The notes under the pieces: generated by a model | Told to the model about the DNA's origin: nothing | Database searches by the model: none | The model's input: the letters and a program-made list of their open reading frames with translations, nothing else | From: Solirubrobacterales bacterium | GTDB lineage: Bacteria > Actinomycetota > Thermoleophilia > Solirubrobacterales > JACPNS01 | Reading direction: 5' to 3' | NCBI GenBank assembly: GCA_016185345.1 | Contig: JACPNS010000015.1 | Coordinates: 1-64,000 of the forward strand | Length of the DNA: 64,000 nucleotides | Shown here: piece after piece, positions 1 to 64,000 of the stretch | Layout: every line of letters begins with the position of its first letter | How positions within the stretch are numbered: position 1 is the first letter of the stretch | Position numbers and translations under genes: made by a program

Positions 1-1
1 C

Positions 2-97
2 GAAACCAAGTACAACCGTCGCCGCCGTCAAAGGGCGCTCGGCAGGCTGACGCCGGTAGAGTTCGAAGCCGTCTTTGCGTCGTCATTGACGACATGA
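2..97 (+). pseudogene. IS3-family transposase, C-terminal end only (cut by window edge)
   Basis: An open frame enters the window at base 2 and stops at the TGA at 95-97. Its 31 residues contain YNRRRR, ALG and LTPVEFE, which is the C-terminal signature of IS3-family OrfB integrases (the segment after the last catalytic Glu of the DDE domain). The start and catalytic core lie outside the window, so it cannot be told whether the element is intact. A terminal-repeat-like sequence follows directly. Family assignment is from recall of the motif, not from a search. Confidence 0.7.
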
Positions 98-116
98 GGA
101 ATCACTAAACCCGAAG

Positions 117-140
117 TGTCAACTGAACTTGGGGCAGACC
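117..140 (+). repeat. Probable right end (terminal inverted repeat) of the IS3 element
   Basis: Twenty bases after the transposase stop lies TGTCAACTGAACTTGGGGCA followed by GACC. IS3-type ends commonly begin with TGTC/TGAC and carry a G-rich tract of this kind at this distance from the orfB stop. The matching left end is outside the window. Bases 141-347 hold no gene I can support and are the likely promoter region of the next gene. Confidence 0.4.
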
Positions 141-347
141 CGTTCTTCGACTGCGGGCGTGTTGCTGGGGTTCGAAACCTGACGCGACTGCTGTACTAGT
201 GAGAACCGCGAAGGTATGCGGTTTGTGAAGGATCGAATAGTCCGGAAATGCAATTGCGGACAGTTCTGCGGACACTCTTTCTCGCGGAAGGTTTGGTGTA
301 GCGGGAGAGACTGTCCGTTCCTTCCTGCGTCCGGGTAGGGTTCGCCG

Positions 348-1127
348 ATGAATCCGAACCAGCGCTCGATGTTTCAGCCACAGCCTGGCGAGAGCTTTTC
401 CAAGAGCGCCGTTGACCGAGCTGGGCGAAACTTGGTTCAGCTCAAGCAGACGATCAAAGCCAAGGACTCGACCGTGCTTGAGGGTATGGACCTAGACGAA
501 ACTCTGGCTTGGTTCCGAGCGGTTGAGTGGTGGCGCGCATTGCACTCGCGGCCCCTCTCCCTTGTCTCAAATGGGCTTCGATACCACGTCGGCAAAGAGA
601 GGGCTCTGGTCGATGGCCATGTCGACGTGACGCAGCGCCTTAAGCGCGTTCCAACGATCATCGACAAGCTCGACCGGCAGTCAAAAATGAATCTGACGCG
701 CATGGGAGATGTGGGCGGTGTCAGAGTGCGTCTCCCAGACCTCGACAGCGTTGAGCGGTTGACCCGAAGACTGCTGAAGACTTGGCGCACGATTGAACGC
801 CCGCACCGGGATTACATCTGGGGACCGCCCGGCCCGCAGGAATCCGGATACCGAGGGGTCCACCTCTTTTTGAAGAAAGAGGGAGTACGGATCGAGGTGC
901 AACTGCGAACGGTTCTTCAAGACAGCTGGGCGAACATGGTTGAGCGCATAAGTAGGGAATCGAACGTCGACTATAAGTCTGGAAAGGGTGACCCTGAGCG
1001 ACTGGCGCTCTTCAGACTGGTCGCAGACGGGCTTGCATACCTTGACCGTGGCGAGCCAGCTCCGAAGGAGCTGGTCGAACAATTGCTCAAAGCGCGCGAT
1101 AATGAAAGCGCGAGTCCTGACCGATAG
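348..1127 (+). CDS. RelA/SpoT-domain nucleotide pyrophosphokinase (small alarmone synthetase or toxSAS-like)
   Basis: 259 aa with only a RelA/SpoT synthetase domain (about residues 85-200); there is no HD hydrolase, TGS or ACT domain. Visible motifs are the basic G-loop region RLKR (97-100) with KLDR (107-110), DVGGVR with the metal-binding Asp121, GYRGVH (167-172) and EVQLRT with Glu183. These match the catalytic Asp/Glu pair of (p)ppGpp synthetases, so the enzyme should transfer pyrophosphate from ATP to a nucleotide or, as in some toxSAS toxins, to tRNA. It sits between two IS remnants with a small gene 12 nt downstream, a layout typical of toxSAS toxin-antitoxin pairs. The substrate cannot be deduced from sequence; an ordinary stand-alone synthetase is the alternative. 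Confidence 0.8.
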   Translation: MNPNQRSMFQPQPGESFSKSAVDRAGRNLVQLKQTIKAKDSTVLEGMDLDETLAWFRAVEWWRALHSRPLSLVSNGLRYHVGKERALVDGHVDVTQRLKRVPTIIDKLDRQSKMNLTRMGDVGGVRVRLPDLDSVERLTRRLLKTWRTIERPHRDYIWGPPGPQESGYRGVHLFLKKEGVRIEVQLRTVLQDSWANMVERISRESNVDYKSGKGDPERLALFRLVADGLAYLDRGEPAPKELVEQLLKARDNESASPDR

Positions 1128-1139
1128 GAGGGCAACACC

Positions 1140-1400
1140 ATGACTGAAGCTGACATCAACCATTTTCTCCTGATCTCAGACCCTGGGAAGCCAGAGCCTG
1201 AAGTGCGCGAACTCGGATCCGACTATGACGCCGCGATCGTCGCTTACAACGAGGCTGAAGAGAATCACCGCGGGGACGAAATTGAAGTCGTGCTCTTGAG
1301 CGCTGACTCCGTCGAGACCATTCGCAGGACTCACTCCAGCTACTTCACGGCGCACACCGTCGATCCGATCGACACGGTTCTGGCTGCCGCGGCGGACTAG
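1140..1400 (+). CDS. Small partner protein of the RelA/SpoT-domain gene (function unknown)
   Basis: 86 aa, acidic, starting at ATG 1140 with a GGAGGG ribosome-binding site right at the end of the upstream gene (stop 1125-1127). No signal peptide or membrane segment. A conserved-looking core reads YDAAI.AY...E, then EVEVVLL-like strand (residues about 48-54) and ADSVETIRRTHSSYF (55-69). I remember small actinobacterial proteins with a similar DS...THS.YF ending but cannot name the family. Tight coupling to the synthetase suggests a shared job, possibly as antitoxin or regulator. That role is inference from context only. Confidence 0.65.
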   Translation: MTEADINHFLLISDPGKPEPEVRELGSDYDAAIVAYNEAEENHRGDEIEVVLLSADSVETIRRTHSSYFTAHTVDPIDTVLAAAAD

Positions 1401-1422
1401 CGCCGCTTGAGTTCGGCACTCT

Positions 1423-1458
1423 AATTTGGCCCCATTGCGGCCGTCGAATTTGGCCCCA
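1423..1458 (+). repeat. Two copies of a 12-bp IS21-type end repeat
   Basis: AATTTGGCCCCA occurs at 1423-1434 and again at 1447-1458, with 24-bp spacing. IS21-family elements carry multiple short repeats of this kind at their ends for transposase binding. Together with the istB remnant that follows, this marks one end of a decayed IS21-type insertion. Bases 1459-1600 contain no intact gene. Confidence 0.5.
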
Positions 1459-1599
1459 CCCTCGCCCAAGTAACGACCATCCTTTACGCCTCATATCCGT
1501 GGGCGAGCACCTCGCAGTCGAGCGAACGCTGCTCACGGTCCTGCCGGAGGAGCCCTTCGACGCCGGCGAAAGCACTCGGGCCCGGGTCAGCCAAAAAAG

Positions 1600-1827
1600 C
1601 CTCGTGCCGGTGCGCCAGAAGCAATGCAAGAAGCCGAGTCTGATCGCGAGCTGCAGCGAGTCGTTTCGCACTATCGCCGCTTCGATCTGATCATCCTCGA
1701 TGAACTCGGATATCTGGCGCTTCCCGAAGGGGCGGCGGAGCTTGTCTTCCAGGTGATCTCTGAACGAAATGAGCGGGCGTCGCTGATTGTCACGACCAAC
1801 CTGCCATTCGGTGAGTGGACGAAGGGG
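1600..1827 (+). pseudogene. istB: istB-like IS21 helper ATPase, internal fragment
   Basis: The frame containing ATG 1624 reads QEAESDRELQRVV, then FDLIILDELGYL (the Walker B region of IstB/DnaC-type AAA+ ATPases), then ELVFQVISERNE and LIVTTNLPFGEWT (sensor region). The similarity stops abruptly near 1827, after which the frame reads unrelated sequence. The Walker A half and the C-terminal basic domain are missing, so this is a dead fragment of the ATP-binding helper of an IS21-family transposon. The junction with unrelated sequence is probably a deletion or recombination scar. Confidence 0.75.
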
Positions 1828-1835
1828 CAGGCGCG

Positions 1836-2306
1836 TCATCCGATGAGATCAATCGAGGCAAGCTTGGCCTCCTCAACGTCAACTACGGAGCTGGCGTAGT
1901 CAGCGGACAGCAAGGAATCTGTGAGAAATCCGTGATGCTTCTCGAACGACTTCGGCTCAGCGATCGCAGCGAGTTCGATCGGATCAATCGCCGCGTCTCG
2001 CAAAAATATGAGACTGTTGTGGAGCTCGGAAAGCGGAGCGTTCGCAACTTTGAGTGCGACGCTGTCCATACGCGCCTCCAGCTCACTCGACTCAATTGAG
2101 GGCTGCCTGGTGAGCGTGTTCATTCGAGGGGTCAAGACGGCCTGATCTGCGAACTGCTCCGCGATCGCGACAGCGAGCCGTGCTAGCTCTTTGTGGCCAT
2201 GCATCCTGGCGAAAGTTTCCTCTCGGCCTCGAGCTTCCCGGCCGCCCTCCAGCGAAGTCCCGTTGCGTCTCTCTGAATCACCAGCGTGGTCGGCCGACCC
2301 GAGCAT
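1836..2306 (-). CDS. Hypothetical protein, possibly truncated at the IS scar
   Basis: 156-codon frame whose last codons lie only about 9 bp from the break in the istB fragment, so the C-terminus may have been cut by the insertion. The first 35 residues are compositionally poor; the rest (LARLAVAIAEQ, SLIFLRDAAIDPIELAAIAE, SLLSADYASSVVDVEEAKL) looks like a soluble helical protein. I recognise no family. No clear ribosome-binding site was seen and the true start may be further in. It could be a remnant or a chance frame. Confidence 0.35.
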   Translation of the reverse strand: MLGSADHAGDSERRNGTSLEGGREARGREETFARMHGHKELARLAVAIAEQFADQAVLTPRMNTLTRQPSIESSELEARMDSVALKVANAPLSELHNSLIFLRDAAIDPIELAAIAEPKSFEKHHGFLTDSLLSADYASSVVDVEEAKLASIDLIG

Positions 2307-2388
2307 TGGTTGACTACGTGCGACTGCAGTGATACTGGAAGTCCCGTTTGTGGCCTGCAGTTTGGAGTTCTCTCGCCTGGACTTGCCG

Positions 2389-3174
2389 TCAGAGGAGAAT
2401 CAGCGCCGTGGAGCAGGCGATGAGTTCCGTGACGACGACTGTTGCGCCGATCGTGTCACCAGTGCGACCGCCGATCGCACCGCGCGCAATTGCTGATGAG
2501 AGCGCGGCCGCGAGGCTACTTGCCAGCGCACCGGCAATCCCAATCGTCGGTCCAAGTGCCGCAATAGCGATGGCGAGCGCTATGAGCCCCGCGATCAGCG
2601 ACTGCCAGGCCGTGACCTCGAAGGATGCGCCCAGGCCATCGGGACGCGCAGGCGGGGTAGTGGTCGCATGCACACATGCGGCCCATCTTGCCAACGCGGC
2701 GGCGGCGATGAGCACCGCCAGACCTTCCAACTTGCTCAGCTGACTCAGAATCGAGACGAGCATGAACGCCCAGCCAATCAACGCGAGGCAGCCGAATACA
2801 CCAATTGACGAATCGCGCATGACTTCCATCCGGCGATCACGATCATTTCGTATTCCCAATCCGTCTGCGCAGTCGGCCAAGCCATCTTGATGCAGGGCTC
2901 CGGTGATTACTACGAGCGTGATGACGGCTGTGACGGATGCAGTTGCTGAACCAAGCGTGGTGTATGCAGCCGCCCAAACCGCGCCTGCGATTGACCCGAC
3001 CAGCGCTCCGACCAGCGGAAACCACACTGAAGCTGCGCCGAGTCTTCCCTCTCGGATTCCACTCCACCTGAGCGGAATGATCGTTAGGAAGGTCAGGGCC
3101 AGCGCGGCGTTGGCCGCCGCCTGACCAATTCGCGCCGCACCAGTTCGCTGCTCACTGATTGCGCGACACTCCAG
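2389..3174 (-). CDS. cobS: Adenosylcobinamide-GDP ribazoletransferase (cobalamin synthase)
   Basis: Joins adenosylcobinamide-GDP to alpha-ribazole (or its phosphate), the last assembly step of the nucleotide loop, in the membrane. Diagnostic stretches are ALTFLTIIPLRW at the N-terminus, FPLVGALVGSIAG, and the metal-binding HQDGLADCADGLG followed by RRMEVMRDSSIGVFG; six or so hydrophobic helices follow. The gene overlaps the end of bluB-cobT. No ATG, GTG or TTG lies in frame between the family's usual N-terminus and that overlap: the nearest candidates are CTG at 3174 (used here) or ATT at 3129. A GTG exists one frame off at about 3141. The open frame continues to an ATG at 3387, but that part reads as a shadow of bluB-cobT. 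Confidence 0.9.
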   Translation of the reverse strand: MECRAISEQRTGAARIGQAAANAALALTFLTIIPLRWSGIREGRLGAASVWFPLVGALVGSIAGAVWAAAYTTLGSATASVTAVITLVVITGALHQDGLADCADGLGIRNDRDRRMEVMRDSSIGVFGCLALIGWAFMLVSILSQLSKLEGLAVLIAAAALARWAACVHATTTPPARPDGLGASFEVTAWQSLIAGLIALAIAIAALGPTIGIAGALASSLAAALSSAIARGAIGGRTGDTIGATVVVTELIACSTALILL

Positions 3175-4924
3175 ATTCTTCGAACGTTGCCATGTTCGCG
3201 TGCAGAGCGCCGGACAGCTCAATGATCGGCAGGGCGAGCAGGCCTCCGGACCCCTCACCGAGGCGCAGTCGCAGATCCAGAATCGGCTCCAGCCCGAGCT
3301 CGGTGAGCAGCAGCTCGTGCCCTGGTTCAGCCGAGCGATGACTCGCGAACAGGTGCTCCCCGACCGCTGGATCAATGCGGGTGGCAATCAGCGCGGCGAC
3401 GGTCACCGCATAACCGTCGATCACGATCGGCAGCGCCCGTTTGGTCGCCTCCATCATTGCGCCGACCATGGCTACAAACTCAAACCCTCCGACCGCGATC
3501 AAGGCCTCGGACGGCTCCAGTGGCAGCGCGCGCCCCTTGAGCGCGTTGGCTACGAGCTCGACCTTTCGCCTGAACCCTGCCGCGTCTACGCCCGTGCCGC
3601 GGCCGACCGTTCGGTTCGGTTCAAGCGCGAGAATCGCCGAAGCGAGGGCAGCCGTCGTTGTCGTGTTGCCAATGCCGATTTCGCCGAGAACCAAGCAGTC
3701 GATGCTGCGCTCGTCGAGCTCTGCGCAGCTGTCGCGGCCGATTTTCATGGCGCGATCAAGCTGCTTGGCTGTGAGTGCGTCGCCGACACTGAAGTCCGCG
3801 GTTCCCGGCGCGATCTTTTCGTTTCGAACGTTCGGCGGCGTCGGACCAGCGAGGCCGACATCGGCGATGACGAGTTCGTGTTCGCCGCGCTCGGCAAGCA
3901 CGCCGCACGCCGTCTCGCCACGGGCTGCGGCGGCAGCCACCTGGCTGGAAACCGCTGCGTCGAAAAGGCTTGTCCCATGCCGCGCATGCCCGTGGTCGGA
4001 CGCGAAAATCAGCACGCCCGCGCGGAGAGTTTGGCGTGGCGGTCGTCCGGTTACGGCGGCCCATCTGGTGATCACAGTTTCAAGTGCACCGAGGCTCCCT
4101 GCCGGCTTCACAAGCTGGTCTAGTCGGTCGCGGGCGCCGACCGCAGCATCGAGGTGCATCGTCGGCTGATCCCGATTTTGCTCCACCGCACTTTCGTCGT
4201 TCTCTCGCCATCGTTCCTGCATTACGACTTCGTCGAGCGGCATTCGCTGCGACCAGCCGGCGGTCTCGAGACCCGGACGCAGCGGTCGCTCGTCGGGCCA
4301 ACCGACGCAGAGGTACGCAATCGGTTCGACTCGCGCGGGTAGATCGAACAGCTCTCGCAAATCGTCGCGCTGGTAAAAGCTCACCCAGCCGACACCGAGA
4401 CCTTCGGCTCGCGCCGCAAGCCAGAGGTTTTCGATTGCGCAGGCGGTGCTGTAAATATCGGTTTCGCTGATTGTCCCGCGACCAAGAATCTCTTCGTCGG
4501 CGTCGCCGTGATCGCAGCAAATACATATTCCAAGTGGCGCTTCAACTATTCCCTCGACTTTCTGGTCCAAGAAATGGCGCGCGCGCTCATCGAATTTGTG
4601 GGCTTGCCGGCTGCGCTCGCGCTGAGCGAGAGCGCGCACGGATATGCGCGATTTCAGATCACGAATCACGATCATCCGCCAGGGCTGCATCAGCCCGACC
4701 GAAGGAGCTTGGTGTGCGGCGGTCAAGACGCGCCCGAGGGTGTCGTCGTCAACCTTGTCGGGACGAAAGCGGCGGATGTCACGCCGCTCGGAGATCACTC
4801 GATACACCGCTGCGAGTTCAGCCTCCGCATAGCGCCAACCTTGCGGATCGGCCGCGCGATCGGTCGCTCGGGAATCGTCGAAGTCGGCCGGCGTGGGCGG
4901 GCGCATGAAGCGTGGAGGGGGCAT
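3152..4924 (-). CDS. bluB-cobT: BluB-CobT fusion: DMB synthase plus nicotinate-nucleotide-DMB phosphoribosyltransferase
   Basis: 590 aa joining two enzymes of lower-ligand activation. Residues about 25-235 are BluB, the flavin- and O2-dependent enzyme that fragments FMN to 5,6-dimethylbenzimidazole; RRDIRRFRPD and APSVGLMQPW are its flavin-binding signatures. Residues about 250-590 are CobT, which makes alpha-ribazole phosphate from DMB and nicotinate mononucleotide: KPAGSLGALE, FASDHGHARHG, GEIGIGNTTT and the catalytic Glu in GEGSGG are all present. The fusion should channel DMB between the two sites. Start ATG 4924 (ATG 4906 also possible). It is transcribed divergently from the riboswitch-led cobC operon and overlaps cobS downstream. 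Confidence 0.93.
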   Translation of the reverse strand: MPPPRFMRPPTPADFDDSRATDRAADPQGWRYAEAELAAVYRVISERRDIRRFRPDKVDDDTLGRVLTAAHQAPSVGLMQPWRMIVIRDLKSRISVRALAQRERSRQAHKFDERARHFLDQKVEGIVEAPLGICICCDHGDADEEILGRGTISETDIYSTACAIENLWLAARAEGLGVGWVSFYQRDDLRELFDLPARVEPIAYLCVGWPDERPLRPGLETAGWSQRMPLDEVVMQERWRENDESAVEQNRDQPTMHLDAAVGARDRLDQLVKPAGSLGALETVITRWAAVTGRPPRQTLRAGVLIFASDHGHARHGTSLFDAAVSSQVAAAAARGETACGVLAERGEHELVIADVGLAGPTPPNVRNEKIAPGTADFSVGDALTAKQLDRAMKIGRDSCAELDERSIDCLVLGEIGIGNTTTTAALASAILALEPNRTVGRGTGVDAAGFRRKVELVANALKGRALPLEPSEALIAVGGFEFVAMVGAMMEATKRALPIVIDGYAVTVAALIATRIDPAVGEHLFASHRSAEPGHELLLTELGLEPILDLRLRLGEGSGGLLALPIIELSGALHANMATFEESGVSRNQ

Positions 4925-4971
4925 TCAGCGGCGAAGCGTAGACATAGCTGTCTCCACTGTCCTCGACTCAG

Positions 4972-5110
4972 GCGTTAGGATCAGCGTCTACAAAACGCGT
5001 GGCGGTGCGAGGAAGCCAGTGAGATTCTGGAACGGTCGCGCCACTGTGACTGGTTGAAGTGACTGGCGAAAGTCAGGAAATTCAGCCGGCAGTCAGAGAC
5101 TCGTCCGCCG
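4972..5110 (+). promoter_or_regulatory. Cobalamin riboswitch 1 (upstream of the cobC-cobM operon)
   Basis: The conserved B12-aptamer boxes are readable in order: GGTGCGAGGAAGCCAGTGAG, the core GCCACTG at 5040-5046 (the B12 box region), and CTGGCGAAAGTCAGGAA. A plausible TAGGAT minus-10 lies at 4976-4981. Adenosylcobalamin binding would be expected to repress the downstream biosynthetic operon. The Shine-Dalgarno it could mask (AGGAGG, 5145-5150) belongs to a short leader ORF rather than to cobC itself. Confidence 0.9.
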
Positions 5111-5157
5111 CGACACCTTTCCGAATTCGGGACGCATCATCCCGAGGAGGTTCGCAA

Positions 5158-5268
5158 GTGCTGGCTGCAGTGGCGGGTTGCCCGTCCAATCAAACGATCG
5201 ACCCGACCCGCAACGCCGCGATGCTGGCCGACGAGTTTGACGCGCCCACACTTTGCGGTCGCGCATGA
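5158..5268 (+). CDS. Short leader ORF (36 aa) translationally coupled to cobC
   Basis: A near-perfect Shine-Dalgarno, AGGAGG at 5145-5150, precedes a GTG at 5158 by 7 nt. The frame encodes 36 residues ending CGRA and its TGA (5266-5268) overlaps the cobC ATG (5265) as ATGA, exactly like the other junctions of this operon. It lies between the cobalamin riboswitch and cobC. The peptide has two Cys and no recognised domain. It may simply couple riboswitch control to cobC translation, or be a real small protein. Supported by RBS and junction geometry, not by homology. Confidence 0.5.
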   Translation: MLAAVAGCPSNQTIDPTRNAAMLADEFDAPTLCGRA

Positions 5269-5843
5269 GGCGACTTTTTCTCATTCGACACGCGCCCACG
5301 GCAGCCACTCGTGCCTCCGCGTTTCCGGTGGACGAGCCGTTGGACGAGGGCGGCCGGAACGCCGCGACGCGGCTTCAAGGCATTCTCCGCGACACCGACG
5401 AAGTCTTCTGCGGCCCGAGCCTGCGTTGTCGCCAAACCGCCGAGATCGCAGGCGCGATTCCGATGGTCGAGCCGGATCTCGCCGAGTGCGATTTCGGCAG
5501 CTGGGGCGGTCGGGTGCTCGCCGACGTGCACGTCGAAGAGCCAGACGCTACGCGCGCCTGGATGACCGACCCCGACGCGCGACCCCACGGCGGCGAAAGC
5601 CTCACTCAATTCTCCTCGCGTGTCACCGCATGGCTTGACGATCAGGCGGAAACAGACGGCCGGGCATTCGCGATTACCCACGGCGGGGTGATCAAAGCGG
5701 CCCTGGTGCATTCAGTAGCTGCGCCCGTTGAATCGTTCTGGCGGTTTGATGCGGCCCCGCTGTCAGTAACCGAACTGCACGCGTTTGATGGCCGTTGGAC
5801 GGTCTCGCGAATCAATTGTCCGATTGCTGTTGTGGAACGATGA
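5265..5843 (+). CDS. cobC: Histidine phosphatase, probable alpha-ribazole phosphatase
   Basis: About 192 aa, phosphoglycerate-mutase fold. LFLIRHAPT carries the catalytic RH, and ITHGGVI the second active-site His; the acid residue lies in ECDFGSW. Being first full gene of the B12 operon it most likely removes the 5'-phosphate from alpha-ribazole phosphate or adenosylcobalamin phosphate. ATG 5265 is preferred over an in-frame TTG at 5253 because it overlaps the leader ORF stop. The family is broad, so the substrate rests on context. Confidence 0.8.
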   Translation: MRRLFLIRHAPTAATRASAFPVDEPLDEGGRNAATRLQGILRDTDEVFCGPSLRCRQTAEIAGAIPMVEPDLAECDFGSWGGRVLADVHVEEPDATRAWMTDPDARPHGGESLTQFSSRVTAWLDDQAETDGRAFAITHGGVIKAALVHSVAAPVESFWRFDAAPLSVTELHAFDGRWTVSRINCPIAVVER

Positions 5844-6775
5844 GTGTCGCGTTGCTCAGTGGCTACGCGGCGGATGTCGCATTTGGGGATCCACGCCGCG
5901 GGCACCCCGTCGCCGGTTTCGGAAACGCGACCATCGCGCTTGAATCGAAGGTCTATGCGCCGACCAAGCTGCGCGGCGCGCTATTCGCCTTCGGGCTCAT
6001 CGCTTCGGCGGGCGTGGCGGTCGACGTGCTCGCCAACGTTACGGCGCGACGACGTTCTGCCGGCACCGCTGTCTTCGTCGCCGTCACTTGGGCCTCGCTT
6101 GGCGGTCGCTCGCTGGCGATTGCCGCTGGCAGAGTCGCTGACGCGCTGAAACGCGAAGACATCGAAGCCGCGCGGAACTGCCTGCCGTCGCTGGTCGGTC
6201 GCGACGTCAGCGGGATGGACGCGGAGAAGATCTGTCGGGCAGTCGTTGAATCGGTGGCAGAAAACACGAGTGACGCCGTCGTCGGCGCTTTGTTCTGGGG
6301 TGCACTGTTCGGCCCGGCCGGGGTGACGGTGTTTCGCGCTGCCAACACTCTGGACGCGATGGTTGGTCATCGCAGCGATCGTTACGAAGACTTTGGCTGG
6401 GCTGCCGCCCGGATCGATGATGCCCTCGGATGGCCCGCGGCTCGTCTGACCGCGTTGCTTGCCGCCGTCTGTGCGCCGGTTGTCGACGGGTCGGCTCGGG
6501 AGTCGCTGCGCATCCTGCGCCGTGACGGTGGCTCTCACCCCAGTCCAAACGCTGGCCGAGTGGAAGCGGCCTTCGCCGGCGCCTTGAATCTCAAACTCGG
6601 CGGGCCGTTGAGCTACGACGGACAGGACGAAGTCCGCGGCTGTTTGGGAGACGGAACCGCGCCGCGGGTCCAGGACATCGATCGCAGCGTGCGTCTGGCG
6701 TCGGCAGTCGGCCTGACGGCGCTCGCGATTTGCTGCGCGATTCGAGTTGCGCGCGGTCGGTGGAGGTCAGCATGA
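5840..6775 (+). CDS. cbiB: Adenosylcobinamide-phosphate synthase
   Basis: 311 aa membrane protein of the CobD/CbiB family, which attaches (R)-1-amino-2-propanol phosphate to adenosylcobyric acid. Family signatures are DVAFGDPRRGHPVAGFG at the N-terminus, VVESVAENTSDAVVGALFWG and FRAANTLDAMVGHRSDRYE, and SHPSPNAGRVEAAFAGAL. Start ATG 5840 overlaps the cobC stop (ATGA). It works with the threonine-phosphate decarboxylase half of the CobU-CobD fusion at 15985, which supplies the aminopropanol phosphate precursor. Confidence 0.95.
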   Translation: MSVALLSGYAADVAFGDPRRGHPVAGFGNATIALESKVYAPTKLRGALFAFGLIASAGVAVDVLANVTARRRSAGTAVFVAVTWASLGGRSLAIAAGRVADALKREDIEAARNCLPSLVGRDVSGMDAEKICRAVVESVAENTSDAVVGALFWGALFGPAGVTVFRAANTLDAMVGHRSDRYEDFGWAAARIDDALGWPAARLTALLAAVCAPVVDGSARESLRILRRDGGSHPSPNAGRVEAAFAGALNLKLGGPLSYDGQDEVRGCLGDGTAPRVQDIDRSVRLASAVGLTALAICCAIRVARGRWRSA

Positions 6776-8295
6776 AGGGAGCACTGCTGATCTGCGGCAC
6801 GCATTCTGATGCCGGTAAATCCGTCGTGGTCGCTGGTATCTGCCGCTGGCTCGGTCGACAGGGCGTGAGCGTCGCCCCGTTCAAAGGCCAAAATATGGCT
6901 CTGAACTCGGTGGTCACGCGCGACGGAAGTGAGATCGGTCGCGCGCAAGCGGCGCAGGCTGCAGCTGCCGGTGTCTTGCCAGAGGCAGCAATGAATCCCG
7001 TGTTGATCAAGCCGTCGGGCACGCGCAAGAGTCAAGTCATGGTTATGGGCAAGCCGTATGCCGAAACCAACGCCACGAGTTATCAGAAGCTCAAGCACGA
7101 GTTGAAGCCGGTCGTGGCGGACGCGTTGGCCGACCTGCGAAGTCGGTTCGATGTTGTGATCTGCGAGGGCGCAGGCAGTCCTGCCGAAATCAATCTACGT
7201 GACGGAGACCTGACGAACATGGGTCTTGCCCGCACGGCTGACTTGCCCGTTCTGATCGTCGCGGATATCGATCGTGGCGGCGTGTTCGGATCGCTGTTTG
7301 GCACCCTCGCGCTGCTCGAACCGGCCGATCAAGCGTGTGTCGCGGGCTACCTGATCAACAAGTTTCGCGGCGACGATTCGATCCTCGCGCCCGGCGTGGC
7401 ACAGCTCGAGAAACTAACTGGCCGCCGCTCGGTCGGAGTTCTGCCGTTCGTCGAAGATCTTTGGCTCGACGTCGAGGATTCCCTCGGGCTCGAAGCTGCG
7501 CGGCCGGAGCTCGCTGGGGCCGGCGAAACACTCGACGTCGCTGTGATTCAACTGCGCTGGATGAGCAACTTCACCGACTTCGACGCGCTGTCAGTGGAGC
7601 CGGGAGTTCGGCTGAGATTCACGCGTTCGATCGTCGATATCGAGCGCGCGGACCTGGTGATCGTGCCAGGCACCAAGGCGACTGTCGAAGATCTCGGACG
7701 GATGCGCGAGGCTGGAATCGATCGCGCGCTGACCCGTAGGGCGCAGGCGGGCGATCCGATCCTGGGAATCTGCGGCGGCTACCAGATGATTGGTGATCGA
7801 ATCGACGATTCGGTCGAGTCGGGACAAGGCGCGGTGGAAGGTCTCGGCCTGCTGCCGATCGCTACGACATTCGCAGCGGACAAGCTGCTGCGCCAGCGCA
7901 CGGGCCGTTGTGCTTGGGCTGGCAGTCCCGTTTCCGGCTATGAGATTCGCCACGGCAGGGTCGCGCGGCACGGGGGCGAGCCGTGGTTTCAGGGCGACGA
8001 CGGCGAAGAAGAAGGCTGCTTTCAGGGGCCGCTGTTTGGCACTTCGTGGCACGGCGTGCTCGAAAACGACGAGTTCCGCCGGGCGCTTCTGAGTCAGGCT
8101 GCCGCGCTGCGCGGCAGCGACTTCAAGCCAGCTGAAATCAATTTCGCCGATGTCCGCGACCGCCGCCTCGACGTGCTCGGTGATCTGATCGCCGAGCATT
8201 GCGACACAGACTTTCTGCTTCAGCTGATCGAGCACGGAACCCCACGCAAGCTTTCCTCAATCCACACAGAAATGAGCCCATGCTTCGCTTCATAA
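6772..8295 (+). CDS. cobQ: Cobyric acid synthase (glutamine-hydrolysing)
   Basis: 507 aa. Amidates the b, d, e and g side chains of adenosylcobyrinic acid a,c-diamide using glutamine and ATP. The N-terminal ATP-binding domain begins LLICGTHSDAGKS (P-loop like) and KGQNMALNS; the C-terminal class I glutamine amidotransferase domain shows GTKATVEDL and the nucleophile Cys in ILGICGGYQMIG, then the partner His in FGTSWHGVLEN. ATG 6772 overlaps the cbiB stop; the 3' end overlaps cobN by 16 nt. Confidence 0.96.
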   Translation: MKGALLICGTHSDAGKSVVVAGICRWLGRQGVSVAPFKGQNMALNSVVTRDGSEIGRAQAAQAAAAGVLPEAAMNPVLIKPSGTRKSQVMVMGKPYAETNATSYQKLKHELKPVVADALADLRSRFDVVICEGAGSPAEINLRDGDLTNMGLARTADLPVLIVADIDRGGVFGSLFGTLALLEPADQACVAGYLINKFRGDDSILAPGVAQLEKLTGRRSVGVLPFVEDLWLDVEDSLGLEAARPELAGAGETLDVAVIQLRWMSNFTDFDALSVEPGVRLRFTRSIVDIERADLVIVPGTKATVEDLGRMREAGIDRALTRRAQAGDPILGICGGYQMIGDRIDDSVESGQGAVEGLGLLPIATTFAADKLLRQRTGRCAWAGSPVSGYEIRHGRVARHGGEPWFQGDDGEEEGCFQGPLFGTSWHGVLENDEFRRALLSQAAALRGSDFKPAEINFADVRDRRLDVLGDLIAEHCDTDFLLQLIEHGTPRKLSSIHTEMSPCFAS

Positions 8296-11200
8296 CGACC
8301 GCCGACACGGAGATTCTCGCCGCCGCCGCCGCGGTCGAGCAGTTGCCGGAGGGATTTCCTGCGGTTCGCTGCGTCAATCCGAGCACGGCCGTCGACCAAA
8401 ACGCGCTGGTCGATGAGATCCTTGACGGCGCCCGCGTTGTGTTGTGTCGGATCCTCGGCGGGCGGCGCGGTTGGCAACAGGGCTTCGACCTTTTGCGTGC
8501 GCGTTGCGCCGAAGACGGCATCACCCTCCTGGCGCTTGGCGGTGAGCTGGAGCCAGACGCCGAGTTCACAGAACTCTCGCTGGCGCCGGCCGCTGCAGTT
8601 GCCCAGGCCGGTGAGTATCTGCGCCACGGCGATGTTGAGAACGTCGAGCAGCTCTTCCGGTTCCTGGCAGACACGTTTCTGCTCGAGGGCAATGGATTCG
8701 CGCCACCTCGTGAGCTGCCGGACATGGCGGTCTATCTACCGGGCGCAGGCGATGTCTCGATCGAGCGCGCCGTCGCCAGCCACGATCCGGAAAAGCCGAC
8801 GATCGGGGTGTGTTTCTACCGATCCCATCGATTGAGCGGCAACACGGCGTTCGTCGACGACCTGTGCGCTGCGATCGAAGACGCGGGAGCCAACTCGCTC
8901 GCCGTCTGGAGTTACTCGCTGCGTCGTGATGCGACCGGCGAAGTGCCGGCCCTTGGCCTGCTGGACGGCCGTTTGGACGGTCTGCTGATAACGATGCTCG
9001 CGACCGGCGGAAGCGCGGCAGGCGACGCGCACGCGGGAGCCTCCAGCCACACGGGAGAGCAGTGGCAGGAATGGGATTCTGCGGCGCTGGCCGCGCTCGA
9101 CATCCCGGTGTTTCAGGCAATCTGCGCGACGACCTCTCGCGCCAAGTGGCTTGAATCACAGAGCGGCCTGACGCCGCTCGACGCCGCGACGCAAGTCGCT
9201 ATCCCGGAGTTTGATGGGCGCATCATGGGCGGCGTCGTCTCCTTCAAGGAACGCGGCGACGTGGAGGAAGCAATCGGCACGACGGTCTCGCGTTACGTAG
9301 CCGACGCCGAGCGCTGCAGGCGTGTCGCCGGGCTTGCGGTGCGCACGGCGCGCCTGAGGACGCTGCCCCCGACTGATCGACGAGTAGCTGTGTTGCTCAC
9401 GAACTTCCCGACCAAGCATGCCCGCGTTGGAATGGCCGTCGGCCTCGACACGCCGGCGAGCGTGCTTGGTCTGCTTGACGCACTGGCGAATGAAGGGATG
9501 GAGATCGATCATGAGTTCGAAAGCGGTGATGAGCTGATGCGCGCGCTGATCGCTGCCGGCGGATACGACGCGGAATTCCTAACGGATTCTCAACTTGAAG
9601 CGGCAACACTACGACTGCCCGTCGCCGACTATCTGACTTGGTACGCGGAGCTCCCGCAGGCGCTGCGCAGCGCGATCGAGGAGCGTTGGGGGCCGCCGCC
9701 GGGCGATCGCTTTATCCAAGCCGACGATTTCATCATTGCCGGCATCACCTTCGGCAATGCCCTCGTTGCGCTGCAGCCGCCGCGTGGCTACGGCGAAGAC
9801 CTCGTCGGCATCTATCACGACCCGGAACTGCCCCCGGCGCATCACTACCTGGCTTGCTACTGGTGGTTCGACCGCGTGTGGGGCGCTGACGCGATCGTGC
9901 ATCTCGGCAAGCACGGAACGCTGGAATGGCTGCCGGGCAAAATGCTTGCTCTTTCGGCGGAGTGCGCGCCCGACGTTGCGCTCGCGGATATGCCGCTGGT
10001 GTATCCGTTCGTCGTCAATGATCCCGGCGAAGGTGTGCAGGCCAAGCGCAGAGCGCACGCAGTGATCGTGGACCATCTGATCCCGCCGATGATGCGTGCC
10101 GACACCTACGACGAACTTGCTGAACTCGAACAGCTGCTCGATGAATACGCGCGACTCGAAGTGCTCGACCCGGTGAAGCTGCCATCACTCGCTTCGAGCA
10201 TCTGGTCGGCGGTCGAGCGCACCAATCTGCAAGCTGATCTTGGCGTTGCCGATCGCCCCGACGATCTCGGAGAGCTCGTTGAGCACATCGACGGCTACCT
10301 CTGCGAGGTGAAGGACATCCAGGTCAAGGACGGACTTCACGTGCTCGGGCAGGCGCCCGAGGGGGAGCAGTTACGCGGCCTGGTCTCGGCGATGCTGAGA
10401 CTGGGTTCGGGAGAGGTGGTCGGGTTGCGCAGAGCAGTTGGCAGCGCTTTCGGACTCGACGAGCCAGCTCTGGTCGCAGCGCCCGGCGCCGCCGCGCCGT
10501 CGGCGCCTGAAGAGCTGCTGGAACGGTTTGCTGGGCCGTCGATCAGCTCGGGGGACGTCGTTGATCGGCTCGAGGCAGCACAAGCTGCGTTGCTCGAGAG
10601 GCTCCATGAACGCGGCTGGGATTCAGCGGCCGTTGCAGCGATCTGTGCGGAGGTGCTTGGCCGCTCGGACGCAAGCGTCGAGCGAACCTTGAAGTTCGCC
10701 GCCGAAGAAGTCGTGCCGCGCATCTTGCGAACTGGCGACGAGCTGACCAGCGTTCTCGCGGCGCTCAACGGCCGACACGTACCCGCTGGGCCGTCGGGCA
10801 GCCCAACGCGTGGCCGCGTCGACGTGCTTCCGACGGGCCGAAATTTCTACTCGGTCGACCCGCGCGCCCTGCCGTCCGAACTCTCCTGGGAGGTTGGACG
10901 CCGATTGGCCGACGCGCTGTTGGATCGCTATGAGCGCGAGACCGGCGCCCTGCCGAAGATGATTGGGCTGGTGGCGTGGGGGACCGCGACCATGCGCACG
11001 CAAGGCGATGACATCGCGGAGATACTTGCATTGCTCGGGGTGCGGCCGATCTGGCAGAAGGAGTCTCAACGCGTCACTGGCATCGAAGTGGTGTCGCTTG
11101 AAGAACTGGGCCGGCCGCGAATCGATGTGACGGTGCGAATCTCGGGATTCTTTCGCGATGCGTTCCCGCACATCGTGAGGCTTCTCGACGACGCGGTTGC

Positions 11201-12044
11201 CGCCGTCGCGGTGCTCGACGAGCCCGACGAGATGAACTTTGTAGCCGCCCACGCCCGTGCCGACGCGGAGGCCCTTGCCGGGGAACTGGGCGCCGATATC
11301 GCGTGGCGTAGGGCGACCACCCGCGTGTTCGGCTCAAAACCCGGTACATACGGCGCCGGGCTTTTGCAACTTATCGAATCTCGGGACTGGCGCGGCGATG
11401 CGGATCTCGCCGCGGTCTATGCCGCCTGGGGTGGGTACGCGTATGGCCGCGGACTCGACGGCGCGCCCGCGCAGGAAGCCATGAAGGGTTGCTATTCCCG
11501 GGTCCAGATCGCGGTCAAGAACGTCGACTCGCGTGAACATGACATTCTTGATTCCGACGACTACTTTCAGTTTCACGGCGGCATGGTTGCCGCCGTCAGG
11601 GCGCTCACCGGCGAGGACCCGGCCGCGTATATCGGCGACAGCTCTGATCCGTCGCGAGTGTTTGCTCGCTCGCTGGCCGAGGAAACCCGGCGCGTGTTTC
11701 GCGCGCGCGTAGCGAACCCGCGGTGGATCGCGTCGATGATCCGGCACGGCTACAAAGGCGCCGCCGAGCTCGCGGCGACCGTCGATTACCTGTTCGGCTA
11801 TGACGCCACGACGGGGGTGGCCGAGGACTGGATGTACCAGGATGTCGCCAAGAAGTTCCTACTCGACGACGATGTCGCCGAGTTCATGACACAGTCAAAC
11901 CCGTGGGCGGCACGAGCGATTGCGGAGCGACTCATTGAAGCTGCGGAACGTGGGCTGTGGGCAGACCCGGACCCAGGATCGATCGTCGAGATTCGCGATC
12001 GATTTCTGATGCTTGATGGCGAGCTCGAGGAGGTGGGCAGGTGA
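8280..12044 (+). CDS. cobN: Cobaltochelatase subunit CobN
   Basis: 1254 aa, the large chelatase subunit that inserts Co(II) into hydrogenobyrinic acid a,c-diamide in the aerobic pathway. Typical stretches are GVCFYRSHRLSGN, LTNFPTKHARVG, the active-site region HLGKHGTLEWLPGK and VYPFVVNDPGEG, and the C-terminal YAWGGYAYGRG-like and YKGAAELAATVDYLFGYDAT motifs. ATG 8280 lies inside the last codons of cobQ and the stop overlaps the next gene as GTGA. Length is in the normal CobN range. It is directly followed by its probable AAA+ motor, the ChlID fusion, rather than cobS/cobT subunits. Confidence 0.96.
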   Translation: MLRFITTADTEILAAAAAVEQLPEGFPAVRCVNPSTAVDQNALVDEILDGARVVLCRILGGRRGWQQGFDLLRARCAEDGITLLALGGELEPDAEFTELSLAPAAAVAQAGEYLRHGDVENVEQLFRFLADTFLLEGNGFAPPRELPDMAVYLPGAGDVSIERAVASHDPEKPTIGVCFYRSHRLSGNTAFVDDLCAAIEDAGANSLAVWSYSLRRDATGEVPALGLLDGRLDGLLITMLATGGSAAGDAHAGASSHTGEQWQEWDSAALAALDIPVFQAICATTSRAKWLESQSGLTPLDAATQVAIPEFDGRIMGGVVSFKERGDVEEAIGTTVSRYVADAERCRRVAGLAVRTARLRTLPPTDRRVAVLLTNFPTKHARVGMAVGLDTPASVLGLLDALANEGMEIDHEFESGDELMRALIAAGGYDAEFLTDSQLEAATLRLPVADYLTWYAELPQALRSAIEERWGPPPGDRFIQADDFIIAGITFGNALVALQPPRGYGEDLVGIYHDPELPPAHHYLACYWWFDRVWGADAIVHLGKHGTLEWLPGKMLALSAECAPDVALADMPLVYPFVVNDPGEGVQAKRRAHAVIVDHLIPPMMRADTYDELAELEQLLDEYARLEVLDPVKLPSLASSIWSAVERTNLQADLGVADRPDDLGELVEHIDGYLCEVKDIQVKDGLHVLGQAPEGEQLRGLVSAMLRLGSGEVVGLRRAVGSAFGLDEPALVAAPGAAAPSAPEELLERFAGPSISSGDVVDRLEAAQAALLERLHERGWDSAAVAAICAEVLGRSDASVERTLKFAAEEVVPRILRTGDELTSVLAALNGRHVPAGPSGSPTRGRVDVLPTGRNFYSVDPRALPSELSWEVGRRLADALLDRYERETGALPKMIGLVAWGTATMRTQGDDIAEILALLGVRPIWQKESQRVTGIEVVSLEELGRPRIDVTVRISGFFRDAFPHIVRLLDDAVAAVAVLDEPDEMNFVAAHARADAEALAGELGADIAWRRATTRVFGSKPGTYGAGLLQLIESRDWRGDADLAAVYAAWGGYAYGRGLDGAPAQEAMKGCYSRVQIAVKNVDSREHDILDSDDYFQFHGGMVAAVRALTGEDPAAYIGDSSDPSRVFARSLAEETRRVFRARVANPRWIASMIRHGYKGAAELAATVDYLFGYDATTGVAEDWMYQDVAKKFLLDDDVAEFMTQSNPWAARAIAERLIEAAERGLWADPDPGSIVEIRDRFLMLDGELEEVGR

Positions 12045-13993
12045 GCGATACTTATCCACTCTCGGCGATTGTCGGTCAAGAAGCTTTGGTCGAGGCGCTG
12101 CTCGTCAACGCCGTCGCGCCCGACGTCGGTGGCGTGCTGATCCGCGGCGACCGAGGTACCGCCAAGTCGACCGCCGTGCGAGCACTGGCGCCGCTCTTGC
12201 CGCCTGTTTTGGCGGCAGCCACTGAGCGGTATGCGTTCGCGCCGGGCGATCTGTCACCAGGCGGGAAGATTCCGCTCGATGCCGACACAGAGGAGCGCAT
12301 TGCGGCGATCGTCGATCTGCCTATTGGTACGACCGTGGACCGTCTCGTCGGCTCACTGGATCTCGGGCAGGCGTTGGCGGGCAATCAGAGTTTTGAAGCC
12401 GGATTGCTGGCGCGAGCCCACCGCGGGATCCTCTACGTGGACGAAGTCAACCTGCTTCCAGACCACCTGGTTGACGCGCTGCTCGATGCGGCAGCAACTG
12501 GCGTGGCCCGCGTGGAGCGAGAGGCAGTTTCGAGCACCCACGATGCTCGCTTCTTGCTCGTTGGAACGATGAACTTGGAAGAGGGCGAACTGCGGCCGCA
12601 GCTGCTTGACCGCTTTGGTCTCGCCGTCGATGTAAAGACCTCGCCAGACCCAGCGCAGCGCGCCGAGATTGTTCGACGGCGGCTGGCCTATCGCGAAGAC
12701 CCGGCAGCATTTTGCCGGCTCTGGCAGGCCGCCGAAGCCGAGCTCGCTGCAAAGATCGCGCGCGCTCGCGATCGCTTGGCCAGCGTCGAGCTGCCCGAAC
12801 GCGAACTGCTGCGGATCACGGCCGCCTGCGCCGAACTCGGAATCGATGGGGCTCGCGGTGACATCGTCTCTGCGACTGCGGCCAAAGCGCTCGCTGCACT
12901 GGATGAATCGGCGGTCGTTGAGGAGGCGCACGTGCGGCGCGCGGCACAGCTGGCGTTATTACACCGTCGGCCGCCCGAACCCCTTGGCAGGCCCGACCGA
13001 ATTGACGATGAGCTTGCGCGCGCCCTGGACGATCCCCCCGAGGACGACCCTGACGACCCGTCACCACCGGGCCCCGATGGCTCCAACGGCTCGGGCCGAG
13101 AAATGAACGACTCGGGCGCTCGTGGCGATTCGGCCAACCTCGATTCCTTGGCTCCGGGGATGTCGCCCGCGAGCGCGGAGGCCGATGGATTTCAGTACGC
13201 GCCAGAATCGCCGGCGCGCGAGCGGCGGGATTCCGCTGTCCACGCGCACATGCCGAGCGGCGTACTCGTTCTGCACGGCACCGGGTCCGGGAGGCCTGGC
13301 CGCCGAGCCAGAAGCCGTGGCGAGGAAGCAGGCTCAATCGACAGCGTGCCCGCAGGGGCAGGAGACGACGATCTTGCCGTTGTGGCGAGTCTCCGCGGCC
13401 AGTTGACGGACGGCGGAAGCGCGCGCCTTCGACGGCACGTGCGCGCCGGCCGGGAAGGCACGTTGATCTGCCTGGTCCTGGACGCGAGCGGTTCGATGGG
13501 TGCTCGAAGCCGACTTGCGCGCGTGAAGGGCGCGTGCACCGAGCTGGTGCGTAGTGCCTATGTGCATCGTGATCGCGTCGCCGTGTTGTCGTTCCGCGAT
13601 GGCCAGGCACGCGTGATCGTCGAGCCATGCCCCGTCAACTCGAATGTCCTGGCGAGGATTGACTCGCTGGCAACGGGCGGACGAACCCCACTGGCGCAGG
13701 GGCTTCGCGCCGCCGGCGAGCTCTTGCAGCGTGAGCGGCGCAGTCACCCCCAGGAGCGATCGATCGCGGTTGTGCTCACCGACGGACGTGCGGCCGACGA
13801 CGACGGCGAGATTCGCGCGGCCGCGGCGAGACTTGGCCGCGTCGCCAGCGCTGTTCACATCGTTGACATCGAAGATGGCTTCGTTCGTGTCGGCATCGCC
13901 GCTGAGATCGCAGCCGCAGCAAACGGTCGCGTGCATCAGCTCGAATTCTTGGTCACGAATCCTAAATACCCCGAGAACAGGAAAGCCGCATGA
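12041..13993 (+). CDS. chlID: ChlI-ChlD fused AAA+/VWA chelatase motor, probable CobN partner
   Basis: 650 aa. Residues 1-310 are a ChlI/BchI-type AAA+ ATPase: Walker A GDRGTAKST (36-44, Lys42), Walker B ILYVDEVNLL and LVGTMNLEEGELRPQLLDRFG. A low-complexity acidic/proline hinge (about 318-370) leads to a ChlD-like von Willebrand A domain with the MIDAS motif DASGSMG at 481-487. Magnesium chelatase uses these as separate subunits; here, with no ChlH or chlorophyll genes nearby and cobN immediately upstream, the fusion most likely energises cobalt insertion in place of CobS/CobT. GTG 12041 overlaps the cobN stop. Confidence 0.9.
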   Translation: MSDTYPLSAIVGQEALVEALLVNAVAPDVGGVLIRGDRGTAKSTAVRALAPLLPPVLAAATERYAFAPGDLSPGGKIPLDADTEERIAAIVDLPIGTTVDRLVGSLDLGQALAGNQSFEAGLLARAHRGILYVDEVNLLPDHLVDALLDAAATGVARVEREAVSSTHDARFLLVGTMNLEEGELRPQLLDRFGLAVDVKTSPDPAQRAEIVRRRLAYREDPAAFCRLWQAAEAELAAKIARARDRLASVELPERELLRITAACAELGIDGARGDIVSATAAKALAALDESAVVEEAHVRRAAQLALLHRRPPEPLGRPDRIDDELARALDDPPEDDPDDPSPPGPDGSNGSGREMNDSGARGDSANLDSLAPGMSPASAEADGFQYAPESPARERRDSAVHAHMPSGVLVLHGTGSGRPGRRARSRGEEAGSIDSVPAGAGDDDLAVVASLRGQLTDGGSARLRRHVRAGREGTLICLVLDASGSMGARSRLARVKGACTELVRSAYVHRDRVAVLSFRDGQARVIVEPCPVNSNVLARIDSLATGGRTPLAQGLRAAGELLQRERRSHPQERSIAVVLTDGRAADDDGEIRAAAARLGRVASAVHIVDIEDGFVRVGIAAEIAAAANGRVHQLEFLVTNPKYPENRKAA

Positions 13994-14622
13994 ACGAACC
14001 GCAAAGCGAAGTCGTGCTTCAACGTCACACTTCAGATGGCGTTGATGTGCCACACAAAGTCGATGACATCGGCAGCGCAGAACCGAAGCGACGCAAGCCG
14101 AGAGACCGTGCGCTGGTTATGGTTGTGACCGGCGAAGGCAAAGGGAAGAGCACATCCGCCTTCGGAATGCTCATGCGCTCCTGGGCGCGTGACTACCGCT
14201 GCGCGGTGTTCCAGTTCGTGAAGTCCGGCAAGTGGAAGGTCGGCGAGGCCAAGGCCGCAGCTGCGCTTGGCGGGATCGACTGGGAGAAGATGGGCGACGG
14301 CTGGTCGTGGCTCTCCAAGGACCTCGATGAAAGTGCGGACCTTGCTCGCGAGGGCTGGGAAGAAGTAAAGCGCGCGATCGCCGAAGAGCGCTACGAGTTT
14401 CTGTTGCTCGACGAGATGACCTATCCAATCAAGTGGGGATGGATCGACGTCAACGATGTCGTCGAAACGTTGGTCAATCGTCCGGGATTCCAGCATGTCG
14501 TGATCACCGGCCGTGACGCAGCGCCAGAGCTGATCGCGGTGGCCGACCTAGTCTCAGAGGTCACGAAGATCAAGCACCCGATGGATGAGGGCATTCGTGC
14601 CCAGCAGGGCGTCGAGTGGTAG
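13990..14622 (+). CDS. cobO: Cob(I)yrinic acid a,c-diamide adenosyltransferase
   Basis: 210 aa, CobA/CobO/BtuR family. It transfers the 5'-deoxyadenosyl group of ATP to the cobalt of the corrinoid. A P-loop variant GEGKGKSTS begins at residue 48, followed by the family's FQFVKSGKWKVGE-type strand, GDGWSW, LLLDEMTYPI and HVVITGRDAAPELI. An N-terminal extension of about 40 charged residues precedes the domain. ATG 13990 overlaps the chlID stop. Confidence 0.95.
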   Translation: MNEPQSEVVLQRHTSDGVDVPHKVDDIGSAEPKRRKPRDRALVMVVTGEGKGKSTSAFGMLMRSWARDYRCAVFQFVKSGKWKVGEAKAAAALGGIDWEKMGDGWSWLSKDLDESADLAREGWEEVKRAIAEERYEFLLLDEMTYPIKWGWIDVNDVVETLVNRPGFQHVVITGRDAAPELIAVADLVSEVTKIKHPMDEGIRAQQGVEW

Positions 14623-14626
14623 CGAC

Positions 14627-15988
14627 GTGAGTGCTCGCGTGATCATCGCCGGCACGAGTTCCGGAGCGGGAAAAACGACAGTGGCCTGCGGGCTGATCGG
14701 CGCGCTGCGGGCGCGTGAGCTTGTTGTGCAGGGTTTCAAGGTAGGGCCGGATTTCATCGATCCGAGCCACCACGCGCTCGCGTCGGGGCGGCCCGGTCGC
14801 AATCTCGACCCATATATGAGCGGCGAGGATCTGATTGCGCCGTTGTTTAAACACGGTTCTCAAGGCGCTGACATCTCCGTGATCGAAGGAGTCATGGGGC
14901 TCTTTGACGGGGCCTCTGGACGCGGCGAGCTTGCATCCACGGCGCACGTCTCGAAGCTGCTTGACGCACCGGTGATCCTGGTGGTTGACGCTGCTTCGAT
15001 GGCGCGTTCAGCGGCGGCGATCGTTCATGGGTTTTGCTCGTTTGATCCGCAGGTCAACGTTGCCGGGGTGATCTTCAACAAAGTCGGCTCCGATCACCAC
15101 GAGCTGCTGTTGCGCGAGACGATCGCGCCGCTATCGATTCCGGTGCTCGGGGCGCTGCGACGAGACGAGCGCGTCGTCACCCCCGAACGCCATCTCGGAC
15201 TCGTGCCGGCCGGAGAACGAGAAGTGGAGGCGCAAAGTTCACTCGCCGCGCTCGCCGACGCCGCGATTCGATACGTCGACATCGACGGAGTTTTGGCGCT
15301 AGCCCAGGCGCCAGAGCCAATCGACGCGCAGAGCTGGTCGCCCGGCGCGCCCGGCACAGTCGCCGGCGTCGGTGTCGCGATCGCTCGCGGGCCGGTCTTC
15401 TCGTTTCACTATCAGGAGAACCTCGAAATGCTGCTTGCCGCTGGCGCGGATCTTTTGCCGTTTGATCCACTGCGCGATGAAGCCTTGCCGGCGGGCGCCG
15501 AAGCCTTGGTTTTGGCTGGCGGCTTTCCGGAGATATTCGGTGAGGAACTGGCGGCTAACAGCCCACTGCGATCCGAGATCGCGGAATTCGCCGGATCGGG
15601 AGCTCCGGTTATCGCAGAATGCGGCGGGTTGCTCTATCTCTGTTCGGAGCTTGACGGTCACGAGATGTGTGGCGTGATTCGGGCCACCGCACACATGTCG
15701 AAGCGGCTCACACTTGGCTATCGCGAAGCGACTGCCGTTGCTTCACCGCCTTGGCTTGAGCCGGACGAGCGCGTTCGCGGGCATGAGTTTCACTACTCGG
15801 CCGTTGAGCCGGGGGATGGCGGCGAGCAGAGTGCTTGGGAGTTGACAGCTCGCGGCGCAACGCGGCGCGAAGGTTTCACCCGGGGCGCCGTTCAGGCGAG
15901 CTTTCTCCACGTCCATTGGGCGGCTCATGAGCGGTTCGCGCTGCGGTTTCTGCACGCGGCCCGCAAGCCGATGGCGGTCGCTATATGA
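14627..15988 (+). CDS. cobB: Hydrogenobyrinic (cobyrinic) acid a,c-diamide synthase
   Basis: 453 aa from GTG 14627, which places the P-loop IIAGTSSGAGKTT at the N-terminus as usual; an ATG at 14585 would add 14 residues and overlap cobO. It amidates the a and c carboxylates before cobalt insertion. The N-terminal ATPase half shows KVGPDFIDPSHH and EGVMGLFDGASG; the C-terminal amidotransferase domain shows LAGGFPEIF and the Cys nucleophile in AECGGLLYL, with the final HVHWAAHE. The stop overlaps the next start as ATGA. Confidence 0.95.
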   Translation: MSARVIIAGTSSGAGKTTVACGLIGALRARELVVQGFKVGPDFIDPSHHALASGRPGRNLDPYMSGEDLIAPLFKHGSQGADISVIEGVMGLFDGASGRGELASTAHVSKLLDAPVILVVDAASMARSAAAIVHGFCSFDPQVNVAGVIFNKVGSDHHELLLRETIAPLSIPVLGALRRDERVVTPERHLGLVPAGEREVEAQSSLAALADAAIRYVDIDGVLALAQAPEPIDAQSWSPGAPGTVAGVGVAIARGPVFSFHYQENLEMLLAAGADLLPFDPLRDEALPAGAEALVLAGGFPEIFGEELAANSPLRSEIAEFAGSGAPVIAECGGLLYLCSELDGHEMCGVIRATAHMSKRLTLGYREATAVASPPWLEPDERVRGHEFHYSAVEPGDGGEQSAWELTARGATRREGFTRGAVQASFLHVHWAAHERFALRFLHAARKPMAVAI

Positions 15989-17577
15989 GCTTCACGCTGG
16001 TGCTCGGGGGCACGCGTTCGGGCAAAAGCGCCCACGCCGAACGGCTTGCTGCCGACTCCCGGCGCCCAGTGGTCTACATCGGCACAGCGGCGTCCGGCGA
16101 CGCGGCGATGGATCAACGGATAGCCCTGCATCGCGAGCGGCGGCCCGCGGATTGGCAGACATTGGAGGTAGCGGAGTCGCTCGCAGACACGCTCGGCGCC
16201 TGCCCGTCTGACGCCTGCGTCCTGCTCGATGGGATCGGACCGTGGATCGCCTCGGCGCTGCATGACTCTGGTGCTTTTGTCGAGTCGCGTGGCGAGGCAA
16301 TCGCCTCAGTCACGCTCGAGGTCGAGCGTGAAATAACGCGCCTGATCGAATGCATTCCGTCACTCGGCGAACTTCTCGTTGTCGCCGAGCAGGCCGGCGA
16401 GGGGACGATGCCGGCCGATCCGGCATCGCGGGCTTGGGTGGACCTGCTCGGCTCCGCGACGCAGCGTCTGGCTGCCGTTGCAGACCGCGCGGAACTCATC
16501 GTTGCTGGCCGCGCTCTCGTCCTTCGCAGTCCGCAGCCCTCAAGCCATGACCACGAATTGGCCGCGCTCAGGAGCCACGGCGACAAGCTCGTGCGAGCGG
16601 GCGATATCGACCACGCGGTGAACATCCTCGATGGTGATCGCCCGGCCTGGCTGAGCGAAGCGCTTGAGTCGGCTCTGACGCATGACAGCCGCAAATACCC
16701 CGACGAGGCCGCCGCAATTCGCTCGCTCTCAGAACTGCACGGCCGTAGCGAAGAAGAAGTTGTGCCGACCAACGGAGCTGCCGAGGCATTGTGGCTGCTG
16801 CCTGCCGCGTTGCGACCGCGGTTGGCGGCATTGGTGCATCCCGGCTTCACCGAAGCGGAAGCCGCGATTCGTGCTCACGGCGTCGACTTCGTGCGTGTGC
16901 TGCGGGATCCAGCGCGCGCCTTTGCCCTTGATCCGACGGCGGTTCCCGAAGCCGCTGATCTGGTAATCCTTGGGAATCCCGTCTCGCCGACCGGCACGCT
17001 CGATCCGGCGAGCGCCGTGCTCGCTTTGCGCAGGCCGGGTCGTACGATCGTCGTCGATGAAGCCTTCATGGATCTCGTGCCCGGTGAGCCGGCAAGCCTT
17101 GTTCAGGAGCGTTTGGATGATCTGATTGTCGTCCGAAGTCTCACCAAATCGCTTGCCGTGCCTGGTCTTCGTGCCGGATACGCGATGGCGGCCGCGCCGC
17201 TTGCGAATCGGCTACGCGCAGTGCGTCCGCCATGGTCAGCGAACGTACTGGCCCTCGCCGCCCTCGCCGCCGCGGCTCGGCGTCCCGAGAGCTTTTCGGC
17301 GGCGGCAGAGCAGGCCAACTCACAGCGGAGCGATCTCGCGACGCGCCTTGCTCGGGTCGATGGGCTGAAGAGCTGGCCAAGCACGACGAACTTTTGCCTC
17401 ATTGAGGTTGGCAACGGACCCGCGGTCGCAGCCGCGCTGCGCGAACGTTCGATCGCAGTACGCCCGGCGCACTCGTTCCCGGGCCTGCATTCGGGGCACT
17501 TGCGCTTGACCGCCAGAGACCCGCAGCTCAACGCACGTCTGGTGGACGCGCTCGAACGGGCGATCGCAAGTGACTGA
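15985..17577 (+). CDS. cobU-cobD: Fusion of adenosylcobinamide kinase/GTP guanylyltransferase (CobU) and threonine-phosphate decarboxylase (CobD)
   Basis: 530 aa. Residues 1-185 are CobU/CobP: P-loop GGTRSGKS (8-15), YIGTAASGD, the guanylated His in ALHRERRP and LLDGIGPW; it phosphorylates adenosylcobinamide and then attaches GMP. Residues about 190-530 are a fold-type I PLP enzyme of the histidinol-phosphate aminotransferase/CobD type: PTNGAAEAL, LGNPVSPTG, VDEAFMDL and the Schiff-base Lys388 in SLTKSLAVPGLRAGY. The decarboxylase makes aminopropanol phosphate for CbiB. Fusing a kinase acting after CbiB to the enzyme feeding CbiB puts both sides of that step on one chain. Confidence 0.92.
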   Translation: MSFTLVLGGTRSGKSAHAERLAADSRRPVVYIGTAASGDAAMDQRIALHRERRPADWQTLEVAESLADTLGACPSDACVLLDGIGPWIASALHDSGAFVESRGEAIASVTLEVEREITRLIECIPSLGELLVVAEQAGEGTMPADPASRAWVDLLGSATQRLAAVADRAELIVAGRALVLRSPQPSSHDHELAALRSHGDKLVRAGDIDHAVNILDGDRPAWLSEALESALTHDSRKYPDEAAAIRSLSELHGRSEEEVVPTNGAAEALWLLPAALRPRLAALVHPGFTEAEAAIRAHGVDFVRVLRDPARAFALDPTAVPEAADLVILGNPVSPTGTLDPASAVLALRRPGRTIVVDEAFMDLVPGEPASLVQERLDDLIVVRSLTKSLAVPGLRAGYAMAAAPLANRLRAVRPPWSANVLALAALAAAARRPESFSAAAEQANSQRSDLATRLARVDGLKSWPSTTNFCLIEVGNGPAVAAALRERSIAVRPAHSFPGLHSGHLRLTARDPQLNARLVDALERAIASD

Positions 17578-18784
17578 TCGACCGCTGGTGATCGCAGGGA
17601 TCGGTGCCGACGGCTGGCAGGGTCTTGGGCGGGATGCCCGCGAAGCAATCCTGGCTGCCGACCAGGTGATCGGATCTCGGCGCCAACTCGCCCTGCTCCC
17701 GGAGTTGGACGCAGAACTGCGGCCGTGGCCTTCTCCGATCGGTCCGCTTGTAGACGAACTCGCAGCGGGTTCCGAGGCGTCGATCTGTGTGCTTGCAAGC
17801 GGCGACCCGATGTTGCACGGAATCGGCGCGACCCTCTCGCGGCGCATGGCTCCAGAGGCACTTTTGGTCTACCCGCACCAGTCGGCATTCGCGCTGGCCT
17901 GTGCGGCTCTGCGCTGGCCTGCAGCCGAGGTCGAACTGGTGAGCGCCGTTGCCGCGCCGCCGGAAATCGTCTCGTCGCTACTGCAACCTGACCGAAGGAT
18001 CGTCGCGTACGTGAGCGGCGCGGCTGGCGCGGCGGGCGTGGCGCGGGTACTGACCGAACACGGCTATGGCCAAAGTCGATTTGTCGTGCAGCAGAGACTC
18101 GGATCCGATGAAGAAGAGATCGTTGATTCGACCGCCGACCAGTGGGGGGCGCGAGAAGCCGACCCCCTGCATCTTGTGGCGATCGAGTGTCGTGCGTCGG
18201 CGGACACGGCTTTGCGCCAACGATCGCCTGGTCTACCCGACGACGCGTTCGCAAATGATGGCCAGCTGACCAAGCAACTCGTGCGAGCGACGACGCTCGC
18301 CGCGCTCGCGCCCACGCCGCAATCGTTGCTGTGGGACATCGGTGCAGGAAGCGGCTCGATCGCGATCGAATGGATGCGTGCGGAGCCGACCAGCAGCGCC
18401 ATAGCGATCGAGTCGCGCAAAGCTCGCGCTGAGCGAATCGAATCGAACGCCCTTCAGCTCGGAACCCCCGGACTGAAGGTGCTGTGCGCCAAAGCGCCGG
18501 AGGCGCTGGTCGAGCTCGAGGCGCCGCAGGCAATCTTCATCGGCGGCGGCGTGACCGAGATTGGCATGGTCGAAGCCTGCTGGAGCGCATTGCCACCGGG
18601 GGGCCGCATAGTCGCCAACGTCGTGACACTCGAAGGCGAGCGCGTGATCGCAAGCGCGCTGCAGCAATACGGCGGTCGTATGGCGCGCATCGAGATCAGC
18701 CATGCGAAGCCGATCGGCGGCTTCACCGGTTGGCGTGCGCAAATGCCCGTTGTTCAATGGGCCGCGCAGAAGGACCGGAAGTGA
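17570..18784 (+). CDS. cobL: Precorrin-6Y C5,15-methyltransferase (decarboxylating), CbiE-CbiT fusion
   Basis: 404 aa. Residues 1-200 are CbiE (class III tetrapyrrole methylase: GIGADGWQGL, QVIGSRRQL, SGDPMLHGIG); residues about 210-404 are CbiT (Rossmann SAM methyltransferase: LWDIGAGSGSIAIEWMR, FIGGGV). Together they methylate C5 and C15 and decarboxylate the ring C acetate of precorrin-6B. GTG 17570 overlaps the previous stop by 8 nt. Confidence 0.95.
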   Translation: MTDRPLVIAGIGADGWQGLGRDAREAILAADQVIGSRRQLALLPELDAELRPWPSPIGPLVDELAAGSEASICVLASGDPMLHGIGATLSRRMAPEALLVYPHQSAFALACAALRWPAAEVELVSAVAAPPEIVSSLLQPDRRIVAYVSGAAGAAGVARVLTEHGYGQSRFVVQQRLGSDEEEIVDSTADQWGAREADPLHLVAIECRASADTALRQRSPGLPDDAFANDGQLTKQLVRATTLAALAPTPQSLLWDIGAGSGSIAIEWMRAEPTSSAIAIESRKARAERIESNALQLGTPGLKVLCAKAPEALVELEAPQAIFIGGGVTEIGMVEACWSALPPGGRIVANVVTLEGERVIASALQQYGGRMARIEISHAKPIGGFTGWRAQMPVVQWAAQKDRK

Positions 18785-19533
18785 CGGTTCACTTCATCGG
18801 TGCCGGACCGGGCGCAGCCGATCTGCTCACGCTTCGGGGGCAGCGCCTGATCGCGGAGGCACCGGTGTGCGTGTACGCAGGCGCTCTGGTTCCGCAGGAG
18901 ATAATCGAGCATGCCCCAGCTGGTGCGCGACTTGTCGACACGCAGAATCTAGATCTCGATCAGATCGTCAGCGAACTGCAATCCGCCTACGAGCGGGGCG
19001 AGGATGTTGCGCGCCTGCAATCGGGTGACCTCTCGATCTACAGCGCGCTCGCCGAGCAGACGAGGCGACTCGACGCACTCGAAATCCCTTGGGACATGAC
19101 GCCAGGAGTCCCGGCGTTTGCATCTGTCGCTGCGACTCTGAGTCGGGAGTTCACAGTACCCGGAGTCGCGCAGACGGTGATTTTGACGAGGTACGGGCGC
19201 CGAGCTTCGCCGATGCCAAAGGGGGAGGCGCTGGCCTCGCTCGCAGCGCACGGCACGACGATGGTCATCCATCTTGGTGCAAACGCGATCGAAGAGATTG
19301 TCGAAGCGCTGACGCCCGCGTACGGACCACACTGTCCGGCCGCGGTCGTGGCGAACGCGAGCAGATCCGAGGAAGTCGTATTGAGGGCAGGCCTCGAAAC
19401 GATCGCCACAAAAGTGCGCGCAGCGGGCGTGCGGCGCGCCGCCACGATCGTTGTCGGGCCCGCCCTCGCGGACTCCGCGTTCCAGGACAGCCACCTCTAT
19501 TCGCACTCGCGCGATCGCAGGCAAAGCAATTGA
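18781..19533 (+). CDS. cobM: Precorrin-4 C11-methyltransferase
   Basis: 250 aa class III tetrapyrrole methylase. VHFIGAGPGAADLLTLRG is the SAM-binding N-terminus, CVYAGALVPQE and RLQSGDLSIYSALAEQ are CobM-specific, and TPGVPAFASVAA and TRYGRRASPMP follow. GTG 18781 overlaps the cobL stop (GTGA). A longer frame opens upstream inside cobL, but residues before GTG 18781 are a cobL shadow. It is the last gene of the unbroken plus-strand run; 5 nt later the inverted cobF ends. Confidence 0.95.
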   Translation: MTVHFIGAGPGAADLLTLRGQRLIAEAPVCVYAGALVPQEIIEHAPAGARLVDTQNLDLDQIVSELQSAYERGEDVARLQSGDLSIYSALAEQTRRLDALEIPWDMTPGVPAFASVAATLSREFTVPGVAQTVILTRYGRRASPMPKGEALASLAAHGTTMVIHLGANAIEEIVEALTPAYGPHCPAAVVANASRSEEVVLRAGLETIATKVRAAGVRRAATIVVGPALADSAFQDSHLYSHSRDRRQSN

Positions 19534-19538
19534 GCGCG

Positions 19539-20303
19539 CTAGCTGACACTCGCCCTGCGCAGCAGGTAGGTATCCATCACCCAGCCCTTTTTGGCGCGAG
19601 CAGCCGCGCGGACTGCTTGGATCTGCTCAGAGACCTCGTTGAGCTGACCGGCGATCAGAATCTCATCGGCCGTGCCCAAGTACGCCCCCCAAAAGATCTC
19701 GATGCCATCACCGGACAGGTGGCGGAAGGAGCAGTCAGCATCAAGCATCACGACGACGTCTTCGACGGAGTTGGGAAATCCGTCGGCGAGACGCCTGCCC
19801 GTCGTGATCATCACCGGCCCGCCGACGCGGTTGAGTGGAATTCGATGCCGAGCCGTCAGCGCGTGAACGCTACTGATGCCAGCGATCACCTCGTACTCGA
19901 AGGCGACAACGCCCGCTTCGAGGATCTGGTCGAACACCGCGAGCGTGCTGTCATAGAGCGACGGATCGCCCCAGACCAAAAATCCGCCGACGTCCTCTTC
20001 GCCGAGTTCTTCGACAATCGAAGATTCCCATTGGCGAGCCCGCCGTTCACGCCAGTCGTCGACCGCGACGGCATACTGCTGCGCGGTGCGATCACGCTCG
20101 GGATCCTGAAGCTCGACGACGCGGTACTGATGATCATCGATGTAACGCGCAAATATGTCTTTTCGGAGCTGCACGAGTTCGTCGGTGCCGCCGCTTTTGG
20201 CGATGACGAAAAACACATCAACTGCGTTGAGTGCTTCAACTGCCTGAACGGTGACGTGTTCGGGATCGCCCGCCCCAATGCCGATTGCGTAGAGCTTCCT
20301 CAC
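19539..20303 (-). CDS. cobF: Precorrin-6A synthase (deacetylating)
   Basis: 254 aa class III methylase that methylates C1 of precorrin-5 and removes the extruded acetyl group; CobF marks the aerobic pathway. Signatures are LYAIGIGAGDPEHVTVQA, FFVIAKSGGTDEL, LVWGDPSLYDSTL and VIAGISSVHALTARH. It starts at GTG 20303 and is the only gene reversed within the plus-strand cob block: it converges on cobM (5-nt gap) and diverges from cobK with a 23-nt gap, so its promoter must lie within or beyond cobK. Confidence 0.95.
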   Translation of the reverse strand: MRKLYAIGIGAGDPEHVTVQAVEALNAVDVFFVIAKSGGTDELVQLRKDIFARYIDDHQYRVVELQDPERDRTAQQYAVAVDDWRERRARQWESSIVEELGEEDVGGFLVWGDPSLYDSTLAVFDQILEAGVVAFEYEVIAGISSVHALTARHRIPLNRVGGPVMITTGRRLADGFPNSVEDVVVMLDADCSFRHLSGDGIEIFWGAYLGTADEILIAGQLNEVSEQIQAVRAAARAKKGWVMDTYLLRRASVS

Positions 20304-20326
20304 TCTGTCTCACGGGTGGCGGCGGC

Positions 20327-21064
20327 GTGATTTTGATCCTCGGTGGCACCGCTGAGGCGCGCGAGCTCGCCAACCATCTGGTCGCGAGCAGGGTGCCGGT
20401 CACATCGTCGCTCGCCGGGCGCGTGGCCCGCCCGCGCCTTCCGCAAGGTGCCGTCAGGGTTGGCGGCTTCGGGGGCCCCGTGGCGTTTGCCGTGTGGCTC
20501 CGCGAGAATGCGATCGCTGCAGTGGTCGACGCGACGCACCCCTTCGCAGAGCGCATTTCTGCGTCCGCCGCGCAAGCCTGCAGCCGGGCCGGCGTCGCTC
20601 TGTTGCGCCTTCAGCGCCCAGGGTGGACGGAACGCCCTGGTGACAATTGGACTTGGGTGAGCGATTTGAGCGCTGCTGCGTCGCTGATCCCGGCGCTGGG
20701 CGATCGCGTCCTGCTGACGACCGGCCGTCAGGGGCTGCCAGCGTTTCGCGATGTCGACGGCGCTTGGTTTCTGATCCGCTGCGTCGATCCGCCCGATACG
20801 CCTTTGCGATTGCAGCACCGGCTGCTCCTCAGCCGCGGCCCTTACGAGCTCGAAGGCGAGCTTGGTTTGATCGACGAGCACCGCATAAATCTCGTCGTCA
20901 CGAAAGACAGCGGCGGGGCGCTGACCGAGGCGAAGCTTGACGCGGCCCGTGAACGCGGCTTGCCGGTGATCGTCGTGCGCAGGCCGCAGAATCTCGTCGC
21001 CAGGAACGTGGAAACCGTCGCCGACGCCATTCTCTGGTTGCGAGACCGCTCTCACTCCGGGTAG
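20327..21064 (+). CDS. cobK: Precorrin-6A reductase
   Basis: 245 aa from GTG 20327, which puts ILILGGTAEARELA at the N-terminus as in CobK/CbiJ; the open frame's TTG/other start at 20285 would add a glycine-rich tail with no family match. It reduces precorrin-6A to 6B with NADPH. VVDATHPFAERIS and LLTTGRQGLPAF are family hallmarks, and VVTKDSGG lies near the end. The 3' end overlaps the end of the convergent cobIJ gene by 13 nt. With no room for its own promoter outside cobF, it probably depends on read-through from cobM across cobF. Confidence 0.92.
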   Translation: MILILGGTAEARELANHLVASRVPVTSSLAGRVARPRLPQGAVRVGGFGGPVAFAVWLRENAIAAVVDATHPFAERISASAAQACSRAGVALLRLQRPGWTERPGDNWTWVSDLSAAASLIPALGDRVLLTTGRQGLPAFRDVDGAWFLIRCVDPPDTPLRLQHRLLLSRGPYELEGELGLIDEHRINLVVTKDSGGALTEAKLDAARERGLPVIVVRRPQNLVARNVETVADAILWLRDRSHSG

Positions 21065-22560
21065 CTCCGTGGCGTGTAGACGCTCGTCGCGCCGTTGCCG
21101 GTACGTAGCGTCCGAGTTGTCGAGGACCCGACGATCAGCAAGGTGCGCATGTCAACTTCGTCAAGCTCCAACTCAGCGAGCGTTGTCACGCTGAGCGACT
21201 CCTCATCGCTACCGACGGCGCGGGCAACTACGACGGGCGTTGTGTCGGCGCGGTGCTTTCGAAGCGTGTTGATGCCGCGAGCCAACTGCTCGCGGCGAGT
21301 CTTCGAGGCTGGGTTGTAGATCGCGACCACAAAATCGCCTTCGCCGGCCGCGTTCAGTCGACGCTCGATGATCGACCACGGTTTGAGCTGATCAGATAGA
21401 GAGATGACGCAAAAGTCATGACCGAGCGGGGCGCCGACGCGCGCCGCGGCTGCCTGCATGGCTGACAGGCCCGGAATGATCCGCAACTCGACATCGGGCG
21501 CCGAACCGTTCTGCGCCTCCACGGCTTCGAGCACCGCGGTTGCCATCGCGAAAATCCCGGGATCGCCGGAAGAAACGACCGCGACGCGCGACCCTGCAGC
21601 GGCGAGCTCAAGTGCATGGCGCGCGCGTTCGGCCTCGACTCGATTGTCGCTCTCGTGTCGTCTCTGTCCGAGTCGTGGTGGCACGCGTGCCAAGTACGGC
21701 CCGTAGCCGACCAGGTCGTCGGCGCGGGCAAGCTCAGCGTGCGCTTCCGGGGTCAACCACTCGGCCCCAGCCGGTCCGAGCCCCACGACGCTGACCGAGC
21801 CAGCGCATTTGTCGGCCGGTGAATCGGGGCGGGTGCTCTGCGCGGGAACGAGAACGAGCGACATATAGGGGACGTCGCCTTCCACGTCGTTGAGTGGCGC
21901 GATTCGCTCGCGGTCCGAGCTCGCTCGCTCGACGTAGAGACTTTGCCGAGCAACTCCGGCGGCAGTCGCCGCCGATCTGACGCGTTCAAATGTGCGGCCA
22001 AGCTTCATGACAACGGACGCGTCGGATGCCTGCATTCTCGCTGCCAGCTGATCGACCGGCAAGGTTCCGGGCAAGATGGTGAGGATGTCATCGCGTTTGG
22101 CGAGCGGTTGCCCGGCCGTTGCGGACGCCGCGCTGAACGAAGTGACGCCGGGCACAACTTCTGTCTTGTAGCGAGCAGAAAGTCGCTCATGCAAGTACAT
22201 GTAAGAGCCGTAGAAGAACGGATCTCCCGCGCAGAGCACGCAGACGTCGCGCCCGTCATCCAGATGAATTGCGATCTCGGCGGCTGCGGCGTCATAGAAG
22301 TCACGAATCGCGCCCTCGTAGCCGAGCGGATGATCGGTTGTCTCGGTCGTGATCGGGTAGATCATCGGGAGCTCGATTTGATCGCCGCGCAAGAACTCGG
22401 CTGCGATCGTGCGGGCGACGCTGCTGCCGTGTCTCGCGCTGGGGAATGCGACGACGTCGGAGCACGTGATCAATCGCCGCGCCTTCAACGTGATCAGCTC
22501 GGGATCGCCGGGTCCTACGCCGACCCCGAACAGCCGCCCCGTGGCTGAAGAATTGATCAC
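21052..22560 (-). CDS. cobIJ: CobI-CobJ fusion: precorrin-2 C20- and precorrin-3B C17-methyltransferase
   Basis: 502 aa from GTG 22560, preceded by AAGGAG and one base after the cobH stop. Residues 1-245 are CobI (FGVGVGPGDPELITLKA, LCAGDPFFYGSYMYLHER, VVPGVTSFSA); residues about 260-502 are CobJ (SVVGLGPAGAEWLTPEA, VVSSGDPGIFAMA, IIPGLSAMQAAAARVGAP, VAIYNPASKTR). CobI methylates C20 and CobJ performs the C17 methylation with ring contraction. CobI-CobJ fusions are common in Actinobacteria. An open frame extends 62 codons upstream but that part shadows cobH. Confidence 0.95.
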   Translation of the reverse strand: MINSSATGRLFGVGVGPGDPELITLKARRLITCSDVVAFPSARHGSSVARTIAAEFLRGDQIELPMIYPITTETTDHPLGYEGAIRDFYDAAAAEIAIHLDDGRDVCVLCAGDPFFYGSYMYLHERLSARYKTEVVPGVTSFSAASATAGQPLAKRDDILTILPGTLPVDQLAARMQASDASVVMKLGRTFERVRSAATAAGVARQSLYVERASSDRERIAPLNDVEGDVPYMSLVLVPAQSTRPDSPADKCAGSVSVVGLGPAGAEWLTPEAHAELARADDLVGYGPYLARVPPRLGQRRHESDNRVEAERARHALELAAAGSRVAVVSSGDPGIFAMATAVLEAVEAQNGSAPDVELRIIPGLSAMQAAAARVGAPLGHDFCVISLSDQLKPWSIIERRLNAAGEGDFVVAIYNPASKTRREQLARGINTLRKHRADTTPVVVARAVGSDEESLSVTTLAELELDEVDMRTLLIVGSSTTRTLRTGNGATSVYTPRSYPE

Positions 22561-22561
22561 C

Positions 22562-23188
22562 CTACTCCTTCCGAATGCCCAACGCGTTGACAGCCGCGAC
22601 CGCCATTGCGCTGCCGCCCCGGCGTCCGTGGACGACCAGAAACTCTGGCGCCAAGGCATGCTCGACGAGGGCGACCTTCGATTCGCTTGCGCCGACAAAT
22701 CCAACGGGGACGCCAATGATCGCGGCAGGAAGATCCGCTCCTTCATCGATCATTTCGAGCAACCGAAAAAGCGCCGTCGGCGCATTTCCGATCACCGCAA
22801 CCGAGCCCTTCAAAGAACTCCTCCAAAGCTCCAGTGCGGCGGCAGTGCGGGTGGTGTTCATCGCTTTCGCCAGCGCCGGAACCTTGGGGTCGGGGAGCGT
22901 GCAAATTACTTCGTTCTCGGCCGGAAGCCGTGAGCGTGTGATGCCGGCCGCGACCATCGATGTGTCGCAAAGAATCGGCGCGCCAGCCTGAAGCGCGACC
23001 TCAGCAGCAATTCCGAATCCGGGCGAAACCGCGACATCGCGGGGGAGGTCGACCATCCCGCAGGCATGAATCATCCGCACGACGGCGCGCGCAGCAATCG
23101 AGTCAAGACCTGAAAGGTCCGATTCCGCGCGGATCATTCTGAATGACCGCTCGTAGATCGCCGTGCCATCGCGTAGATAGTCGATCAT
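22562..23188 (-). CDS. cobH: Precorrin-8X methylmutase
   Basis: 208 aa. Moves the C11 methyl to C12 to give hydrogenobyrinic acid. The catalytic His is in RMIHACGMVDL; CDTSMVAAGITRSRL, IGNAPTALFRLLEMI and IIGVPVGFVGASESK are family signatures. ATG 23188 overlaps the cobG stop and its own stop is 1 nt from the cobIJ start, so the three genes form one translationally coupled run. Confidence 0.96.
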   Translation of the reverse strand: MIDYLRDGTAIYERSFRMIRAESDLSGLDSIAARAVVRMIHACGMVDLPRDVAVSPGFGIAAEVALQAGAPILCDTSMVAAGITRSRLPAENEVICTLPDPKVPALAKAMNTTRTAAALELWRSSLKGSVAVIGNAPTALFRLLEMIDEGADLPAAIIGVPVGFVGASESKVALVEHALAPEFLVVHGRRGGSAMAVAAVNALGIRKE

Positions 23189-24426
23189 GGGCAGGAACTT
23201 TCCGCGTCGAGCAGTTCAACTGCTGAGTCGACATCTTCGAGCAAGAGATTCACCTGCCGAGTGCGTACGCGCAGGCCCAATTTCTCGGCCGCGACGGCCA
23301 TTTCTGCGCCCTTTGGCTCTCCGCAGCGCCGCTCACATGCCGACCAATGCTCGGTAGCGGGCCGCCGCACACGACGATTCGCTGCGCCCGCACGCCGGGC
23401 CGCAGCCGCGCGGACGTCGATCAACGCGTTTGCGCAGGCACCCCTGCCCGCGCAGGCCGAGAGGCCTTCCCAGCCCGAGCACGGCGCAACCGCGAGGCCA
23501 AGCGCAGATAACTCCTGCTGAAGCGGCTCGACTCGGTCGGCGGGGACGTCGACGATTGAGAGCGTGCGAGCGGGCGAGAGCCGGAGTTCACGCCCTTCGG
23601 CTCGCAGTAGCTTGCTCAGCCGTTCGAGAACGGATGCGTTCATGCGTCCAAGCGGAGGCATCGCGGTAACGGCGAAGTTGCCATCACGCTGCTCGAGCGA
23701 ACCGCAGTCCAGTCCTCGCGCCGTGCGTGAACTCGATCGACGAACTGTGGTGCAGAGCCGCTCTGCGACCTGCTCAGGACCGGACTCGATTTCGTTCAAG
23801 CGCCAAGCGCGCAGATTTAGTCCGACCTGAAGTTCAAGAAACGCACGCGCCGCTTGGATCGCGAGCGCGACACTCGCGTTGGCACTGGCCACGAGCTCCG
23901 TCGGACAACCGCCAAGTTCGAGGCGTAGCGCCAGGCCCGCAGCGCCGTGCGCCTCGGCGATTAGCGCTACGTCAGGGTTCTGGCCGCCGGCCAGGCTCGA
24001 GCCGTCGTCAATCGCAAACAAAAAACGGCCAGACAGCTGCGAAAGTTCTGTGTCGTTCTGCAATTCACGGTCGAGCATGTCAACGAGGGCATCGGTCTGC
24101 GTAAGCGACGTCGGGTGGCGGCCGGCGAGCGGGCTCGCAAGAATGTTGCGTGCATGTTCGTGGGTTGGTGAAATGGCGAATCCGCCGTCCCCAAGGAGCT
24201 GCGCGAGCGAGCGGCCCGCTCCGCCTGACAGTCCGCGGATCTGCATGTTGGCGCGCCCCGTCAGCTCAGCGATGCCGTTCCCGCGCTCAGACGCCGCCGC
24301 CAGCGCGCCAATCTGAGCGGCGTCGAGCCGTCCCCCTGGGACCCGGATCCGGGCAAGATGGCCGTCCTCGGCCGCGTGTAGGCCAAGGACGTCCGGGCAT
24401 CGGTCCTCGTTGGTCCTGCCACTCAT
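23185..24426 (-). CDS. cobG: Precorrin-3B synthase (aerobic, O2-dependent)
   Basis: 413 aa, nitrite/sulfite-reductase-like protein. It hydroxylates C20 and forms the gamma-lactone of precorrin-3B using O2 and a 4Fe-4S cluster. A ferredoxin-like half domain (about 20-90, with GNGIAELTGRANMQIRGL) is followed by the siroheme-type domain; the cluster cysteines appear as CAGRGAC and CERRC near residues 310-365. Its presence with CobF fixes the pathway as aerobic. It follows cbtA by 21 nt, placing cobalt uptake and early corrin steps in the same unit. Confidence 0.92.
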   Translation of the reverse strand: MSGRTNEDRCPDVLGLHAAEDGHLARIRVPGGRLDAAQIGALAAASERGNGIAELTGRANMQIRGLSGGAGRSLAQLLGDGGFAISPTHEHARNILASPLAGRHPTSLTQTDALVDMLDRELQNDTELSQLSGRFLFAIDDGSSLAGGQNPDVALIAEAHGAAGLALRLELGGCPTELVASANASVALAIQAARAFLELQVGLNLRAWRLNEIESGPEQVAERLCTTVRRSSSRTARGLDCGSLEQRDGNFAVTAMPPLGRMNASVLERLSKLLRAEGRELRLSPARTLSIVDVPADRVEPLQQELSALGLAVAPCSGWEGLSACAGRGACANALIDVRAAAARRAGAANRRVRRPATEHWSACERRCGEPKGAEMAVAAEKLGLRVRTRQVNLLLEDVDSAVELLDAESSCP

Positions 24427-24447
24427 CGATTCTGGCTTGGCGATGTC

Positions 24448-25215
24448 TTACTCCAGGACTGCCGCGGCGGCTGGTTGGCGGTTGCTGTCCCTCCGGGGGA
24501 ACATTGATTCGCCGCGCATTACGCGATCGGCAGTGACCGCAAATACGAGCCCGATCGTTGCCCAGAGCACGGCCTGAATTCCGACGGTCGCCTGCCTGAA
24601 CTGCCAGAGCGTGGTCGCGGGGAACTCGGCGGAAACCTCGTCAATGCGCGGCATGCCGCGGCCAATAGCGAGCATCGCCAAGACGTAAATCGCGCCGGCA
24701 AACACGGTCGCCGCCCCGGGAGACGTTCGCGACTTCAGCTGTCCGCGAATCCAGACCGCGCCCGCTGCGGACGCAATCGAGAGCGCGATCATCGCGACGT
24801 AAAGCAAAGTTCGCTCGCCGATCGTTTCGGGGTCGCCAACCGACGGCGGCCCGGACGAGTACTTGGCGAAGGGAACGAGAAACACAACGAAGAACGCAGC
24901 GAGCGCTAGCCATATTGCGGTCTTCGCCGGGCTTGCCGCTTCGACGCGCCCGTAAATGAGGCTGAAGACAAGCGCAAATAGTCCACCTACTGAGAGACCA
25001 AACACGGCGATCGCGGCGAACAACCCCAACGTACTTTGGACATATCGTGGCACGAGGTCCGCTTCGCGAATCTCGCCCGCCGCTTCCGCCCTAGCGTCTT
25101 CCAATGCGATCGCCTGGTTCAGCGGCGACTCGCCGACGATCCAGGCGAAACCTGTTGCAACGGTGCCAGCGACGACTCCGGCCAACAGGCCGCAGATAAG
25201 CAACTTCCTAATCAT
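24448..25215 (-). CDS. cbtA: CbtA, predicted cobalt transporter subunit
   Basis: 255 aa with about six hydrophobic segments, starting LLICGLLAGVVAGTVATGF and including ESPLNQAIALE after the first helix, the usual CbtA arrangement. CbtA with CbtB is a comparative-genomics-predicted cobalt importer usually found behind cobalamin riboswitches, as here. It sits 11 nt after cbtB and 21 nt before cobG. Transport itself is inferred from family context; direct biochemical proof for the family is limited. Confidence 0.88.
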   Translation of the reverse strand: MIRKLLICGLLAGVVAGTVATGFAWIVGESPLNQAIALEDARAEAAGEIREADLVPRYVQSTLGLFAAIAVFGLSVGGLFALVFSLIYGRVEAASPAKTAIWLALAAFFVVFLVPFAKYSSGPPSVGDPETIGERTLLYVAMIALSIASAAGAVWIRGQLKSRTSPGAATVFAGAIYVLAMLAIGRGMPRIDEVSAEFPATTLWQFRQATVGIQAVLWATIGLVFAVTADRVMRGESMFPRRDSNRQPAAAAVLE

Positions 25216-25226
25216 GCTTCAGCCTC

Positions 25227-25442
25227 CTAGTGGCACGGAAAGCCGAGGAGGTGACGCCCGTCGTGGACCCACTCGTGCACGTAGCTGCCCGGGGCAAGTG
25301 AAAGCGCCCCCCCGTCCAGACCAACCAGATAGATCAGCGACATTAAGCTGGCGGCGAGAGCGAGCCAAGGCCAAGCCTCGCTCAACGAGACCTTTGGTGG
25401 GTATAAAACTTGCGGCGACGGAGCCGCGTCAGCGAATGCCAT
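25227..25442 (-). CDS. cbtB: CbtB, small predicted cobalt transporter subunit
   Basis: 71 aa with one transmembrane helix (about residues 22-40) and a His-rich C-terminal tail, HEWVHDGRHLLGFPCH, the CbtB hallmark and probable metal-binding site. ATG 25442 is preceded by AGGAGG 8 nt upstream; open frames starting further upstream run into the riboswitch. It is the first gene after cobalamin riboswitch 3. Confidence 0.9.
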   Translation of the reverse strand: MAFADAAPSPQVLYPPKVSLSEAWPWLALAASLMSLIYLVGLDGGALSLAPGSYVHEWVHDGRHLLGFPCH

Positions 25443-25464
25443 CTTGAACCTCCTCGGGATTTCG

Positions 25465-25660
25465 TGTCCCGTCAATCGGTCGTAGCGAAGGCTCAAGTCT
25501 CCTGGCTCTCGAAGCTTTGCCTGTCTCGCACCTTCCCACCCGTCAGGGCGGCGGTTGCCGCGATTTGGCCCTTCGATCACAGTGGCACGACCGCATCGGA
25601 TTCTCACCGATTTCCTCGCACCAACGCTCTTATGAGCGGCGCAGCGTATCAACTGGTCGC
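25465..25660 (-). promoter_or_regulatory. Cobalamin riboswitch 3 (upstream of cbtB-cbtA-cobG-cobH-cobIJ)
   Basis: On the minus strand the boxes read GGTGCGAGGAAATCGGTGAG (25603-25622), the core GCCACTG followed by TGATCG (about 25573-25588) and GAGAGCCAGGAGA (25498-25510). This is a canonical adenosylcobalamin aptamer about 40-60 nt upstream of the cbtB Shine-Dalgarno. It should shut down cobalt uptake and early corrin synthesis when B12 is plentiful. The rest of the 25443-25844 gap holds the divergent promoter for the multicopper oxidase. Confidence 0.92.
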
Positions 25661-25844
25661 TGCAGCCGCGAAGACCCAACGGCCTCTCTCGGCCCAAACG
25701 TGACCCAGCCAGTTGACGGTGATCCATCGGGCACGTACAGCACGTATCACCACTAATGTTTGCGATTGGTTGGATCGCGAACCATCAATTTTGTTGCTGG
25801 AATTCAACAGTCAACGCCATCACTGCCGTTCTTGAGGAGGCACC

Positions 25845-27491
25845 ATGCCCGCTGATAATCCTGATACGCCGACACCCGAAAACGGGCGACGCCTGACGCG
25901 TCGTCAGGTCATCGGCGCGGGCGCGGGCGCAGCGGGCGTCGCGGTGCTGGCGGCATATGGGCTGGGGCGTGACTCTGGTGAACCGGCGGTATCAGCGACA
26001 GATGTGGTGCTCAAAGCCGAGCCGGGGACGATCGACCTTGGCGCACGCACTGCCAAAACCTGGGTCTACAACGGCGCTTTGGCCGGACCGGTCCTCCGGC
26101 TCAAAGAGGGTCAGCGATTTCGTGCTCGCGTCGAGAACGGCCTGCCGCAGCCGACCTCGATTCACTGGCACGGGATTCGGGTGCCCAACGCTATGGATGG
26201 CGTACCCGGCGTTACCCAGAAGGCGATCGAGCCCGGTGATTCGTTCGTCTACGACTTCGTCGCTCCGGACGCCGGCACGTACATGTATCACTCGCATTTT
26301 GGCACCCAACTCGACCGTGGGCTTTACGGCGCGTTGATCGTCGAGGCGCGTCAGGAACCATTGTCGTATGACCGTGAAGCAGTGCTCGTGCTCGACGACT
26401 GGCTCGACGGTATATCTGGCACGCCGGACTCGCAACTCGAAACACTCCGCAAGAACGGCATGCAAATGGACAGCGGCATGCAAATGGACAGCGGAATGAA
26501 GATGGACAGCGGGATGCAGATGGACAGCGGGATGCAGATGGGTTCAACTGGCACCGACCAGAGCGATGCCATGTCGGGCATGTCAATGGGCTCTGGCATG
26601 TCCGGGACAGCCAAACACACCACCCTTGGCGGCCGAGTCCCGGCCGCTGATTCGCTCGCCGGACTGGCGAACGCGATGGAAAAGGGCAACGTCGACCCTG
26701 GCGACGTGGTCTATCCCCTCTATCTGATCAACGGTCGCCCCCCACTCGACCCGGCAAGCGTCCGCGTACGCGGGGGCGAACGACTGCGGCTGAGGATCGT
26801 CAACCCAGCAGCGGACACCCTGTTCTGCGTTTTTGTCGAGGGACACGAACTCGAGGTGACCCATGCCGATGGGTCGCCAATCAAGCCTGTACGCACCGAC
26901 GGAATCGTGGTCGGCATGGGCGAGCGCTACGACGTATTGATCGAGGCCAAGAACCCTGGCAAACACCGAATCATCGCGGTGCCGCTCGGCAAAACGGGGC
27001 GGGCAGTTGCGACGCTGCGCTACCTCGACGCTCCGAGCTCAAAGGTTGCTGCGCCCGATGCGCCGATGCGTATGCCCAAGCGCGTGATTTCTTACAGCGA
27101 CATGTTCGCCGCTGACGAACCGTCGCAGCAGTCTGCCAGCCGCGATACCGCGCTGGAACTGGCAATGGGCGCCGGCCGTTACGAGTGGACGATCGGTGGC
27201 CAAAAGTATCCGGACGCCGAGCCACTGCGCTTTGATCGTGGTGAAACCGTGCGGTTGGCCATGCGCAACACCTCGGAGATGCCTCATCCGATGCACTTGC
27301 ACGGACACTTCTTTCGCGAAGTCAGGACTCGCGGTCTTGGCCCGAACAAGGACACGATCATCGTGCCGCCCAAGGCGAAGACTACCGTCGAGTTTGTCGC
27401 TGACAACCCGGGCAAGTGGGCGTTTCACTGCCACAACGTCTACCACGCAGAGGCGGGCATGATGCGCGTCGTCGAGGTGTCCGGCAAATAG
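25845..27491 (+). CDS. Tat-exported multicopper oxidase with Met-rich insert
   Basis: 548 aa. A twin-arginine signal (RRLTRRQVIGAGAGAAG, residues 15-31) indicates export of a folded copper enzyme. The four Cu-binding motifs are present: HWHG (107), HSH (149), HPMHLHGH (from 481) and HCHNVYHAEAGMM (from 527), so type 1, 2 and 3 copper sites are complete. Between domains 1 and 2 is a Met-rich segment (about 205-250) with repeated GMQMDS units, resembling the Cu(I)-binding loops of CueO-like oxidases. Likely a cuprous oxidase for copper detoxification, though phenol or metal oxidation is possible. RBS GAGGAGG lies 7 nt before ATG. Confidence 0.93.
   Translation: MPADNPDTPTPENGRRLTRRQVIGAGAGAAGVAVLAAYGLGRDSGEPAVSATDVVLKAEPGTIDLGARTAKTWVYNGALAGPVLRLKEGQRFRARVENGLPQPTSIHWHGIRVPNAMDGVPGVTQKAIEPGDSFVYDFVAPDAGTYMYHSHFGTQLDRGLYGALIVEARQEPLSYDREAVLVLDDWLDGISGTPDSQLETLRKNGMQMDSGMQMDSGMKMDSGMQMDSGMQMGSTGTDQSDAMSGMSMGSGMSGTAKHTTLGGRVPAADSLAGLANAMEKGNVDPGDVVYPLYLINGRPPLDPASVRVRGGERLRLRIVNPAADTLFCVFVEGHELEVTHADGSPIKPVRTDGIVVGMGERYDVLIEAKNPGKHRIIAVPLGKTGRAVATLRYLDAPSSKVAAPDAPMRMPKRVISYSDMFAADEPSQQSASRDTALELAMGAGRYEWTIGGQKYPDAEPLRFDRGETVRLAMRNTSEMPHPMHLHGHFFREVRTRGLGPNKDTIIVPPKAKTTVEFVADNPGKWAFHCHNVYHAEAGMMRVVEVSGK
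26458..26541 (+). repeat. Five tandem 18-bp units encoding GMQMDS
   Basis: In-frame tandem repeat within the multicopper oxidase gene; units differ by synonymous or near-synonymous changes (Q to K once, the last unit ends in GS). Gives a methionine every second or third residue. Such arrays can vary in copy number between strains. Confidence 0.85.
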
Positions 27492-27584
27492 GGCACAGGG
27501 CGACCGCATGAAGCCGTCGCTCGCGAGCCGAAGAATGCGATCTGCCATTGCCGGAGGCGAAGCAGACCCCGGCGGAGCCCGCCG

Positions 27585-28265
27585 CTAAGCAGGCGCGCGA
27601 TCTGGCTTGCGCAGATCTGCGAGGGCCGGTCGGCACGCCTGCATCGGTCCACTGAAGTGGAGATAGATGAGCAGGCTCAGCACGGCGGCGAAGAAGCACC
27701 AGACCGAAACGAATGTCGCGGCCGATACCTGGTAGGCGGCGATAGCCAGAATGAAGGCGAGCACGCCAAAGACATTGATGCAGCGATGGCTGGAGAACAA
27801 GCCGCTCACGCATGTTGCCAGGAGGTAGATCACCAGCACGTACACGATGTAGAAGTGGGGCGATTCGTACACGATGCTGTGGTTGCGGACACTTGCGACG
27901 ACCGGGAATCGAACGATGAAGTAAAGGAGATAGAGGCCAACGCTCAGACCGAGCGCGAGGAATACTTTGAGCGCGGTCCGTCGCCAGCGGCTGATCTCGA
28001 CCAGCAGGATGGCGAATGGCACGAAGATTGGCCACAGTACATGGGAAAACATTGAGTAGATATAGGTTGCCCACGTTTGTAGCGTGGCCAAGTCGTTGTT
28101 CAGGCTAACCCAGAGCACGCCCTCGGTGAGTTGTTGAACGCCGAACAACAGCGGGATTATCGCTATCGGCAGCTCCGTCTTGCCCCTGGATTTGCGCAGC
28201 GTCACACCTCCGACTGCACTGAGAGTTGTTCCGGCGGTGAAGCTAGCGGTTGCCGAGAAGCACAT
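27585..28265 (-). CDS. DUF6629-like integral membrane protein
   Basis: 226 aa from ATG 28265, giving the family-typical N-terminus MCFSATASFTAG; a longer frame to 28343 adds an unlikely basic leader. About seven hydrophobic segments, with PLLFGVQQLTEGVLW, SHVLWPIFVPFAILLVE and SSHRCINVFGVLAFI. I recall proteins starting MCFSA with this pattern as DUF6629; no function is known. Bases 28266-28470 (205 bp) between this gene and the next show nothing I can call. Confidence 0.7.
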   Translation of the reverse strand: MCFSATASFTAGTTLSAVGGVTLRKSRGKTELPIAIIPLLFGVQQLTEGVLWVSLNNDLATLQTWATYIYSMFSHVLWPIFVPFAILLVEISRWRRTALKVFLALGLSVGLYLLYFIVRFPVVASVRNHSIVYESPHFYIVYVLVIYLLATCVSGLFSSHRCINVFGVLAFILAIAAYQVSAATFVSVWCFFAAVLSLLIYLHFSGPMQACRPALADLRKPDRAPA

Positions 28266-28470
28266 CTCGGGTCCTCTCGCGAGGCACCCGACGCCTGGAA
28301 CCCGCCTCACGCGAGCGGGTGGTGCCTGAGGCCAAAACGACACGCCGCAAGCGGCGCCAGACGTTCGTGAGTACCGGCATTTTGGCTTCAGTTGTCATCG
28401 CTCTCACCTTACCGATAAGCGCCGGGGCGACCGCAGCGGCCTGGAAGCACCTTCATTCGAGACGCCAGGT

Positions 28471-29565
28471 TCAGGCTCGAGCGCTGGAGTCGGCGACTTC
28501 CAGCTTGCCGTCAGCCTCGGGACGACGCCGCTCTCTGCGCAGGCCGACGAAGACCGTCAACAGCGATCCCACGAGGGCATATGTGACGAGCACAGTCAGC
28601 GCTCTGGCGATCGCATTGCCATCGAAATACGTGACGTTCCGAATCAGCGTCGTGCCTGCCCCCGGAGGCAGGAACGCGCCAATTTCCCTCAACGGGCCGG
28701 GCATCAGCAACTCGGGCGCAAGCGGCCCTCCGGATGCTGGATTTCCGAGTGCGACAAAAAGCAGAACTGCGAGCGCGGTTCCGGCGATGCCGAAGAGCGC
28801 TTGTAGCGCCGTGGTGGCGGCGGCCGTCGCAAACACCACCAACGCGCCAATCGAAGCGAGGGCCAGAAAGCTCCCGACGAGCGCGCCGATGATCGATTGC
28901 ACGACCAGCGCGCCCAGCAGGCCGGATAAAAGCGCATATCCCGCGAGCACGAGCAGACGACTGGTCGCAGAACGTAGGTTCCGCGGCACGCCGCCCCGAG
29001 CGAGTCCCAGAATGGTGGCGGCGATATAGCCGCCGACAAGCCACCCGACGATGAGGTAAAAGGCCGACAGGCCGCGCGGGTCGTTCGATGGAAGTGCTCG
29101 ATAGGTCTGGACATTCAATTTTCGTCCGGCGGGCTCCATTTTGCGCAGGGCGCGCGGAAGAAATTCCGCGACGCTTGAACTCGCGGCCGGGACAACCAAC
29201 AGCTGATCGCCAGACCGCCCCGGTGTCAGAACGGCGTACACCTCACGCTGGTCGACGGCGCGCTTGGCGCTGGCAAGGTCCGGAACGTTCCGCGGCGCAA
29301 GCACGCCACCGACGCGAAGCTTGGCCATCACCGGGGCAACCTCGATACTCGGGCCCACCACCGCGATGGGAACATTCCGTGGCTTGGGAGCATGCAAGGC
29401 CCCGACGTAAGCGCCAACCATCAAGAGCTGGAGCGCGAGTACGCCGAGCAGCAAAACTGCGGTGAGCGGGAAGGTCGCGTCAGCAGAACTGAGTTCGAGT
29501 TGCTCGCGAATCGATGACCACCAAAGTTTTCGTGATTTTGTCGTGGCTAGGTTTCCTGTGTTCAC
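28471..29565 (-). CDS. ABC-2/YhgE-type membrane protein
   Basis: 364 aa. One N-terminal helix (about 33-55), an extracytoplasmic domain of about 110 residues (60-165) and then five or six C-terminal helices, ending FVGLRRERRR. This is the layout of ABC-2-type permeases and YhgE/Pip-like proteins (DUF3533 group), which export small molecules or act with ESX-like secretion. No ATPase gene is adjacent. Substrate unknown. The gap 29566-29758 to the next gene holds presumably divergent promoters, with a GAAAGGAAG ribosome site before 29759. Confidence 0.6.
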   Translation of the reverse strand: MNTGNLATTKSRKLWWSSIREQLELSSADATFPLTAVLLLGVLALQLLMVGAYVGALHAPKPRNVPIAVVGPSIEVAPVMAKLRVGGVLAPRNVPDLASAKRAVDQREVYAVLTPGRSGDQLLVVPAASSSVAEFLPRALRKMEPAGRKLNVQTYRALPSNDPRGLSAFYLIVGWLVGGYIAATILGLARGGVPRNLRSATSRLLVLAGYALLSGLLGALVVQSIIGALVGSFLALASIGALVVFATAAATTALQALFGIAGTALAVLLFVALGNPASGGPLAPELLMPGPLREIGAFLPPGAGTTLIRNVTYFDGNAIARALTVLVTYALVGSLLTVFVGLRRERRRPEADGKLEVADSSARA

Positions 29566-29758
29566 GCGAGCCAGCCTAAACGTCGTCCATGTTCATCTTG
29601 TAGGTAATTAACCACAGTTTCGACGGCGACGCCGAACGCTGGAAAGCAGTAAAAAATACGCACCGCATCGCGCAGTTTCTGCGGATATATCGACCATCTC
29701 GCCGCCGTAGCCTTATGCCACCAGGCTTGAATCAGATCTCACACGAAAGGAAGAAACT

Positions 29759-29977
29759 ATGAGTGCGTCAACGATTCTGTTTGTACTTTTTTTCGTGGCC
29801 ATGATCGCCATGCACCTTCGAGGTCATGGCGGCCACGGCGGCCACGGCGGCCACGGTGGACACGGTGGACACGGCGGCCATGGAGGCAAGTCAGATCCTG
29901 AAGGCCATGAAAGCCATGACCAGGGTTCTGAAGAACACAACCATTCTCGGCCCAAGGCACCTGACGACTCCGCCTGA
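29759..29977 (+). CDS. Small membrane peptide with HGG repeats (metal binding likely)
   Basis: 72 aa. An N-terminal transmembrane helix (residues 5-20, ILFVLFFVAMIAM) is followed by seven perfect HGG units (residues 23-43) and then a His/Glu/Asp-rich tail. A good RBS (GGAAGAAA) lies just upstream, and codon choice among repeats varies (GGC/GGT, CAC/CAT), so the amino acid pattern looks selected. Probably binds copper, nickel or zinc at the membrane face. Resembles DUF2933-type small His-rich proteins, but I cannot confirm the family. Confidence 0.65.
   Translation: MSASTILFVLFFVAMIAMHLRGHGGHGGHGGHGGHGGHGGHGGKSDPEGHESHDQGSEEHNHSRPKAPDDSA
29825..29887 (+). repeat. Seven 9-bp units (CAC GGC GGC) encoding HGG
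   Basis: Tandem array inside the small His-rich gene; third positions vary between units, so this is not a freshly amplified microsatellite. It explains several spurious open frames on both strands here. Confidence 0.85.
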
Positions 29978-30043
29978 GTTCTCTCTGGCACACGGTTCGA
30001 TTGATCAAACTCCAGCAAACCGCAACACGTAAGGATTCCCAAA

Positions 30044-30265
30044 ATGTTCTCTATCTTCAAAAAGTCAAGTGAGCACGAGGCCGGGCACGATCATTCCGCA
30101 ATGAACCACGAAGCTGACCAGGGCGGCGGATGCTGCGGCGGCGACGGACACAAGCACGCCGATCACGACACTGCCGAAAAGCAGCCTGATCTTTCGCACG
30201 ACAAAACATCCGCCGACAATTCCGGCAACACCGAGTCGAGTCGGCATGATCACTCACACGCGTGA
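30044..30265 (+). CDS. Small His/Cys-rich acidic protein (metal-binding candidate)
   Basis: 73 aa, no signal or membrane helix. Contains HEAGHDHSAMNHE, a GGGCCGGDGHKH cluster (vicinal Cys with Gly and His) and a C-terminal HDHSHA. Preceded by AAGGA 9 nt before ATG 30044. It follows the HGG peptide by 66 nt and precedes a response regulator by 6 nt. The composition suggests a soluble metal chelator or chaperone; no family was recognised. Confidence 0.6.
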   Translation: MFSIFKKSSEHEAGHDHSAMNHEADQGGGCCGGDGHKHADHDTAEKQPDLSHDKTSADNSGNTESSRHDHSHA

Positions 30266-30271
30266 AGCGAC

Positions 30272-30928
30272 GTGAACAACCAGAACGACCCACCGATATC
30301 GATCGTGCTCGCCGATGATCACGCTGTCGTCCGCAGCGGCTTGCGCATGCTGCTTGAGGCCGAACCGGATTTCACGGTCGTCGCGGAGGCCGGTGATGTT
30401 GATTCGGCGAGACGCTATGTGCTGGGCCATAAACCGACAATTCTGATGCTTGACCTGAGCATGCCCGGCGAAGAAAGCCTGCCGGCCATACCGAAGATTC
30501 TCGAGGTTTCTCCAGATACGAAGGTCGTCGTTCTCACGATGCAGAGTGAGCCAGCATTTGCGCGAGAGGCGATGCGTGCGGGTGCCGTTGGTTACGTGCT
30601 GAAAGAGGCGGCGGACGCCGAGTTGGTTGACGCGATCCGGGCCGTTGCGAGCGGTGGCACATATTTGCAGCCGCGCTTAGGGGCCAAACTTGCCGCGCAG
30701 CCGGAGGCCAGCAGCGCACTCGACGTTCTGACGGACAGAGAAAAGCAAGTCATGGGTTCGACTGCGCTCGGATTCACCAACGCGGAGATCGCCGCGCAAC
30801 TCTTCCTCAGTGTGCGAACCGTCGAATCTCATCGGGCGCATATTCAGGAAAAGCTCGAACTGAACTCTCGAGCCGAGTTGGTGAGGCTCGCGATCGACCA
30901 TGGCCTGATCGATGTGAGTGGGTCCTAG
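30272..30928 (+). CDS. NarL/LuxR-family response regulator
   Basis: 218 aa from GTG 30272. REC domain (9-125) with acidic pair DD (15-16), phospho-acceptor Asp61 in MLDLSMPG and Lys in YVLKEA; LuxR-type helix-turn-helix (about 150-215) with LTDREKQVM, NAEIAAQLFLSVRTVESH. DevR/DosR-like spacing. Its likely partner kinase lies on the opposite strand immediately downstream, the two genes overlapping by 4 nt at their 3' ends. Co-transcribed with the two small His-rich genes upstream by spacing. Confidence 0.93.
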   Translation: MNNQNDPPISIVLADDHAVVRSGLRMLLEAEPDFTVVAEAGDVDSARRYVLGHKPTILMLDLSMPGEESLPAIPKILEVSPDTKVVVLTMQSEPAFAREAMRAGAVGYVLKEAADAELVDAIRAVASGGTYLQPRLGAKLAAQPEASSALDVLTDREKQVMGSTALGFTNAEIAAQLFLSVRTVESHRAHIQEKLELNSRAELVRLAIDHGLIDVSGS

Positions 30929-32085
30929 TCAGACATCGTGATTCGCGCGGCGACGGGCAGTTTCACATGGATCTCGGTGCCACCGGCGGGCGTGGATATG
31001 ACCTCCAACTGACCATTTGCCAATGCAGCGCGTTCGCTCATGCCGAGGATGCCAAAACCCCCTGCATCCGAACGAACGTCAAACCCCTTCCCGTCATCGC
31101 GGACGCTCACGGTCACTGAGTCGCCGGTCCGCACCAAACTCACCGATATCCGCGACGCGCCGGCATGCTTGACAGCGTTGTTGGTCGCTTCCTGAACGAT
31201 GCGGTAGATCGTGAGCTCCAGATCTTTCGAAAATGAATCGGCATCTTCAAGCTCAGTCGTCATCACGATTTCAATATCGGTGAGCAGAGTGATTCTGTCG
31301 ATCAGCCCCTCGAGGGCCGCGAACAGGCCGATCTGATCCAGCGCGGCAGGACGTAGCTCGGCAATCATGCTGCGGAGGTTCGTGATTTCAAGACGAAGCC
31401 GCTGCAACCCCTCGGCGGTAGCAGCGTGCAGCTCGTCAGGATCACCACGTCGCAGCGCCGTTGCGAGGAGCACGTGAAGGGCTCCAAGGCCCTGAAGGGT
31501 GTCGTCATGCAACTCGCGGGCCCATCGCTTTCGTTCCTGTTCGGCGGCATCAATTGCGGCTCGCAGCCGGTCATCTCTGACCGATCGGGCGTTTTGGATC
31601 GCGATCGACGCCCACGCGGCAAGGGTTACGACAGACGATTCGTCCGTGTCGTTGAACTCGCCGTCGACTTTGTCGGTGAGGTACAGATTCCCGTACGCCT
31701 GTTCGTCTATCAGGATCGGGACCCCAAGAAACGACTTCATGAGCGGGTGCCCCGGCGGGAACCCAACCGCCGCAGGATGCTCTGAAAGGCGCGACAACCG
31801 AAGTGGTCGCGGGTCCTTGATCAGTAGCCCGAGTACTCCGTGCCCGCGCGGAAGATGCCCAATTCTTTCGCCTTGCGCCGCAGGGATTCCATAGGTGATG
31901 AATCGTTCAAGCTCATCGCGGTCGTTGTTGAGGATCCCAAGCGCTGCGTACTTTGCGCCGGTCAGGTCGCGGGCAGCCTCAGTGATCATGCGTAGCAGCG
32001 ACTCGAGGTCGAGATTCGCCGTAAGACTTCGCCCGATCTCGAGAAGTCGTACTTCGGCGTCTTTGGCTTCCGGCCTAGTTTCCAT
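30925..32085 (-). CDS. GAF-domain sensor histidine kinase (DevS/DosT-like)
   Basis: 386 aa from ATG 32085. One GAF domain (about 20-165) with LPRGHGVLGLLI, HPAAVGFPPGHPLMKSFLGVP and YGNLYLTDK, closely resembling the GAF domains of mycobacterial DevS/DosT, where they bind haem. HisKA_3 follows with the phospho-His193 in RELHDDTLQGLGALH, then an HATPase_c domain (NNAVKHA, DDGKGFD, GFGILGMSERA). Cytoplasmic, no membrane segments. Likely senses redox, O2 or NO and phosphorylates the convergent regulator at 30272. Haem binding is inference. Confidence 0.88.
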   Translation of the reverse strand: METRPEAKDAEVRLLEIGRSLTANLDLESLLRMITEAARDLTGAKYAALGILNNDRDELERFITYGIPAAQGERIGHLPRGHGVLGLLIKDPRPLRLSRLSEHPAAVGFPPGHPLMKSFLGVPILIDEQAYGNLYLTDKVDGEFNDTDESSVVTLAAWASIAIQNARSVRDDRLRAAIDAAEQERKRWARELHDDTLQGLGALHVLLATALRRGDPDELHAATAEGLQRLRLEITNLRSMIAELRPAALDQIGLFAALEGLIDRITLLTDIEIVMTTELEDADSFSKDLELTIYRIVQEATNNAVKHAGASRISVSLVRTGDSVTVSVRDDGKGFDVRSDAGGFGILGMSERAALANGQLEVISTPAGGTEIHVKLPVAARITMSD

Positions 32086-32179
32086 TGGCAAGAGGTCCTG
32101 CCGGGCGAGCGTTGCGAGGCATGTCCACGATCTGACGGTACGCGAGCGATGGGTCCGAGTGATCCAATGGATTGGAGCG

Positions 32180-33328
32180 CTACTGCGAGATCGTCGGCCG
32201 GACGCCGCTGTCACCGCTGGACGAACCAGGAATTTCTATGGCGGCGGCCATCGCAGCGCACAGCGCTGCCGGATCGGCGGAGCGCGCCAGCGTGCGCTGC
32301 AGCTGCCCAAAGGCGATGGTTCCGAGTATCGCGGGGAGAACCAGTTGGAACGCGCGGTAGGCGAGTACAGCTACGGTCGCTTCGGCGATGGGACTGCCGT
32401 AGATGGCCAACGCAATGATCAGCGCACCGTCGGTTCCACCGATGCCGCCGGGAACGGGGAGGAGTCCACCGAGCTGACCCAGCGTGTAAGCGAGCACGAG
32501 GGCAGCAATTGGCGGTCCGCCGCCAAACGCCTGAAAGGCGGCAGCGAGAGTCGCGACGTCGAAGGCCATGTACGCGACGGCGCCGACGACAACGAGCGGC
32601 TGACCGGAGATGACCAACGCGACCGCGTCGTGGATGCCGTCCCTGACAGCCGCCGCGACAGGCTCCAGCCTCTTTCGTATCGGGCCGTTGGTGACCGCAG
32701 CGGTGCCCGTGGGCAGCAGGCGCGGCAACGCAAGGATGACCACGATCACCACAACGGCCAGGATCGCCGGGCCGAGTGTCAGGGCCGTCGACGCCGAACC
32801 AGCAACCAGGCCGGTCGCCAGGGCGACGCCCGGCACGATTGCCGCAACGAAGTTGACTGAGCTTGTGATCACGTACAGCGCGACGGATCGTCGGGCGATG
32901 TGCTCGGTCGGCATGCCGCCGCGCTTCAGCGCCCACGCACCGAGCGCGAGGCCGCCGGTGCCCCCTGTCGGCAACAAGACGTTCGCCGCCTGTTCGGAGA
33001 GCGCGATCTCGTAGCTCAGCCGCCATGCGAGGTGCCGACAGATCACGCCCCTGAAGACGGCGACGAAGGCGAGCAGCGAACCCAGCTCCATGATTAAGGC
33101 GACGACGAGCCAAGCGGGCTGGGCGCCCGCCATACGTGTTCGAACGTCATCGAGCCCCGGCAGAGTCAGCAAAATCAACGCTATGACCACGACCGCGGCG
33201 CCTATTTGCAGGAGACGTCGGACCAGATGGCGGGCATCGAGCTCCGGCGGCATCGCCGCATCCGAAGGTGCGATTTGAGTGGCTGTCGTCGGGTTCGCCA
33301 CTTTCCGCCTACGTCCCAGCGATGTCAC
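32180..33328 (-). CDS. Lysylphosphatidylglycerol synthase TM-region/UPF0104 family membrane protein
   Basis: 382 aa with about eight transmembrane helices. Family features are the NVLLPTGGTGGLALGAWALKR-type loop (about residues 113-135) and LGQLGGLLPVPGGIGGTDGAL near 300-320. This is the flippase-like domain of MprF/AglD proteins without a synthase domain; usual roles are lipid translocation or glycolipid formation. Ninety-four nt upstream of the kinase on the same strand. Gap 33329-33575 (247 bp) holds no gene; it should contain the promoters of this gene and the next. Confidence 0.8.
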   Translation of the reverse strand: MTSLGRRRKVANPTTATQIAPSDAAMPPELDARHLVRRLLQIGAAVVVIALILLTLPGLDDVRTRMAGAQPAWLVVALIMELGSLLAFVAVFRGVICRHLAWRLSYEIALSEQAANVLLPTGGTGGLALGAWALKRGGMPTEHIARRSVALYVITSSVNFVAAIVPGVALATGLVAGSASTALTLGPAILAVVVIVVILALPRLLPTGTAAVTNGPIRKRLEPVAAAVRDGIHDAVALVISGQPLVVVGAVAYMAFDVATLAAAFQAFGGGPPIAALVLAYTLGQLGGLLPVPGGIGGTDGALIIALAIYGSPIAEATVAVLAYRAFQLVLPAILGTIAFGQLQRTLARSADPAALCAAMAAAIEIPGSSSGDSGVRPTISQ

Positions 33329-33575
33329 GGCGTCGAAACCCAGTGGCAGGTCCCGGCTGCGTGTGGGTCAGGTCTCGCTCGCTGAGCGCATCGACCTCGG
33401 AGAGGATGTGGCTGGGCAGCAGCACCGTACGCAGCCTACGTCAAATCGATGAAGTCGTATCATCGCCGAGCGGGCGAAGCGATGGGTCCAGCCGAGTGTC
33501 AGAACTGGTAGTTGTGTCAGCCATCGAAGGGTTAGGGTAGGGCCGACATGCAGTTCATGCCGACGACGCTGTTAA

Positions 33576-35720
33576 TTGACTGACCAGAAGGCAAAAAAGC
33601 GCAATTCGCGCGATCGCACAAGCGACGCACTGATCTGGTTTGCTGCGATCGTCATCGCGGCCGCGACCATCGCGCTCTACGCGGACGCCAATCTGTTCGA
33701 CTCCGCGCGTTTTGCCGACCACGCACAGGAGGCGTTGCAAGAGCCCGAAGTTCGAGACTTGGTGTCGGACCGGCTCGGCGACTTTGTCGTCAACGAGCTC
33801 GCCGAGGACGCGGTCGCGGTCCGACCGCTGCTCGACTCGCTCTCAGCGATCGTGATCGAGAGCGCCGCATTCCAGCGGCTCTTCCGTAGCGCTGTGCTCC
33901 AGACCCATCGGGCGCTGATCGACGGCGACGCCGACAGCGCAGTGCTCACGATTGCCAACGTCGGCATCATCGTCAGCCAGGGCCTGAGGCAGCTCGCGCC
34001 CGATATCGGCAGCCAGATCCCCGAAAGCTTTGACGATGCCCTGTTGCGGGTCGCGAACTTCGAATCGATACAGGGACTCAGCGAGGCAGCGAAGTTGAGC
34101 AACGACCTCGCTATCTATCTGTTGCTCTTCGCGGTCGTGCTGCTGATTGTCGCGTTCGTGGTTTCGACCGAACGGTTCCGTTCGATCGGTCGCCTCGGTG
34201 TATCGCTGATCCTCGGCGGCGGACTTGTCGTCGCTGTCTACTTCGTCGCGCGCTTCTTCGCGTTGCGGCCAGCGGTGAGTGGCGGGGTGGTTGGACGCGA
34301 CGTCGGTGATCTTGTCTGGGACGCCTTCATGAGCGACCTTCTCACGATCGCCGTCCTGCTCATTGGACTTGGAGTGGTGCTCTCGATGGTGATCGATGGC
34401 GTTCTGAGCGGAGTGCGCGTACAGGATCGCGTCCGCAGGTTCGCCGACCGCGTGCGGTCACCTGAATCCACGCGGATGCGCATCGGTTGGGCGCTTCTCA
34501 CCATCGCCGTCGGGCTTTGGCTCGCGCTTGATCCGCTTGAGGCCGCGGGATTCGCGCTGACGGTGATCGGAGTAATTGTTGTTGCGATCGGCCTGCAAGA
34601 GCTCGCGTTGATTGCTTCTCCAGCTCCGAGTACAGAATCCGGCGAGGCCGCCGCCGAGTTGCGAGGTCAGCGCAAGAAGTACGCGCGGGTCGCTGCCGTC
34701 GCGGCGATCGGGGTGATGGTCACAGTGACAATCGTCGGAGCTGTGCAAATCGGGGGTGGGCTCCAGTCTCTCGGCCTCACGCGTGGAGCAGGCGCGTGCA
34801 ACGGCGCTGTGAATCTCTGCAATCGCAAACTGAACGAAGTCGCGATCGCAGCGACACACAACTCGATGTCGGTCGCGTCGAGTCCGAACTGGCTTTTTCC
34901 GGCACAGGAGGAGTCGATCGCGACTCAGCTCAACGACGGTATCCACGGCCTGCTCTTCGACGTCTACTACGCCTACCCGGGCCGCCGCGTCTACACCGAC
35001 TCGGTGCGCAGCTCGCCGAAGGCGAGGGCAGAGATCCGGTACCGGTTTGGCGATCAATTCGTCGACGCAGCCGATCGCATCCGACGCTCGATCTCCAAGC
35101 CAGCCGGGGTCGATCCGGAGCTCTTCATGTGCCACGGCTTTTGCGAACTCGGCGCGACGCCGCTTGAGGACGCGACCTCCGCGCTACGCACCTACATGGA
35201 GCAGAATCCTCGGGAAGTCGTGGTCGTGGTCGTCGAGGACTACGTGCCCTGGAAGGATATGGCCGAGAAGTTCGAAAAGGCCGGCCTGCGCAAGTACGCC
35301 TATGAGGGCCCTTGGGGCCCGGAGTGGGCAACGCTTGGCGAGATGATCAGCAAGAATCAGCGACTGGTGCTGATGACCGAGAACGAAAGGCCGACGATCC
35401 CGTGGATGCACAACGCGTACGAGGCGGTCCAGGAAACGCCGTTCCAGTTCTCGAACGTGGAGCAGTTGCGCAGGCCGTCCTCATGCGACCGAAAACGCGG
35501 CTCGCCAGAGAACACGATGTTCTTGATCAACAATTGGGTCGACACCGCGCCAAACCCGAGGCCGAGCATCGCGCGCAAGGTGAACAGCTTTTCGTTCCTC
35601 TCAGAGCGGATCGCGCGCTGCGAGAAGAAGCGCAATCTGCTGGCCAATCTCGTTGCGGTGGATTTCTACCGTGAGGGCGACCTCTTCGGGGTCGTGGATG
35701 AGCTGAATGCAAACCGTTAG
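33576..35720 (+). CDS. Polytopic membrane protein with C-terminal PLC-like phosphodiesterase domain
   Basis: 714 aa from TTG 33576. The first 400 residues have about eight hydrophobic segments separated by one long N-terminal extracytoplasmic loop (about 40-180). Residues about 415-714 form a PI-PLC X-like TIM barrel: AATHNSM with His428, GLLFDVYYAYPG, MCHGFCELG with His520 and VVVVVEDYV. The catalytic His pair is conserved, so phosphodiester cleavage of a lipid or glycan-lipid head group outside the cell is plausible. The last 14 nt overlap the next membrane gene, suggesting joint function. Confidence 0.75.
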   Translation: MTDQKAKKRNSRDRTSDALIWFAAIVIAAATIALYADANLFDSARFADHAQEALQEPEVRDLVSDRLGDFVVNELAEDAVAVRPLLDSLSAIVIESAAFQRLFRSAVLQTHRALIDGDADSAVLTIANVGIIVSQGLRQLAPDIGSQIPESFDDALLRVANFESIQGLSEAAKLSNDLAIYLLLFAVVLLIVAFVVSTERFRSIGRLGVSLILGGGLVVAVYFVARFFALRPAVSGGVVGRDVGDLVWDAFMSDLLTIAVLLIGLGVVLSMVIDGVLSGVRVQDRVRRFADRVRSPESTRMRIGWALLTIAVGLWLALDPLEAAGFALTVIGVIVVAIGLQELALIASPAPSTESGEAAAELRGQRKKYARVAAVAAIGVMVTVTIVGAVQIGGGLQSLGLTRGAGACNGAVNLCNRKLNEVAIAATHNSMSVASSPNWLFPAQEESIATQLNDGIHGLLFDVYYAYPGRRVYTDSVRSSPKARAEIRYRFGDQFVDAADRIRRSISKPAGVDPELFMCHGFCELGATPLEDATSALRTYMEQNPREVVVVVVEDYVPWKDMAEKFEKAGLRKYAYEGPWGPEWATLGEMISKNQRLVLMTENERPTIPWMHNAYEAVQETPFQFSNVEQLRRPSSCDRKRGSPENTMFLINNWVDTAPNPRPSIARKVNSFSFLSERIARCEKKRNLLANLVAVDFYREGDLFGVVDELNANR

Positions 35721-36441
35721 CACGACCATCATCTCCCTCGGCGACGCCGATCAGGCGGGGCGTGAGGCAGCTTTCCTCGTGCTCCTGGGGTTCGTCGTCT
35801 CATTTCTGTTCATCCGCACAAGCGCACGTGTGAATCGCGCGCAGGTGAAGTGGTGGCCCGGAAGCGTTGAGACGCGATCTGGCCTGCACCTTCATCACCT
35901 GGTGTGGGGCATCTCGCTGATGCTGATCACCGGCTTTCTCGGATTCGCAATCGAGGAAGGCACGCCGTGGTATCAGGGGACGGCAATTCTGTTCGGCGTC
36001 GGCTGCGGCTTGACGCTCGACGAGTTCGCTCTATGGGTGCACCTCGATGACGTCTACTGGACGCAGGAGGGGCGGATTTCGCTTGATGCGGTGGTTCTTG
36101 TGGTCGCCTTCATGGGTCTCGTCGTGATTGGGGCGCGGCCGTTTGACCTCGGCGAGGGCTCCTCAAGCCCAGTCGAAGTCTTCACGATCCTTCAGGCGCT
36201 TGCCCTCTCGGTGATTTCGTTCTTCAAGGGTCGGATCGGCCATGGCGTCGTCGCAATCTTCATCCCCTTTTTCGGTCTCTGGGCGGCGTGCCGACTGGCG
36301 ACTCCGAACTCGCCCTGGGCGCGGCACTTCTACACGGACAAAAAGCTCGGCCAGGCCTCGGAACGCTTTCCACCCGACAGGCGCGCCATGCGCTGGCGCA
36401 AAACCTTCTTCAACGCGATTGGCGGAAAAGTCTCCGATTAG
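35707..36441 (+). CDS. Integral membrane protein of unknown function
   Basis: 244 aa, about six helices. Conserved-looking polar motifs lie between helices: SGLHLHHLVWG (His cluster, about residue 58) and LTLDEFALWVHLDDVYWTQEGR-type segment (about 102-122), both rich in His/Asp/Glu and so possible metal or catalytic sites in the membrane. Start ATG 35707 lies inside the upstream PLC-like gene. I know similar actinobacterial hypothetical proteins but no function. Confidence 0.7.
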   Translation: MQTVSTTIISLGDADQAGREAAFLVLLGFVVSFLFIRTSARVNRAQVKWWPGSVETRSGLHLHHLVWGISLMLITGFLGFAIEEGTPWYQGTAILFGVGCGLTLDEFALWVHLDDVYWTQEGRISLDAVVLVVAFMGLVVIGARPFDLGEGSSSPVEVFTILQALALSVISFFKGRIGHGVVAIFIPFFGLWAACRLATPNSPWARHFYTDKKLGQASERFPPDRRAMRWRKTFFNAIGGKVSD

Positions 36442-36616
36442 CGGCGCGAAAGTAGTACGCCGCCCTGATCAGCTTTTTGAGCACCCCGGTGTGGACCGAC
36501 TCAAGATCCTTAATGTAAAGGCACCCCTTGCCGGAGCCGTGCGGCCCCAGCTCTTTCAGCAGTTCGGGGCTTTCGTCGGCGTTCTTCAAGCCGTAGATCG
36601 TAGTTTCATTGTTCAG
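36410..36616 (-). pseudogene. DUF1801-like fragment, C-terminal half
   Basis: A short minus-strand frame (stop complement at 36410-36412) encodes LKELGPHGSGKGCLYIKDLE and then VLKKLIRAAYY, which matches the end of DUF1801/YdhG-type small proteins (GK.CLY.K.L.D.....VL..LI). The N-terminal half is absent; the only in-frame usual start is a TTG giving 59 residues. It overlaps the end of the previous membrane gene by 32 nt and follows the VOC gene on the same strand. Most likely a truncated relic, though a short functional protein is possible. Confidence 0.5.
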
Positions 36617-36990
36617 TCCTGATGTATTTGAATCAGGTTTCCGCAGGTGTCGTCAAATATCGCCGACGTGCCTGATGGCCCGGTCTCGGGGTCGCTTGTA
36701 AATTTCACGCCGAGCGCGGTGAGTCGCTCATACTCGGCTTCGACGTCCTCAACGCCGAAAACGACAACTGGGATGTTCTCGTCGTGAAGGCCCTTCATGT
36801 AGTCAGCGGCGATCGAGTTGTCGCTCGGCTCGAGCAACAGGCCGACGTCCGTGCGCGGATCGGCCGACTTCACGATGTAGAGATTGTGTTCGGGCGAGGA
36901 GAGCAGTTCCATGAACCCAAGCGTGCCGACATAGAACTCGAATGCCGCCGCCGGGTCCTCAACGTGGATGCTGCACATCTTCACTCGCAT
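36613..36990 (-). CDS. VOC-family (glyoxalase/bleomycin-resistance-like) protein
   Basis: 125 aa from ATG 36990. A two-repeat beta-alpha-beta-beta-beta fold typical of vicinal oxygen chelate proteins: VKMCSIHVEDPAAAFEFYV at the start, LGFMELL, and the C-terminal FDDTCGNLIQIHQD with the metal-ligand type Glu/Gln region. Likely metal-dependent lyase, isomerase or binding protein; substrate cannot be predicted. Confidence 0.85.
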   Translation of the reverse strand: MRVKMCSIHVEDPAAAFEFYVGTLGFMELLSSPEHNLYIVKSADPRTDVGLLLEPSDNSIAADYMKGLHDENIPVVVFGVEDVEAEYERLTALGVKFTSDPETGPSGTSAIFDDTCGNLIQIHQD

Positions 36991-37030
36991 TGAACGAGCG
37001 TAGGCGTTCGCCGCCGATAAGGTGGACAGC

Positions 37031-37993
37031 ATGATTCGAACTGCGCTCGCTCACCGCAATCGGCTCCTCGCCACGCTCGCCGTTTCTGCCCTCGCGTTCG
37101 CAGCGACTGCAACCTCGGCTGGTGCGGTTGCCTTCGGTCTTTCCACCTTCAAGACTTCGATTGACGTCAAGCTCGACATCACGGAGAATTCCGAATGGAA
37201 GGGGATCAGGCCCGGCTGCTACGCACCCGGTGAAGAGTTCGGGATGAACTATAAGCTGGGCATTGATTCGCGGCCGAAGAAGAGCTCCAAGATCAAGACC
37301 GGGATCGCATCTTTGACCGGCGCATCCTTTGGCGTAACACCGAACTACGGAGCGAAAGGCAGCTTCCGGCAGCTGGGCAAGCCATCACAGTGGACGCTCC
37401 AGACGCAGTACCCAGCCGGATGCTCAGGTTCGGCCCCCGCGCCACCACCGTGGGCATCGTCGCCGCAGTGCAAGACGATCAGCGAGCGCGTCTACGCCAC
37501 TCTCCGTCAGAGTGACATCAAGGAGCCTGACGCGCAGGACGGCTCGGTGCTTGACGGCACGCTGATTCTCATGCGCGTGAAAAAGGCCTCTCCTTCATTG
37601 GGCACAAGCATCGGCAATCCGTGCCACCGGACACTGCAAACTGTCTACGCCGAAGGCGTTCAGTCGCTCGTAGATATTTCGCTGAAGACGACGATCATCG
37701 AGGTTCCCGTGCCGCTTTTGCGGCGCAAGATGGAGAAGCTCGCCAAGGGGTCAGACAGGGCGCGTCCGGAGTTCAACATAGCGATTCGCGTGGCCGGCGA
37801 TTGTGACTCGATGCGCATGACGCCGTACACCGGCCCGGACCCCGATTTCATCGCCGATCGAATCGGTCTCCCGCATCAGGCTCTGGGCGATTCAGAGGGC
37901 AAGGCGGCCAATTCGCTCTGCCGCCTTGCAGGCAGGGGCACCGCCACGGTCACCAGAGTCGGCCCAGTCGTAGAGACGCTTGTTCCGAAGTAA
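37031..37993 (+). CDS. Secreted protein of unknown function
   Basis: 320 aa from ATG 37031 (a GTG at 37022 is also in frame). A Sec signal peptide is clear: RNRLLATLAVSALAFAATATSAGA with cleavage after AGA near residue 30. The mature part is beta-rich with four or more Cys in the centre (PAGCSGSAP, SPQCKTISER, NPCHRTLQ, AGDCDSM), suggesting disulphides outside the cell. No family recognised. The promoter must lie in the 40 nt shared with the divergent VOC gene. Confidence 0.75.
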   Translation: MIRTALAHRNRLLATLAVSALAFAATATSAGAVAFGLSTFKTSIDVKLDITENSEWKGIRPGCYAPGEEFGMNYKLGIDSRPKKSSKIKTGIASLTGASFGVTPNYGAKGSFRQLGKPSQWTLQTQYPAGCSGSAPAPPPWASSPQCKTISERVYATLRQSDIKEPDAQDGSVLDGTLILMRVKKASPSLGTSIGNPCHRTLQTVYAEGVQSLVDISLKTTIIEVPVPLLRRKMEKLAKGSDRARPEFNIAIRVAGDCDSMRMTPYTGPDPDFIADRIGLPHQALGDSEGKAANSLCRLAGRGTATVTRVGPVVETLVPK

Positions 37994-38082
37994 CTCGCTG
38001 GAGGCGCTTCTCGCGCATCACGAAGCGCTGCATGTTGTGGCCACCGCCCGATAGTCGTATGCCGCGACTCTAACCTGTCCCC

Positions 38083-39765
38083 ATGCAGAAAGCCGATCCG
38101 CGCAGGATCTCCATGCGGGAGATCGCATTTGTATGCGCTGGCGCGGCGCTGCTGGCGGTCGTCATGCACTGGCCGCTCCCGCTACACCTGGCCGATGTCT
38201 TTCCTCGCGACCTCGGCGACCCGATCGTCCAGGCCTGGCAGGTGGCCTGGGGTGGACACGCCCTGATCACCCAGCCGCTCGAGTTCTTCCAGGCCAATCA
38301 GTACTGGCCCCTCAAGGACACACTTGCATTCTCTGATGCGTTGATCGGCTACGCGCCGACCGGGTTGATCGGGAGCGGGGTGGAGGCGGCGACGATTCGT
38401 TACAACCTGCTTTTCCTGTTTGCCTACGCACTCGTATTTGCGGGCGGCTACCTGTTGGCGCGTGAGCTGAAGTTGCCTCCTGCGGCTGCGGCGGTCGCTG
38501 GCGCGGCGTTCGCCTACGCACCGTGGCGCTTGGAGCAGGATGGGCACCTGCACGTGATCTCGAGCGGCGGCATTCCGTTGACGCTTTTCTTGTTGGCACG
38601 CGGCTACCGGCAGGGCAGCGTGAAGACGATCATCGCCGGCTGGCTGGTGGCTGCCTGGCAGGTCAGCCTTGGCTTCACGCTCGGCCTGCAACTTGGGTAT
38701 CTGCTTGCGTTTCTGGGCGTGCTCGTCGTGATCGCGCTTGCTCGCGGAGGTCGCGAGAAGCTCCCTCCGCGCCGGGTTCTGGTCGCGACGGCGGTAGGTG
38801 GATTGATCCTGCTCGTGACTGCAGTCACGCTCGCGTTGCCGTATCAACGCGTACGTAGCGAGCACCCTGAGGCCGAGCGCAGCCTTGCGCGCGTGGCCAA
38901 CGGCAGTCCCCCGCTGTGGTCGTTTATCGCCGCGCCCAAGAACAACGTTCTCTGGGGCAGCGTGACGGAGTCGATCAGAGACTCGCGTCTCACCTCGATA
39001 GCCGAACAGACGCTCTTCCCGGGCCTGGTGATCACCGCGCTCGTTCTGGCGGGATTGGCAGCGCCGGTCTTTTCAGTGCGACTGCGGATCGGTCTGGGGG
39101 TTGGCGCGCTCTTCTTGATCCTCCTGTCTCTCGGCGTGCGTGAGGGCGGTGTGGGTCAATACCTGCCGTACCGCGCGCTCTATGAGTTCGCGCCCGGCTG
39201 GCAGGGGGTCAGGACGCCCGGGCGTCTGAACACGCTCACTTCACTGATCTTCGCGCTGCTCGCCGCGGCAGGCGCCGCGTCGTTGCTCGATCGTTTCAGC
39301 AGGCGAGGCTCCATGGCGATCGGGGGCGTGCTCGTGGCGTTGATCTGCTTTGAGTTCGTTGGCGATGTGCTGCCAGACGCTCCGCCCGAGCCTGCGGGCG
39401 CAAAGGTCGCGATTGCTGCTCCGCAACTGCATCTGCCAGTCACGATCGCGGCAAACCGCAGGTACGTCTACTGGTCGACCGAGGGATTTCCGGAGATCGT
39501 CAACGGCCGCGCGAGCATCGATCCGACTTCCTTCACCAAACTCACGGCCGAAGTCTCGGGCTTTCCAGACAGGCGCTCCGTCGCGGCGCTCAAGGCGCTC
39601 GGCGTTCGCAGCGTCGTGCTGCATCCGTACTTACTCGTTGGCACACGCTGGTCGAAGTCGGCGTCCAAGCCGATCGACAACCTCGGAATCTCACGCAGAG
39701 TCCAGTGCGACCTGATCGTCTACGACCTGCCGATTCCTCCGGGCAAAGGTCGCCCGTTGCGCTAG
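38083..39765 (+). CDS. Polytopic membrane protein, probable GT-C-type glycosyltransferase
   Basis: 560 aa with about 11 helices and a short extracytoplasmic C-terminal domain. The first loop after helix 1 carries acidic residues in LGDPIVQAWQVAWGGHAL, and YRALYEFAPGWQGVRTPGR follows later, as in actinobacterial GT-C/YfhO-like proteins that transfer sugars from polyprenyl phosphate. The extreme 3' end (75 nt) overlaps the convergent gene antisense. Confidence 0.7.
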   Translation: MQKADPRRISMREIAFVCAGAALLAVVMHWPLPLHLADVFPRDLGDPIVQAWQVAWGGHALITQPLEFFQANQYWPLKDTLAFSDALIGYAPTGLIGSGVEAATIRYNLLFLFAYALVFAGGYLLARELKLPPAAAAVAGAAFAYAPWRLEQDGHLHVISSGGIPLTLFLLARGYRQGSVKTIIAGWLVAAWQVSLGFTLGLQLGYLLAFLGVLVVIALARGGREKLPPRRVLVATAVGGLILLVTAVTLALPYQRVRSEHPEAERSLARVANGSPPLWSFIAAPKNNVLWGSVTESIRDSRLTSIAEQTLFPGLVITALVLAGLAAPVFSVRLRIGLGVGALFLILLSLGVREGGVGQYLPYRALYEFAPGWQGVRTPGRLNTLTSLIFALLAAAGAASLLDRFSRRGSMAIGGVLVALICFEFVGDVLPDAPPEPAGAKVAIAAPQLHLPVTIAANRRYVYWSTEGFPEIVNGRASIDPTSFTKLTAEVSGFPDRRSVAALKALGVRSVVLHPYLLVGTRWSKSASKPIDNLGISRRVQCDLIVYDLPIPPGKGRPLR

Positions 39766-41406
39766 TGCGGCTCCGGCGACCAGGGCCAGCGCGAGCGCGG
39801 CGAGCATCCAGACGAATGGCGCGTAGGCGTGGTCATTGCCAGGAAACTGAGGCACGGGTCGGCGCGGGGCAATCGATGCGGCAACGGCCCAGGTGAGCAC
39901 GGCCACCGTTGCGATCGTGATATCGCGCGGCTTGATCCGCATCGGCGATGTCGCAGCGATCACAAAGATCAGCGAGGCAAACAACGGGATCAAGAAGGGC
40001 AGGATTCCCCACCACTTGTTGTCAACGCCAAAGCCGTTGATCCACGTCTGCTCGAAGTTGACCATTTCCACCAGTCGCGGCCAGATCCCGAGTTCGCCGT
40101 GGCCGATCATCGGCAGAGTTGCGGTCGCGGTCGCCATCACGAGCATCGATGGAACGATCAGGGCGAGGGCCGTTGCGGGGAGTTTCTTGAAGGCTGGGGC
40201 AAGCGCAATTCCGAGGAACGGGAGCGCGGGAATCAAAAAGCGAGGGCCTGGCGTGCCGCCGCCAAAAGGCAACCAGTAGCCCGAGTTGTAGGCGAGATAC
40301 GCCAAAAAGATTGCGCCGATCACTCCCGCCTCGGAACGCCGTCCGCCGCGCCACATCAGCACGAGGCCGTAGGACGCCATGAGCAGAATGGGGGAGAGCA
40401 GGAAGAGGCCCTTGGCAGTGAAAAGCAGGTCGAACGTGTTGCTGAGCTTCGGGGTGGTGATGCCGAAAAAGCCGACGTCGTTGAGCCCCAGCACGGCATG
40501 TCCGTTGGTGCCCTGCTCGGTGATCGCGTTCTTGTAGGAGAAGTACGTGACCGAGCCGAACGTGAGTTGGTTGTAAAGCGCAAGTGGAAGCACGCCGAGA
40601 ATTCCACCGGCCGCATACGCGCCGCTTCGCGAGAACAACTCCCGCTTGTCACCGAATCCAAACCTTGCGAGCGCGTAGACCCCGATGATCACCGAGGCGA
40701 GCCCAAGCGGATACTCGGTCGTGATCGCAAAGCCGCCAAGCAGGCCCGCTGCGAACACCAGCCCCAGTTTCGTGGGCGCCTTGCGCTCCTTCCACAGCAG
40801 TGCGAAGGCTCCCAGCACCATCGCCGCGGAGATCACATGCGAGAAGAAGAGCGTCGAGAAGGGCAGGATCATCGTTCCCGCCCCCGTCGCGTAGGCCGCA
40901 AGTGTTCCGAACCCGGGCTCGAGCTGATCTCCGATCGCGCGAACGATGAACATGATCCCGAGTGCTGGAAGCACGCTCGCGAGCAGGGTGAGAAACCATA
41001 CGAAGGGCGTGTAGTTGGTGATCGTCGCCCGCGTTTGCTGGGCGAGTTTCAACGAACCGGCATACATGCCCTCGGGAACGGTGTTCGGGCCCTGGCGAAA
41101 CGCGCCGGCCCGTTTAGCTCCGTTGACCATGGTCTGGCTGAGCGACTCGGCGCCAATGGCCTTCAAACCGAGACTGAAAGGGAGCACCAGAAACGCCATT
41201 CCCGGAGCCTTCACCGAGTAGAAGTGACCCTTGTAGTAGGAATTGTCCTTCGACTCCCAGCTGTACGCGTCCACCTGCGCGGTGCCCTGCTCAAGCGCGC
41301 GCACGAGCGCGTAGTTGGAGCTCTGCGCCCAACCCATTCCCTGGACGACGGAGCCCATCGCGATCGCAAGCAGGATCAGCGAGACAGTCGAGAGTTTGCG
41401 CCGCAT
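39691..41406 (-). CDS. Polytopic membrane protein, probable GT-C-type glycosyltransferase
   Basis: 571 aa with about 12 helices. An extracytoplasmic loop after helix 1 (VDAYSWESKDNSYYKGHFYS) carries the Asp/Glu and aromatic residues usual for dolichyl/polyprenyl-phosphate sugar transferases (PMT/ArnT-like, DUF2029 group). Start ATG 41406. Sixty-one nt downstream of the metallophosphoesterase gene on the same strand. Sugar donor and acceptor unknown. Confidence 0.7.
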   Translation of the reverse strand: MRRKLSTVSLILLAIAMGSVVQGMGWAQSSNYALVRALEQGTAQVDAYSWESKDNSYYKGHFYSVKAPGMAFLVLPFSLGLKAIGAESLSQTMVNGAKRAGAFRQGPNTVPEGMYAGSLKLAQQTRATITNYTPFVWFLTLLASVLPALGIMFIVRAIGDQLEPGFGTLAAYATGAGTMILPFSTLFFSHVISAAMVLGAFALLWKERKAPTKLGLVFAAGLLGGFAITTEYPLGLASVIIGVYALARFGFGDKRELFSRSGAYAAGGILGVLPLALYNQLTFGSVTYFSYKNAITEQGTNGHAVLGLNDVGFFGITTPKLSNTFDLLFTAKGLFLLSPILLMASYGLVLMWRGGRRSEAGVIGAIFLAYLAYNSGYWLPFGGGTPGPRFLIPALPFLGIALAPAFKKLPATALALIVPSMLVMATATATLPMIGHGELGIWPRLVEMVNFEQTWINGFGVDNKWWGILPFLIPLFASLIFVIAATSPMRIKPRDITIATVAVLTWAVAASIAPRRPVPQFPGNDHAYAPFVWMLAALALALVAGAALAQRATFARRNRQVVDDQVALDSA

Positions 41407-41467
41407 CAGCGGATGTTATGAAAGAACACGTCGATCCCCCATCGCCAGATGTGAAGATCGCGCAACC

Positions 41468-42160
41468 TCATTTTGTCCACAACTCAGAGGGGTTTGTTTC
41501 ATCCTCTGGGCTGTGGCGTAGCTGACCGTCCTCGAAGCGCAACGCAAGATGCCGGAACTGCGGCTCGTAGAACTCGTCAACGAAGCTGTTGTTGGCGACT
41601 GTGACTCCGTGGTGTTCGGCGATACCAGCCCCCTCGTGGATGTGGCCGCAGAGGAAGAACTTCGGCGGCTTGCGGGTCATCTCGGTGAGGGTGTGGCGAT
41701 TGCCGACGTGCTGCTGGCCGCTCCAGAGACGGTCGAGAATGCCGAACGGCGGCCCGTGCTGCAACCATATGTCGGTCCCCTCGGGGATCGCGGCGGCAGC
41801 GGCCTCGAGTTTCGCATCATCGCCGTAGAAGGCCCAGTTTTGAAGCTTTGGCACCCACGGTGACCCCCACAGGCTGACGCCGCCGAGATCAATTCGTTCG
41901 TCGATCACGAGATCGGCGGGAAGATCGGGCCAGTCGGTGCGCGCTTCGAGGATGAAGTCGTGGTTCCCCGGTACAAGCACGATGCGATCGGCCGGGCACG
42001 CGGTGAGCCACTGGCTGAACTCGCCTTCGATCCACCTGGTCATCTGCACCAGATCGCGTTCGCCCTCGAGCGGGCATACATCGCCGCCGAGCAGCAGCAC
42101 GGCGCAAGGGTCCACACGCGGGAGCATTCCGTGCAAGTCCGAGTACGCGCGGATCAGCAT
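41468..42160 (-). CDS. Calcineurin-like metallophosphoesterase
   Basis: 230 aa with the full set of metal-binding motifs in order: SDLHG, GGDVC, PGNHDF, LQHGPPFG and GHIHEGAG. A compact cytoplasmic single-domain phosphoesterase. Substrates in the family range from cyclic nucleotides to RNA or lipid phosphates; nothing here narrows it. Lies in a minus-strand run DUF2254, this gene, GT-C protein. Confidence 0.88.
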   Translation of the reverse strand: MLIRAYSDLHGMLPRVDPCAVLLLGGDVCPLEGERDLVQMTRWIEGEFSQWLTACPADRIVLVPGNHDFILEARTDWPDLPADLVIDERIDLGGVSLWGSPWVPKLQNWAFYGDDAKLEAAAAAIPEGTDIWLQHGPPFGILDRLWSGQQHVGNRHTLTEMTRKPPKFFLCGHIHEGAGIAEHHGVTVANNSFVDEFYEPQFRHLALRFEDGQLRHSPEDETNPSELWTK

Positions 42161-42280
42161 GGCGGCAGGCTAACCGGCGGCGCGGGTGCTGCCCGCTCTC
42201 GGCCATGCAGCTGCTGATCGTCGTCGCAGACGATCGCGCTCCAGCGTCTGAAGAAGCCCGACGCGGCGAGCGAGCCGGAA

Positions 42281-43612
42281 TCAGGCGCCGCCAATGCCCA
42301 AGCGGTCGGCCTCGCGCGCGAGTTCTTCGTCGTGCGGGTTGTCAAATGCGTTGAGCGATTCCTGTTCGAGCAGCCCAAGCTCGAGTTCGACGCGCACACG
42401 CGTCTCGGGATCGACGATCTCCTTGAGGTGATTGAGCATTGCTCGCATCCGTCGGTGCACCTGCACGGCGTGTTCGCCGTAGATCCGAATCTCGGTCGTT
42501 CCCAGCTCGAAGTACTCGATCCAGGTCGGCGCATGGATCAACGCGCGCGGCGTGCCGGTCGAGTCCACGACATAAGTTGGCCCGGGGTGGCGCTCGTAGA
42601 GGCGCACGAGAATCGACTCGATTCGGTCGATCGTCTGGACGGATGTGGTCGGGTCATTGATCGCGGGCGAGAGCGCGCGAATCGCAATGTCGACGAGTAT
42701 GCGCAGGGCGAATGCCGGGTCCTGCCTGACAGTGCGCTGGCGTGAAAGCACGAACACTTTTGCGACCTGCTTGCGCGTGGGTTCGTGCTTTCCGTCGTAG
42801 ATGCGCACTGCGCCGAGTCGCGAGGACACATACTCGCCGATCTGCGGCAGAACTTCGACGAATCCTCCGGTCACGTCGGCGAGCTTGATCAGCGCTCCAC
42901 GATCCATAGCTGCGATCACGCCCGGCGCACCAAGCAGTTCGATCTCGGACACCGAGCACCCGGTCGGGAGCGTTGGGGTCGGCATCGCGCGGCCGGCCTT
43001 CACTGAAGGGTGGACGTCGTCGATCGCGCGCCAAGCCTGCATTGAGAGGGCGCGAAGGATGCCGCCGATCTGAATCTTTTCAAACGCACGCTGAACGAGC
43101 GCGGCAAACCAGGCGAGCGTTGCAACCGCGAGGAGCAGACCGAAAAAAACAGTGAACAGTGGCGCCGCGGAACTTTCGTCGCGCTGTCCGACCGAAGCCA
43201 GGGCTCCGAGCGAATACGCCGCCGTGGCTGTAGAGAGCACGAGCGTCCCCATGATGATCGGGTCGCTGCGTAGTTGATTGGCAAGGCGTGGCGAGTAGGA
43301 AGACGTCTGGATCTGCGCGGCAATGAACATCGCCGAGAAAACGATTCCGGTGAAGGTGATCATGCTGCCAGCGAGCGCCGTGAAAATCGACTGAACTGTC
43401 GATGTGAGGAGTGGCGACTGTCCGCCGATCAGCTCGTCGATCTGCGGCAGCGCAAACGAAAAGAGCAGCGCGACCATGTTCAGAGTCAGAACGACGATCC
43501 AGAGCTGACTGATCAACCAGAGTCGGGCGCGAAAAAAGCGCGGCGCAGTTGTGACCGCACGGAGATCGCGGTCCGATCCGGGACTTCCGATCACTGGGCG
43601 TTCGCGGGGCAC
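42281..43612 (-). CDS. DUF2254 membrane protein
   Basis: 443 aa. Four helices in the N-terminal half (about 38-175) and a soluble C-terminal half with the DUF2254 signature IRALSPAINDPTTSVQTIDRI (about residues 318-338) and RRMRAMLNHLKEI. Function unknown; the family is widespread in bacteria. The gene starts only about 40 nt upstream of riboswitch 2, which is transcribed in the opposite direction. Gap 42161-42280 shows nothing. Confidence 0.85.
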   Translation of the reverse strand: MPRERPVIGSPGSDRDLRAVTTAPRFFRARLWLISQLWIVVLTLNMVALLFSFALPQIDELIGGQSPLLTSTVQSIFTALAGSMITFTGIVFSAMFIAAQIQTSSYSPRLANQLRSDPIIMGTLVLSTATAAYSLGALASVGQRDESSAAPLFTVFFGLLLAVATLAWFAALVQRAFEKIQIGGILRALSMQAWRAIDDVHPSVKAGRAMPTPTLPTGCSVSEIELLGAPGVIAAMDRGALIKLADVTGGFVEVLPQIGEYVSSRLGAVRIYDGKHEPTRKQVAKVFVLSRQRTVRQDPAFALRILVDIAIRALSPAINDPTTSVQTIDRIESILVRLYERHPGPTYVVDSTGTPRALIHAPTWIEYFELGTTEIRIYGEHAVQVHRRMRAMLNHLKEIVDPETRVRVELELGLLEQESLNAFDNPHDEELAREADRLGIGGA

Positions 43613-43654
43613 CAGCCGATCCTACGGACGCTACCGGCGACGCCTATACTCGCC

Positions 43655-43835
43655 GCATTCGGTCGTGACGAGGGAAGTTCGGTGTGAAGCCGACGCGGAC
43701 CCGCCACTGTGATTGGGTGTGTTTGTCGCACGGGCGCTGAAGTTTTTTCATCCTCAGCCCCCAAGCCACTGGCAGATTTCTGCTGGGAAGGCGCGGCGAA
43801 AAGACCTGTCAGCCAGGAAACCTTTCTCGGCCGTG
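43655..43835 (+). promoter_or_regulatory. Cobalamin riboswitch 2 (upstream of the ECF uptake operon)
   Basis: Boxes in order: GAGGGAAGTTCGGTGTGAAGC, the core GCCACTG at 43703-43709 followed by TGATTG, then GGAAGGCGCGGCGAAAAGAC and GTCAGCCAGGAAACC (43809-43823). A TATACT minus-10 lies at 43646-43651, just before the aptamer. The first gene starts 40 nt after the aptamer, so B12 likely controls translation or early termination of the importer. It ties the downstream ABC system to cobalamin or its precursors. Confidence 0.92.
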
Positions 43836-43875
43836 ATCGCAAACATATCTATCCCTCGTGGAAAGGGGAACGACC

Positions 43876-44886
43876 ATGCAAAAGGCACTCACGCCTTTTC
43901 GAACACGTGTTGCGCTTCTCGCGCTCGCTGCAGTTATGACCTTCGCGGGCTTCGGCGCCGTGAATGCAAATGCCATCACCGTGAACTTGCGCGTTGAAGG
44001 CGCGACGAAGACCTTGTTCAGCGGCTCAGTAGCTACCGGCGGCCGCTCTGTTCCTGGCAGCACTGACCGACCGGAGTGTCGAGCAAACACCACCCCGGCG
44101 AGCTTCGCAAGCCCCAATACGTTCACGGCGATCGCCGACGCGGTCGGCGAATCGAACATCGCCAGCAGCGGGACCTACTACGGCTGGGGCACGATGCTCT
44201 GCGCCGTCAACGGAGAATTTCCGGCAGACACAATTGGAGGCTGGTTCGTGCGGATCAACCAACAGGATTCAACTGCGCCGAACGGTTACGTCACCGCGGC
44301 GGACCCGCTCACGGAGGGTTCGAGCGTCGTCGCATTCCTGAGTCCGGCGTACGGGGCATTCGACTCGAGCCTTGAGCTCCGTCTTCCAACGACTGCAAAA
44401 CCGGGCGTGCCGGTTGGCGGTTTCGTGGACTCATTCGACACCGCTACTGACGTCAAGTCCTCCGGCAGCGGCGCCGCCGTCACGGGCGGAGGCGCGAACG
44501 CGACGGCAGGGGCGGACGGTGGATTCTCCATCACATTTCCCTCCGAGGGCAAATTCCTCGTGAACGCCACAGCATCGGGCGCCGTTCGCGGATCGCAATG
44601 GGTTTCGGTCGCGGCCGACGCTCCGGCCTTGCCGGTCCTGCAGGCGACTCAGAAGGAGATCAACCAGAAGCGCCGCAGCGTGGCCCGCGCCAACTGCCGG
44701 AAAGCGAACCCTTCCAAGAAGGGTGACGAGTACGTCGAGTGCATCCGCACGGCGAACAACCTCGGCCGCACCGTGTCGAAGAAGGACAAGCGCATCGCCG
44801 CTCGTCTGCGCTGCCGCATCAGCTACCCACGACCGAGCTCATCGCGCGTGAAGTGCATGCGCGACGCGAACGCGATTGGGAAGTAG
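43876..44886 (+). CDS. Exported transcobalamin-like (DUF4430-type) protein with basic Cys-repeat tail
   Basis: 336 aa from ATG 43876 (GAAAGGGG upstream). Sec signal peptide with cleavage near NANA (residue 33). Residues about 35-160 resemble a DUF4430/transcobalamin C-terminal-like domain: VNLRVEGATKTLFSG, YYGWGTMLCAVNG, GGWFVRINQQDS and a GSSVVAFLS strand. A middle beta domain (165-255) looks Ig/carboxypeptidase-regulatory-like. The last 75 residues are Arg/Lys-rich and contain two copies of a C-x(n)-C..AN.(L/I)G(R/K) unit with no sortase signal. First gene after the cobalamin riboswitch, so a corrinoid-capturing surface protein is likely. Confidence 0.72.
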   Translation: MQKALTPFRTRVALLALAAVMTFAGFGAVNANAITVNLRVEGATKTLFSGSVATGGRSVPGSTDRPECRANTTPASFASPNTFTAIADAVGESNIASSGTYYGWGTMLCAVNGEFPADTIGGWFVRINQQDSTAPNGYVTAADPLTEGSSVVAFLSPAYGAFDSSLELRLPTTAKPGVPVGGFVDSFDTATDVKSSGSGAAVTGGGANATAGADGGFSITFPSEGKFLVNATASGAVRGSQWVSVAADAPALPVLQATQKEINQKRRSVARANCRKANPSKKGDEYVECIRTANNLGRTVSKKDKRIAARLRCRISYPRPSSSRVKCMRDANAIGK

Positions 44887-44893
44887 CAGGCCG

Positions 44894-45769
44894 GTGATCC
44901 GCCCGGTCTCCGCCTTGCTGATCGCAGCCTGCGCCGTCATCGGCGCGGGCTGCGGCAGCTCGGGCCCGACCGGACCGACGACCAGCGTGACTGTCACGCG
45001 CGACTTCGGCGCGTCAGAGATCGCAAGAACCCAGACGGTCGATTCGACGAACGGCCTGACCGCGCTCCGTCAGCTTGAAGCGGTCCACAAGGTGACGACA
45101 GCGTACGGCGGCCGCTACGTGAAGTCGATCAACGCCACTGCGGAGGACGGCGACAGCTCGTGGCTCTTCTATGTGGACGGCGTGGAGTCCGACCAGGGCG
45201 CGACATCGGTCCGCCTGAAACCCGGGCAGGTTGTGCAGTGGGACTTCCACCCCTGGCAGACGATTCGAACCGGAGGCGCGATCGTCGGCGCATATCCGCT
45301 GCCGTTAAAAAAGCGCGGCGTCCGCCTGATCTGTGCACCGACGAAATCCCCCGAATGCTCGGCTGCGCGCAGGGCGCTGACTGCCTCCGGGGTCGTGGTC
45401 AGTTCACAGGGGTCCGATCGCGTGATCGTCGGCACCTGGAACAACATCGAGGACTTTGACGGCGTTCGCGACCTGACCAGGTCGGGCGAGAGCAACGGTG
45501 CGTACGCACAGTTTTCCGCAGACGGCCGAACGCTGACGCCGTTGTCTGCCGACGGCTCCGAAGGCAACCAGATCAAGAAGCAGGGTGGCCTGCTCTCCGC
45601 GTTCTCGGATGCGCGAGGCGTGGTCTGGTTGGCAACGGGAACGGATCCAGCGGGCGTGAGCGCCGCTGTGCAGTTGCTTGAGGCCGGTGGACCCCAGCTG
45701 CAGAATCGGTTCGCGATGGCAGTGGGGCCTGCGGGGCCGATCGTACTCCCCGAGCGTGCCGGTCAGTGA
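44894..45769 (+). CDS. Lipoprotein with transcobalamin-like (DUF4430) domain, probable corrinoid-binding subunit
   Basis: 291 aa from GTG 44894. Lipoprotein signal LLIAACAVIGAGC with the acylated Cys near residue 20. Residues about 35-120 match DUF4430: a leading beta strand, LTALRQLEAVHKVTTAYGG, YVKSIN, SSWLFYVDGVES and LKPGQVVQWDFHPW. This domain is related to the C-terminal B12-binding domain of animal transcobalamin and intrinsic factor. Residues 125-291 form a second domain I do not recognise (RLICAPTKSPECSAARRAL and a beta-rich remainder). The stop overlaps ecfT as GTGA. Likely delivers corrinoid to the ECF importer. Confidence 0.8.
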   Translation: MIRPVSALLIAACAVIGAGCGSSGPTGPTTSVTVTRDFGASEIARTQTVDSTNGLTALRQLEAVHKVTTAYGGRYVKSINATAEDGDSSWLFYVDGVESDQGATSVRLKPGQVVQWDFHPWQTIRTGGAIVGAYPLPLKKRGVRLICAPTKSPECSAARRALTASGVVVSSQGSDRVIVGTWNNIEDFDGVRDLTRSGESNGAYAQFSADGRTLTPLSADGSEGNQIKKQGGLLSAFSDARGVVWLATGTDPAGVSAAVQLLEAGGPQLQNRFAMAVGPAGPIVLPERAGQ

Positions 45770-46665
45770 GCCGCGCCGCCGACACTGCGGCCCGCGTGCT
45801 GAGTTTCGGCTATCGCGATCGTGGCGGGCCGCTGCAGCAGGCGCGCGCGACGACCGTGATCGGTTGGTGCGTCGCCCTGGGACTCGTGCTCGCGCTGTTC
45901 ATGAACCCCGTGGTGCTTGCTGCCGTGCTGTTTGCGGTGATCGTCATGGCCTGGCGCTGCCGCGTGATCCCGGAGATGCTGGTCGCGCTCGCGATTTCAC
46001 TGCCGGTGACGATTTTGATCGCACTTGTCAATCCGATCGCCTCGCAGCAGGGTGTGACGGTGTTGGTTGCAGGGATCGAGCTGCCGGTGCTCGGGACGTT
46101 TGACATCACTCAGGAAGCTGTTGTTTACGGGCTGGTGCTGGGCTTGCGTTCGGCGGCGATCTTTGCGGTCTGCGCTTTGTACGTCTGCACCGTCAGCCCC
46201 GACGAACTGCTCCGAGTCCTGCGCCGCTACTCGGTGCGATCGGCGATCACGGCCTCGCTCGCCGTGCGTTTTGTCCCGACCCTCGCGCGCGACGGAGCGA
46301 ATCTTGCGACCGCTCGGGCATGCCGTCCGGGCGCGTCGCCATCGACGGGAGCAGTAGTGCGCGCAGCTTTTGCCCGCTCGCTTGAGCGTGCCGGCGATTC
46401 TGCGCTCGCGCTTGAGACGCGCGGCTTCGCACTCGCGCGGCCGATGCGCGTCGCCCCGCCGCCCCGGCTTCTGGCCGACCACGTCATCATGGCCTGCTCG
46501 ATCGCCGTGATCGTGCTCGCAATCGTCGGCATCGCCACGGGGCTCGCGGGCTTCACCGCATATCCACTGACGGAGGTAGCGACGGCGCCGAGTGATCTTG
46601 GCGTCGCCGGCGCGATCGCGATCGCCGCCGCGCTGCCGGTGGTGCTCCCAACGAGGCTCACGTGA
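45766..46665 (+). CDS. ecfT: ECF transporter transmembrane subunit EcfT
   Basis: 299 aa CbiQ/EcfT family. Five to six helices, with the coupling-helix signatures near the end: SLAVRFVPTLARDGANLATAR and SLERAGDSALALETRGF, which engage the ATPases. GTG 45766 overlaps the lipoprotein stop; its own stop overlaps the ATPase start. Forms the scaffold between the double ATPase and the S component. Confidence 0.88.
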   Translation: MSRAADTAARVLSFGYRDRGGPLQQARATTVIGWCVALGLVLALFMNPVVLAAVLFAVIVMAWRCRVIPEMLVALAISLPVTILIALVNPIASQQGVTVLVAGIELPVLGTFDITQEAVVYGLVLGLRSAAIFAVCALYVCTVSPDELLRVLRRYSVRSAITASLAVRFVPTLARDGANLATARACRPGASPSTGAVVRAAFARSLERAGDSALALETRGFALARPMRVAPPPRLLADHVIMACSIAVIVLAIVGIATGLAGFTAYPLTEVATAPSDLGVAGAIAIAAALPVVLPTRLT

Positions 46666-48230
46666 TGGGCTCCCTGACGATCGAACGCAGTTCAGTTGCT
46701 GCGCTCCGCTTCGACGAGTTCACTTATGCGTACCCAGGGGCCCTGAAGGCCGCGCTCGAGCTGTCGATCGAGGTTGCGCCCGGCGAGTTTGTGCTCGTAT
46801 GCGGCAACTCGGGAAGCGGCAAGTCGACATTCCTTCGCGCGATCTCGGGCCTCGTGCCGCACCACTTCGGTGGTTCGGCGGCAGGGAGCGCCGCGATCTG
46901 CGGGCTCGACCTGCGCGAGAACTCGTCCGGCGAACTCGCCGCGTTCTGCGGCACGCTGCTGCAGGACCCCGAGACTCAGGTTGTGATGGACAGTGTTCGG
47001 GCGGAGATTGCGTTCCCGCTCGAGAACCTCGGTTGGGAGCAGTCGGCAATCGCGATCGCAGTCGAGGAGACCGCCGCCGCACTCGGGATCGAAGCCCTGC
47101 TCGGCCGCCGAACCGACGAGCTTTCCGGCGGCGAACTGCAACGAGTGGCGCTCGCCGCCGCTCTGGCGCCGCGGCCCGATGTGCTCGTGCTGGACGAGCC
47201 GACGTCGCAGCTCGACCCGGTTGCGGCAGACGAACTGCTCGCGACGCTCGCCCGGCTGAACAACGATCGCGGCACAACGATCATCCTCGCCGACCACCGT
47301 CTCGAGCGAGTACTCGACGTCGCTGATCGCGTAGTGATGTTCGGGCGGGGGAAGGTCGTGATTGACGCCGATCCTCAGGAGTTTCTTGAGTTGGCGGCGC
47401 TTGACCCCGAGCGATCGCACCTGCTTCCGCCGCTGGCCGAGCTGTTTGACCGCGCAGGCCTTGACCCTCTGCCGCTGAATGCAAAGGCCGCGCGGAAGCG
47501 TCTCGGCCCGATCGCCGCACGCATCGCGGCACCCCTCCAGGCTCGGCCCGCAGGACCTGCAGTGCTTGAACTGAAGGGCGTTGGTCACAGCTACGGCCAA
47601 GCAGCACCGGTGATTTCCGGCGTCAACTTCGACCTGCGCCCAGGAGAACGGGCCGTGCTGATGGGTGCGAACGGCTCGGGCAAGTCAACGCTGCTTCGCC
47701 TGGCTCACGGAGTCCAGACCTTGAAGAAGGGGACGATCGAGCGCGGCGGCGAAGTCGCCCTGCTGCTCCAGAACCCGAACGACTATCTGATCCACGAACG
47801 CGTCTCCGAAGAAGCACCCGCCGGAGCGCTCGCCAAGTTCGGCCTCGAGCGCTTCGGCGATCGCGACCCGCGCGATCTCTCCGGAGGCGAGCGTCAACGG
47901 CTCGCGCTCGCGATCGTCATGCAGTCCGACCCTGCGGTCCTGCTGCTTGACGAGCCGACGCGGGGGATGGATCAGTTGAGAAAAATTGAACTGAGCACGC
48001 TCCTGCGAGCGATCGCCGATCGCGGCACGGCGGTCCTTGTCGCCACTCACGACGCGGAGTTCGCAGCGCACTTTGCTCAGCGCGCGCTGCTGCTGGGCAG
48101 CGGCTCACTACTTGCAGATGGGCCTGCATCGGAAGTGCTCGGCGGCGGGTGGCACTTCTCGACTGCGGTCGCAAACCTGATGCCTGGAAGTGGTGCCCTT
48201 ACGCCTGCTCAAGGTGCGGAACACCTTTGA
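46662..48230 (+). CDS. ecfA: Fused EcfA-EcfA' double ATPase
   Basis: 522 aa with two ABC ATPase domains. Domain 1: Walker A GNSGSGKST (from 48), signature LSGGELQRVALA, Walker B VLVLDEPTSQLD and switch His in ADHRLE. Domain 2: Walker A GANGSGKST (from 336), signature LSGGERQRLALA, Walker B VLLLDEPTRGMD and ATHDAEF. Powers corrinoid import with EcfT. All catalytic residues are intact in both halves. Start GTG 46662 or ATG 46665. Confidence 0.95.
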   Translation: MMGSLTIERSSVAALRFDEFTYAYPGALKAALELSIEVAPGEFVLVCGNSGSGKSTFLRAISGLVPHHFGGSAAGSAAICGLDLRENSSGELAAFCGTLLQDPETQVVMDSVRAEIAFPLENLGWEQSAIAIAVEETAAALGIEALLGRRTDELSGGELQRVALAAALAPRPDVLVLDEPTSQLDPVAADELLATLARLNNDRGTTIILADHRLERVLDVADRVVMFGRGKVVIDADPQEFLELAALDPERSHLLPPLAELFDRAGLDPLPLNAKAARKRLGPIAARIAAPLQARPAGPAVLELKGVGHSYGQAAPVISGVNFDLRPGERAVLMGANGSGKSTLLRLAHGVQTLKKGTIERGGEVALLLQNPNDYLIHERVSEEAPAGALAKFGLERFGDRDPRDLSGGERQRLALAIVMQSDPAVLLLDEPTRGMDQLRKIELSTLLRAIADRGTAVLVATHDAEFAAHFAQRALLLGSGSLLADGPASEVLGGGWHFSTAVANLMPGSGALTPAQGAEHL

Positions 48231-48898
48231 CCTCCGCCGCCGCATGGCAACTCTCGAGCGCTGCGCTCCTGTTGACGGTCTTCGCGGTGGGGTTCGCCTG
48301 GTTTGAGCGTTCGCGTCCGCCGGCGCGGATCGTCGCCGCAGTCGCCGCGCTTGTCGCGTTCGCCGTGATTGGCCGAATTCTCTTCGCGCCGTTCCCGAAC
48401 GTCAAGCCGACCACGGACATCGTGATCATCGCCGGCTTCGCGCTTGGCTTTGCTCCCGGTTGGATGGTCGGCGTATTGACGGCGTTGGTCTCGAATTTCT
48501 ACTTTGCCCAGGGACCGTGGACGCCGTGGCAGATGCTCGCCTGGGGCCTCTGCGGCCTGCTCGGAGCGACGTTGGCTCGCGGCGGACTGAAGCCTGGGTC
48601 GAGCCTGACGAGGCGCGTTCCGATGGCGCTCTGGTGTGGATTGGCGGGCATGGGGTACGGCGTGATCGTCAACTTTGGATCTGCCGTGAATCTCGCAAGC
48701 TCGGATATCAGGACGAGCTTCTGGGTGCAGATGGTCGGCTCGTTGCCCTTCGACATCGCGCACTCAATCGCCAATTTTGTCTTCTTCATGATTGCCGGCC
48801 CGTTGCTGATTCGCATGCTTGAGCGGCTGCGTCGTCGCGAGGCGTTGACCTGGCCGGAGCCCGCCAGAGACGCTGCGCAATCAGCAAAACCGGCTTAA
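48227..48898 (+). CDS. ECF transporter substrate-specific (S) component
   Basis: 223 aa from TTG 48227, whose TTGA overlaps the ATPase stop; the frame opens earlier at 48149 but that part shadows ecfA. Six helices. Stretches NVKPTTDIVIIAGFALG and VSNFYFAQGPWTPWQMLAWG belong to the S-component group often linked to DUF4430 genes. In the ECF superfamily the S component determines substrate; the riboswitch and the transcobalamin-like proteins point to cobalamin or cobinamide. Specific family naming (CbrT/CblT-like) would need a search. Confidence 0.85.
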   Translation: MTSAAAWQLSSAALLLTVFAVGFAWFERSRPPARIVAAVAALVAFAVIGRILFAPFPNVKPTTDIVIIAGFALGFAPGWMVGVLTALVSNFYFAQGPWTPWQMLAWGLCGLLGATLARGGLKPGSSLTRRVPMALWCGLAGMGYGVIVNFGSAVNLASSDIRTSFWVQMVGSLPFDIAHSIANFVFFMIAGPLLIRMLERLRRREALTWPEPARDAAQSAKPA

Positions 48899-49002
48899 TC
48901 GGCGAAAAACAGCCGGAAACGAAACCTTTTGGCGGTCTCGGCGTTTCTATAGGGTAAGTCCATGCGAATCGGTGAAAATCAGCTCGCAACCCAAAATTGG
49001 GC

Positions 49003-49031
49003 TTGCATTTGAGGAGAATATTCCTTATGAT
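49003..49031 (+). promoter_or_regulatory. Sigma-70-type promoter in the sigma factor leader
   Basis: TTGCAT (49003-49008), 17-nt spacer, TATGAT (49026-49031). It lies about 350 nt upstream of the sigma factor start. The gap 48899-49383 is otherwise gene-free; its A/T-rich portion (49120-49235) differs from the coding DNA and probably holds further control elements or a long 5' leader. Confidence 0.5.
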
Positions 49032-49383
49032 GCTCGCGTTGCACTTGGACCGGCTTACCGGCCGAGATCGGCGCATGCGACAGGGTTGTGGGTGGACACG
49101 GTCCCCGCACCAGGGTCGTGACAAATTTCGCTGCAAACAGGTATTTTGTCTTGTTCAGCGAAGTGAAACATCCATCAGACGAAGCTTGTAACATTACGTA
49201 ACAAACCCTTTAGTACCCCGCAGTAATAAATAGTCCGGAGCCAAGACCCCCCATCCCCGCAACTTGGCGCCAATCACTTCACAGAGGCACGCGAGCACCG
49301 GTTTCGATCGGCCGTCTCAGTTGGCATGCAGCCCGCGAAGAACATTCAGTCCCCACGCAGAAACACAGAGAGCAAGGCACAAA

Positions 49384-50442
49384 TTGGCAACTTTCACCCA
49401 AGACATTTTTGAGATCCCTGAGATCGGCGCGCTGCTTGAAGCAGAGTCGGTCACCGAGGAGCGTCTCCTCGAACTCGTGGAAGTCCACGAGCTTGAAGAA
49501 GCCCTGCTAGAAGACCTGCGCTCTCGTCTTGTTGAAGCCGACGTCACCATCATCAAGGGCGAAGATGACGAGGCCAACCAGATCGAGAAGCGCGCGCTGA
49601 GCGACCACGCAATCAGCGCCGAGCTCCCGAGCGACCTCACGCGTCACTTCATCAACCGCGCAAGCCGCCACAAGATCCTCACCCGTGAGCAGGAAGTCAC
49701 GCTCGCCAAGCGCATCGAGCGCGGTGACGAAGTGGCCAAGCGTCAGCTGATCGAGAACAACATGAAGCTCGTGATCAAGCTCGCGGGTAAGTACCGCGAC
49801 CAGGGTCTCGAGTTCGGAGACCTGATCCAGGAAGGCGTCATCGGCCTCAACCGCGCTGCCGAGAAGTTCGACTGGCGCAAGGGCTTCAAGTTCAGCACGT
49901 ACGCGACCTGGTGGATCCGCCAGTCAATGCAGCGCGCAACACAGAACCAGGGCCGCACGGTGCGTCTCCCGGTACACGTCGCGCAGCAGCTGGCAAAGAT
50001 CCAGAAGGCAACCCGTCGCCTCGCCGTCGAGCTCGCCCGCGAGCCCACGGATGCAGAGATCGCCGAAGCCACTGACATGGAGATCGAGGAAGTTGAGCGC
50101 GTCAAGCTTGCCGCGCTCAAGCCCACCTCGCTGAGCCTGCCGGTCGGTGAAGGTGACTCCGAGTTCGGAGACTTCCTCGAGGACGAGGACACGATCACTC
50201 CAGAAGAGTTCGCAGTCGAGGCCGAGCGTCAGCGCAAGATCACGCGCCTGCTCAGCCGCCTTTCACCCGACGAGCGCCACGTGCTCGCCGAGCGTTATGG
50301 CCTGGCCGGCGGAGAGCCGCGCACTGCCGAGGCAATCGCCCGTGGATCCGGCATGACTGCCGCTCGCGTCCGTGAGATCGAGAACGCCGCACTCAAGCGT
50401 CTCGCTCAGGACCCAGAGGCAGTCGCGCTGCGCGCCGCGTAA
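49384..50442 (+). CDS. rpoD: Primary-type RNA polymerase sigma factor (RpoD/SigA family)
   Basis: 352 aa from TTG 49384 (AAGG upstream); the frame opens at 49264 but the extra 40 residues are low-quality and lack family similarity. A short acidic region 1.1-like segment (10-60) precedes region 1.2 (SDLTRHFINRA), region 2 (NMKLVIKLAGKYRDQGLEFGDLIQEGVIGL, FDWRKGFKFSTYATWWIRQ), region 3 and region 4 (LSPDERHVLAERYGL, AARVREIENAALKRL). The intact 2.3-2.4 region predicts standard minus-10 recognition. Whether it is the primary or an alternative group 2 sigma cannot be decided from one copy. Confidence 0.93.
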   Translation: MATFTQDIFEIPEIGALLEAESVTEERLLELVEVHELEEALLEDLRSRLVEADVTIIKGEDDEANQIEKRALSDHAISAELPSDLTRHFINRASRHKILTREQEVTLAKRIERGDEVAKRQLIENNMKLVIKLAGKYRDQGLEFGDLIQEGVIGLNRAAEKFDWRKGFKFSTYATWWIRQSMQRATQNQGRTVRLPVHVAQQLAKIQKATRRLAVELAREPTDAEIAEATDMEIEEVERVKLAALKPTSLSLPVGEGDSEFGDFLEDEDTITPEEFAVEAERQRKITRLLSRLSPDERHVLAERYGLAGGEPRTAEAIARGSGMTAARVREIENAALKRLAQDPEAVALRAA

Positions 50443-50463
50443 CAGCGATCTCATTCAAGACTG

Positions 50464-50496
50464 AAAAGGGCCTCGTCGAAAGACGGGGCCTTTTTT
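50464..50496 (+). terminator. Rho-independent terminator after rpoD
   Basis: AAAAGGGCCTCGTC, GAAA loop, GACGGGGCC, then six T. The stem GGCCTCGTC/GACGGGGCC has nine pairs with one G-T. It lies 22 nt after the rpoD stop and separates it from the IDH gene. Confidence 0.92.
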
Positions 50497-50538
50497 GTTG
50501 CTCGATAATCTGCGGTTTCCCTGAGTCAGAAGAGATAG

Positions 50539-52707
<2,169 letters not shown>

Positions 52708-52782
52708 CCTCGAGCTCTACTCACAAGTAGCCCTCAGCTGAAGCTGGCTGGGCAGGCATACGAATACATTTCCGCAATTCTG

Positions 52783-52811
52783 TTGCGAACCTCCGGGAAT
52801 GCCGTTATACC
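52783..52811 (+). promoter_or_regulatory. Probable promoter of the GGDEF gene
   Basis: TTGCGA (52783-52788), 17-nt spacer, TATACC (52806-52811). It overlaps the first in-frame ATG (52799), so transcription would begin near 52818 and translation at GTG 52817/ATG 52820, i.e. a nearly leaderless message. Confidence 0.4.
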
Positions 52812-54811
52812 TACTAGTGATGGGGAGAGGCACAACCGCTTTGCGTGGGGATGGATTCCTCGCGCGGCGCCTCGAGCGTGCGTTTGACATGGTCCTGCGC
52901 CGGCGCGTGGGCATGCGCGACTGGGTGCTCGCGGTGACAGTCGTCTCGATCGCTCAGCTCAGCGGCGTGAACGCGATCGGCTGGGTTCCCTTTTTTGTTC
53001 TTCTTCTCGTGGCTTTAAGTGCACTCTGCTCGTGGGGATACGTGTTTCCGCGGCTGGCCCCGACCAAGGCGCTGCAGCTTGAGGCGTGGATGAACGCCGG
53101 GACTGCTCTTGCCGCGCTGTTTCTTGTGAGTGTGAGCCGGGGGCCCGAAAGCCCGTACATCTTCTTCTATGCCCTGCTGATCGTCTTCGTGGCAGCATTT
53201 GTCGAGAGCTCGCGCGCCCGAATCGCATTGTTCGCCCTGGCCTCGGTCTGTGCGCTTGCGCCGATTGCATACGACTGGGACGAGGCAGTTTCATCGGCCT
53301 TCATCCCGACGATTGTGATCGCAGTCGCGGTCTGGCTTGCGGCCGCCGCGCTGATCGCTCTGAAGCGCGTTTCGGCGGTCAACGCCGAGCTTGAGGCGCG
53401 TCGACTCGGCTTCGTGGATCCCCTCACGCGAGCGGCGAACCGGCGAGCTGCAGGTCTATATTGCGACGACTTGTCCGCCGAAGAGATCCCATTCGCTGTT
53501 GCGATCGTTCGCGTCGCAGGAATCGACGAGATCAACCGCACGCTTGGCCACTTCGTGGGCGACGAGGTGATCCGCCGGGTTGTGCTGGCGATGCGCGATG
53601 CAAGCATCGAGGTCGACCAGGTCGCCCGACTCGGCGGCGCAGAGTTTGTTGTGATCCTTCCCGGTGCTGATATTGCCGGAGCCGAACGTTGGCGGACGCG
53701 CTTCCATGAACGTCTCGAGATCTCCAACGCGATGACAGACGACGGCGCGCGCGTTTCGGGAAGCGTCGGCTGCGCCGCGAGCGCCGTCTCTGGAACGAGG
53801 CTGAACGACTTGCTCGCGGCTGCCGACGAAGACTCCGAGGCGATCGCAGAGCGCGATGTGCCCACAAGCGGAGTCCCCGCGCTGCCAGCCGAGCGTGCCG
53901 AACGACTGCGCGCCCAGATGGAATCCCAGGCGGACGCCGACCGGCGCTCCGTGCTCGCGAGTATCGATGCCCCGACTGGCGTCGCCATGTCTGCCGGCGC
54001 GGCGATTCTTGTCGGCGCGGCGGTCGCGGTTACCGGTGGGGCTTCGAGCATTCTTTTCAGCTTTGCGATCCTTGTCGTCGCGTACTTTGGAACCTTCGGT
54101 TCGCGCCGCGAGATGCTGTTTGCAACGGTTGCGATGCTCGTCTCTGGGCTTGCTGCAGTGATCGCCAACACGCCAGTTTCCAACACCGAACAGACACGAG
54201 TACTGACGATCCTTGCAACGATCGCCGTGCTCGCAGACACCGTGCAGCGCAACAGTCGAAAGCTGACAATCTCCGAACGTCGCGCGGCCGAACTCTCGCT
54301 CGTGGACCCGCTCACCGGATTGGCCAACCGCACGGCATTCGAGCGCGACCTGGCGGCGATGGTGCCGCGTAACGCCGGCACCAACCAAGCTCGCGAGCTG
54401 AAGATCGACGGACCGCCGGCGGTGGTCGCCCTGGACTTCGCAAACTTTCAGTTCGCGCGGCAGCGGCTTGGACACAGCGGGGCGGACCTGCTGCTCGTCG
54501 AGGTCGCCGAAACGCTTCGAGACTCACTCGCTGGCGTCGGCACGGTCTACCGCATCGGCGGAGATGAGTACGCAACGATCATCCGGTCGCACCACATGCA
54601 ACACGTCGACGCAGTCGGCGCGCGCTGCGCCGACGCGCTCCGAGCGCTCGATGGCGACGGCCGCTACGCCGACCAGGGTGTCGGAATCGAGTTTCACGTC
54701 GGCGGCGCGATTTGGAGCGACGGCATGACTGCGGCGGACCTCGCGGCGGCCGCGATTTCCCAGCAATCGGCCGTCGTACCGGCCCCGGGATTTGAGTCTG
54801 TGGTCAGTTAG
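52799..54811 (+). CDS. Membrane protein with two GGDEF domains, the first degenerate
   Basis: 670 aa (about 663 if ATG 52820 is used). Layout: six N-terminal helices (about 40-205), GGDEF domain 1 (215-365) with motif GGAEF at 279-283, a second block of helices (about 400-470), GGDEF domain 2 (500-660) with DPLTGLANR and GGDEY at 587-591. The GGAEF motif loses an Asp needed for metal binding, so domain 1 is probably regulatory, whereas domain 2 can plausibly make c-di-GMP. The membrane-GGDEF unit looks internally duplicated. No EAL domain. Confidence 0.85.
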   Translation: MPLYLLVMGRGTTALRGDGFLARRLERAFDMVLRRRVGMRDWVLAVTVVSIAQLSGVNAIGWVPFFVLLLVALSALCSWGYVFPRLAPTKALQLEAWMNAGTALAALFLVSVSRGPESPYIFFYALLIVFVAAFVESSRARIALFALASVCALAPIAYDWDEAVSSAFIPTIVIAVAVWLAAAALIALKRVSAVNAELEARRLGFVDPLTRAANRRAAGLYCDDLSAEEIPFAVAIVRVAGIDEINRTLGHFVGDEVIRRVVLAMRDASIEVDQVARLGGAEFVVILPGADIAGAERWRTRFHERLEISNAMTDDGARVSGSVGCAASAVSGTRLNDLLAAADEDSEAIAERDVPTSGVPALPAERAERLRAQMESQADADRRSVLASIDAPTGVAMSAGAAILVGAAVAVTGGASSILFSFAILVVAYFGTFGSRREMLFATVAMLVSGLAAVIANTPVSNTEQTRVLTILATIAVLADTVQRNSRKLTISERRAAELSLVDPLTGLANRTAFERDLAAMVPRNAGTNQARELKIDGPPAVVALDFANFQFARQRLGHSGADLLLVEVAETLRDSLAGVGTVYRIGGDEYATIIRSHHMQHVDAVGARCADALRALDGDGRYADQGVGIEFHVGGAIWSDGMTAADLAAAAISQQSAVVPAPGFESVVS

Positions 54812-55602
54812 CGAGCGCGCGGGATGTTCGCGAACTTGGAGTAGTACGGGTCGACGCCGGCCTGCACGACCAGTGCGCGACCAGTGTCTTCGCTCGCGAG
54901 CACGCGTAGCGCGGCATCGGCGACTGTGCGCGGCTCGATGATCGGTACGCCAGCGCTCGTAAGTGCTTCTCGAACCCCAGTGATGATTGCGGTATCCGCG
55001 AAGCCGGGACAGATCGCGTTCACGCGGATGCCCTCGTGGGCGTGGGCCGGTCCAAGGGCACGTGCGAGCGCAACCACGGCCGCCTTGTTTGCGCCGTAGA
55101 CGGGCTGCGGAGCCATCGCTGCGAGGCCGGCAAGTGAAGCTGTCGCGAGCACCGATCCTCCGCCCGACTCGATCAGGGCTGGCCTGGCGGCATGAAAGCC
55201 GTAGACAACTGCGTCGAGGTTGATCGACATCGCCCAGCGGTACGCCTCCGGGTCGAAATCGTCGCCGAGCGAGAAGGGGCTCTCGATACCGGCGTTCAGC
55301 AACACAAGATGCAGTCCGCCGAAGCGATCGGTCGTCTTGGCAATCACATCGGCGTTTGCCGCGGCGTCGGTCACGTCGAGCGGCTCGAATGCGCAGCCGA
55401 GATCCTCGGCCACGGCGTTGCCGTTCACCTCGTCGATGTCGGCGATCATCACGATCGCGTCCTGCTCGAGTAGTGCCTCCGCGAATGCCTTGCCGAGGCC
55501 ATTCGCGCCACCTGTGACCAACGCGACCTTGCCGCGCAGCGCGCCGTCCTCGAGCGCTGGAGGTGTCTCGACCTCTCGTGCCTTGGAGCTCGCCGCTTCC
55601 AT
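54808..55602 (-). CDS. Short-chain dehydrogenase/reductase
   Basis: 264 aa from ATG 55602. Classical SDR: TGGANGLGKAF dinucleotide motif, ADIDEVN (acidic end of beta 2, suggesting NAD), NAGI, catalytic Ser in TASLAG and YGANK. Substrate unknown. It ends 4 nt into the convergent GGDEF gene and is divergent from glpD (66-nt gap), so regulation may be shared with glycerol use. Confidence 0.9.
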   Translation of the reverse strand: MEAASSKAREVETPPALEDGALRGKVALVTGGANGLGKAFAEALLEQDAIVMIADIDEVNGNAVAEDLGCAFEPLDVTDAAANADVIAKTTDRFGGLHLVLLNAGIESPFSLGDDFDPEAYRWAMSINLDAVVYGFHAARPALIESGGGSVLATASLAGLAAMAPQPVYGANKAAVVALARALGPAHAHEGIRVNAICPGFADTAIITGVREALTSAGVPIIEPRTVADAALRVLASEDTGRALVVQAGVDPYYSKFANIPRAR

Positions 55603-55668
55603 GCGCCAGATACTACGCGCGGCGCCCATGCCGGAGCCTGCGCCGCTGGTGGGGTAGCGTTCGCCGCG

Positions 55669-57375
55669 GTGATAGCGCGAGCGACAGCACTCAAGTCTCT
55701 GGAGTCCCAAGAGTTTGACGTCCTTGTGATCGGCGGCGGCGTCACCGGCGCCGGGATCGCGCTCGACGCCTCAAGTCGCGGCTACGACGTCGCGCTGATT
55801 GAGCGCGACGACTTCGCCTGCGGGACCAGCAGCCGGTCCTCGAAGATGGTCCACGGCGGCCTGCGATACCTGCAGAACTTCGACATCGCGCTCGTGCGCG
55901 AGGCGTTGATAGAGCGGCGAATTCTCTCGCGGCTCGCCCCGCACCTGGTCTGGCCCACGCCATTTCTCGTCACGGCGTTCGAGGGCGAGCGGATCGATCG
56001 AAAGATCGGCGTTGGCTTGAACATGTACGACGCGATGCAGCGTGGGCAGGCGAGCAGCAAGTCTGATCAGCAGCGCCGCGCGGACTTGGCGGGCAGTTCG
56101 CTGAAGGCATATCGGGCTGAGTTCGAGGAGGCTGAGTGGACTCCCGAGCGCCACCGGATGATCGATGGCGACGAGGTCAAGCAACGTGTCCCTGCGCTCG
56201 CCGGTCGCGACCCTAGGTCTGCCTATCTCTTCTATGACTGTCAGACCGATGACGTTCGGCTCGTACTGACGATTCTCGGCGAGGCCGAGCGTTACGGCGC
56301 CCTTCTCGCCAATGATGTCTCCGCAGAGGAAATCCTCGAGGCGGGCGCCGAAGTCGTCGGCGTCCGCGCGCGCGACGTGCAGAGCGGCTCCGAGTTCGAC
56401 ATTCGTGCGCGCCACGTCGTGAACGCGACTGGAGTGTGGGCAGATCAACTCAAGCCCGACGACGCCCGCGAGACCGACGTTCCGGTGATCAAGCCGAGTC
56501 GCGGCACACACCTGACCTTTTCACAGGAGGACCTTCCACTGCGCAAGACCGCCGTGGTGGTGCCCGCGGGCGAGGGCCGGATGATGTTCACGCTTCCGTG
56601 GATGGGCCGCACGCTGGTCGGCACGACTGACGTCAACTACGAGGGCGATCTGTCGCATGTCGCGCCGCCGATCGACGACGTCGAGTACATCCTCGGTGCA
56701 CTCAATGACTTCTTCGGCACAGAGTTGACCCCGGCCCACATCACCGGTGCCTACGCGGGTGTACGACCGCTGATCTCGACCGGCGATCCCAAGAAGTCGG
56801 TCGACATCTCACGAACATCCGAGATGTACGAAACGCCGAGCGGGATGATCACGATGACCGGCGGAAAGCTGACAACCTGGCGCCCGATGGCCGAGCAGGT
56901 TGTTGATCGCCTGGTCGCGCGCGACCGCCGCGAGGCTCCGTCTCGTACGGAGGAGGTACCGCTCGGGCTGCCGATCGATCCGGCCGAAATGCCGGTTGCG
57001 CCAGGAATAGAGGAGGACGTAGCGACGCATCTCGCGGCTCGCTACGGATTTGCCGCAGGGCAGATCATCTCGATGGTTCGTGCCGACCCCGCTCTGGGCG
57101 AACCGATCGTCGCAGGCATGCCCGATCCGCTCGCCGAAGTTCTGATGGCAGTGCGCAACGAGCAGGCGCAATCGATCGGGGACGTTCTGCTGCGACGCAC
57201 GCGTTTGGGCCTGCTGAGCGCGCGCGAACTGATCGCGGGCGGGGGAGACGTCCCGATGGCCGTCGATCACATATGCCGGGTGATGGGCGAAGAGCTCGGT
57301 TGGGATGAGGCTCGCCGGACCAACGAGTGCCAGGAGTGGGAACGCGTGGCGGTCGCCGAGGGGATCCTGCCCTAA
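55669..57375 (+). CDS. glpD: Aerobic glycerol-3-phosphate dehydrogenase
   Basis: 568 aa from GTG 55669. FAD-binding GGGVTGAGIALDASSRG, the family's CGTSSRSSKMVHGGLRYLQ, and THLTFSQEDLP; a C-terminal GlpD-type helical domain (about 440-560) with DEARRTNECQEW. Oxidises sn-glycerol 3-phosphate to DHAP and passes electrons to quinone at the membrane. No glpK or glpF is adjacent. Confidence 0.95.
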   Translation: MIARATALKSLESQEFDVLVIGGGVTGAGIALDASSRGYDVALIERDDFACGTSSRSSKMVHGGLRYLQNFDIALVREALIERRILSRLAPHLVWPTPFLVTAFEGERIDRKIGVGLNMYDAMQRGQASSKSDQQRRADLAGSSLKAYRAEFEEAEWTPERHRMIDGDEVKQRVPALAGRDPRSAYLFYDCQTDDVRLVLTILGEAERYGALLANDVSAEEILEAGAEVVGVRARDVQSGSEFDIRARHVVNATGVWADQLKPDDARETDVPVIKPSRGTHLTFSQEDLPLRKTAVVVPAGEGRMMFTLPWMGRTLVGTTDVNYEGDLSHVAPPIDDVEYILGALNDFFGTELTPAHITGAYAGVRPLISTGDPKKSVDISRTSEMYETPSGMITMTGGKLTTWRPMAEQVVDRLVARDRREAPSRTEEVPLGLPIDPAEMPVAPGIEEDVATHLAARYGFAAGQIISMVRADPALGEPIVAGMPDPLAEVLMAVRNEQAQSIGDVLLRRTRLGLLSARELIAGGGDVPMAVDHICRVMGEELGWDEARRTNECQEWERVAVAEGILP

Positions 57376-57974
57376 GCGTCGTGGGACGTCCGGTTCCAGA
57401 ACCGGATCGTCGGCACATCGTGTTCGAACGACAGAGCGCTCGCGGCAGCCGTCGACAGCATCAGCCGCTCTCCGCCGGTGATCGGCAGCTCAAGCCAGCG
57501 CGCCGCCAGCGAACGCAGAATGTGGCCGTGTGCGAAGACGATCGCGTCGCCGGTTCCGCCGGAGGCCTGAGCCATCAACTCCTCGACGATGCGGTCGCAG
57601 CGCGCAGCTACAACCTCGGGCGATTCGCCTCCCGGGCAGCCATCACGCCAGAGATTCCAACCTGGGTTGATCGCTTGAATCTCGAGCGAGGTCAACCCTT
57701 CGTAGTCGCCGTAGTCCCATTCGCGCAGATCCTCGCGCAGCTGCGAGCGCTCTCGCAGCCCGACGCGCGCGGAAGTCTCCGTGGCACGAATCAGCGGACT
57801 GGACAGGACCAGGTTGTAATGGTGTCCACTGACAAAGGGGATCATCGCCTCGGCTTCGCGCTCGCCCTCGGGGGTGAGCGCGATGTCTGTGTTCCCGGTG
57901 TGGCGTCCACTGAGGCTCCATTCGGTCTGGCCGTGGCGCATCAGAATCGCCTCGAACTTTGAGTACTCGCTCAC
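57372..57974 (-). CDS. Histidine phosphatase (phosphoglycerate-mutase-like)
   Basis: 200 aa from GTG 57974; the open frame reaches 58124 but the extra 50 residues look non-coding. Motifs are LMRHGQTEWSLSGRHTG with catalytic His, LREWDYGDYEG and FAHGHILRSLAARW. Its 3' end overlaps glpD by 4 nt. Likely a cytoplasmic phosphatase; substrate not predictable. Distinct from cobC at 5265 and not in a cobalamin context. Confidence 0.85.
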   Translation of the reverse strand: MSEYSKFEAILMRHGQTEWSLSGRHTGNTDIALTPEGEREAEAMIPFVSGHHYNLVLSSPLIRATETSARVGLRERSQLREDLREWDYGDYEGLTSLEIQAINPGWNLWRDGCPGGESPEVVAARCDRIVEELMAQASGGTGDAIVFAHGHILRSLAARWLELPITGGERLMLSTAAASALSFEHDVPTIRFWNRTSHDA

Positions 57975-58055
57975 GCATGCAGCTTCACAGAATCGACGGA
58001 TGGCCGCGCAGGACGACCTTCCAAATGCGCTCAGTGCCTTAGAGTTGCGTGAAGG

Positions 58056-58973
58056 ATGAATGACGAGCTGCTTGAGCGATCGCTGCGGGAACATCTCGGG
58101 CTCGTGCCGAGGCCGCGCTGGCACCCGTATCTGATGGGAATCGTCAATGCCACCCCCGACTCCTTTTCCGATGCGCCCGGCAAGAAGTCGCTAGAAGACT
58201 GTGTCGAACTCGCTCGCAAGTTGATCGCGGATGGCGCCGACATCATCGACGTCGGCGGTGAATCGGGCGTGACGAACAAGCCGGCCGTGGATGCCGTCGA
58301 GGAGATCGCCCGCGTCGCGCCAGTGATCGAAGCCATCTCGGCGTTGCCCGGGTCCGTCGTGAGCGTTGACACCTACAAGCCAGCCGTGGCGCGAGCAGCG
58401 ATTGCCGCGGGTGCGCGGATCGTCAACGACGTCAGTGGCCTGGCCGACGACGACCTTGCGGCCGCCGCCGCTGAGGGCGACGCCGCGATTGTTCTGATGC
58501 ACACACGCGCGAAGCCGAAAGAAAAGCGGTTTCCGGACTACGACGACGTCGTTGCCGACATCAACGAATTCCTCGCCGATGCAATTTCCCGTGCGGTCGC
58601 GCAGGGTGTCCCGGTCGATCGCGTGATCGTCGATCCCGGGCCTGACTTTGCGAAAACGCCCGCGCAGACCATTGCCTCGTTGCGCGCGCTGGAGACCTTG
58701 GCTGAACTCGGTCGCCCAATCCTGCTGGCCGCTGGGCGCAAAGATTTCATCGGCGCTCTGACCGATCGCGGACCGCGCGAGCGCGAGGCCGGTACGCTCG
58801 CCGCTCTCGCCGCTGGCGTCGATCACGGAATCGCCGTCGCGCGCCTTCACGACGTGGCTGCCGCTACCGACTTTCTGACCGTCCGCGCCGCGCTCAGCGG
58901 AGAATTGGCCGTCGACGATGACCTCGCGCTCGACGAGAGCAAACGCAGGGTGGAACTGGTCGCAGAGGCGTGA
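58056..58973 (+). CDS. folP: Dihydropteroate synthase family protein, variant loop 2
   Basis: 305 aa. DHPS barrel with MGIVNATPDSFSD, IIDVGGES, SVDTYKP, NDVSGL, DPGPDF, GRKDFIG and ARLHDV, so the pterin-binding Asn, Asp and Lys positions are kept. However the loop that normally reads STRPG (its Thr and Arg contact pterin pyrophosphate and pABA) reads SGVTNKP, and the usual GFGK segment reads PDFAKT. It may still condense pABA with the pterin, use a modified substrate, or be a FolP2-like paralogue. It is followed 29 nt later by the Rho-like gene. No other folate gene is near. Confidence 0.82.
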   Translation: MNDELLERSLREHLGLVPRPRWHPYLMGIVNATPDSFSDAPGKKSLEDCVELARKLIADGADIIDVGGESGVTNKPAVDAVEEIARVAPVIEAISALPGSVVSVDTYKPAVARAAIAAGARIVNDVSGLADDDLAAAAAEGDAAIVLMHTRAKPKEKRFPDYDDVVADINEFLADAISRAVAQGVPVDRVIVDPGPDFAKTPAQTIASLRALETLAELGRPILLAAGRKDFIGALTDRGPREREAGTLAALAAGVDHGIAVARLHDVAAATDFLTVRAALSGELAVDDDLALDESKRRVELVAEA

Positions 58974-59002
58974 TCGCTGCAGTCGTTTAGGATTCCGCCC
59001 CA

Positions 59003-60277
59003 ATGAGCGCCGTTCTCGACATTGACAACTTGCTTGAAAGCCCACTGGCCGACCTGCACGCCCTTGCCGGCGAGCTCGACATCGAGGGCTATCGGCTCCT
59101 GACAAAGCCTGACCTCACGGTCGCGATCCTTGAGACGCGCGGTGCGATCGGCGACGAAATCCGTCCCGTGGTCGAGGCCAAGTCGCATGAACTTGCTGTG
59201 ATCAAAGCTGAGCGCGAGCGCGAGCTCGCAGCCAAGGAAGAAGCCGAAGATGCCGCCCGCGACGCGGCTGAAGCCGAGCGCGCCGAGAAGTCACGCAACG
59301 CGAGTGGCGATCGCGGCGAGCGCGGCGGCCGTAACCGTCGCGGCGGTCGTGTGGTTGAGCGCTCACGCCAGGCTCAGGGCGAGGGCCGCACGCCGCGCGA
59401 ACGCGGCGGTCAGAAGTACGAGAAGGCCGCGCCAGAGAAGTCCGGCACAAAGGTCGCTGCCAAGCCACGCGAGAACGAGCCGACCACGCCGCTCAGCGGA
59501 GTATTTGAACCCGGTTCGGGCGGTGGCGGAAGGCTGCGCACTGACCTCACCCGTCGCGTCCGCGGCGATGCCGACGTGCCGCGCGGAGAAGTCCGCCGCT
59601 GGAACCTGCAGCGCGGTGACCTTCTGGTCGGCCAGGTCAAAAAGGCTCGCCGCGGTCGCACAGATTTTGTGGTCGCATCGCTTGAAAGCGTCAATGGACT
59701 CGATCAGGCAGCTCGAAAGCAGCCGGGTCAGCCCTTCGACAAGCGCGAGGCGGCACCAATCGCCGGTCAGTACGCGAAGCGGACCTTCAAGCACGCACCC
59801 GTCGGTGCGGGCTCACGTCTTGTCGTGACCGGCCCGACTCGCGCCGCGGCTTCGGACATGCTCAAGAAGCTCGCAGAGGAACTGGCGGGCGGCGGAGTGG
59901 TCACGACGCTGGTGATCGTCTCAGCGAGGCCCGAGCAGACCGAAACGATCACCGGCGCTGAAGTCATCGCGGGAGATGCCACAAAGGCTCCCGAGGATGT
60001 GCTGCCCGCACTCGAGCTCGCGCTTGAGCGCGACAAGCGCCTCGCCGAGTCGGGCCGCGAGACCGCGCTCCTGGTCGACGGCCTCGACCTGCTCCCGCAG
60101 GAGAAGTCATCGGAGATCTTCAACTCCGCGCGCAACCTCGCGCAAGGCGGTTCGCTCACCGTCGCCGCAGCCGGCGGAGCGGGATCACCGCTCGAAGCGC
60201 TCGCGACCTCGATCGGCGTAGTATCCGGCGGCCGCAAGCTCAAGCTGGATAAGAAATCCAGCTGGACTTCGCGCTAG
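59003..60277 (+). CDS. Rho-like protein lacking the Walker A motif and C-terminal end
   Basis: 424 aa. Residues about 13-50 are a Rho N-terminal domain (LHALAGELDIEGYRLLTKPDL). A highly charged linker (65-165, Arg/Gly/Glu-rich) leads to a Rho RNA-binding-like domain (165-240: LSGVFEP, EVRRWNLQRGDLLVGQV). In the ATPase region the P-loop segment aligned with PPKAGKT in Rho reads VTGPTRAAASD (275-285), without the Lys-Ser/Thr; the Walker B-like strand ALLVDGLDLL is present but altered. The protein stops where Rho would continue about 60-70 more residues with the catalytic and R-loop parts. It is therefore unlikely to be an active translocase; it could modulate true Rho or bind RNA. Confidence 0.78.
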   Translation: MSAVLDIDNLLESPLADLHALAGELDIEGYRLLTKPDLTVAILETRGAIGDEIRPVVEAKSHELAVIKAERERELAAKEEAEDAARDAAEAERAEKSRNASGDRGERGGRNRRGGRVVERSRQAQGEGRTPRERGGQKYEKAAPEKSGTKVAAKPRENEPTTPLSGVFEPGSGGGGRLRTDLTRRVRGDADVPRGEVRRWNLQRGDLLVGQVKKARRGRTDFVVASLESVNGLDQAARKQPGQPFDKREAAPIAGQYAKRTFKHAPVGAGSRLVVTGPTRAAASDMLKKLAEELAGGGVVTTLVIVSARPEQTETITGAEVIAGDATKAPEDVLPALELALERDKRLAESGRETALLVDGLDLLPQEKSSEIFNSARNLAQGGSLTVAAAGGAGSPLEALATSIGVVSGGRKLKLDKKSSWTSR

Positions 60278-60334
60278 CCCTCCGCCTCTCGCGCGTCCAC
60301 TCCAACTTCGCTGGCCATCCCCCGGCTGGATCTG

Positions 60335-60354
60335 CTGCGCACAATGGTGCGCAG
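60335..60354. terminator. Perfect hairpin between convergent genes
   Basis: CTGCGCAC, AATG loop, GTGCGCAG: an 8-bp perfect stem in the 158-bp gap between the Rho-like gene and the convergent gene at 60436. There is no T-run on either side, so intrinsic termination is doubtful; it may block read-through or protect the 3' end. A further GGTGCGCA copy lies at about 60410-60417. Confidence 0.35.
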
Positions 60355-60435
60355 TGGGTTGCCTCTTGAGCAAGCCGTTTTTCGCCGCGATTCCGTATTG
60401 CACACCCAAGGTGCGCAATTGTGTGGGGGTAGGGC

Positions 60436-60900
60436 TTACTGGTGGTACGCGACCTGGCGCCATGAGGGGCCGGTTGCGAGGATGATTGGCTCGTAGTCGC
60501 GGTCGGGCTGCGCGTAGAGGAACTCTGCGCTGTCCTCGTCGAAGATGATGTCGAGTTCGCCCTCGATCACGCGCTGGTCGAGCCACGCGCCGCGGAAGAC
60601 CAGGCGGCGCAGCCAGTGCACCAGCGAGCCCTCGTCGTTGCCGCTCAGCTCACACCAGCATTCGTTGATGTGCAGTCCAAGGGCAGAGATTGCGTCATCG
60701 ACCTCGCCGTTCACGACAAGATTTACGAGGTCTTCGGATTCCTCGAAGGCGAGACGGCGCTCGATGAAGCCGAGCTTCATCGCGGCCTGTTCAACGCGTT
60801 CGCAGAAGTCGCGTTCATTGAAGGTGAAGCGGAGCTCTCCGTACTCAAGGACATAGTCCGAGCCGGAGTCGTAGTTTTGTCGGCGGTAGGGATCCATCAT
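60436..60900 (-). CDS. Hypothetical acidic soluble protein
   Basis: 154 aa (ATG 60900 or the next codon). Begins MDPYRRQNYDSGSDYV; mixed alpha/beta with many acidic residues, no signal, no membrane segment. FTFNERDFCERVEQAAMKLG and HINECWCELSGNDEGSLVHWL are distinctive but I cannot place the family. Consistent codon use supports a real gene. Confidence 0.7.
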   Translation of the reverse strand: MMDPYRRQNYDSGSDYVLEYGELRFTFNERDFCERVEQAAMKLGFIERRLAFEESEDLVNLVVNGEVDDAISALGLHINECWCELSGNDEGSLVHWLRRLVFRGAWLDQRVIEGELDIIFDEDSAEFLYAQPDRDYEPIILATGPSWRQVAYHQ

Positions 60901-61068
60901 CGGGAGCGATTGAAGGGGCGCAAGGTGCGTCCCGACGTCGGGAGATTACGGCTGAATCCTTCTCGCCCACCAACGGTGCAAATGACCTTGCACTCGCGCA
61001 GAAGGGCGAAAAGCCAAGATCACCCATTTGAGGGAGTGAAGAAATACCGGTCATTCCCTTAACCAGTC
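60901..61068 (+). promoter_or_regulatory. Leader region of the Tad-type operon with a strong hairpin
   Basis: 168-bp gap containing GTGCAA-ATGACC-TTGCAC (near 60976-60993) and a following GGGCGAAAAGCC segment. Possibly a structured 5' leader. I compared it by eye with the c-di-GMP-I riboswitch consensus and the match is poor, so no riboswitch is called. Confidence 0.3.
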
Positions 61069-61422
61069 ATGGGAATTATCGCCGAGCAGTGGCTGATCAA
61101 CGAGCGCGTGCACCTGTCCGTGCAGCGCGCAACCGGAGTCCGCAGATTGACGGGGCAGATCGGTAGAGCCGAGCTTGGCGACGCCGCCGCTTTGCGTCTG
61201 ACGCGCTGCCGTTCAGTTCACGGGATCGGAATGCGCATCGACCTCGACGTCGCCTTCGTCAGCGCAGACGCCGTGATCACTTCGGTGCACCGGCTCGCAC
61301 CCGGGCGGCTCGCCGCTGACCGCCGAGCCGTGGAGGCTTTCGAGCTACGTGCAGGCGAACTCTCCCGACTCGGCGCCGTTCCCGGAGCCCAACTCATACA
61401 ACTGACCAAAGGATCGAAATGA
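61069..61422 (+). CDS. DUF192 protein
   Basis: 117 aa single-domain DUF192: RRLTGQIGRAEL, LRLTRCRSVHGIGMRIDLDVAFV and the AVEAFELRAGEL helix-strand. Small beta-barrel proteins of unknown role, often near Tad/Flp pilus genes in Actinobacteria. Its stop overlaps the next start (ATGA, 61419-61422), giving a coupled operon with the regulator, kinase and CpaB. Confidence 0.85.
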   Translation: MGIIAEQWLINERVHLSVQRATGVRRLTGQIGRAELGDAAALRLTRCRSVHGIGMRIDLDVAFVSADAVITSVHRLAPGRLAADRRAVEAFELRAGELSRLGAVPGAQLIQLTKGSK

Positions 61423-62171
61423 ACAGCACCGCAGCACTCTCAACAGCCAGCGGTCCGCCGCGACTACTGGTGATCGACGATGATGACGCCGTGCGCCTCA
61501 GGCTCGTCGAGGCGTTCACGCTCGACGGGTATCTCGCGGATGGTGCCGAAAACCTCGAGACGGCCAGGCAGCACTTGAGGTCCGGCGAATGCAGTCTCGT
61601 CCTGCTCGACGTCAATCTCCCAGACGGAGCGGGCTATGAACTGCTGCGTGAGTTGCGTTCGGGCAAACTGCGTCCGGCCGAGCGTTCGCTTGCCCAGCTG
61701 CCGGTCGTGATGGTCAGCGGCCGGGCGGCAGAGTTCGATCGCATCCGCGGGTTCGAGTTCGGCTGCGACGACTACGTGACCAAGCCGTACTCCTTCGGCG
61801 AACTGCGTGGCCGCGTTGCGGCAGTGCTCCGGCGCGGCGCGCCGTCGGCCGGCGAGGATCCACTGGACCTTGGCGAGCTGCAGATCGATCCGCGCTCGCG
61901 CGAAGTGATGCTCGCCGGGCGTCGCATCGTTCTGACGAGCAAGGAGTACTCGCTGCTCCTCACGCTGGCCGGCGAGCCCGAGCGTGTCTTCGAGCGCGAG
62001 CGGCTGCTGCGGAGCATCTGGGGATACTCCGGCGCTGGTTCGACGCGCACGCTCGATGCACACGCATGCCGGCTGAGGGCGAAGCTCAGCGGAGGGGATC
62101 GAAACTACGTCTGCAACACGTGGGGCGTCGGCTATCGCTTGTTCTCGCCTGAGTCCGAAGCGGGGACCTGA
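61419..62171 (+). CDS. OmpR/PhoB-family response regulator
   Basis: 250 aa. REC domain (about 15-145) with DDDD acidic cluster, phospho-Asp in LVLLDVNLPDGAG, VMVSGRA and the Lys in YVTKPYSFGEL; winged-helix trans_reg_C (about 150-245) ending YVCNTWGVGYRLF. The receiver has an inserted segment RSGKLRPAERSLAQLP before its fourth strand. Likely activates or times the downstream pilus genes. Confidence 0.93.
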   Translation: MNSTAALSTASGPPRLLVIDDDDAVRLRLVEAFTLDGYLADGAENLETARQHLRSGECSLVLLDVNLPDGAGYELLRELRSGKLRPAERSLAQLPVVMVSGRAAEFDRIRGFEFGCDDYVTKPYSFGELRGRVAAVLRRGAPSAGEDPLDLGELQIDPRSREVMLAGRRIVLTSKEYSLLLTLAGEPERVFERERLLRSIWGYSGAGSTRTLDAHACRLRAKLSGGDRNYVCNTWGVGYRLFSPESEAGT

Positions 62172-62983
62172 TGTTCACCTTACTGATGGTCTGCTGGTTG
62201 GTCGGCTCGATGCTGATGCTGAGCTTGGTTGCGCTGGCGCGCAGACGACGTGGCGCGCTCGCGCGGGAATTGCACGAACTGCGTGGAGCGCTCACCGCCG
62301 CCAGGCTTGCAATCGACCTGATGCCGGTGCTGAACCTCGACCGGCCCGGCGTGTGCCAGGCCGCGTCGGACGAACTCGAGCGCTCCTACGGCACGCTCGG
62401 GGACTTCGAACGCCTGCTCCATTCACGCCTTGTCGCGCCGACGCTGTCGCGGTCTCAGATCGCGAACGCGGCATCTACCCGGCGCGCTCGTCGCTCGCGC
62501 ATAGATGCGCGTGTCGAGCTCGAACGGCTCGCGCTGATCTGGGGCGAGGCCGCTCGTCGCAGCGGCCGCGAGTTCGACTTCGAATGGGAGGGACCCGAAG
62601 AGGGGGTCTACGCCAATGGTCCACAGCGTTCTTTCGTCGAAGTCGTCGCCAATCTGATGGCGAATGCGATCCGGCACGGGGAAGGCCGGATCGAGCTTCG
62701 AGTTCGAGTGCGAAGCAACTCGCTGCGAATCGAGGTCTCGGACGAGGGCCCCGGGTTGCCCGGACCACTGGCGGGTGTCGCGCGTCGCTCTTCAGCAGGG
62801 CCTCACGGCCATGGGCTTGCGATCGCGCGGGAGTCCGCGAGGCGTCTCGGTGGGACCCTCGCAAGCGCGCCATCGGTAGGCGGCGCCAAGGTCATCTTCA
62901 CCGTGCCGGCGCTGCATGACCAGTCCGAGGCGGCGGACCCACTCGGCCTCGAACTGTTCGATCGCGGATCGGTCACAGAGTGA
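62171..62983 (+). CDS. Histidine kinase with no extracytoplasmic sensor
   Basis: 270 aa. One N-terminal membrane helix (2-22), a short dimerisation region with the likely phospho-His in ARELHELRGALTAARL, and an HATPase_c domain: NLMANAIRHGEG (N-box), VSDEGPGLPG and GHGLAIARESARRLGG. It lacks a PAS, HAMP or periplasmic domain, so its input is probably membrane state or a partner protein. Overlaps the regulator stop by 1 nt and cpaB by 4 nt. Confidence 0.85.
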   Translation: MFTLLMVCWLVGSMLMLSLVALARRRRGALARELHELRGALTAARLAIDLMPVLNLDRPGVCQAASDELERSYGTLGDFERLLHSRLVAPTLSRSQIANAASTRRARRSRIDARVELERLALIWGEAARRSGREFDFEWEGPEEGVYANGPQRSFVEVVANLMANAIRHGEGRIELRVRVRSNSLRIEVSDEGPGLPGPLAGVARRSSAGPHGHGLAIARESARRLGGTLASAPSVGGAKVIFTVPALHDQSEAADPLGLELFDRGSVTE

Positions 62984-63585
62984 GTCGCGCTGCTCGCTTC
63001 GCAGTGGCGGCCCTGGTCTGCGCGCTGCTCGCCGGGTGGTTGACGCTTGAATACACCGGTCGCGCCGTTCAACAGAGCGGTCCAATGCGGTCGGTACTCG
63101 TTGCAGCAGCGCCATTGGAGCGTGGCGCCGAGCTGGGAGAAGGCGCGCAGCTGGTTCTCCGCGCAGTCCCGGACCGGTTCGCACCACCGGATGCGGTGAG
63201 CGATCCCGCCGATGCGCTGGGGGAGCGGCTGGAGACGGCGATTCCGGCTGGCGCATTCGTGACGCGTTCGATCCTCGGCGGGGCGGCCGAATCGACCGGT
63301 CGTTTCAAGCTGCGCCGGACGGAGCGCGCGATAACCGTGGAGGCAGTCATTTCGCCGGGCGGGGAGACGCTCTCGGCTGGCGATCGGGTCGATCTGCTGG
63401 CCAGTGGATTCGGCGGCGATCAGAGCACTGTGTCACTGATTTCCGGGGCTGAAGTGCTCGACGTCGCCGAGGGTTCGGCCGAGGGCCGCGCTCGGCCGAC
63501 GCTGAGGCTTGCCAGCGACCAGGTGGTTGCGGTAGTTCGCGCTGATGTGTTTGCACGCGAACTGCGTGCCGTCTTGCGCCCGTAA
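62980..63585 (+). CDS. cpaB: SAF-domain protein, CpaB/RcpC-like pilus assembly factor
   Basis: 201 aa from GTG 62980. N-terminal helix (6-22) then a SAF domain (about 37-100: VLVAAAPLERGAEL, AIPAGAFVTRSIL) and a C-terminal RcpC-like region with FKLRRTERAITVEAVISPGGETLSAGDRVDLLA. CpaB supports Flp/Tad pilus export across the envelope. It suggests the rest of a tad locus lies just beyond the window. Confidence 0.85.
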   Translation: MSRAARFAVAALVCALLAGWLTLEYTGRAVQQSGPMRSVLVAAAPLERGAELGEGAQLVLRAVPDRFAPPDAVSDPADALGERLETAIPAGAFVTRSILGGAAESTGRFKLRRTERAITVEAVISPGGETLSAGDRVDLLASGFGGDQSTVSLISGAEVLDVAEGSAEGRARPTLRLASDQVVAVVRADVFARELRAVLRP

Positions 63586-63637
63586 CGAAGGTTGATGCTG
63601 GATTTCATCGTCCAGCCGTCGGCTAAAAGGCTTCGGA

Positions 63638-64000
63638 ATGGGTGACCGGTACGCGACCACGAGCGCTCTCGCGCTCGCAGCGGCGCTTCTACTCGTGCTC
63701 GCGTTGTGCGCGACCCAGGCGGCTGCCGAGGCGAAGAAGCTGCCGAAGATCACCAAAGTCACGCCGAAAGCGAGCGCGGAAGCAAGCGACGCTGCGCGCG
63801 ATCACCAAATACGGCGCCGCAAAAGAGTGGACGGCCACCTCGATTTCACCGACGATCGGCGAAGGCGCCGACCCGCACGTGGCCACCGACGGGTACGACG
63901 AGTTTGTACCGAGCATCTACCCGGTCAGCCCATCTGCCAGACGGGCCGCGACTGGAACCCGTTCCCTACCGAGTAGAAAAAGACTTTCCCGAGAGGGGGT
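63638..64000 (+). CDS. Exported protein at window edge, apparent frameshift
   Basis: ATG 63638 opens a frame with a clear signal peptide (TSALALAAALLLVLALCATQAAA, cut near residue 31) and KKLPKITKVTPKASAEASDA. Near 63790 this frame becomes Arg-rich nonsense and stops at 63976, whereas the +1 frame takes over with normal GC-rich third positions (AITKYGAAKEWTATSISPTI, then VATDGYDEFVPSIYP) and stays open to the window end. Either a real frameshift, a sequencing error, or two overlapping genes. Function unknown. Confidence 0.4.

Follow-up and report, generated by a model that had tools for sequence, protein, structure and literature searches.

The operon under study lies within a window of 64,000 nucleotides (the whole stretch of DNA analyzed) from a Solirubrobacterales genome and is read on the forward strand in the order riboswitch, P1, P2, EcfT, EcfAA', S component (Table 1). 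P1 and P2 are separated by a 7-base gap, and the remaining three junctions are 4-base overlaps; the gene order and coupling given in the original prediction, including stop-start overlaps at three of four junctions, agree with the computed gene coordinates. The cobalamin riboswitch claimed there is recovered as a match to RF00174 well above the Rfam gathering score of 31.5 bits; its start requires correction, as position 43655 falls within the aptamer and the match begins at 43620. Genome-wide, RF00174 has three matches, all of them inside the window, ahead of the cob genes, CbtBA, and the ECF operon, respectively.

Table 1. Features of the ECF operon and its leader (positions in the window).
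Feature	Positions	Strand	Description
Cobalamin riboswitch aptamer (RF00174)	43620-43843	+	Operon leader; cmscan 67.3 bits, E 1.9e-14
P1	43876-44886	+	Exported, 336 aa; signal peptide lacks a lipobox
P1 DUF4430-like (transcobalamin beta-type) domain	44110-44349	+	Putative, from family evidence (profile alignment and PF14478 in kin)
P2	44894-45769	+	DUF4430 lipoprotein, 291 aa, GTG start
P2 DUF4430 domain, transcobalamin beta-domain-like	45053-45250	+	PF14478 and Foldseek
P2 C-terminal alpha/beta domain	45320-45766	+	Family-conserved by alignment
EcfT transmembrane coupling subunit	45766-46665	+	PF02361 (CbiQ), E 4.1e-18; hydrophobic segments
Fused EcfAA' ATPase	46662-48230	+	PF00005, E 1.8e-46, in two stretches (two ABC domains)
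CbrT-like S component	48227-48898	+	223 aa, TTG start, without fused toroid

The predicted energizing module, EcfT plus a fused EcfAA', was found by Pfam, and the Walker A, LSGGE, and Walker B motifs, read from the translation, are intact in both ABC domains. For the S component, Pfam yielded sub-threshold matches only (ECF_trnsprt and ECF-ribofla_trS); NCBIfam likewise gave sub-threshold matches only for P1 and the S component and no match for P2. CbiM was absent from the S component in both collections. The PDB sequence search with the S component alone had a sole match, CbrT (6fnp_A, E 1.7e-14), and the profile of the S family (26 relatives) matched CbrT over nearly the full length with E 5.4e-27, the next being RibU (6.6e-4). 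With CbrT by far the best solved relative, clustering with the family of a different vitamin is not observed, and the proposed B12-type S component stands. On sequence grounds, the S component is a member of the CbrT family. CbrT itself was predicted in 2009 and characterized in 2018, and its binding and transport of cobalamin and cobinamide have been shown experimentally (PMC5997447).

P2, described earlier as a DUF4430 lipoprotein, scores 40.1 bits against PF14478 (43.3 bits in the genome search), the curated cut-off being 23.8 bits, and carries a lipobox (GAG-C, with the Cys at codon 44951) that is present in nearly all P2 orthologues examined; the description thus holds, and the refuting case of no DUF4430 match in either exported protein does not arise. 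In a Foldseek search, the AlphaFold2 model of P2 (mean pLDDT 86) matches the beta domain of human transcobalamin both free (5no0, E 6.4e-5) and bound to cyanocobalamin (5np4, E 1.0e-4), with probability 1.00 and a TM-score by target length of 0.60–0.61; the complete transcobalamin, intrinsic factor, and haptocorrin structures are matched too. This link is one of fold comparison, transcobalamin not being found in PDB by sequence with either P2 or P1 as the query. The top two Foldseek matches of P2 by E-value are BcsB chains with poor rmsd. They probably reflect the C-terminal domain, which shows a weak fold likeness to BcsB and to GH67/GH115 glucuronidase domains. In transcobalamin, B12 is described as lying between two domains, the alpha/alpha toroid and the beta domain (PMC1796856). 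Crystal structures show that the beta domain in isolation binds both cobalamin and cobinamide (PMC5599065), hence a beta domain can bind a corrinoid without the toroid.

The case for P1, which consists of a DUF4430-like domain, an Ig-like domain, and a basic Cys-containing tail, is weaker than that for P2. No match to PF14478 or any other Pfam family was found in P1 itself. Among proteins occupying the P1 position in relatives, PF14478 was matched in 15 of 22 (best E 8.8e-12), and the family profiles of P1 and P2 align across the DUF4430 core in hhalign (probability 95.6, E 1.1e-8). The P1 model is well folded (pLDDT 90), and since the top 50 structural matches in the fold search are all Ig-like and derive from the second domain, the assignment of the DUF4430 domain rests on the family evidence. 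P1 is therefore homologous to DUF4430 through its family and not by its own score: of the original characterization as an exported DUF4430-type protein, the export and the family relationship were retained, while a Pfam score of its own was not obtained.

No close relatives of P2 were confirmed in the genome collection, and relatives of the operon were gathered with the S component as the query instead. They comprise hundreds of loci, most of them in Actinomycetota and Bacillota, and are present in 107 of the 151 genomes of Solirubrobacterales. DUF4430 is present in 49/50 relative genomes examined. It is located upstream of the S component in 42/47 relative loci examined, and a same-strand cobalamin riboswitch is found upstream in 30/47, both being lower bounds, as some loci are cut by contig ends. 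Judged by this recurrence, the operon is not a chance grouping. The order DUF4430-T-AA'-S with the riboswitch is conserved across Actinomycetota and Bacillota. Within the window's genus, five genomes retain the S component, at 67–85% identity.

Outside the window's genus, 23 loci encode an S component that is joined by an additional hydrophobic helix to an alpha/alpha toroid; this helix would place the toroid outside the cell. The fusion occurs in other Solirubrobacterales and is absent in the window's genus, where the S component ends at 223 residues, yet falls inside the clade of fused S components. The PDB matches of the toroid profile are squalene and prenyl cyclases, which confirms the fold class; transcobalamin gave no match in this sequence search, and the link between the two is one of fold class, not of sequence. 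In Bacillota, SLH-anchored proteins adjoining the operon combine a toroid with DUF4430 (e.g., loci L082 and L105), and Desulfoscipio (L075) has a separate SLH-toroid gene between AA' and S. No prior report of the fusion of an S component with a toroid was found in the literature searched, most subscription journals lying outside the search.

The operon in the window contains no toroid; the toroid gene of this genome is separate and unlinked. It encodes a stand-alone exported protein (G000:C5:199649-200599) located after ileS, and its counterpart was found in all five genus genomes examined. In other genera, the matches to it, at 25–35% identity, are S-fused toroids or contig-cut copies, with a single exception (G020). 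In the toroid tree, the stand-alone toroid groups with the fused toroids and that of Desulfoscipio, on a long branch as the sister of the fused clade. Either fission with rapid divergence afterwards or an older lineage of its own would fit this position. We hypothesize that this protein may participate in B12 uptake; we put it no more strongly because no cobalamin riboswitch was found at the gene and because it is followed by genes for an exported protein, an ExbB-like protein, and a DUF2149 protein.

The window also encodes an aerobic-type cobalamin pathway: CobD/CbiB, CobQ, CobN, a chelatase-like protein, CobO, CobB, CobU with an aminotransferase, CobL-like, CobM-like, CobK, CobIJ-like, CobH, and CobG-like proteins, as well as CobS and a BluB-CobT fusion (the methylase assignments are our own). 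Of the earlier claim of a complete synthesis pathway beside the importer, the neighboring synthesis genes are confirmed, and completeness is likely. The adjoining pathway makes the need for import unobvious. Three proteins with B12-binding domains are encoded in the genome. BtuCDF was considered as another B12 route and rejected, the one clear BtuF-like gene adjoining HtaA and an ABC ATPase in what is a heme locus. A second, weak match to Peripla_BP_2 (E 1.7e-9) was also observed in the genome.

We propose that the operon encodes a cobalamin-repressed importer of cobalamin or cobinamide in which P1 and P2 capture the ligand and hand it over, and we assign a probability of roughly 0.68 to this explanation as a whole. 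At low intracellular B12, the riboswitch would permit expression of the operon. P2, anchored on the outside of the membrane, and the exported P1 would bind or present corrinoids in the manner of the transcobalamin beta domain; the CbrT-like S component would receive the corrinoids from these proteins, and EcfT together with EcfAA' would use ATP to drive them across the membrane. The S-fused toroid of most relatives within the order would close a sandwich with the beta-type lipoprotein, a part that may fall to the separate exported toroid in the window's genus. Sequence analysis establishes the operon, the riboswitch, the fold of P2, the CbrT type of the S component, and the fusion in relatives, and from these the ligand, its binding by P1, P2, and the toroid, and the hand-over are inferred. 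Taken by parts, import of corrinoids by this operon is very probable, and capture and hand-over by P2 and P1 are reasonably probable. A more far-reaching reading, which we put forward tentatively and at somewhat under even odds, is that Solirubrobacterales have split a transcobalamin over an ECF importer: the toroid would be tethered outside the S component, the beta half would be supplied by a lipoprotein and once more by an exported copy, and B12, sandwiched atop the importer, would then be released into the transporter. The window's genus would have freed the toroid as an exported protein.

Several observations count against the explanation as a whole. CbrT of Lactobacillus delbrueckii is active as a purified ECF complex to which no binding protein was added (PMC5997447), and the toroid is missing from the operon in the window. 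The stand-alone toroid is unlinked, lacks a riboswitch, adjoins the ExbB/DUF2149 module, and sits on a long branch. The synthesis pathway beside the operon, given the unobvious need for import noted above, likewise counts against the explanation.

Some alternatives accept an importer of corrinoids and differ in its ligand or in the role of the surface proteins. The main substrates might be incomplete or foreign corrinoids (cobinamide, other cobamides), finished or remodelled by CobU, CobS, and BluB-CobT, and not B12 itself. Synthesis and lower-ligand genes, these three included, are encoded in the window, CbrT accepts cobinamide besides cobalamin (PMC5997447), and the transcobalamin beta domain binds cobinamide (PMC5599065). 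However, the sequence does not separate B12 from other corrinoids as the substrate, and the Bacillota relatives share the same operon; we regard this version as improbable, if a serious competitor. Alternatively, the ECF transporter might import corrinoids alone, with P1 and P2 serving in another surface role, for example attaching to the envelope, contacting proteins, or binding some other ligand. The functional purified complex of L. delbrueckii CbrT (PMC5997447) is in line with such an arrangement, as are the divergence of the DUF4430 domain, the absence of a DUF4430 score in P1, and the mostly Ig-like matches of the P1 model. Against it stand the DUF4430 proteins that accompany the S family in 42 of the 47 loci, the transcobalamin beta fold of P2, and the toroid-S fusion, which supplies the partner domain, and we consider it distinctly unlikely.

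Two further alternatives depart more strongly from the proposed corrinoid importer. A cobalt importer of the CbiMNQO type feeding B12 synthesis would agree with riboswitch control, which fits cobalt uptake too, and with EcfT, whose closest family in Pfam and NCBIfam is CbiQ; the operon, however, lacks CbiM and CbiN, the S component is CbrT-like, and a riboswitch-preceded cobalt transporter, CbtBA, is already present in the window. We therefore rejected the cobalt importer, which retains a negligible probability. The operon might also be the remnant of a decaying system left by loss of the toroid in the genus, given that the S component there lies inside the fused clade without a toroid. Such decay is very improbable in view of the uniformly intact frames, the conserved motifs, the strong riboswitch, and the retention of the S component, at the identities given above, in five genus genomes.

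The preferred reading, a corrinoid importer with DUF4430 partners, has precedents. Bacterial transcobalamin-like (SLBB/DUF4430) proteins with signal peptides, encoded in operons with CbiO and CbiQ, often as two paralogues per operon and in some cases fused to alpha/alpha toroids, were described by Burroughs et al. in 2007, and B12 scavenging was proposed for them (PMC1796856). The window shares with those systems the secreted DUF4430-type proteins, two per operon, and the CbiQ-like and CbiO-like genes; it differs in having the synthesis pathway, key enzymes of which the bacteria described there usually lack, and no mention of the S component or of its fusion with the toroid was found in that paper (PMC1796856). 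In Lactobacillus rhamnosus, the DUF4430 protein LGG_02295 is annotated as an "additional lipoprotein component of putative cobalamin ECF transporter"; the assignment of a DUF4430 protein to a cobalamin ECF transporter is thus shared with the window, whereas in that case it is an annotation only, and the neighbor is a ribonucleotide reductase gene and not a full ECF operon (PMC9963975). Given the 2007 proposal and this annotation, the idea is not new, and the operon in the window adds to a kind that was already predicted. No further prior reports of an extracytoplasmic partner for B12 ECF transporters were found in the literature searched.

The closest solved system is ECF-CbrT of L. delbrueckii (PDB 6FNP; PMC5997447): the S components align over nearly the full length, and the functions of EcfT, EcfA, and EcfA' are present in both. 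In contrast to ECF-CbrT, which uses a shared module, the operon in the window has a dedicated T and a fused AA' of its own, and it adds the riboswitch, two DUF4430 proteins, and an extra N-terminal hydrophobic segment. With the animal carriers transcobalamin, intrinsic factor, and haptocorrin, the common element is the beta-domain fold of the P2 DUF4430 domain, and relatives of the operon hold the alpha/alpha toroid, i.e., the other half; the differences are the lack of a detectable sequence match in PDB, the placement of the halves on separate proteins, and the absence of the toroid from the operon in the window.

An extracytoplasmic corrinoid binder that feeds an ATP-driven importer is proven in BtuCDF and proposed for the operon in the window, the binder and permease families of the two being unrelated. 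ECF importers are the standard case in which ATP-driven uptake needs no separate binding protein, a rule that a CbrT-type importer with DUF4430 partners, and with an S-fused toroid in relatives, would break. We know of no earlier ECF importer with a built-in substrate trap, and if the split-transcobalamin reading is true, these would be the first. The bacterial cousins of the animal B12 carriers, proposed in 2007, would thereby gain a defined partner in the membrane, open to reconstitution.

Among relatives of the window's genome, a CbrT-like S component, an extra hydrophobic helix and an alpha/alpha toroid are fused into one protein at 23 loci (L034, L035, L042 and 20 others), and in some of these fusions the toroid is followed by a Pro-rich spacer and then another hydrophobic helix. 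A stand-alone exported toroid is encoded after ileS in 5/5 genomes examined from the window's own genus, with genes for an exported protein, an ExbB-like protein and a DUF2149 protein downstream of it. A second ExbB/DUF2149 pair lies near the heme-type genes of L125, another locus of the window's genome.

Coordinates of features in the window, its genome (G000) and relatives' loci
Feature	Location	Strand	Remark
S-toroid fusion	L034:8001-10202
S-toroid fusion	L035:8001-9767
S-toroid fusion	L042:7998-9716
Stand-alone exported alpha/alpha toroid	L120:4150-5142 (G000:C5:199649-200599)		downstream of ileS
Heme-type locus L125	G000:C18:33000-41000		HtaA-like protein, Peripla_BP_2, ABC ATPase
Fusion of CobT (DBI_PRT) with a nitroreductase domain of BluB type	window 3155-4924	-
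Cobalamin riboswitch	window 4986-5104	+	precedes cob genes; barely above threshold
Cobalamin riboswitch	window 25475-25661	-	precedes CbtBA
Divergent 443-aa gene	window 42281-43612	-
C-terminal domain of P2	window 45320-45766

Within the window, the C-terminal domain of the DUF4430 lipoprotein P2 is conserved, and its fold weakly resembles those of BcsB and glucuronidase domains. The divergent gene starts 8 bases from the start of the ECF-operon riboswitch (window 43612-43620); hence, each promoter must overlap the transcribed region of the other.

The same type of ECF operon occurs on contigs labelled Chlamydiae (L098) and Nitrososphaerota (L096), which may reflect transfer or misbinning. It also adjoins genes for very large surface proteins of Eggerthellaceae (L065, L070, L071, L087), each with two or three tandem DUF4430 domains. 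In Bacillota (L082, L105, L106, L073), SLH-anchored proteins encoded next to the ECF operon combine the alpha/alpha toroid with DUF4430, matching the full toroid plus beta-type architecture of transcobalamin.
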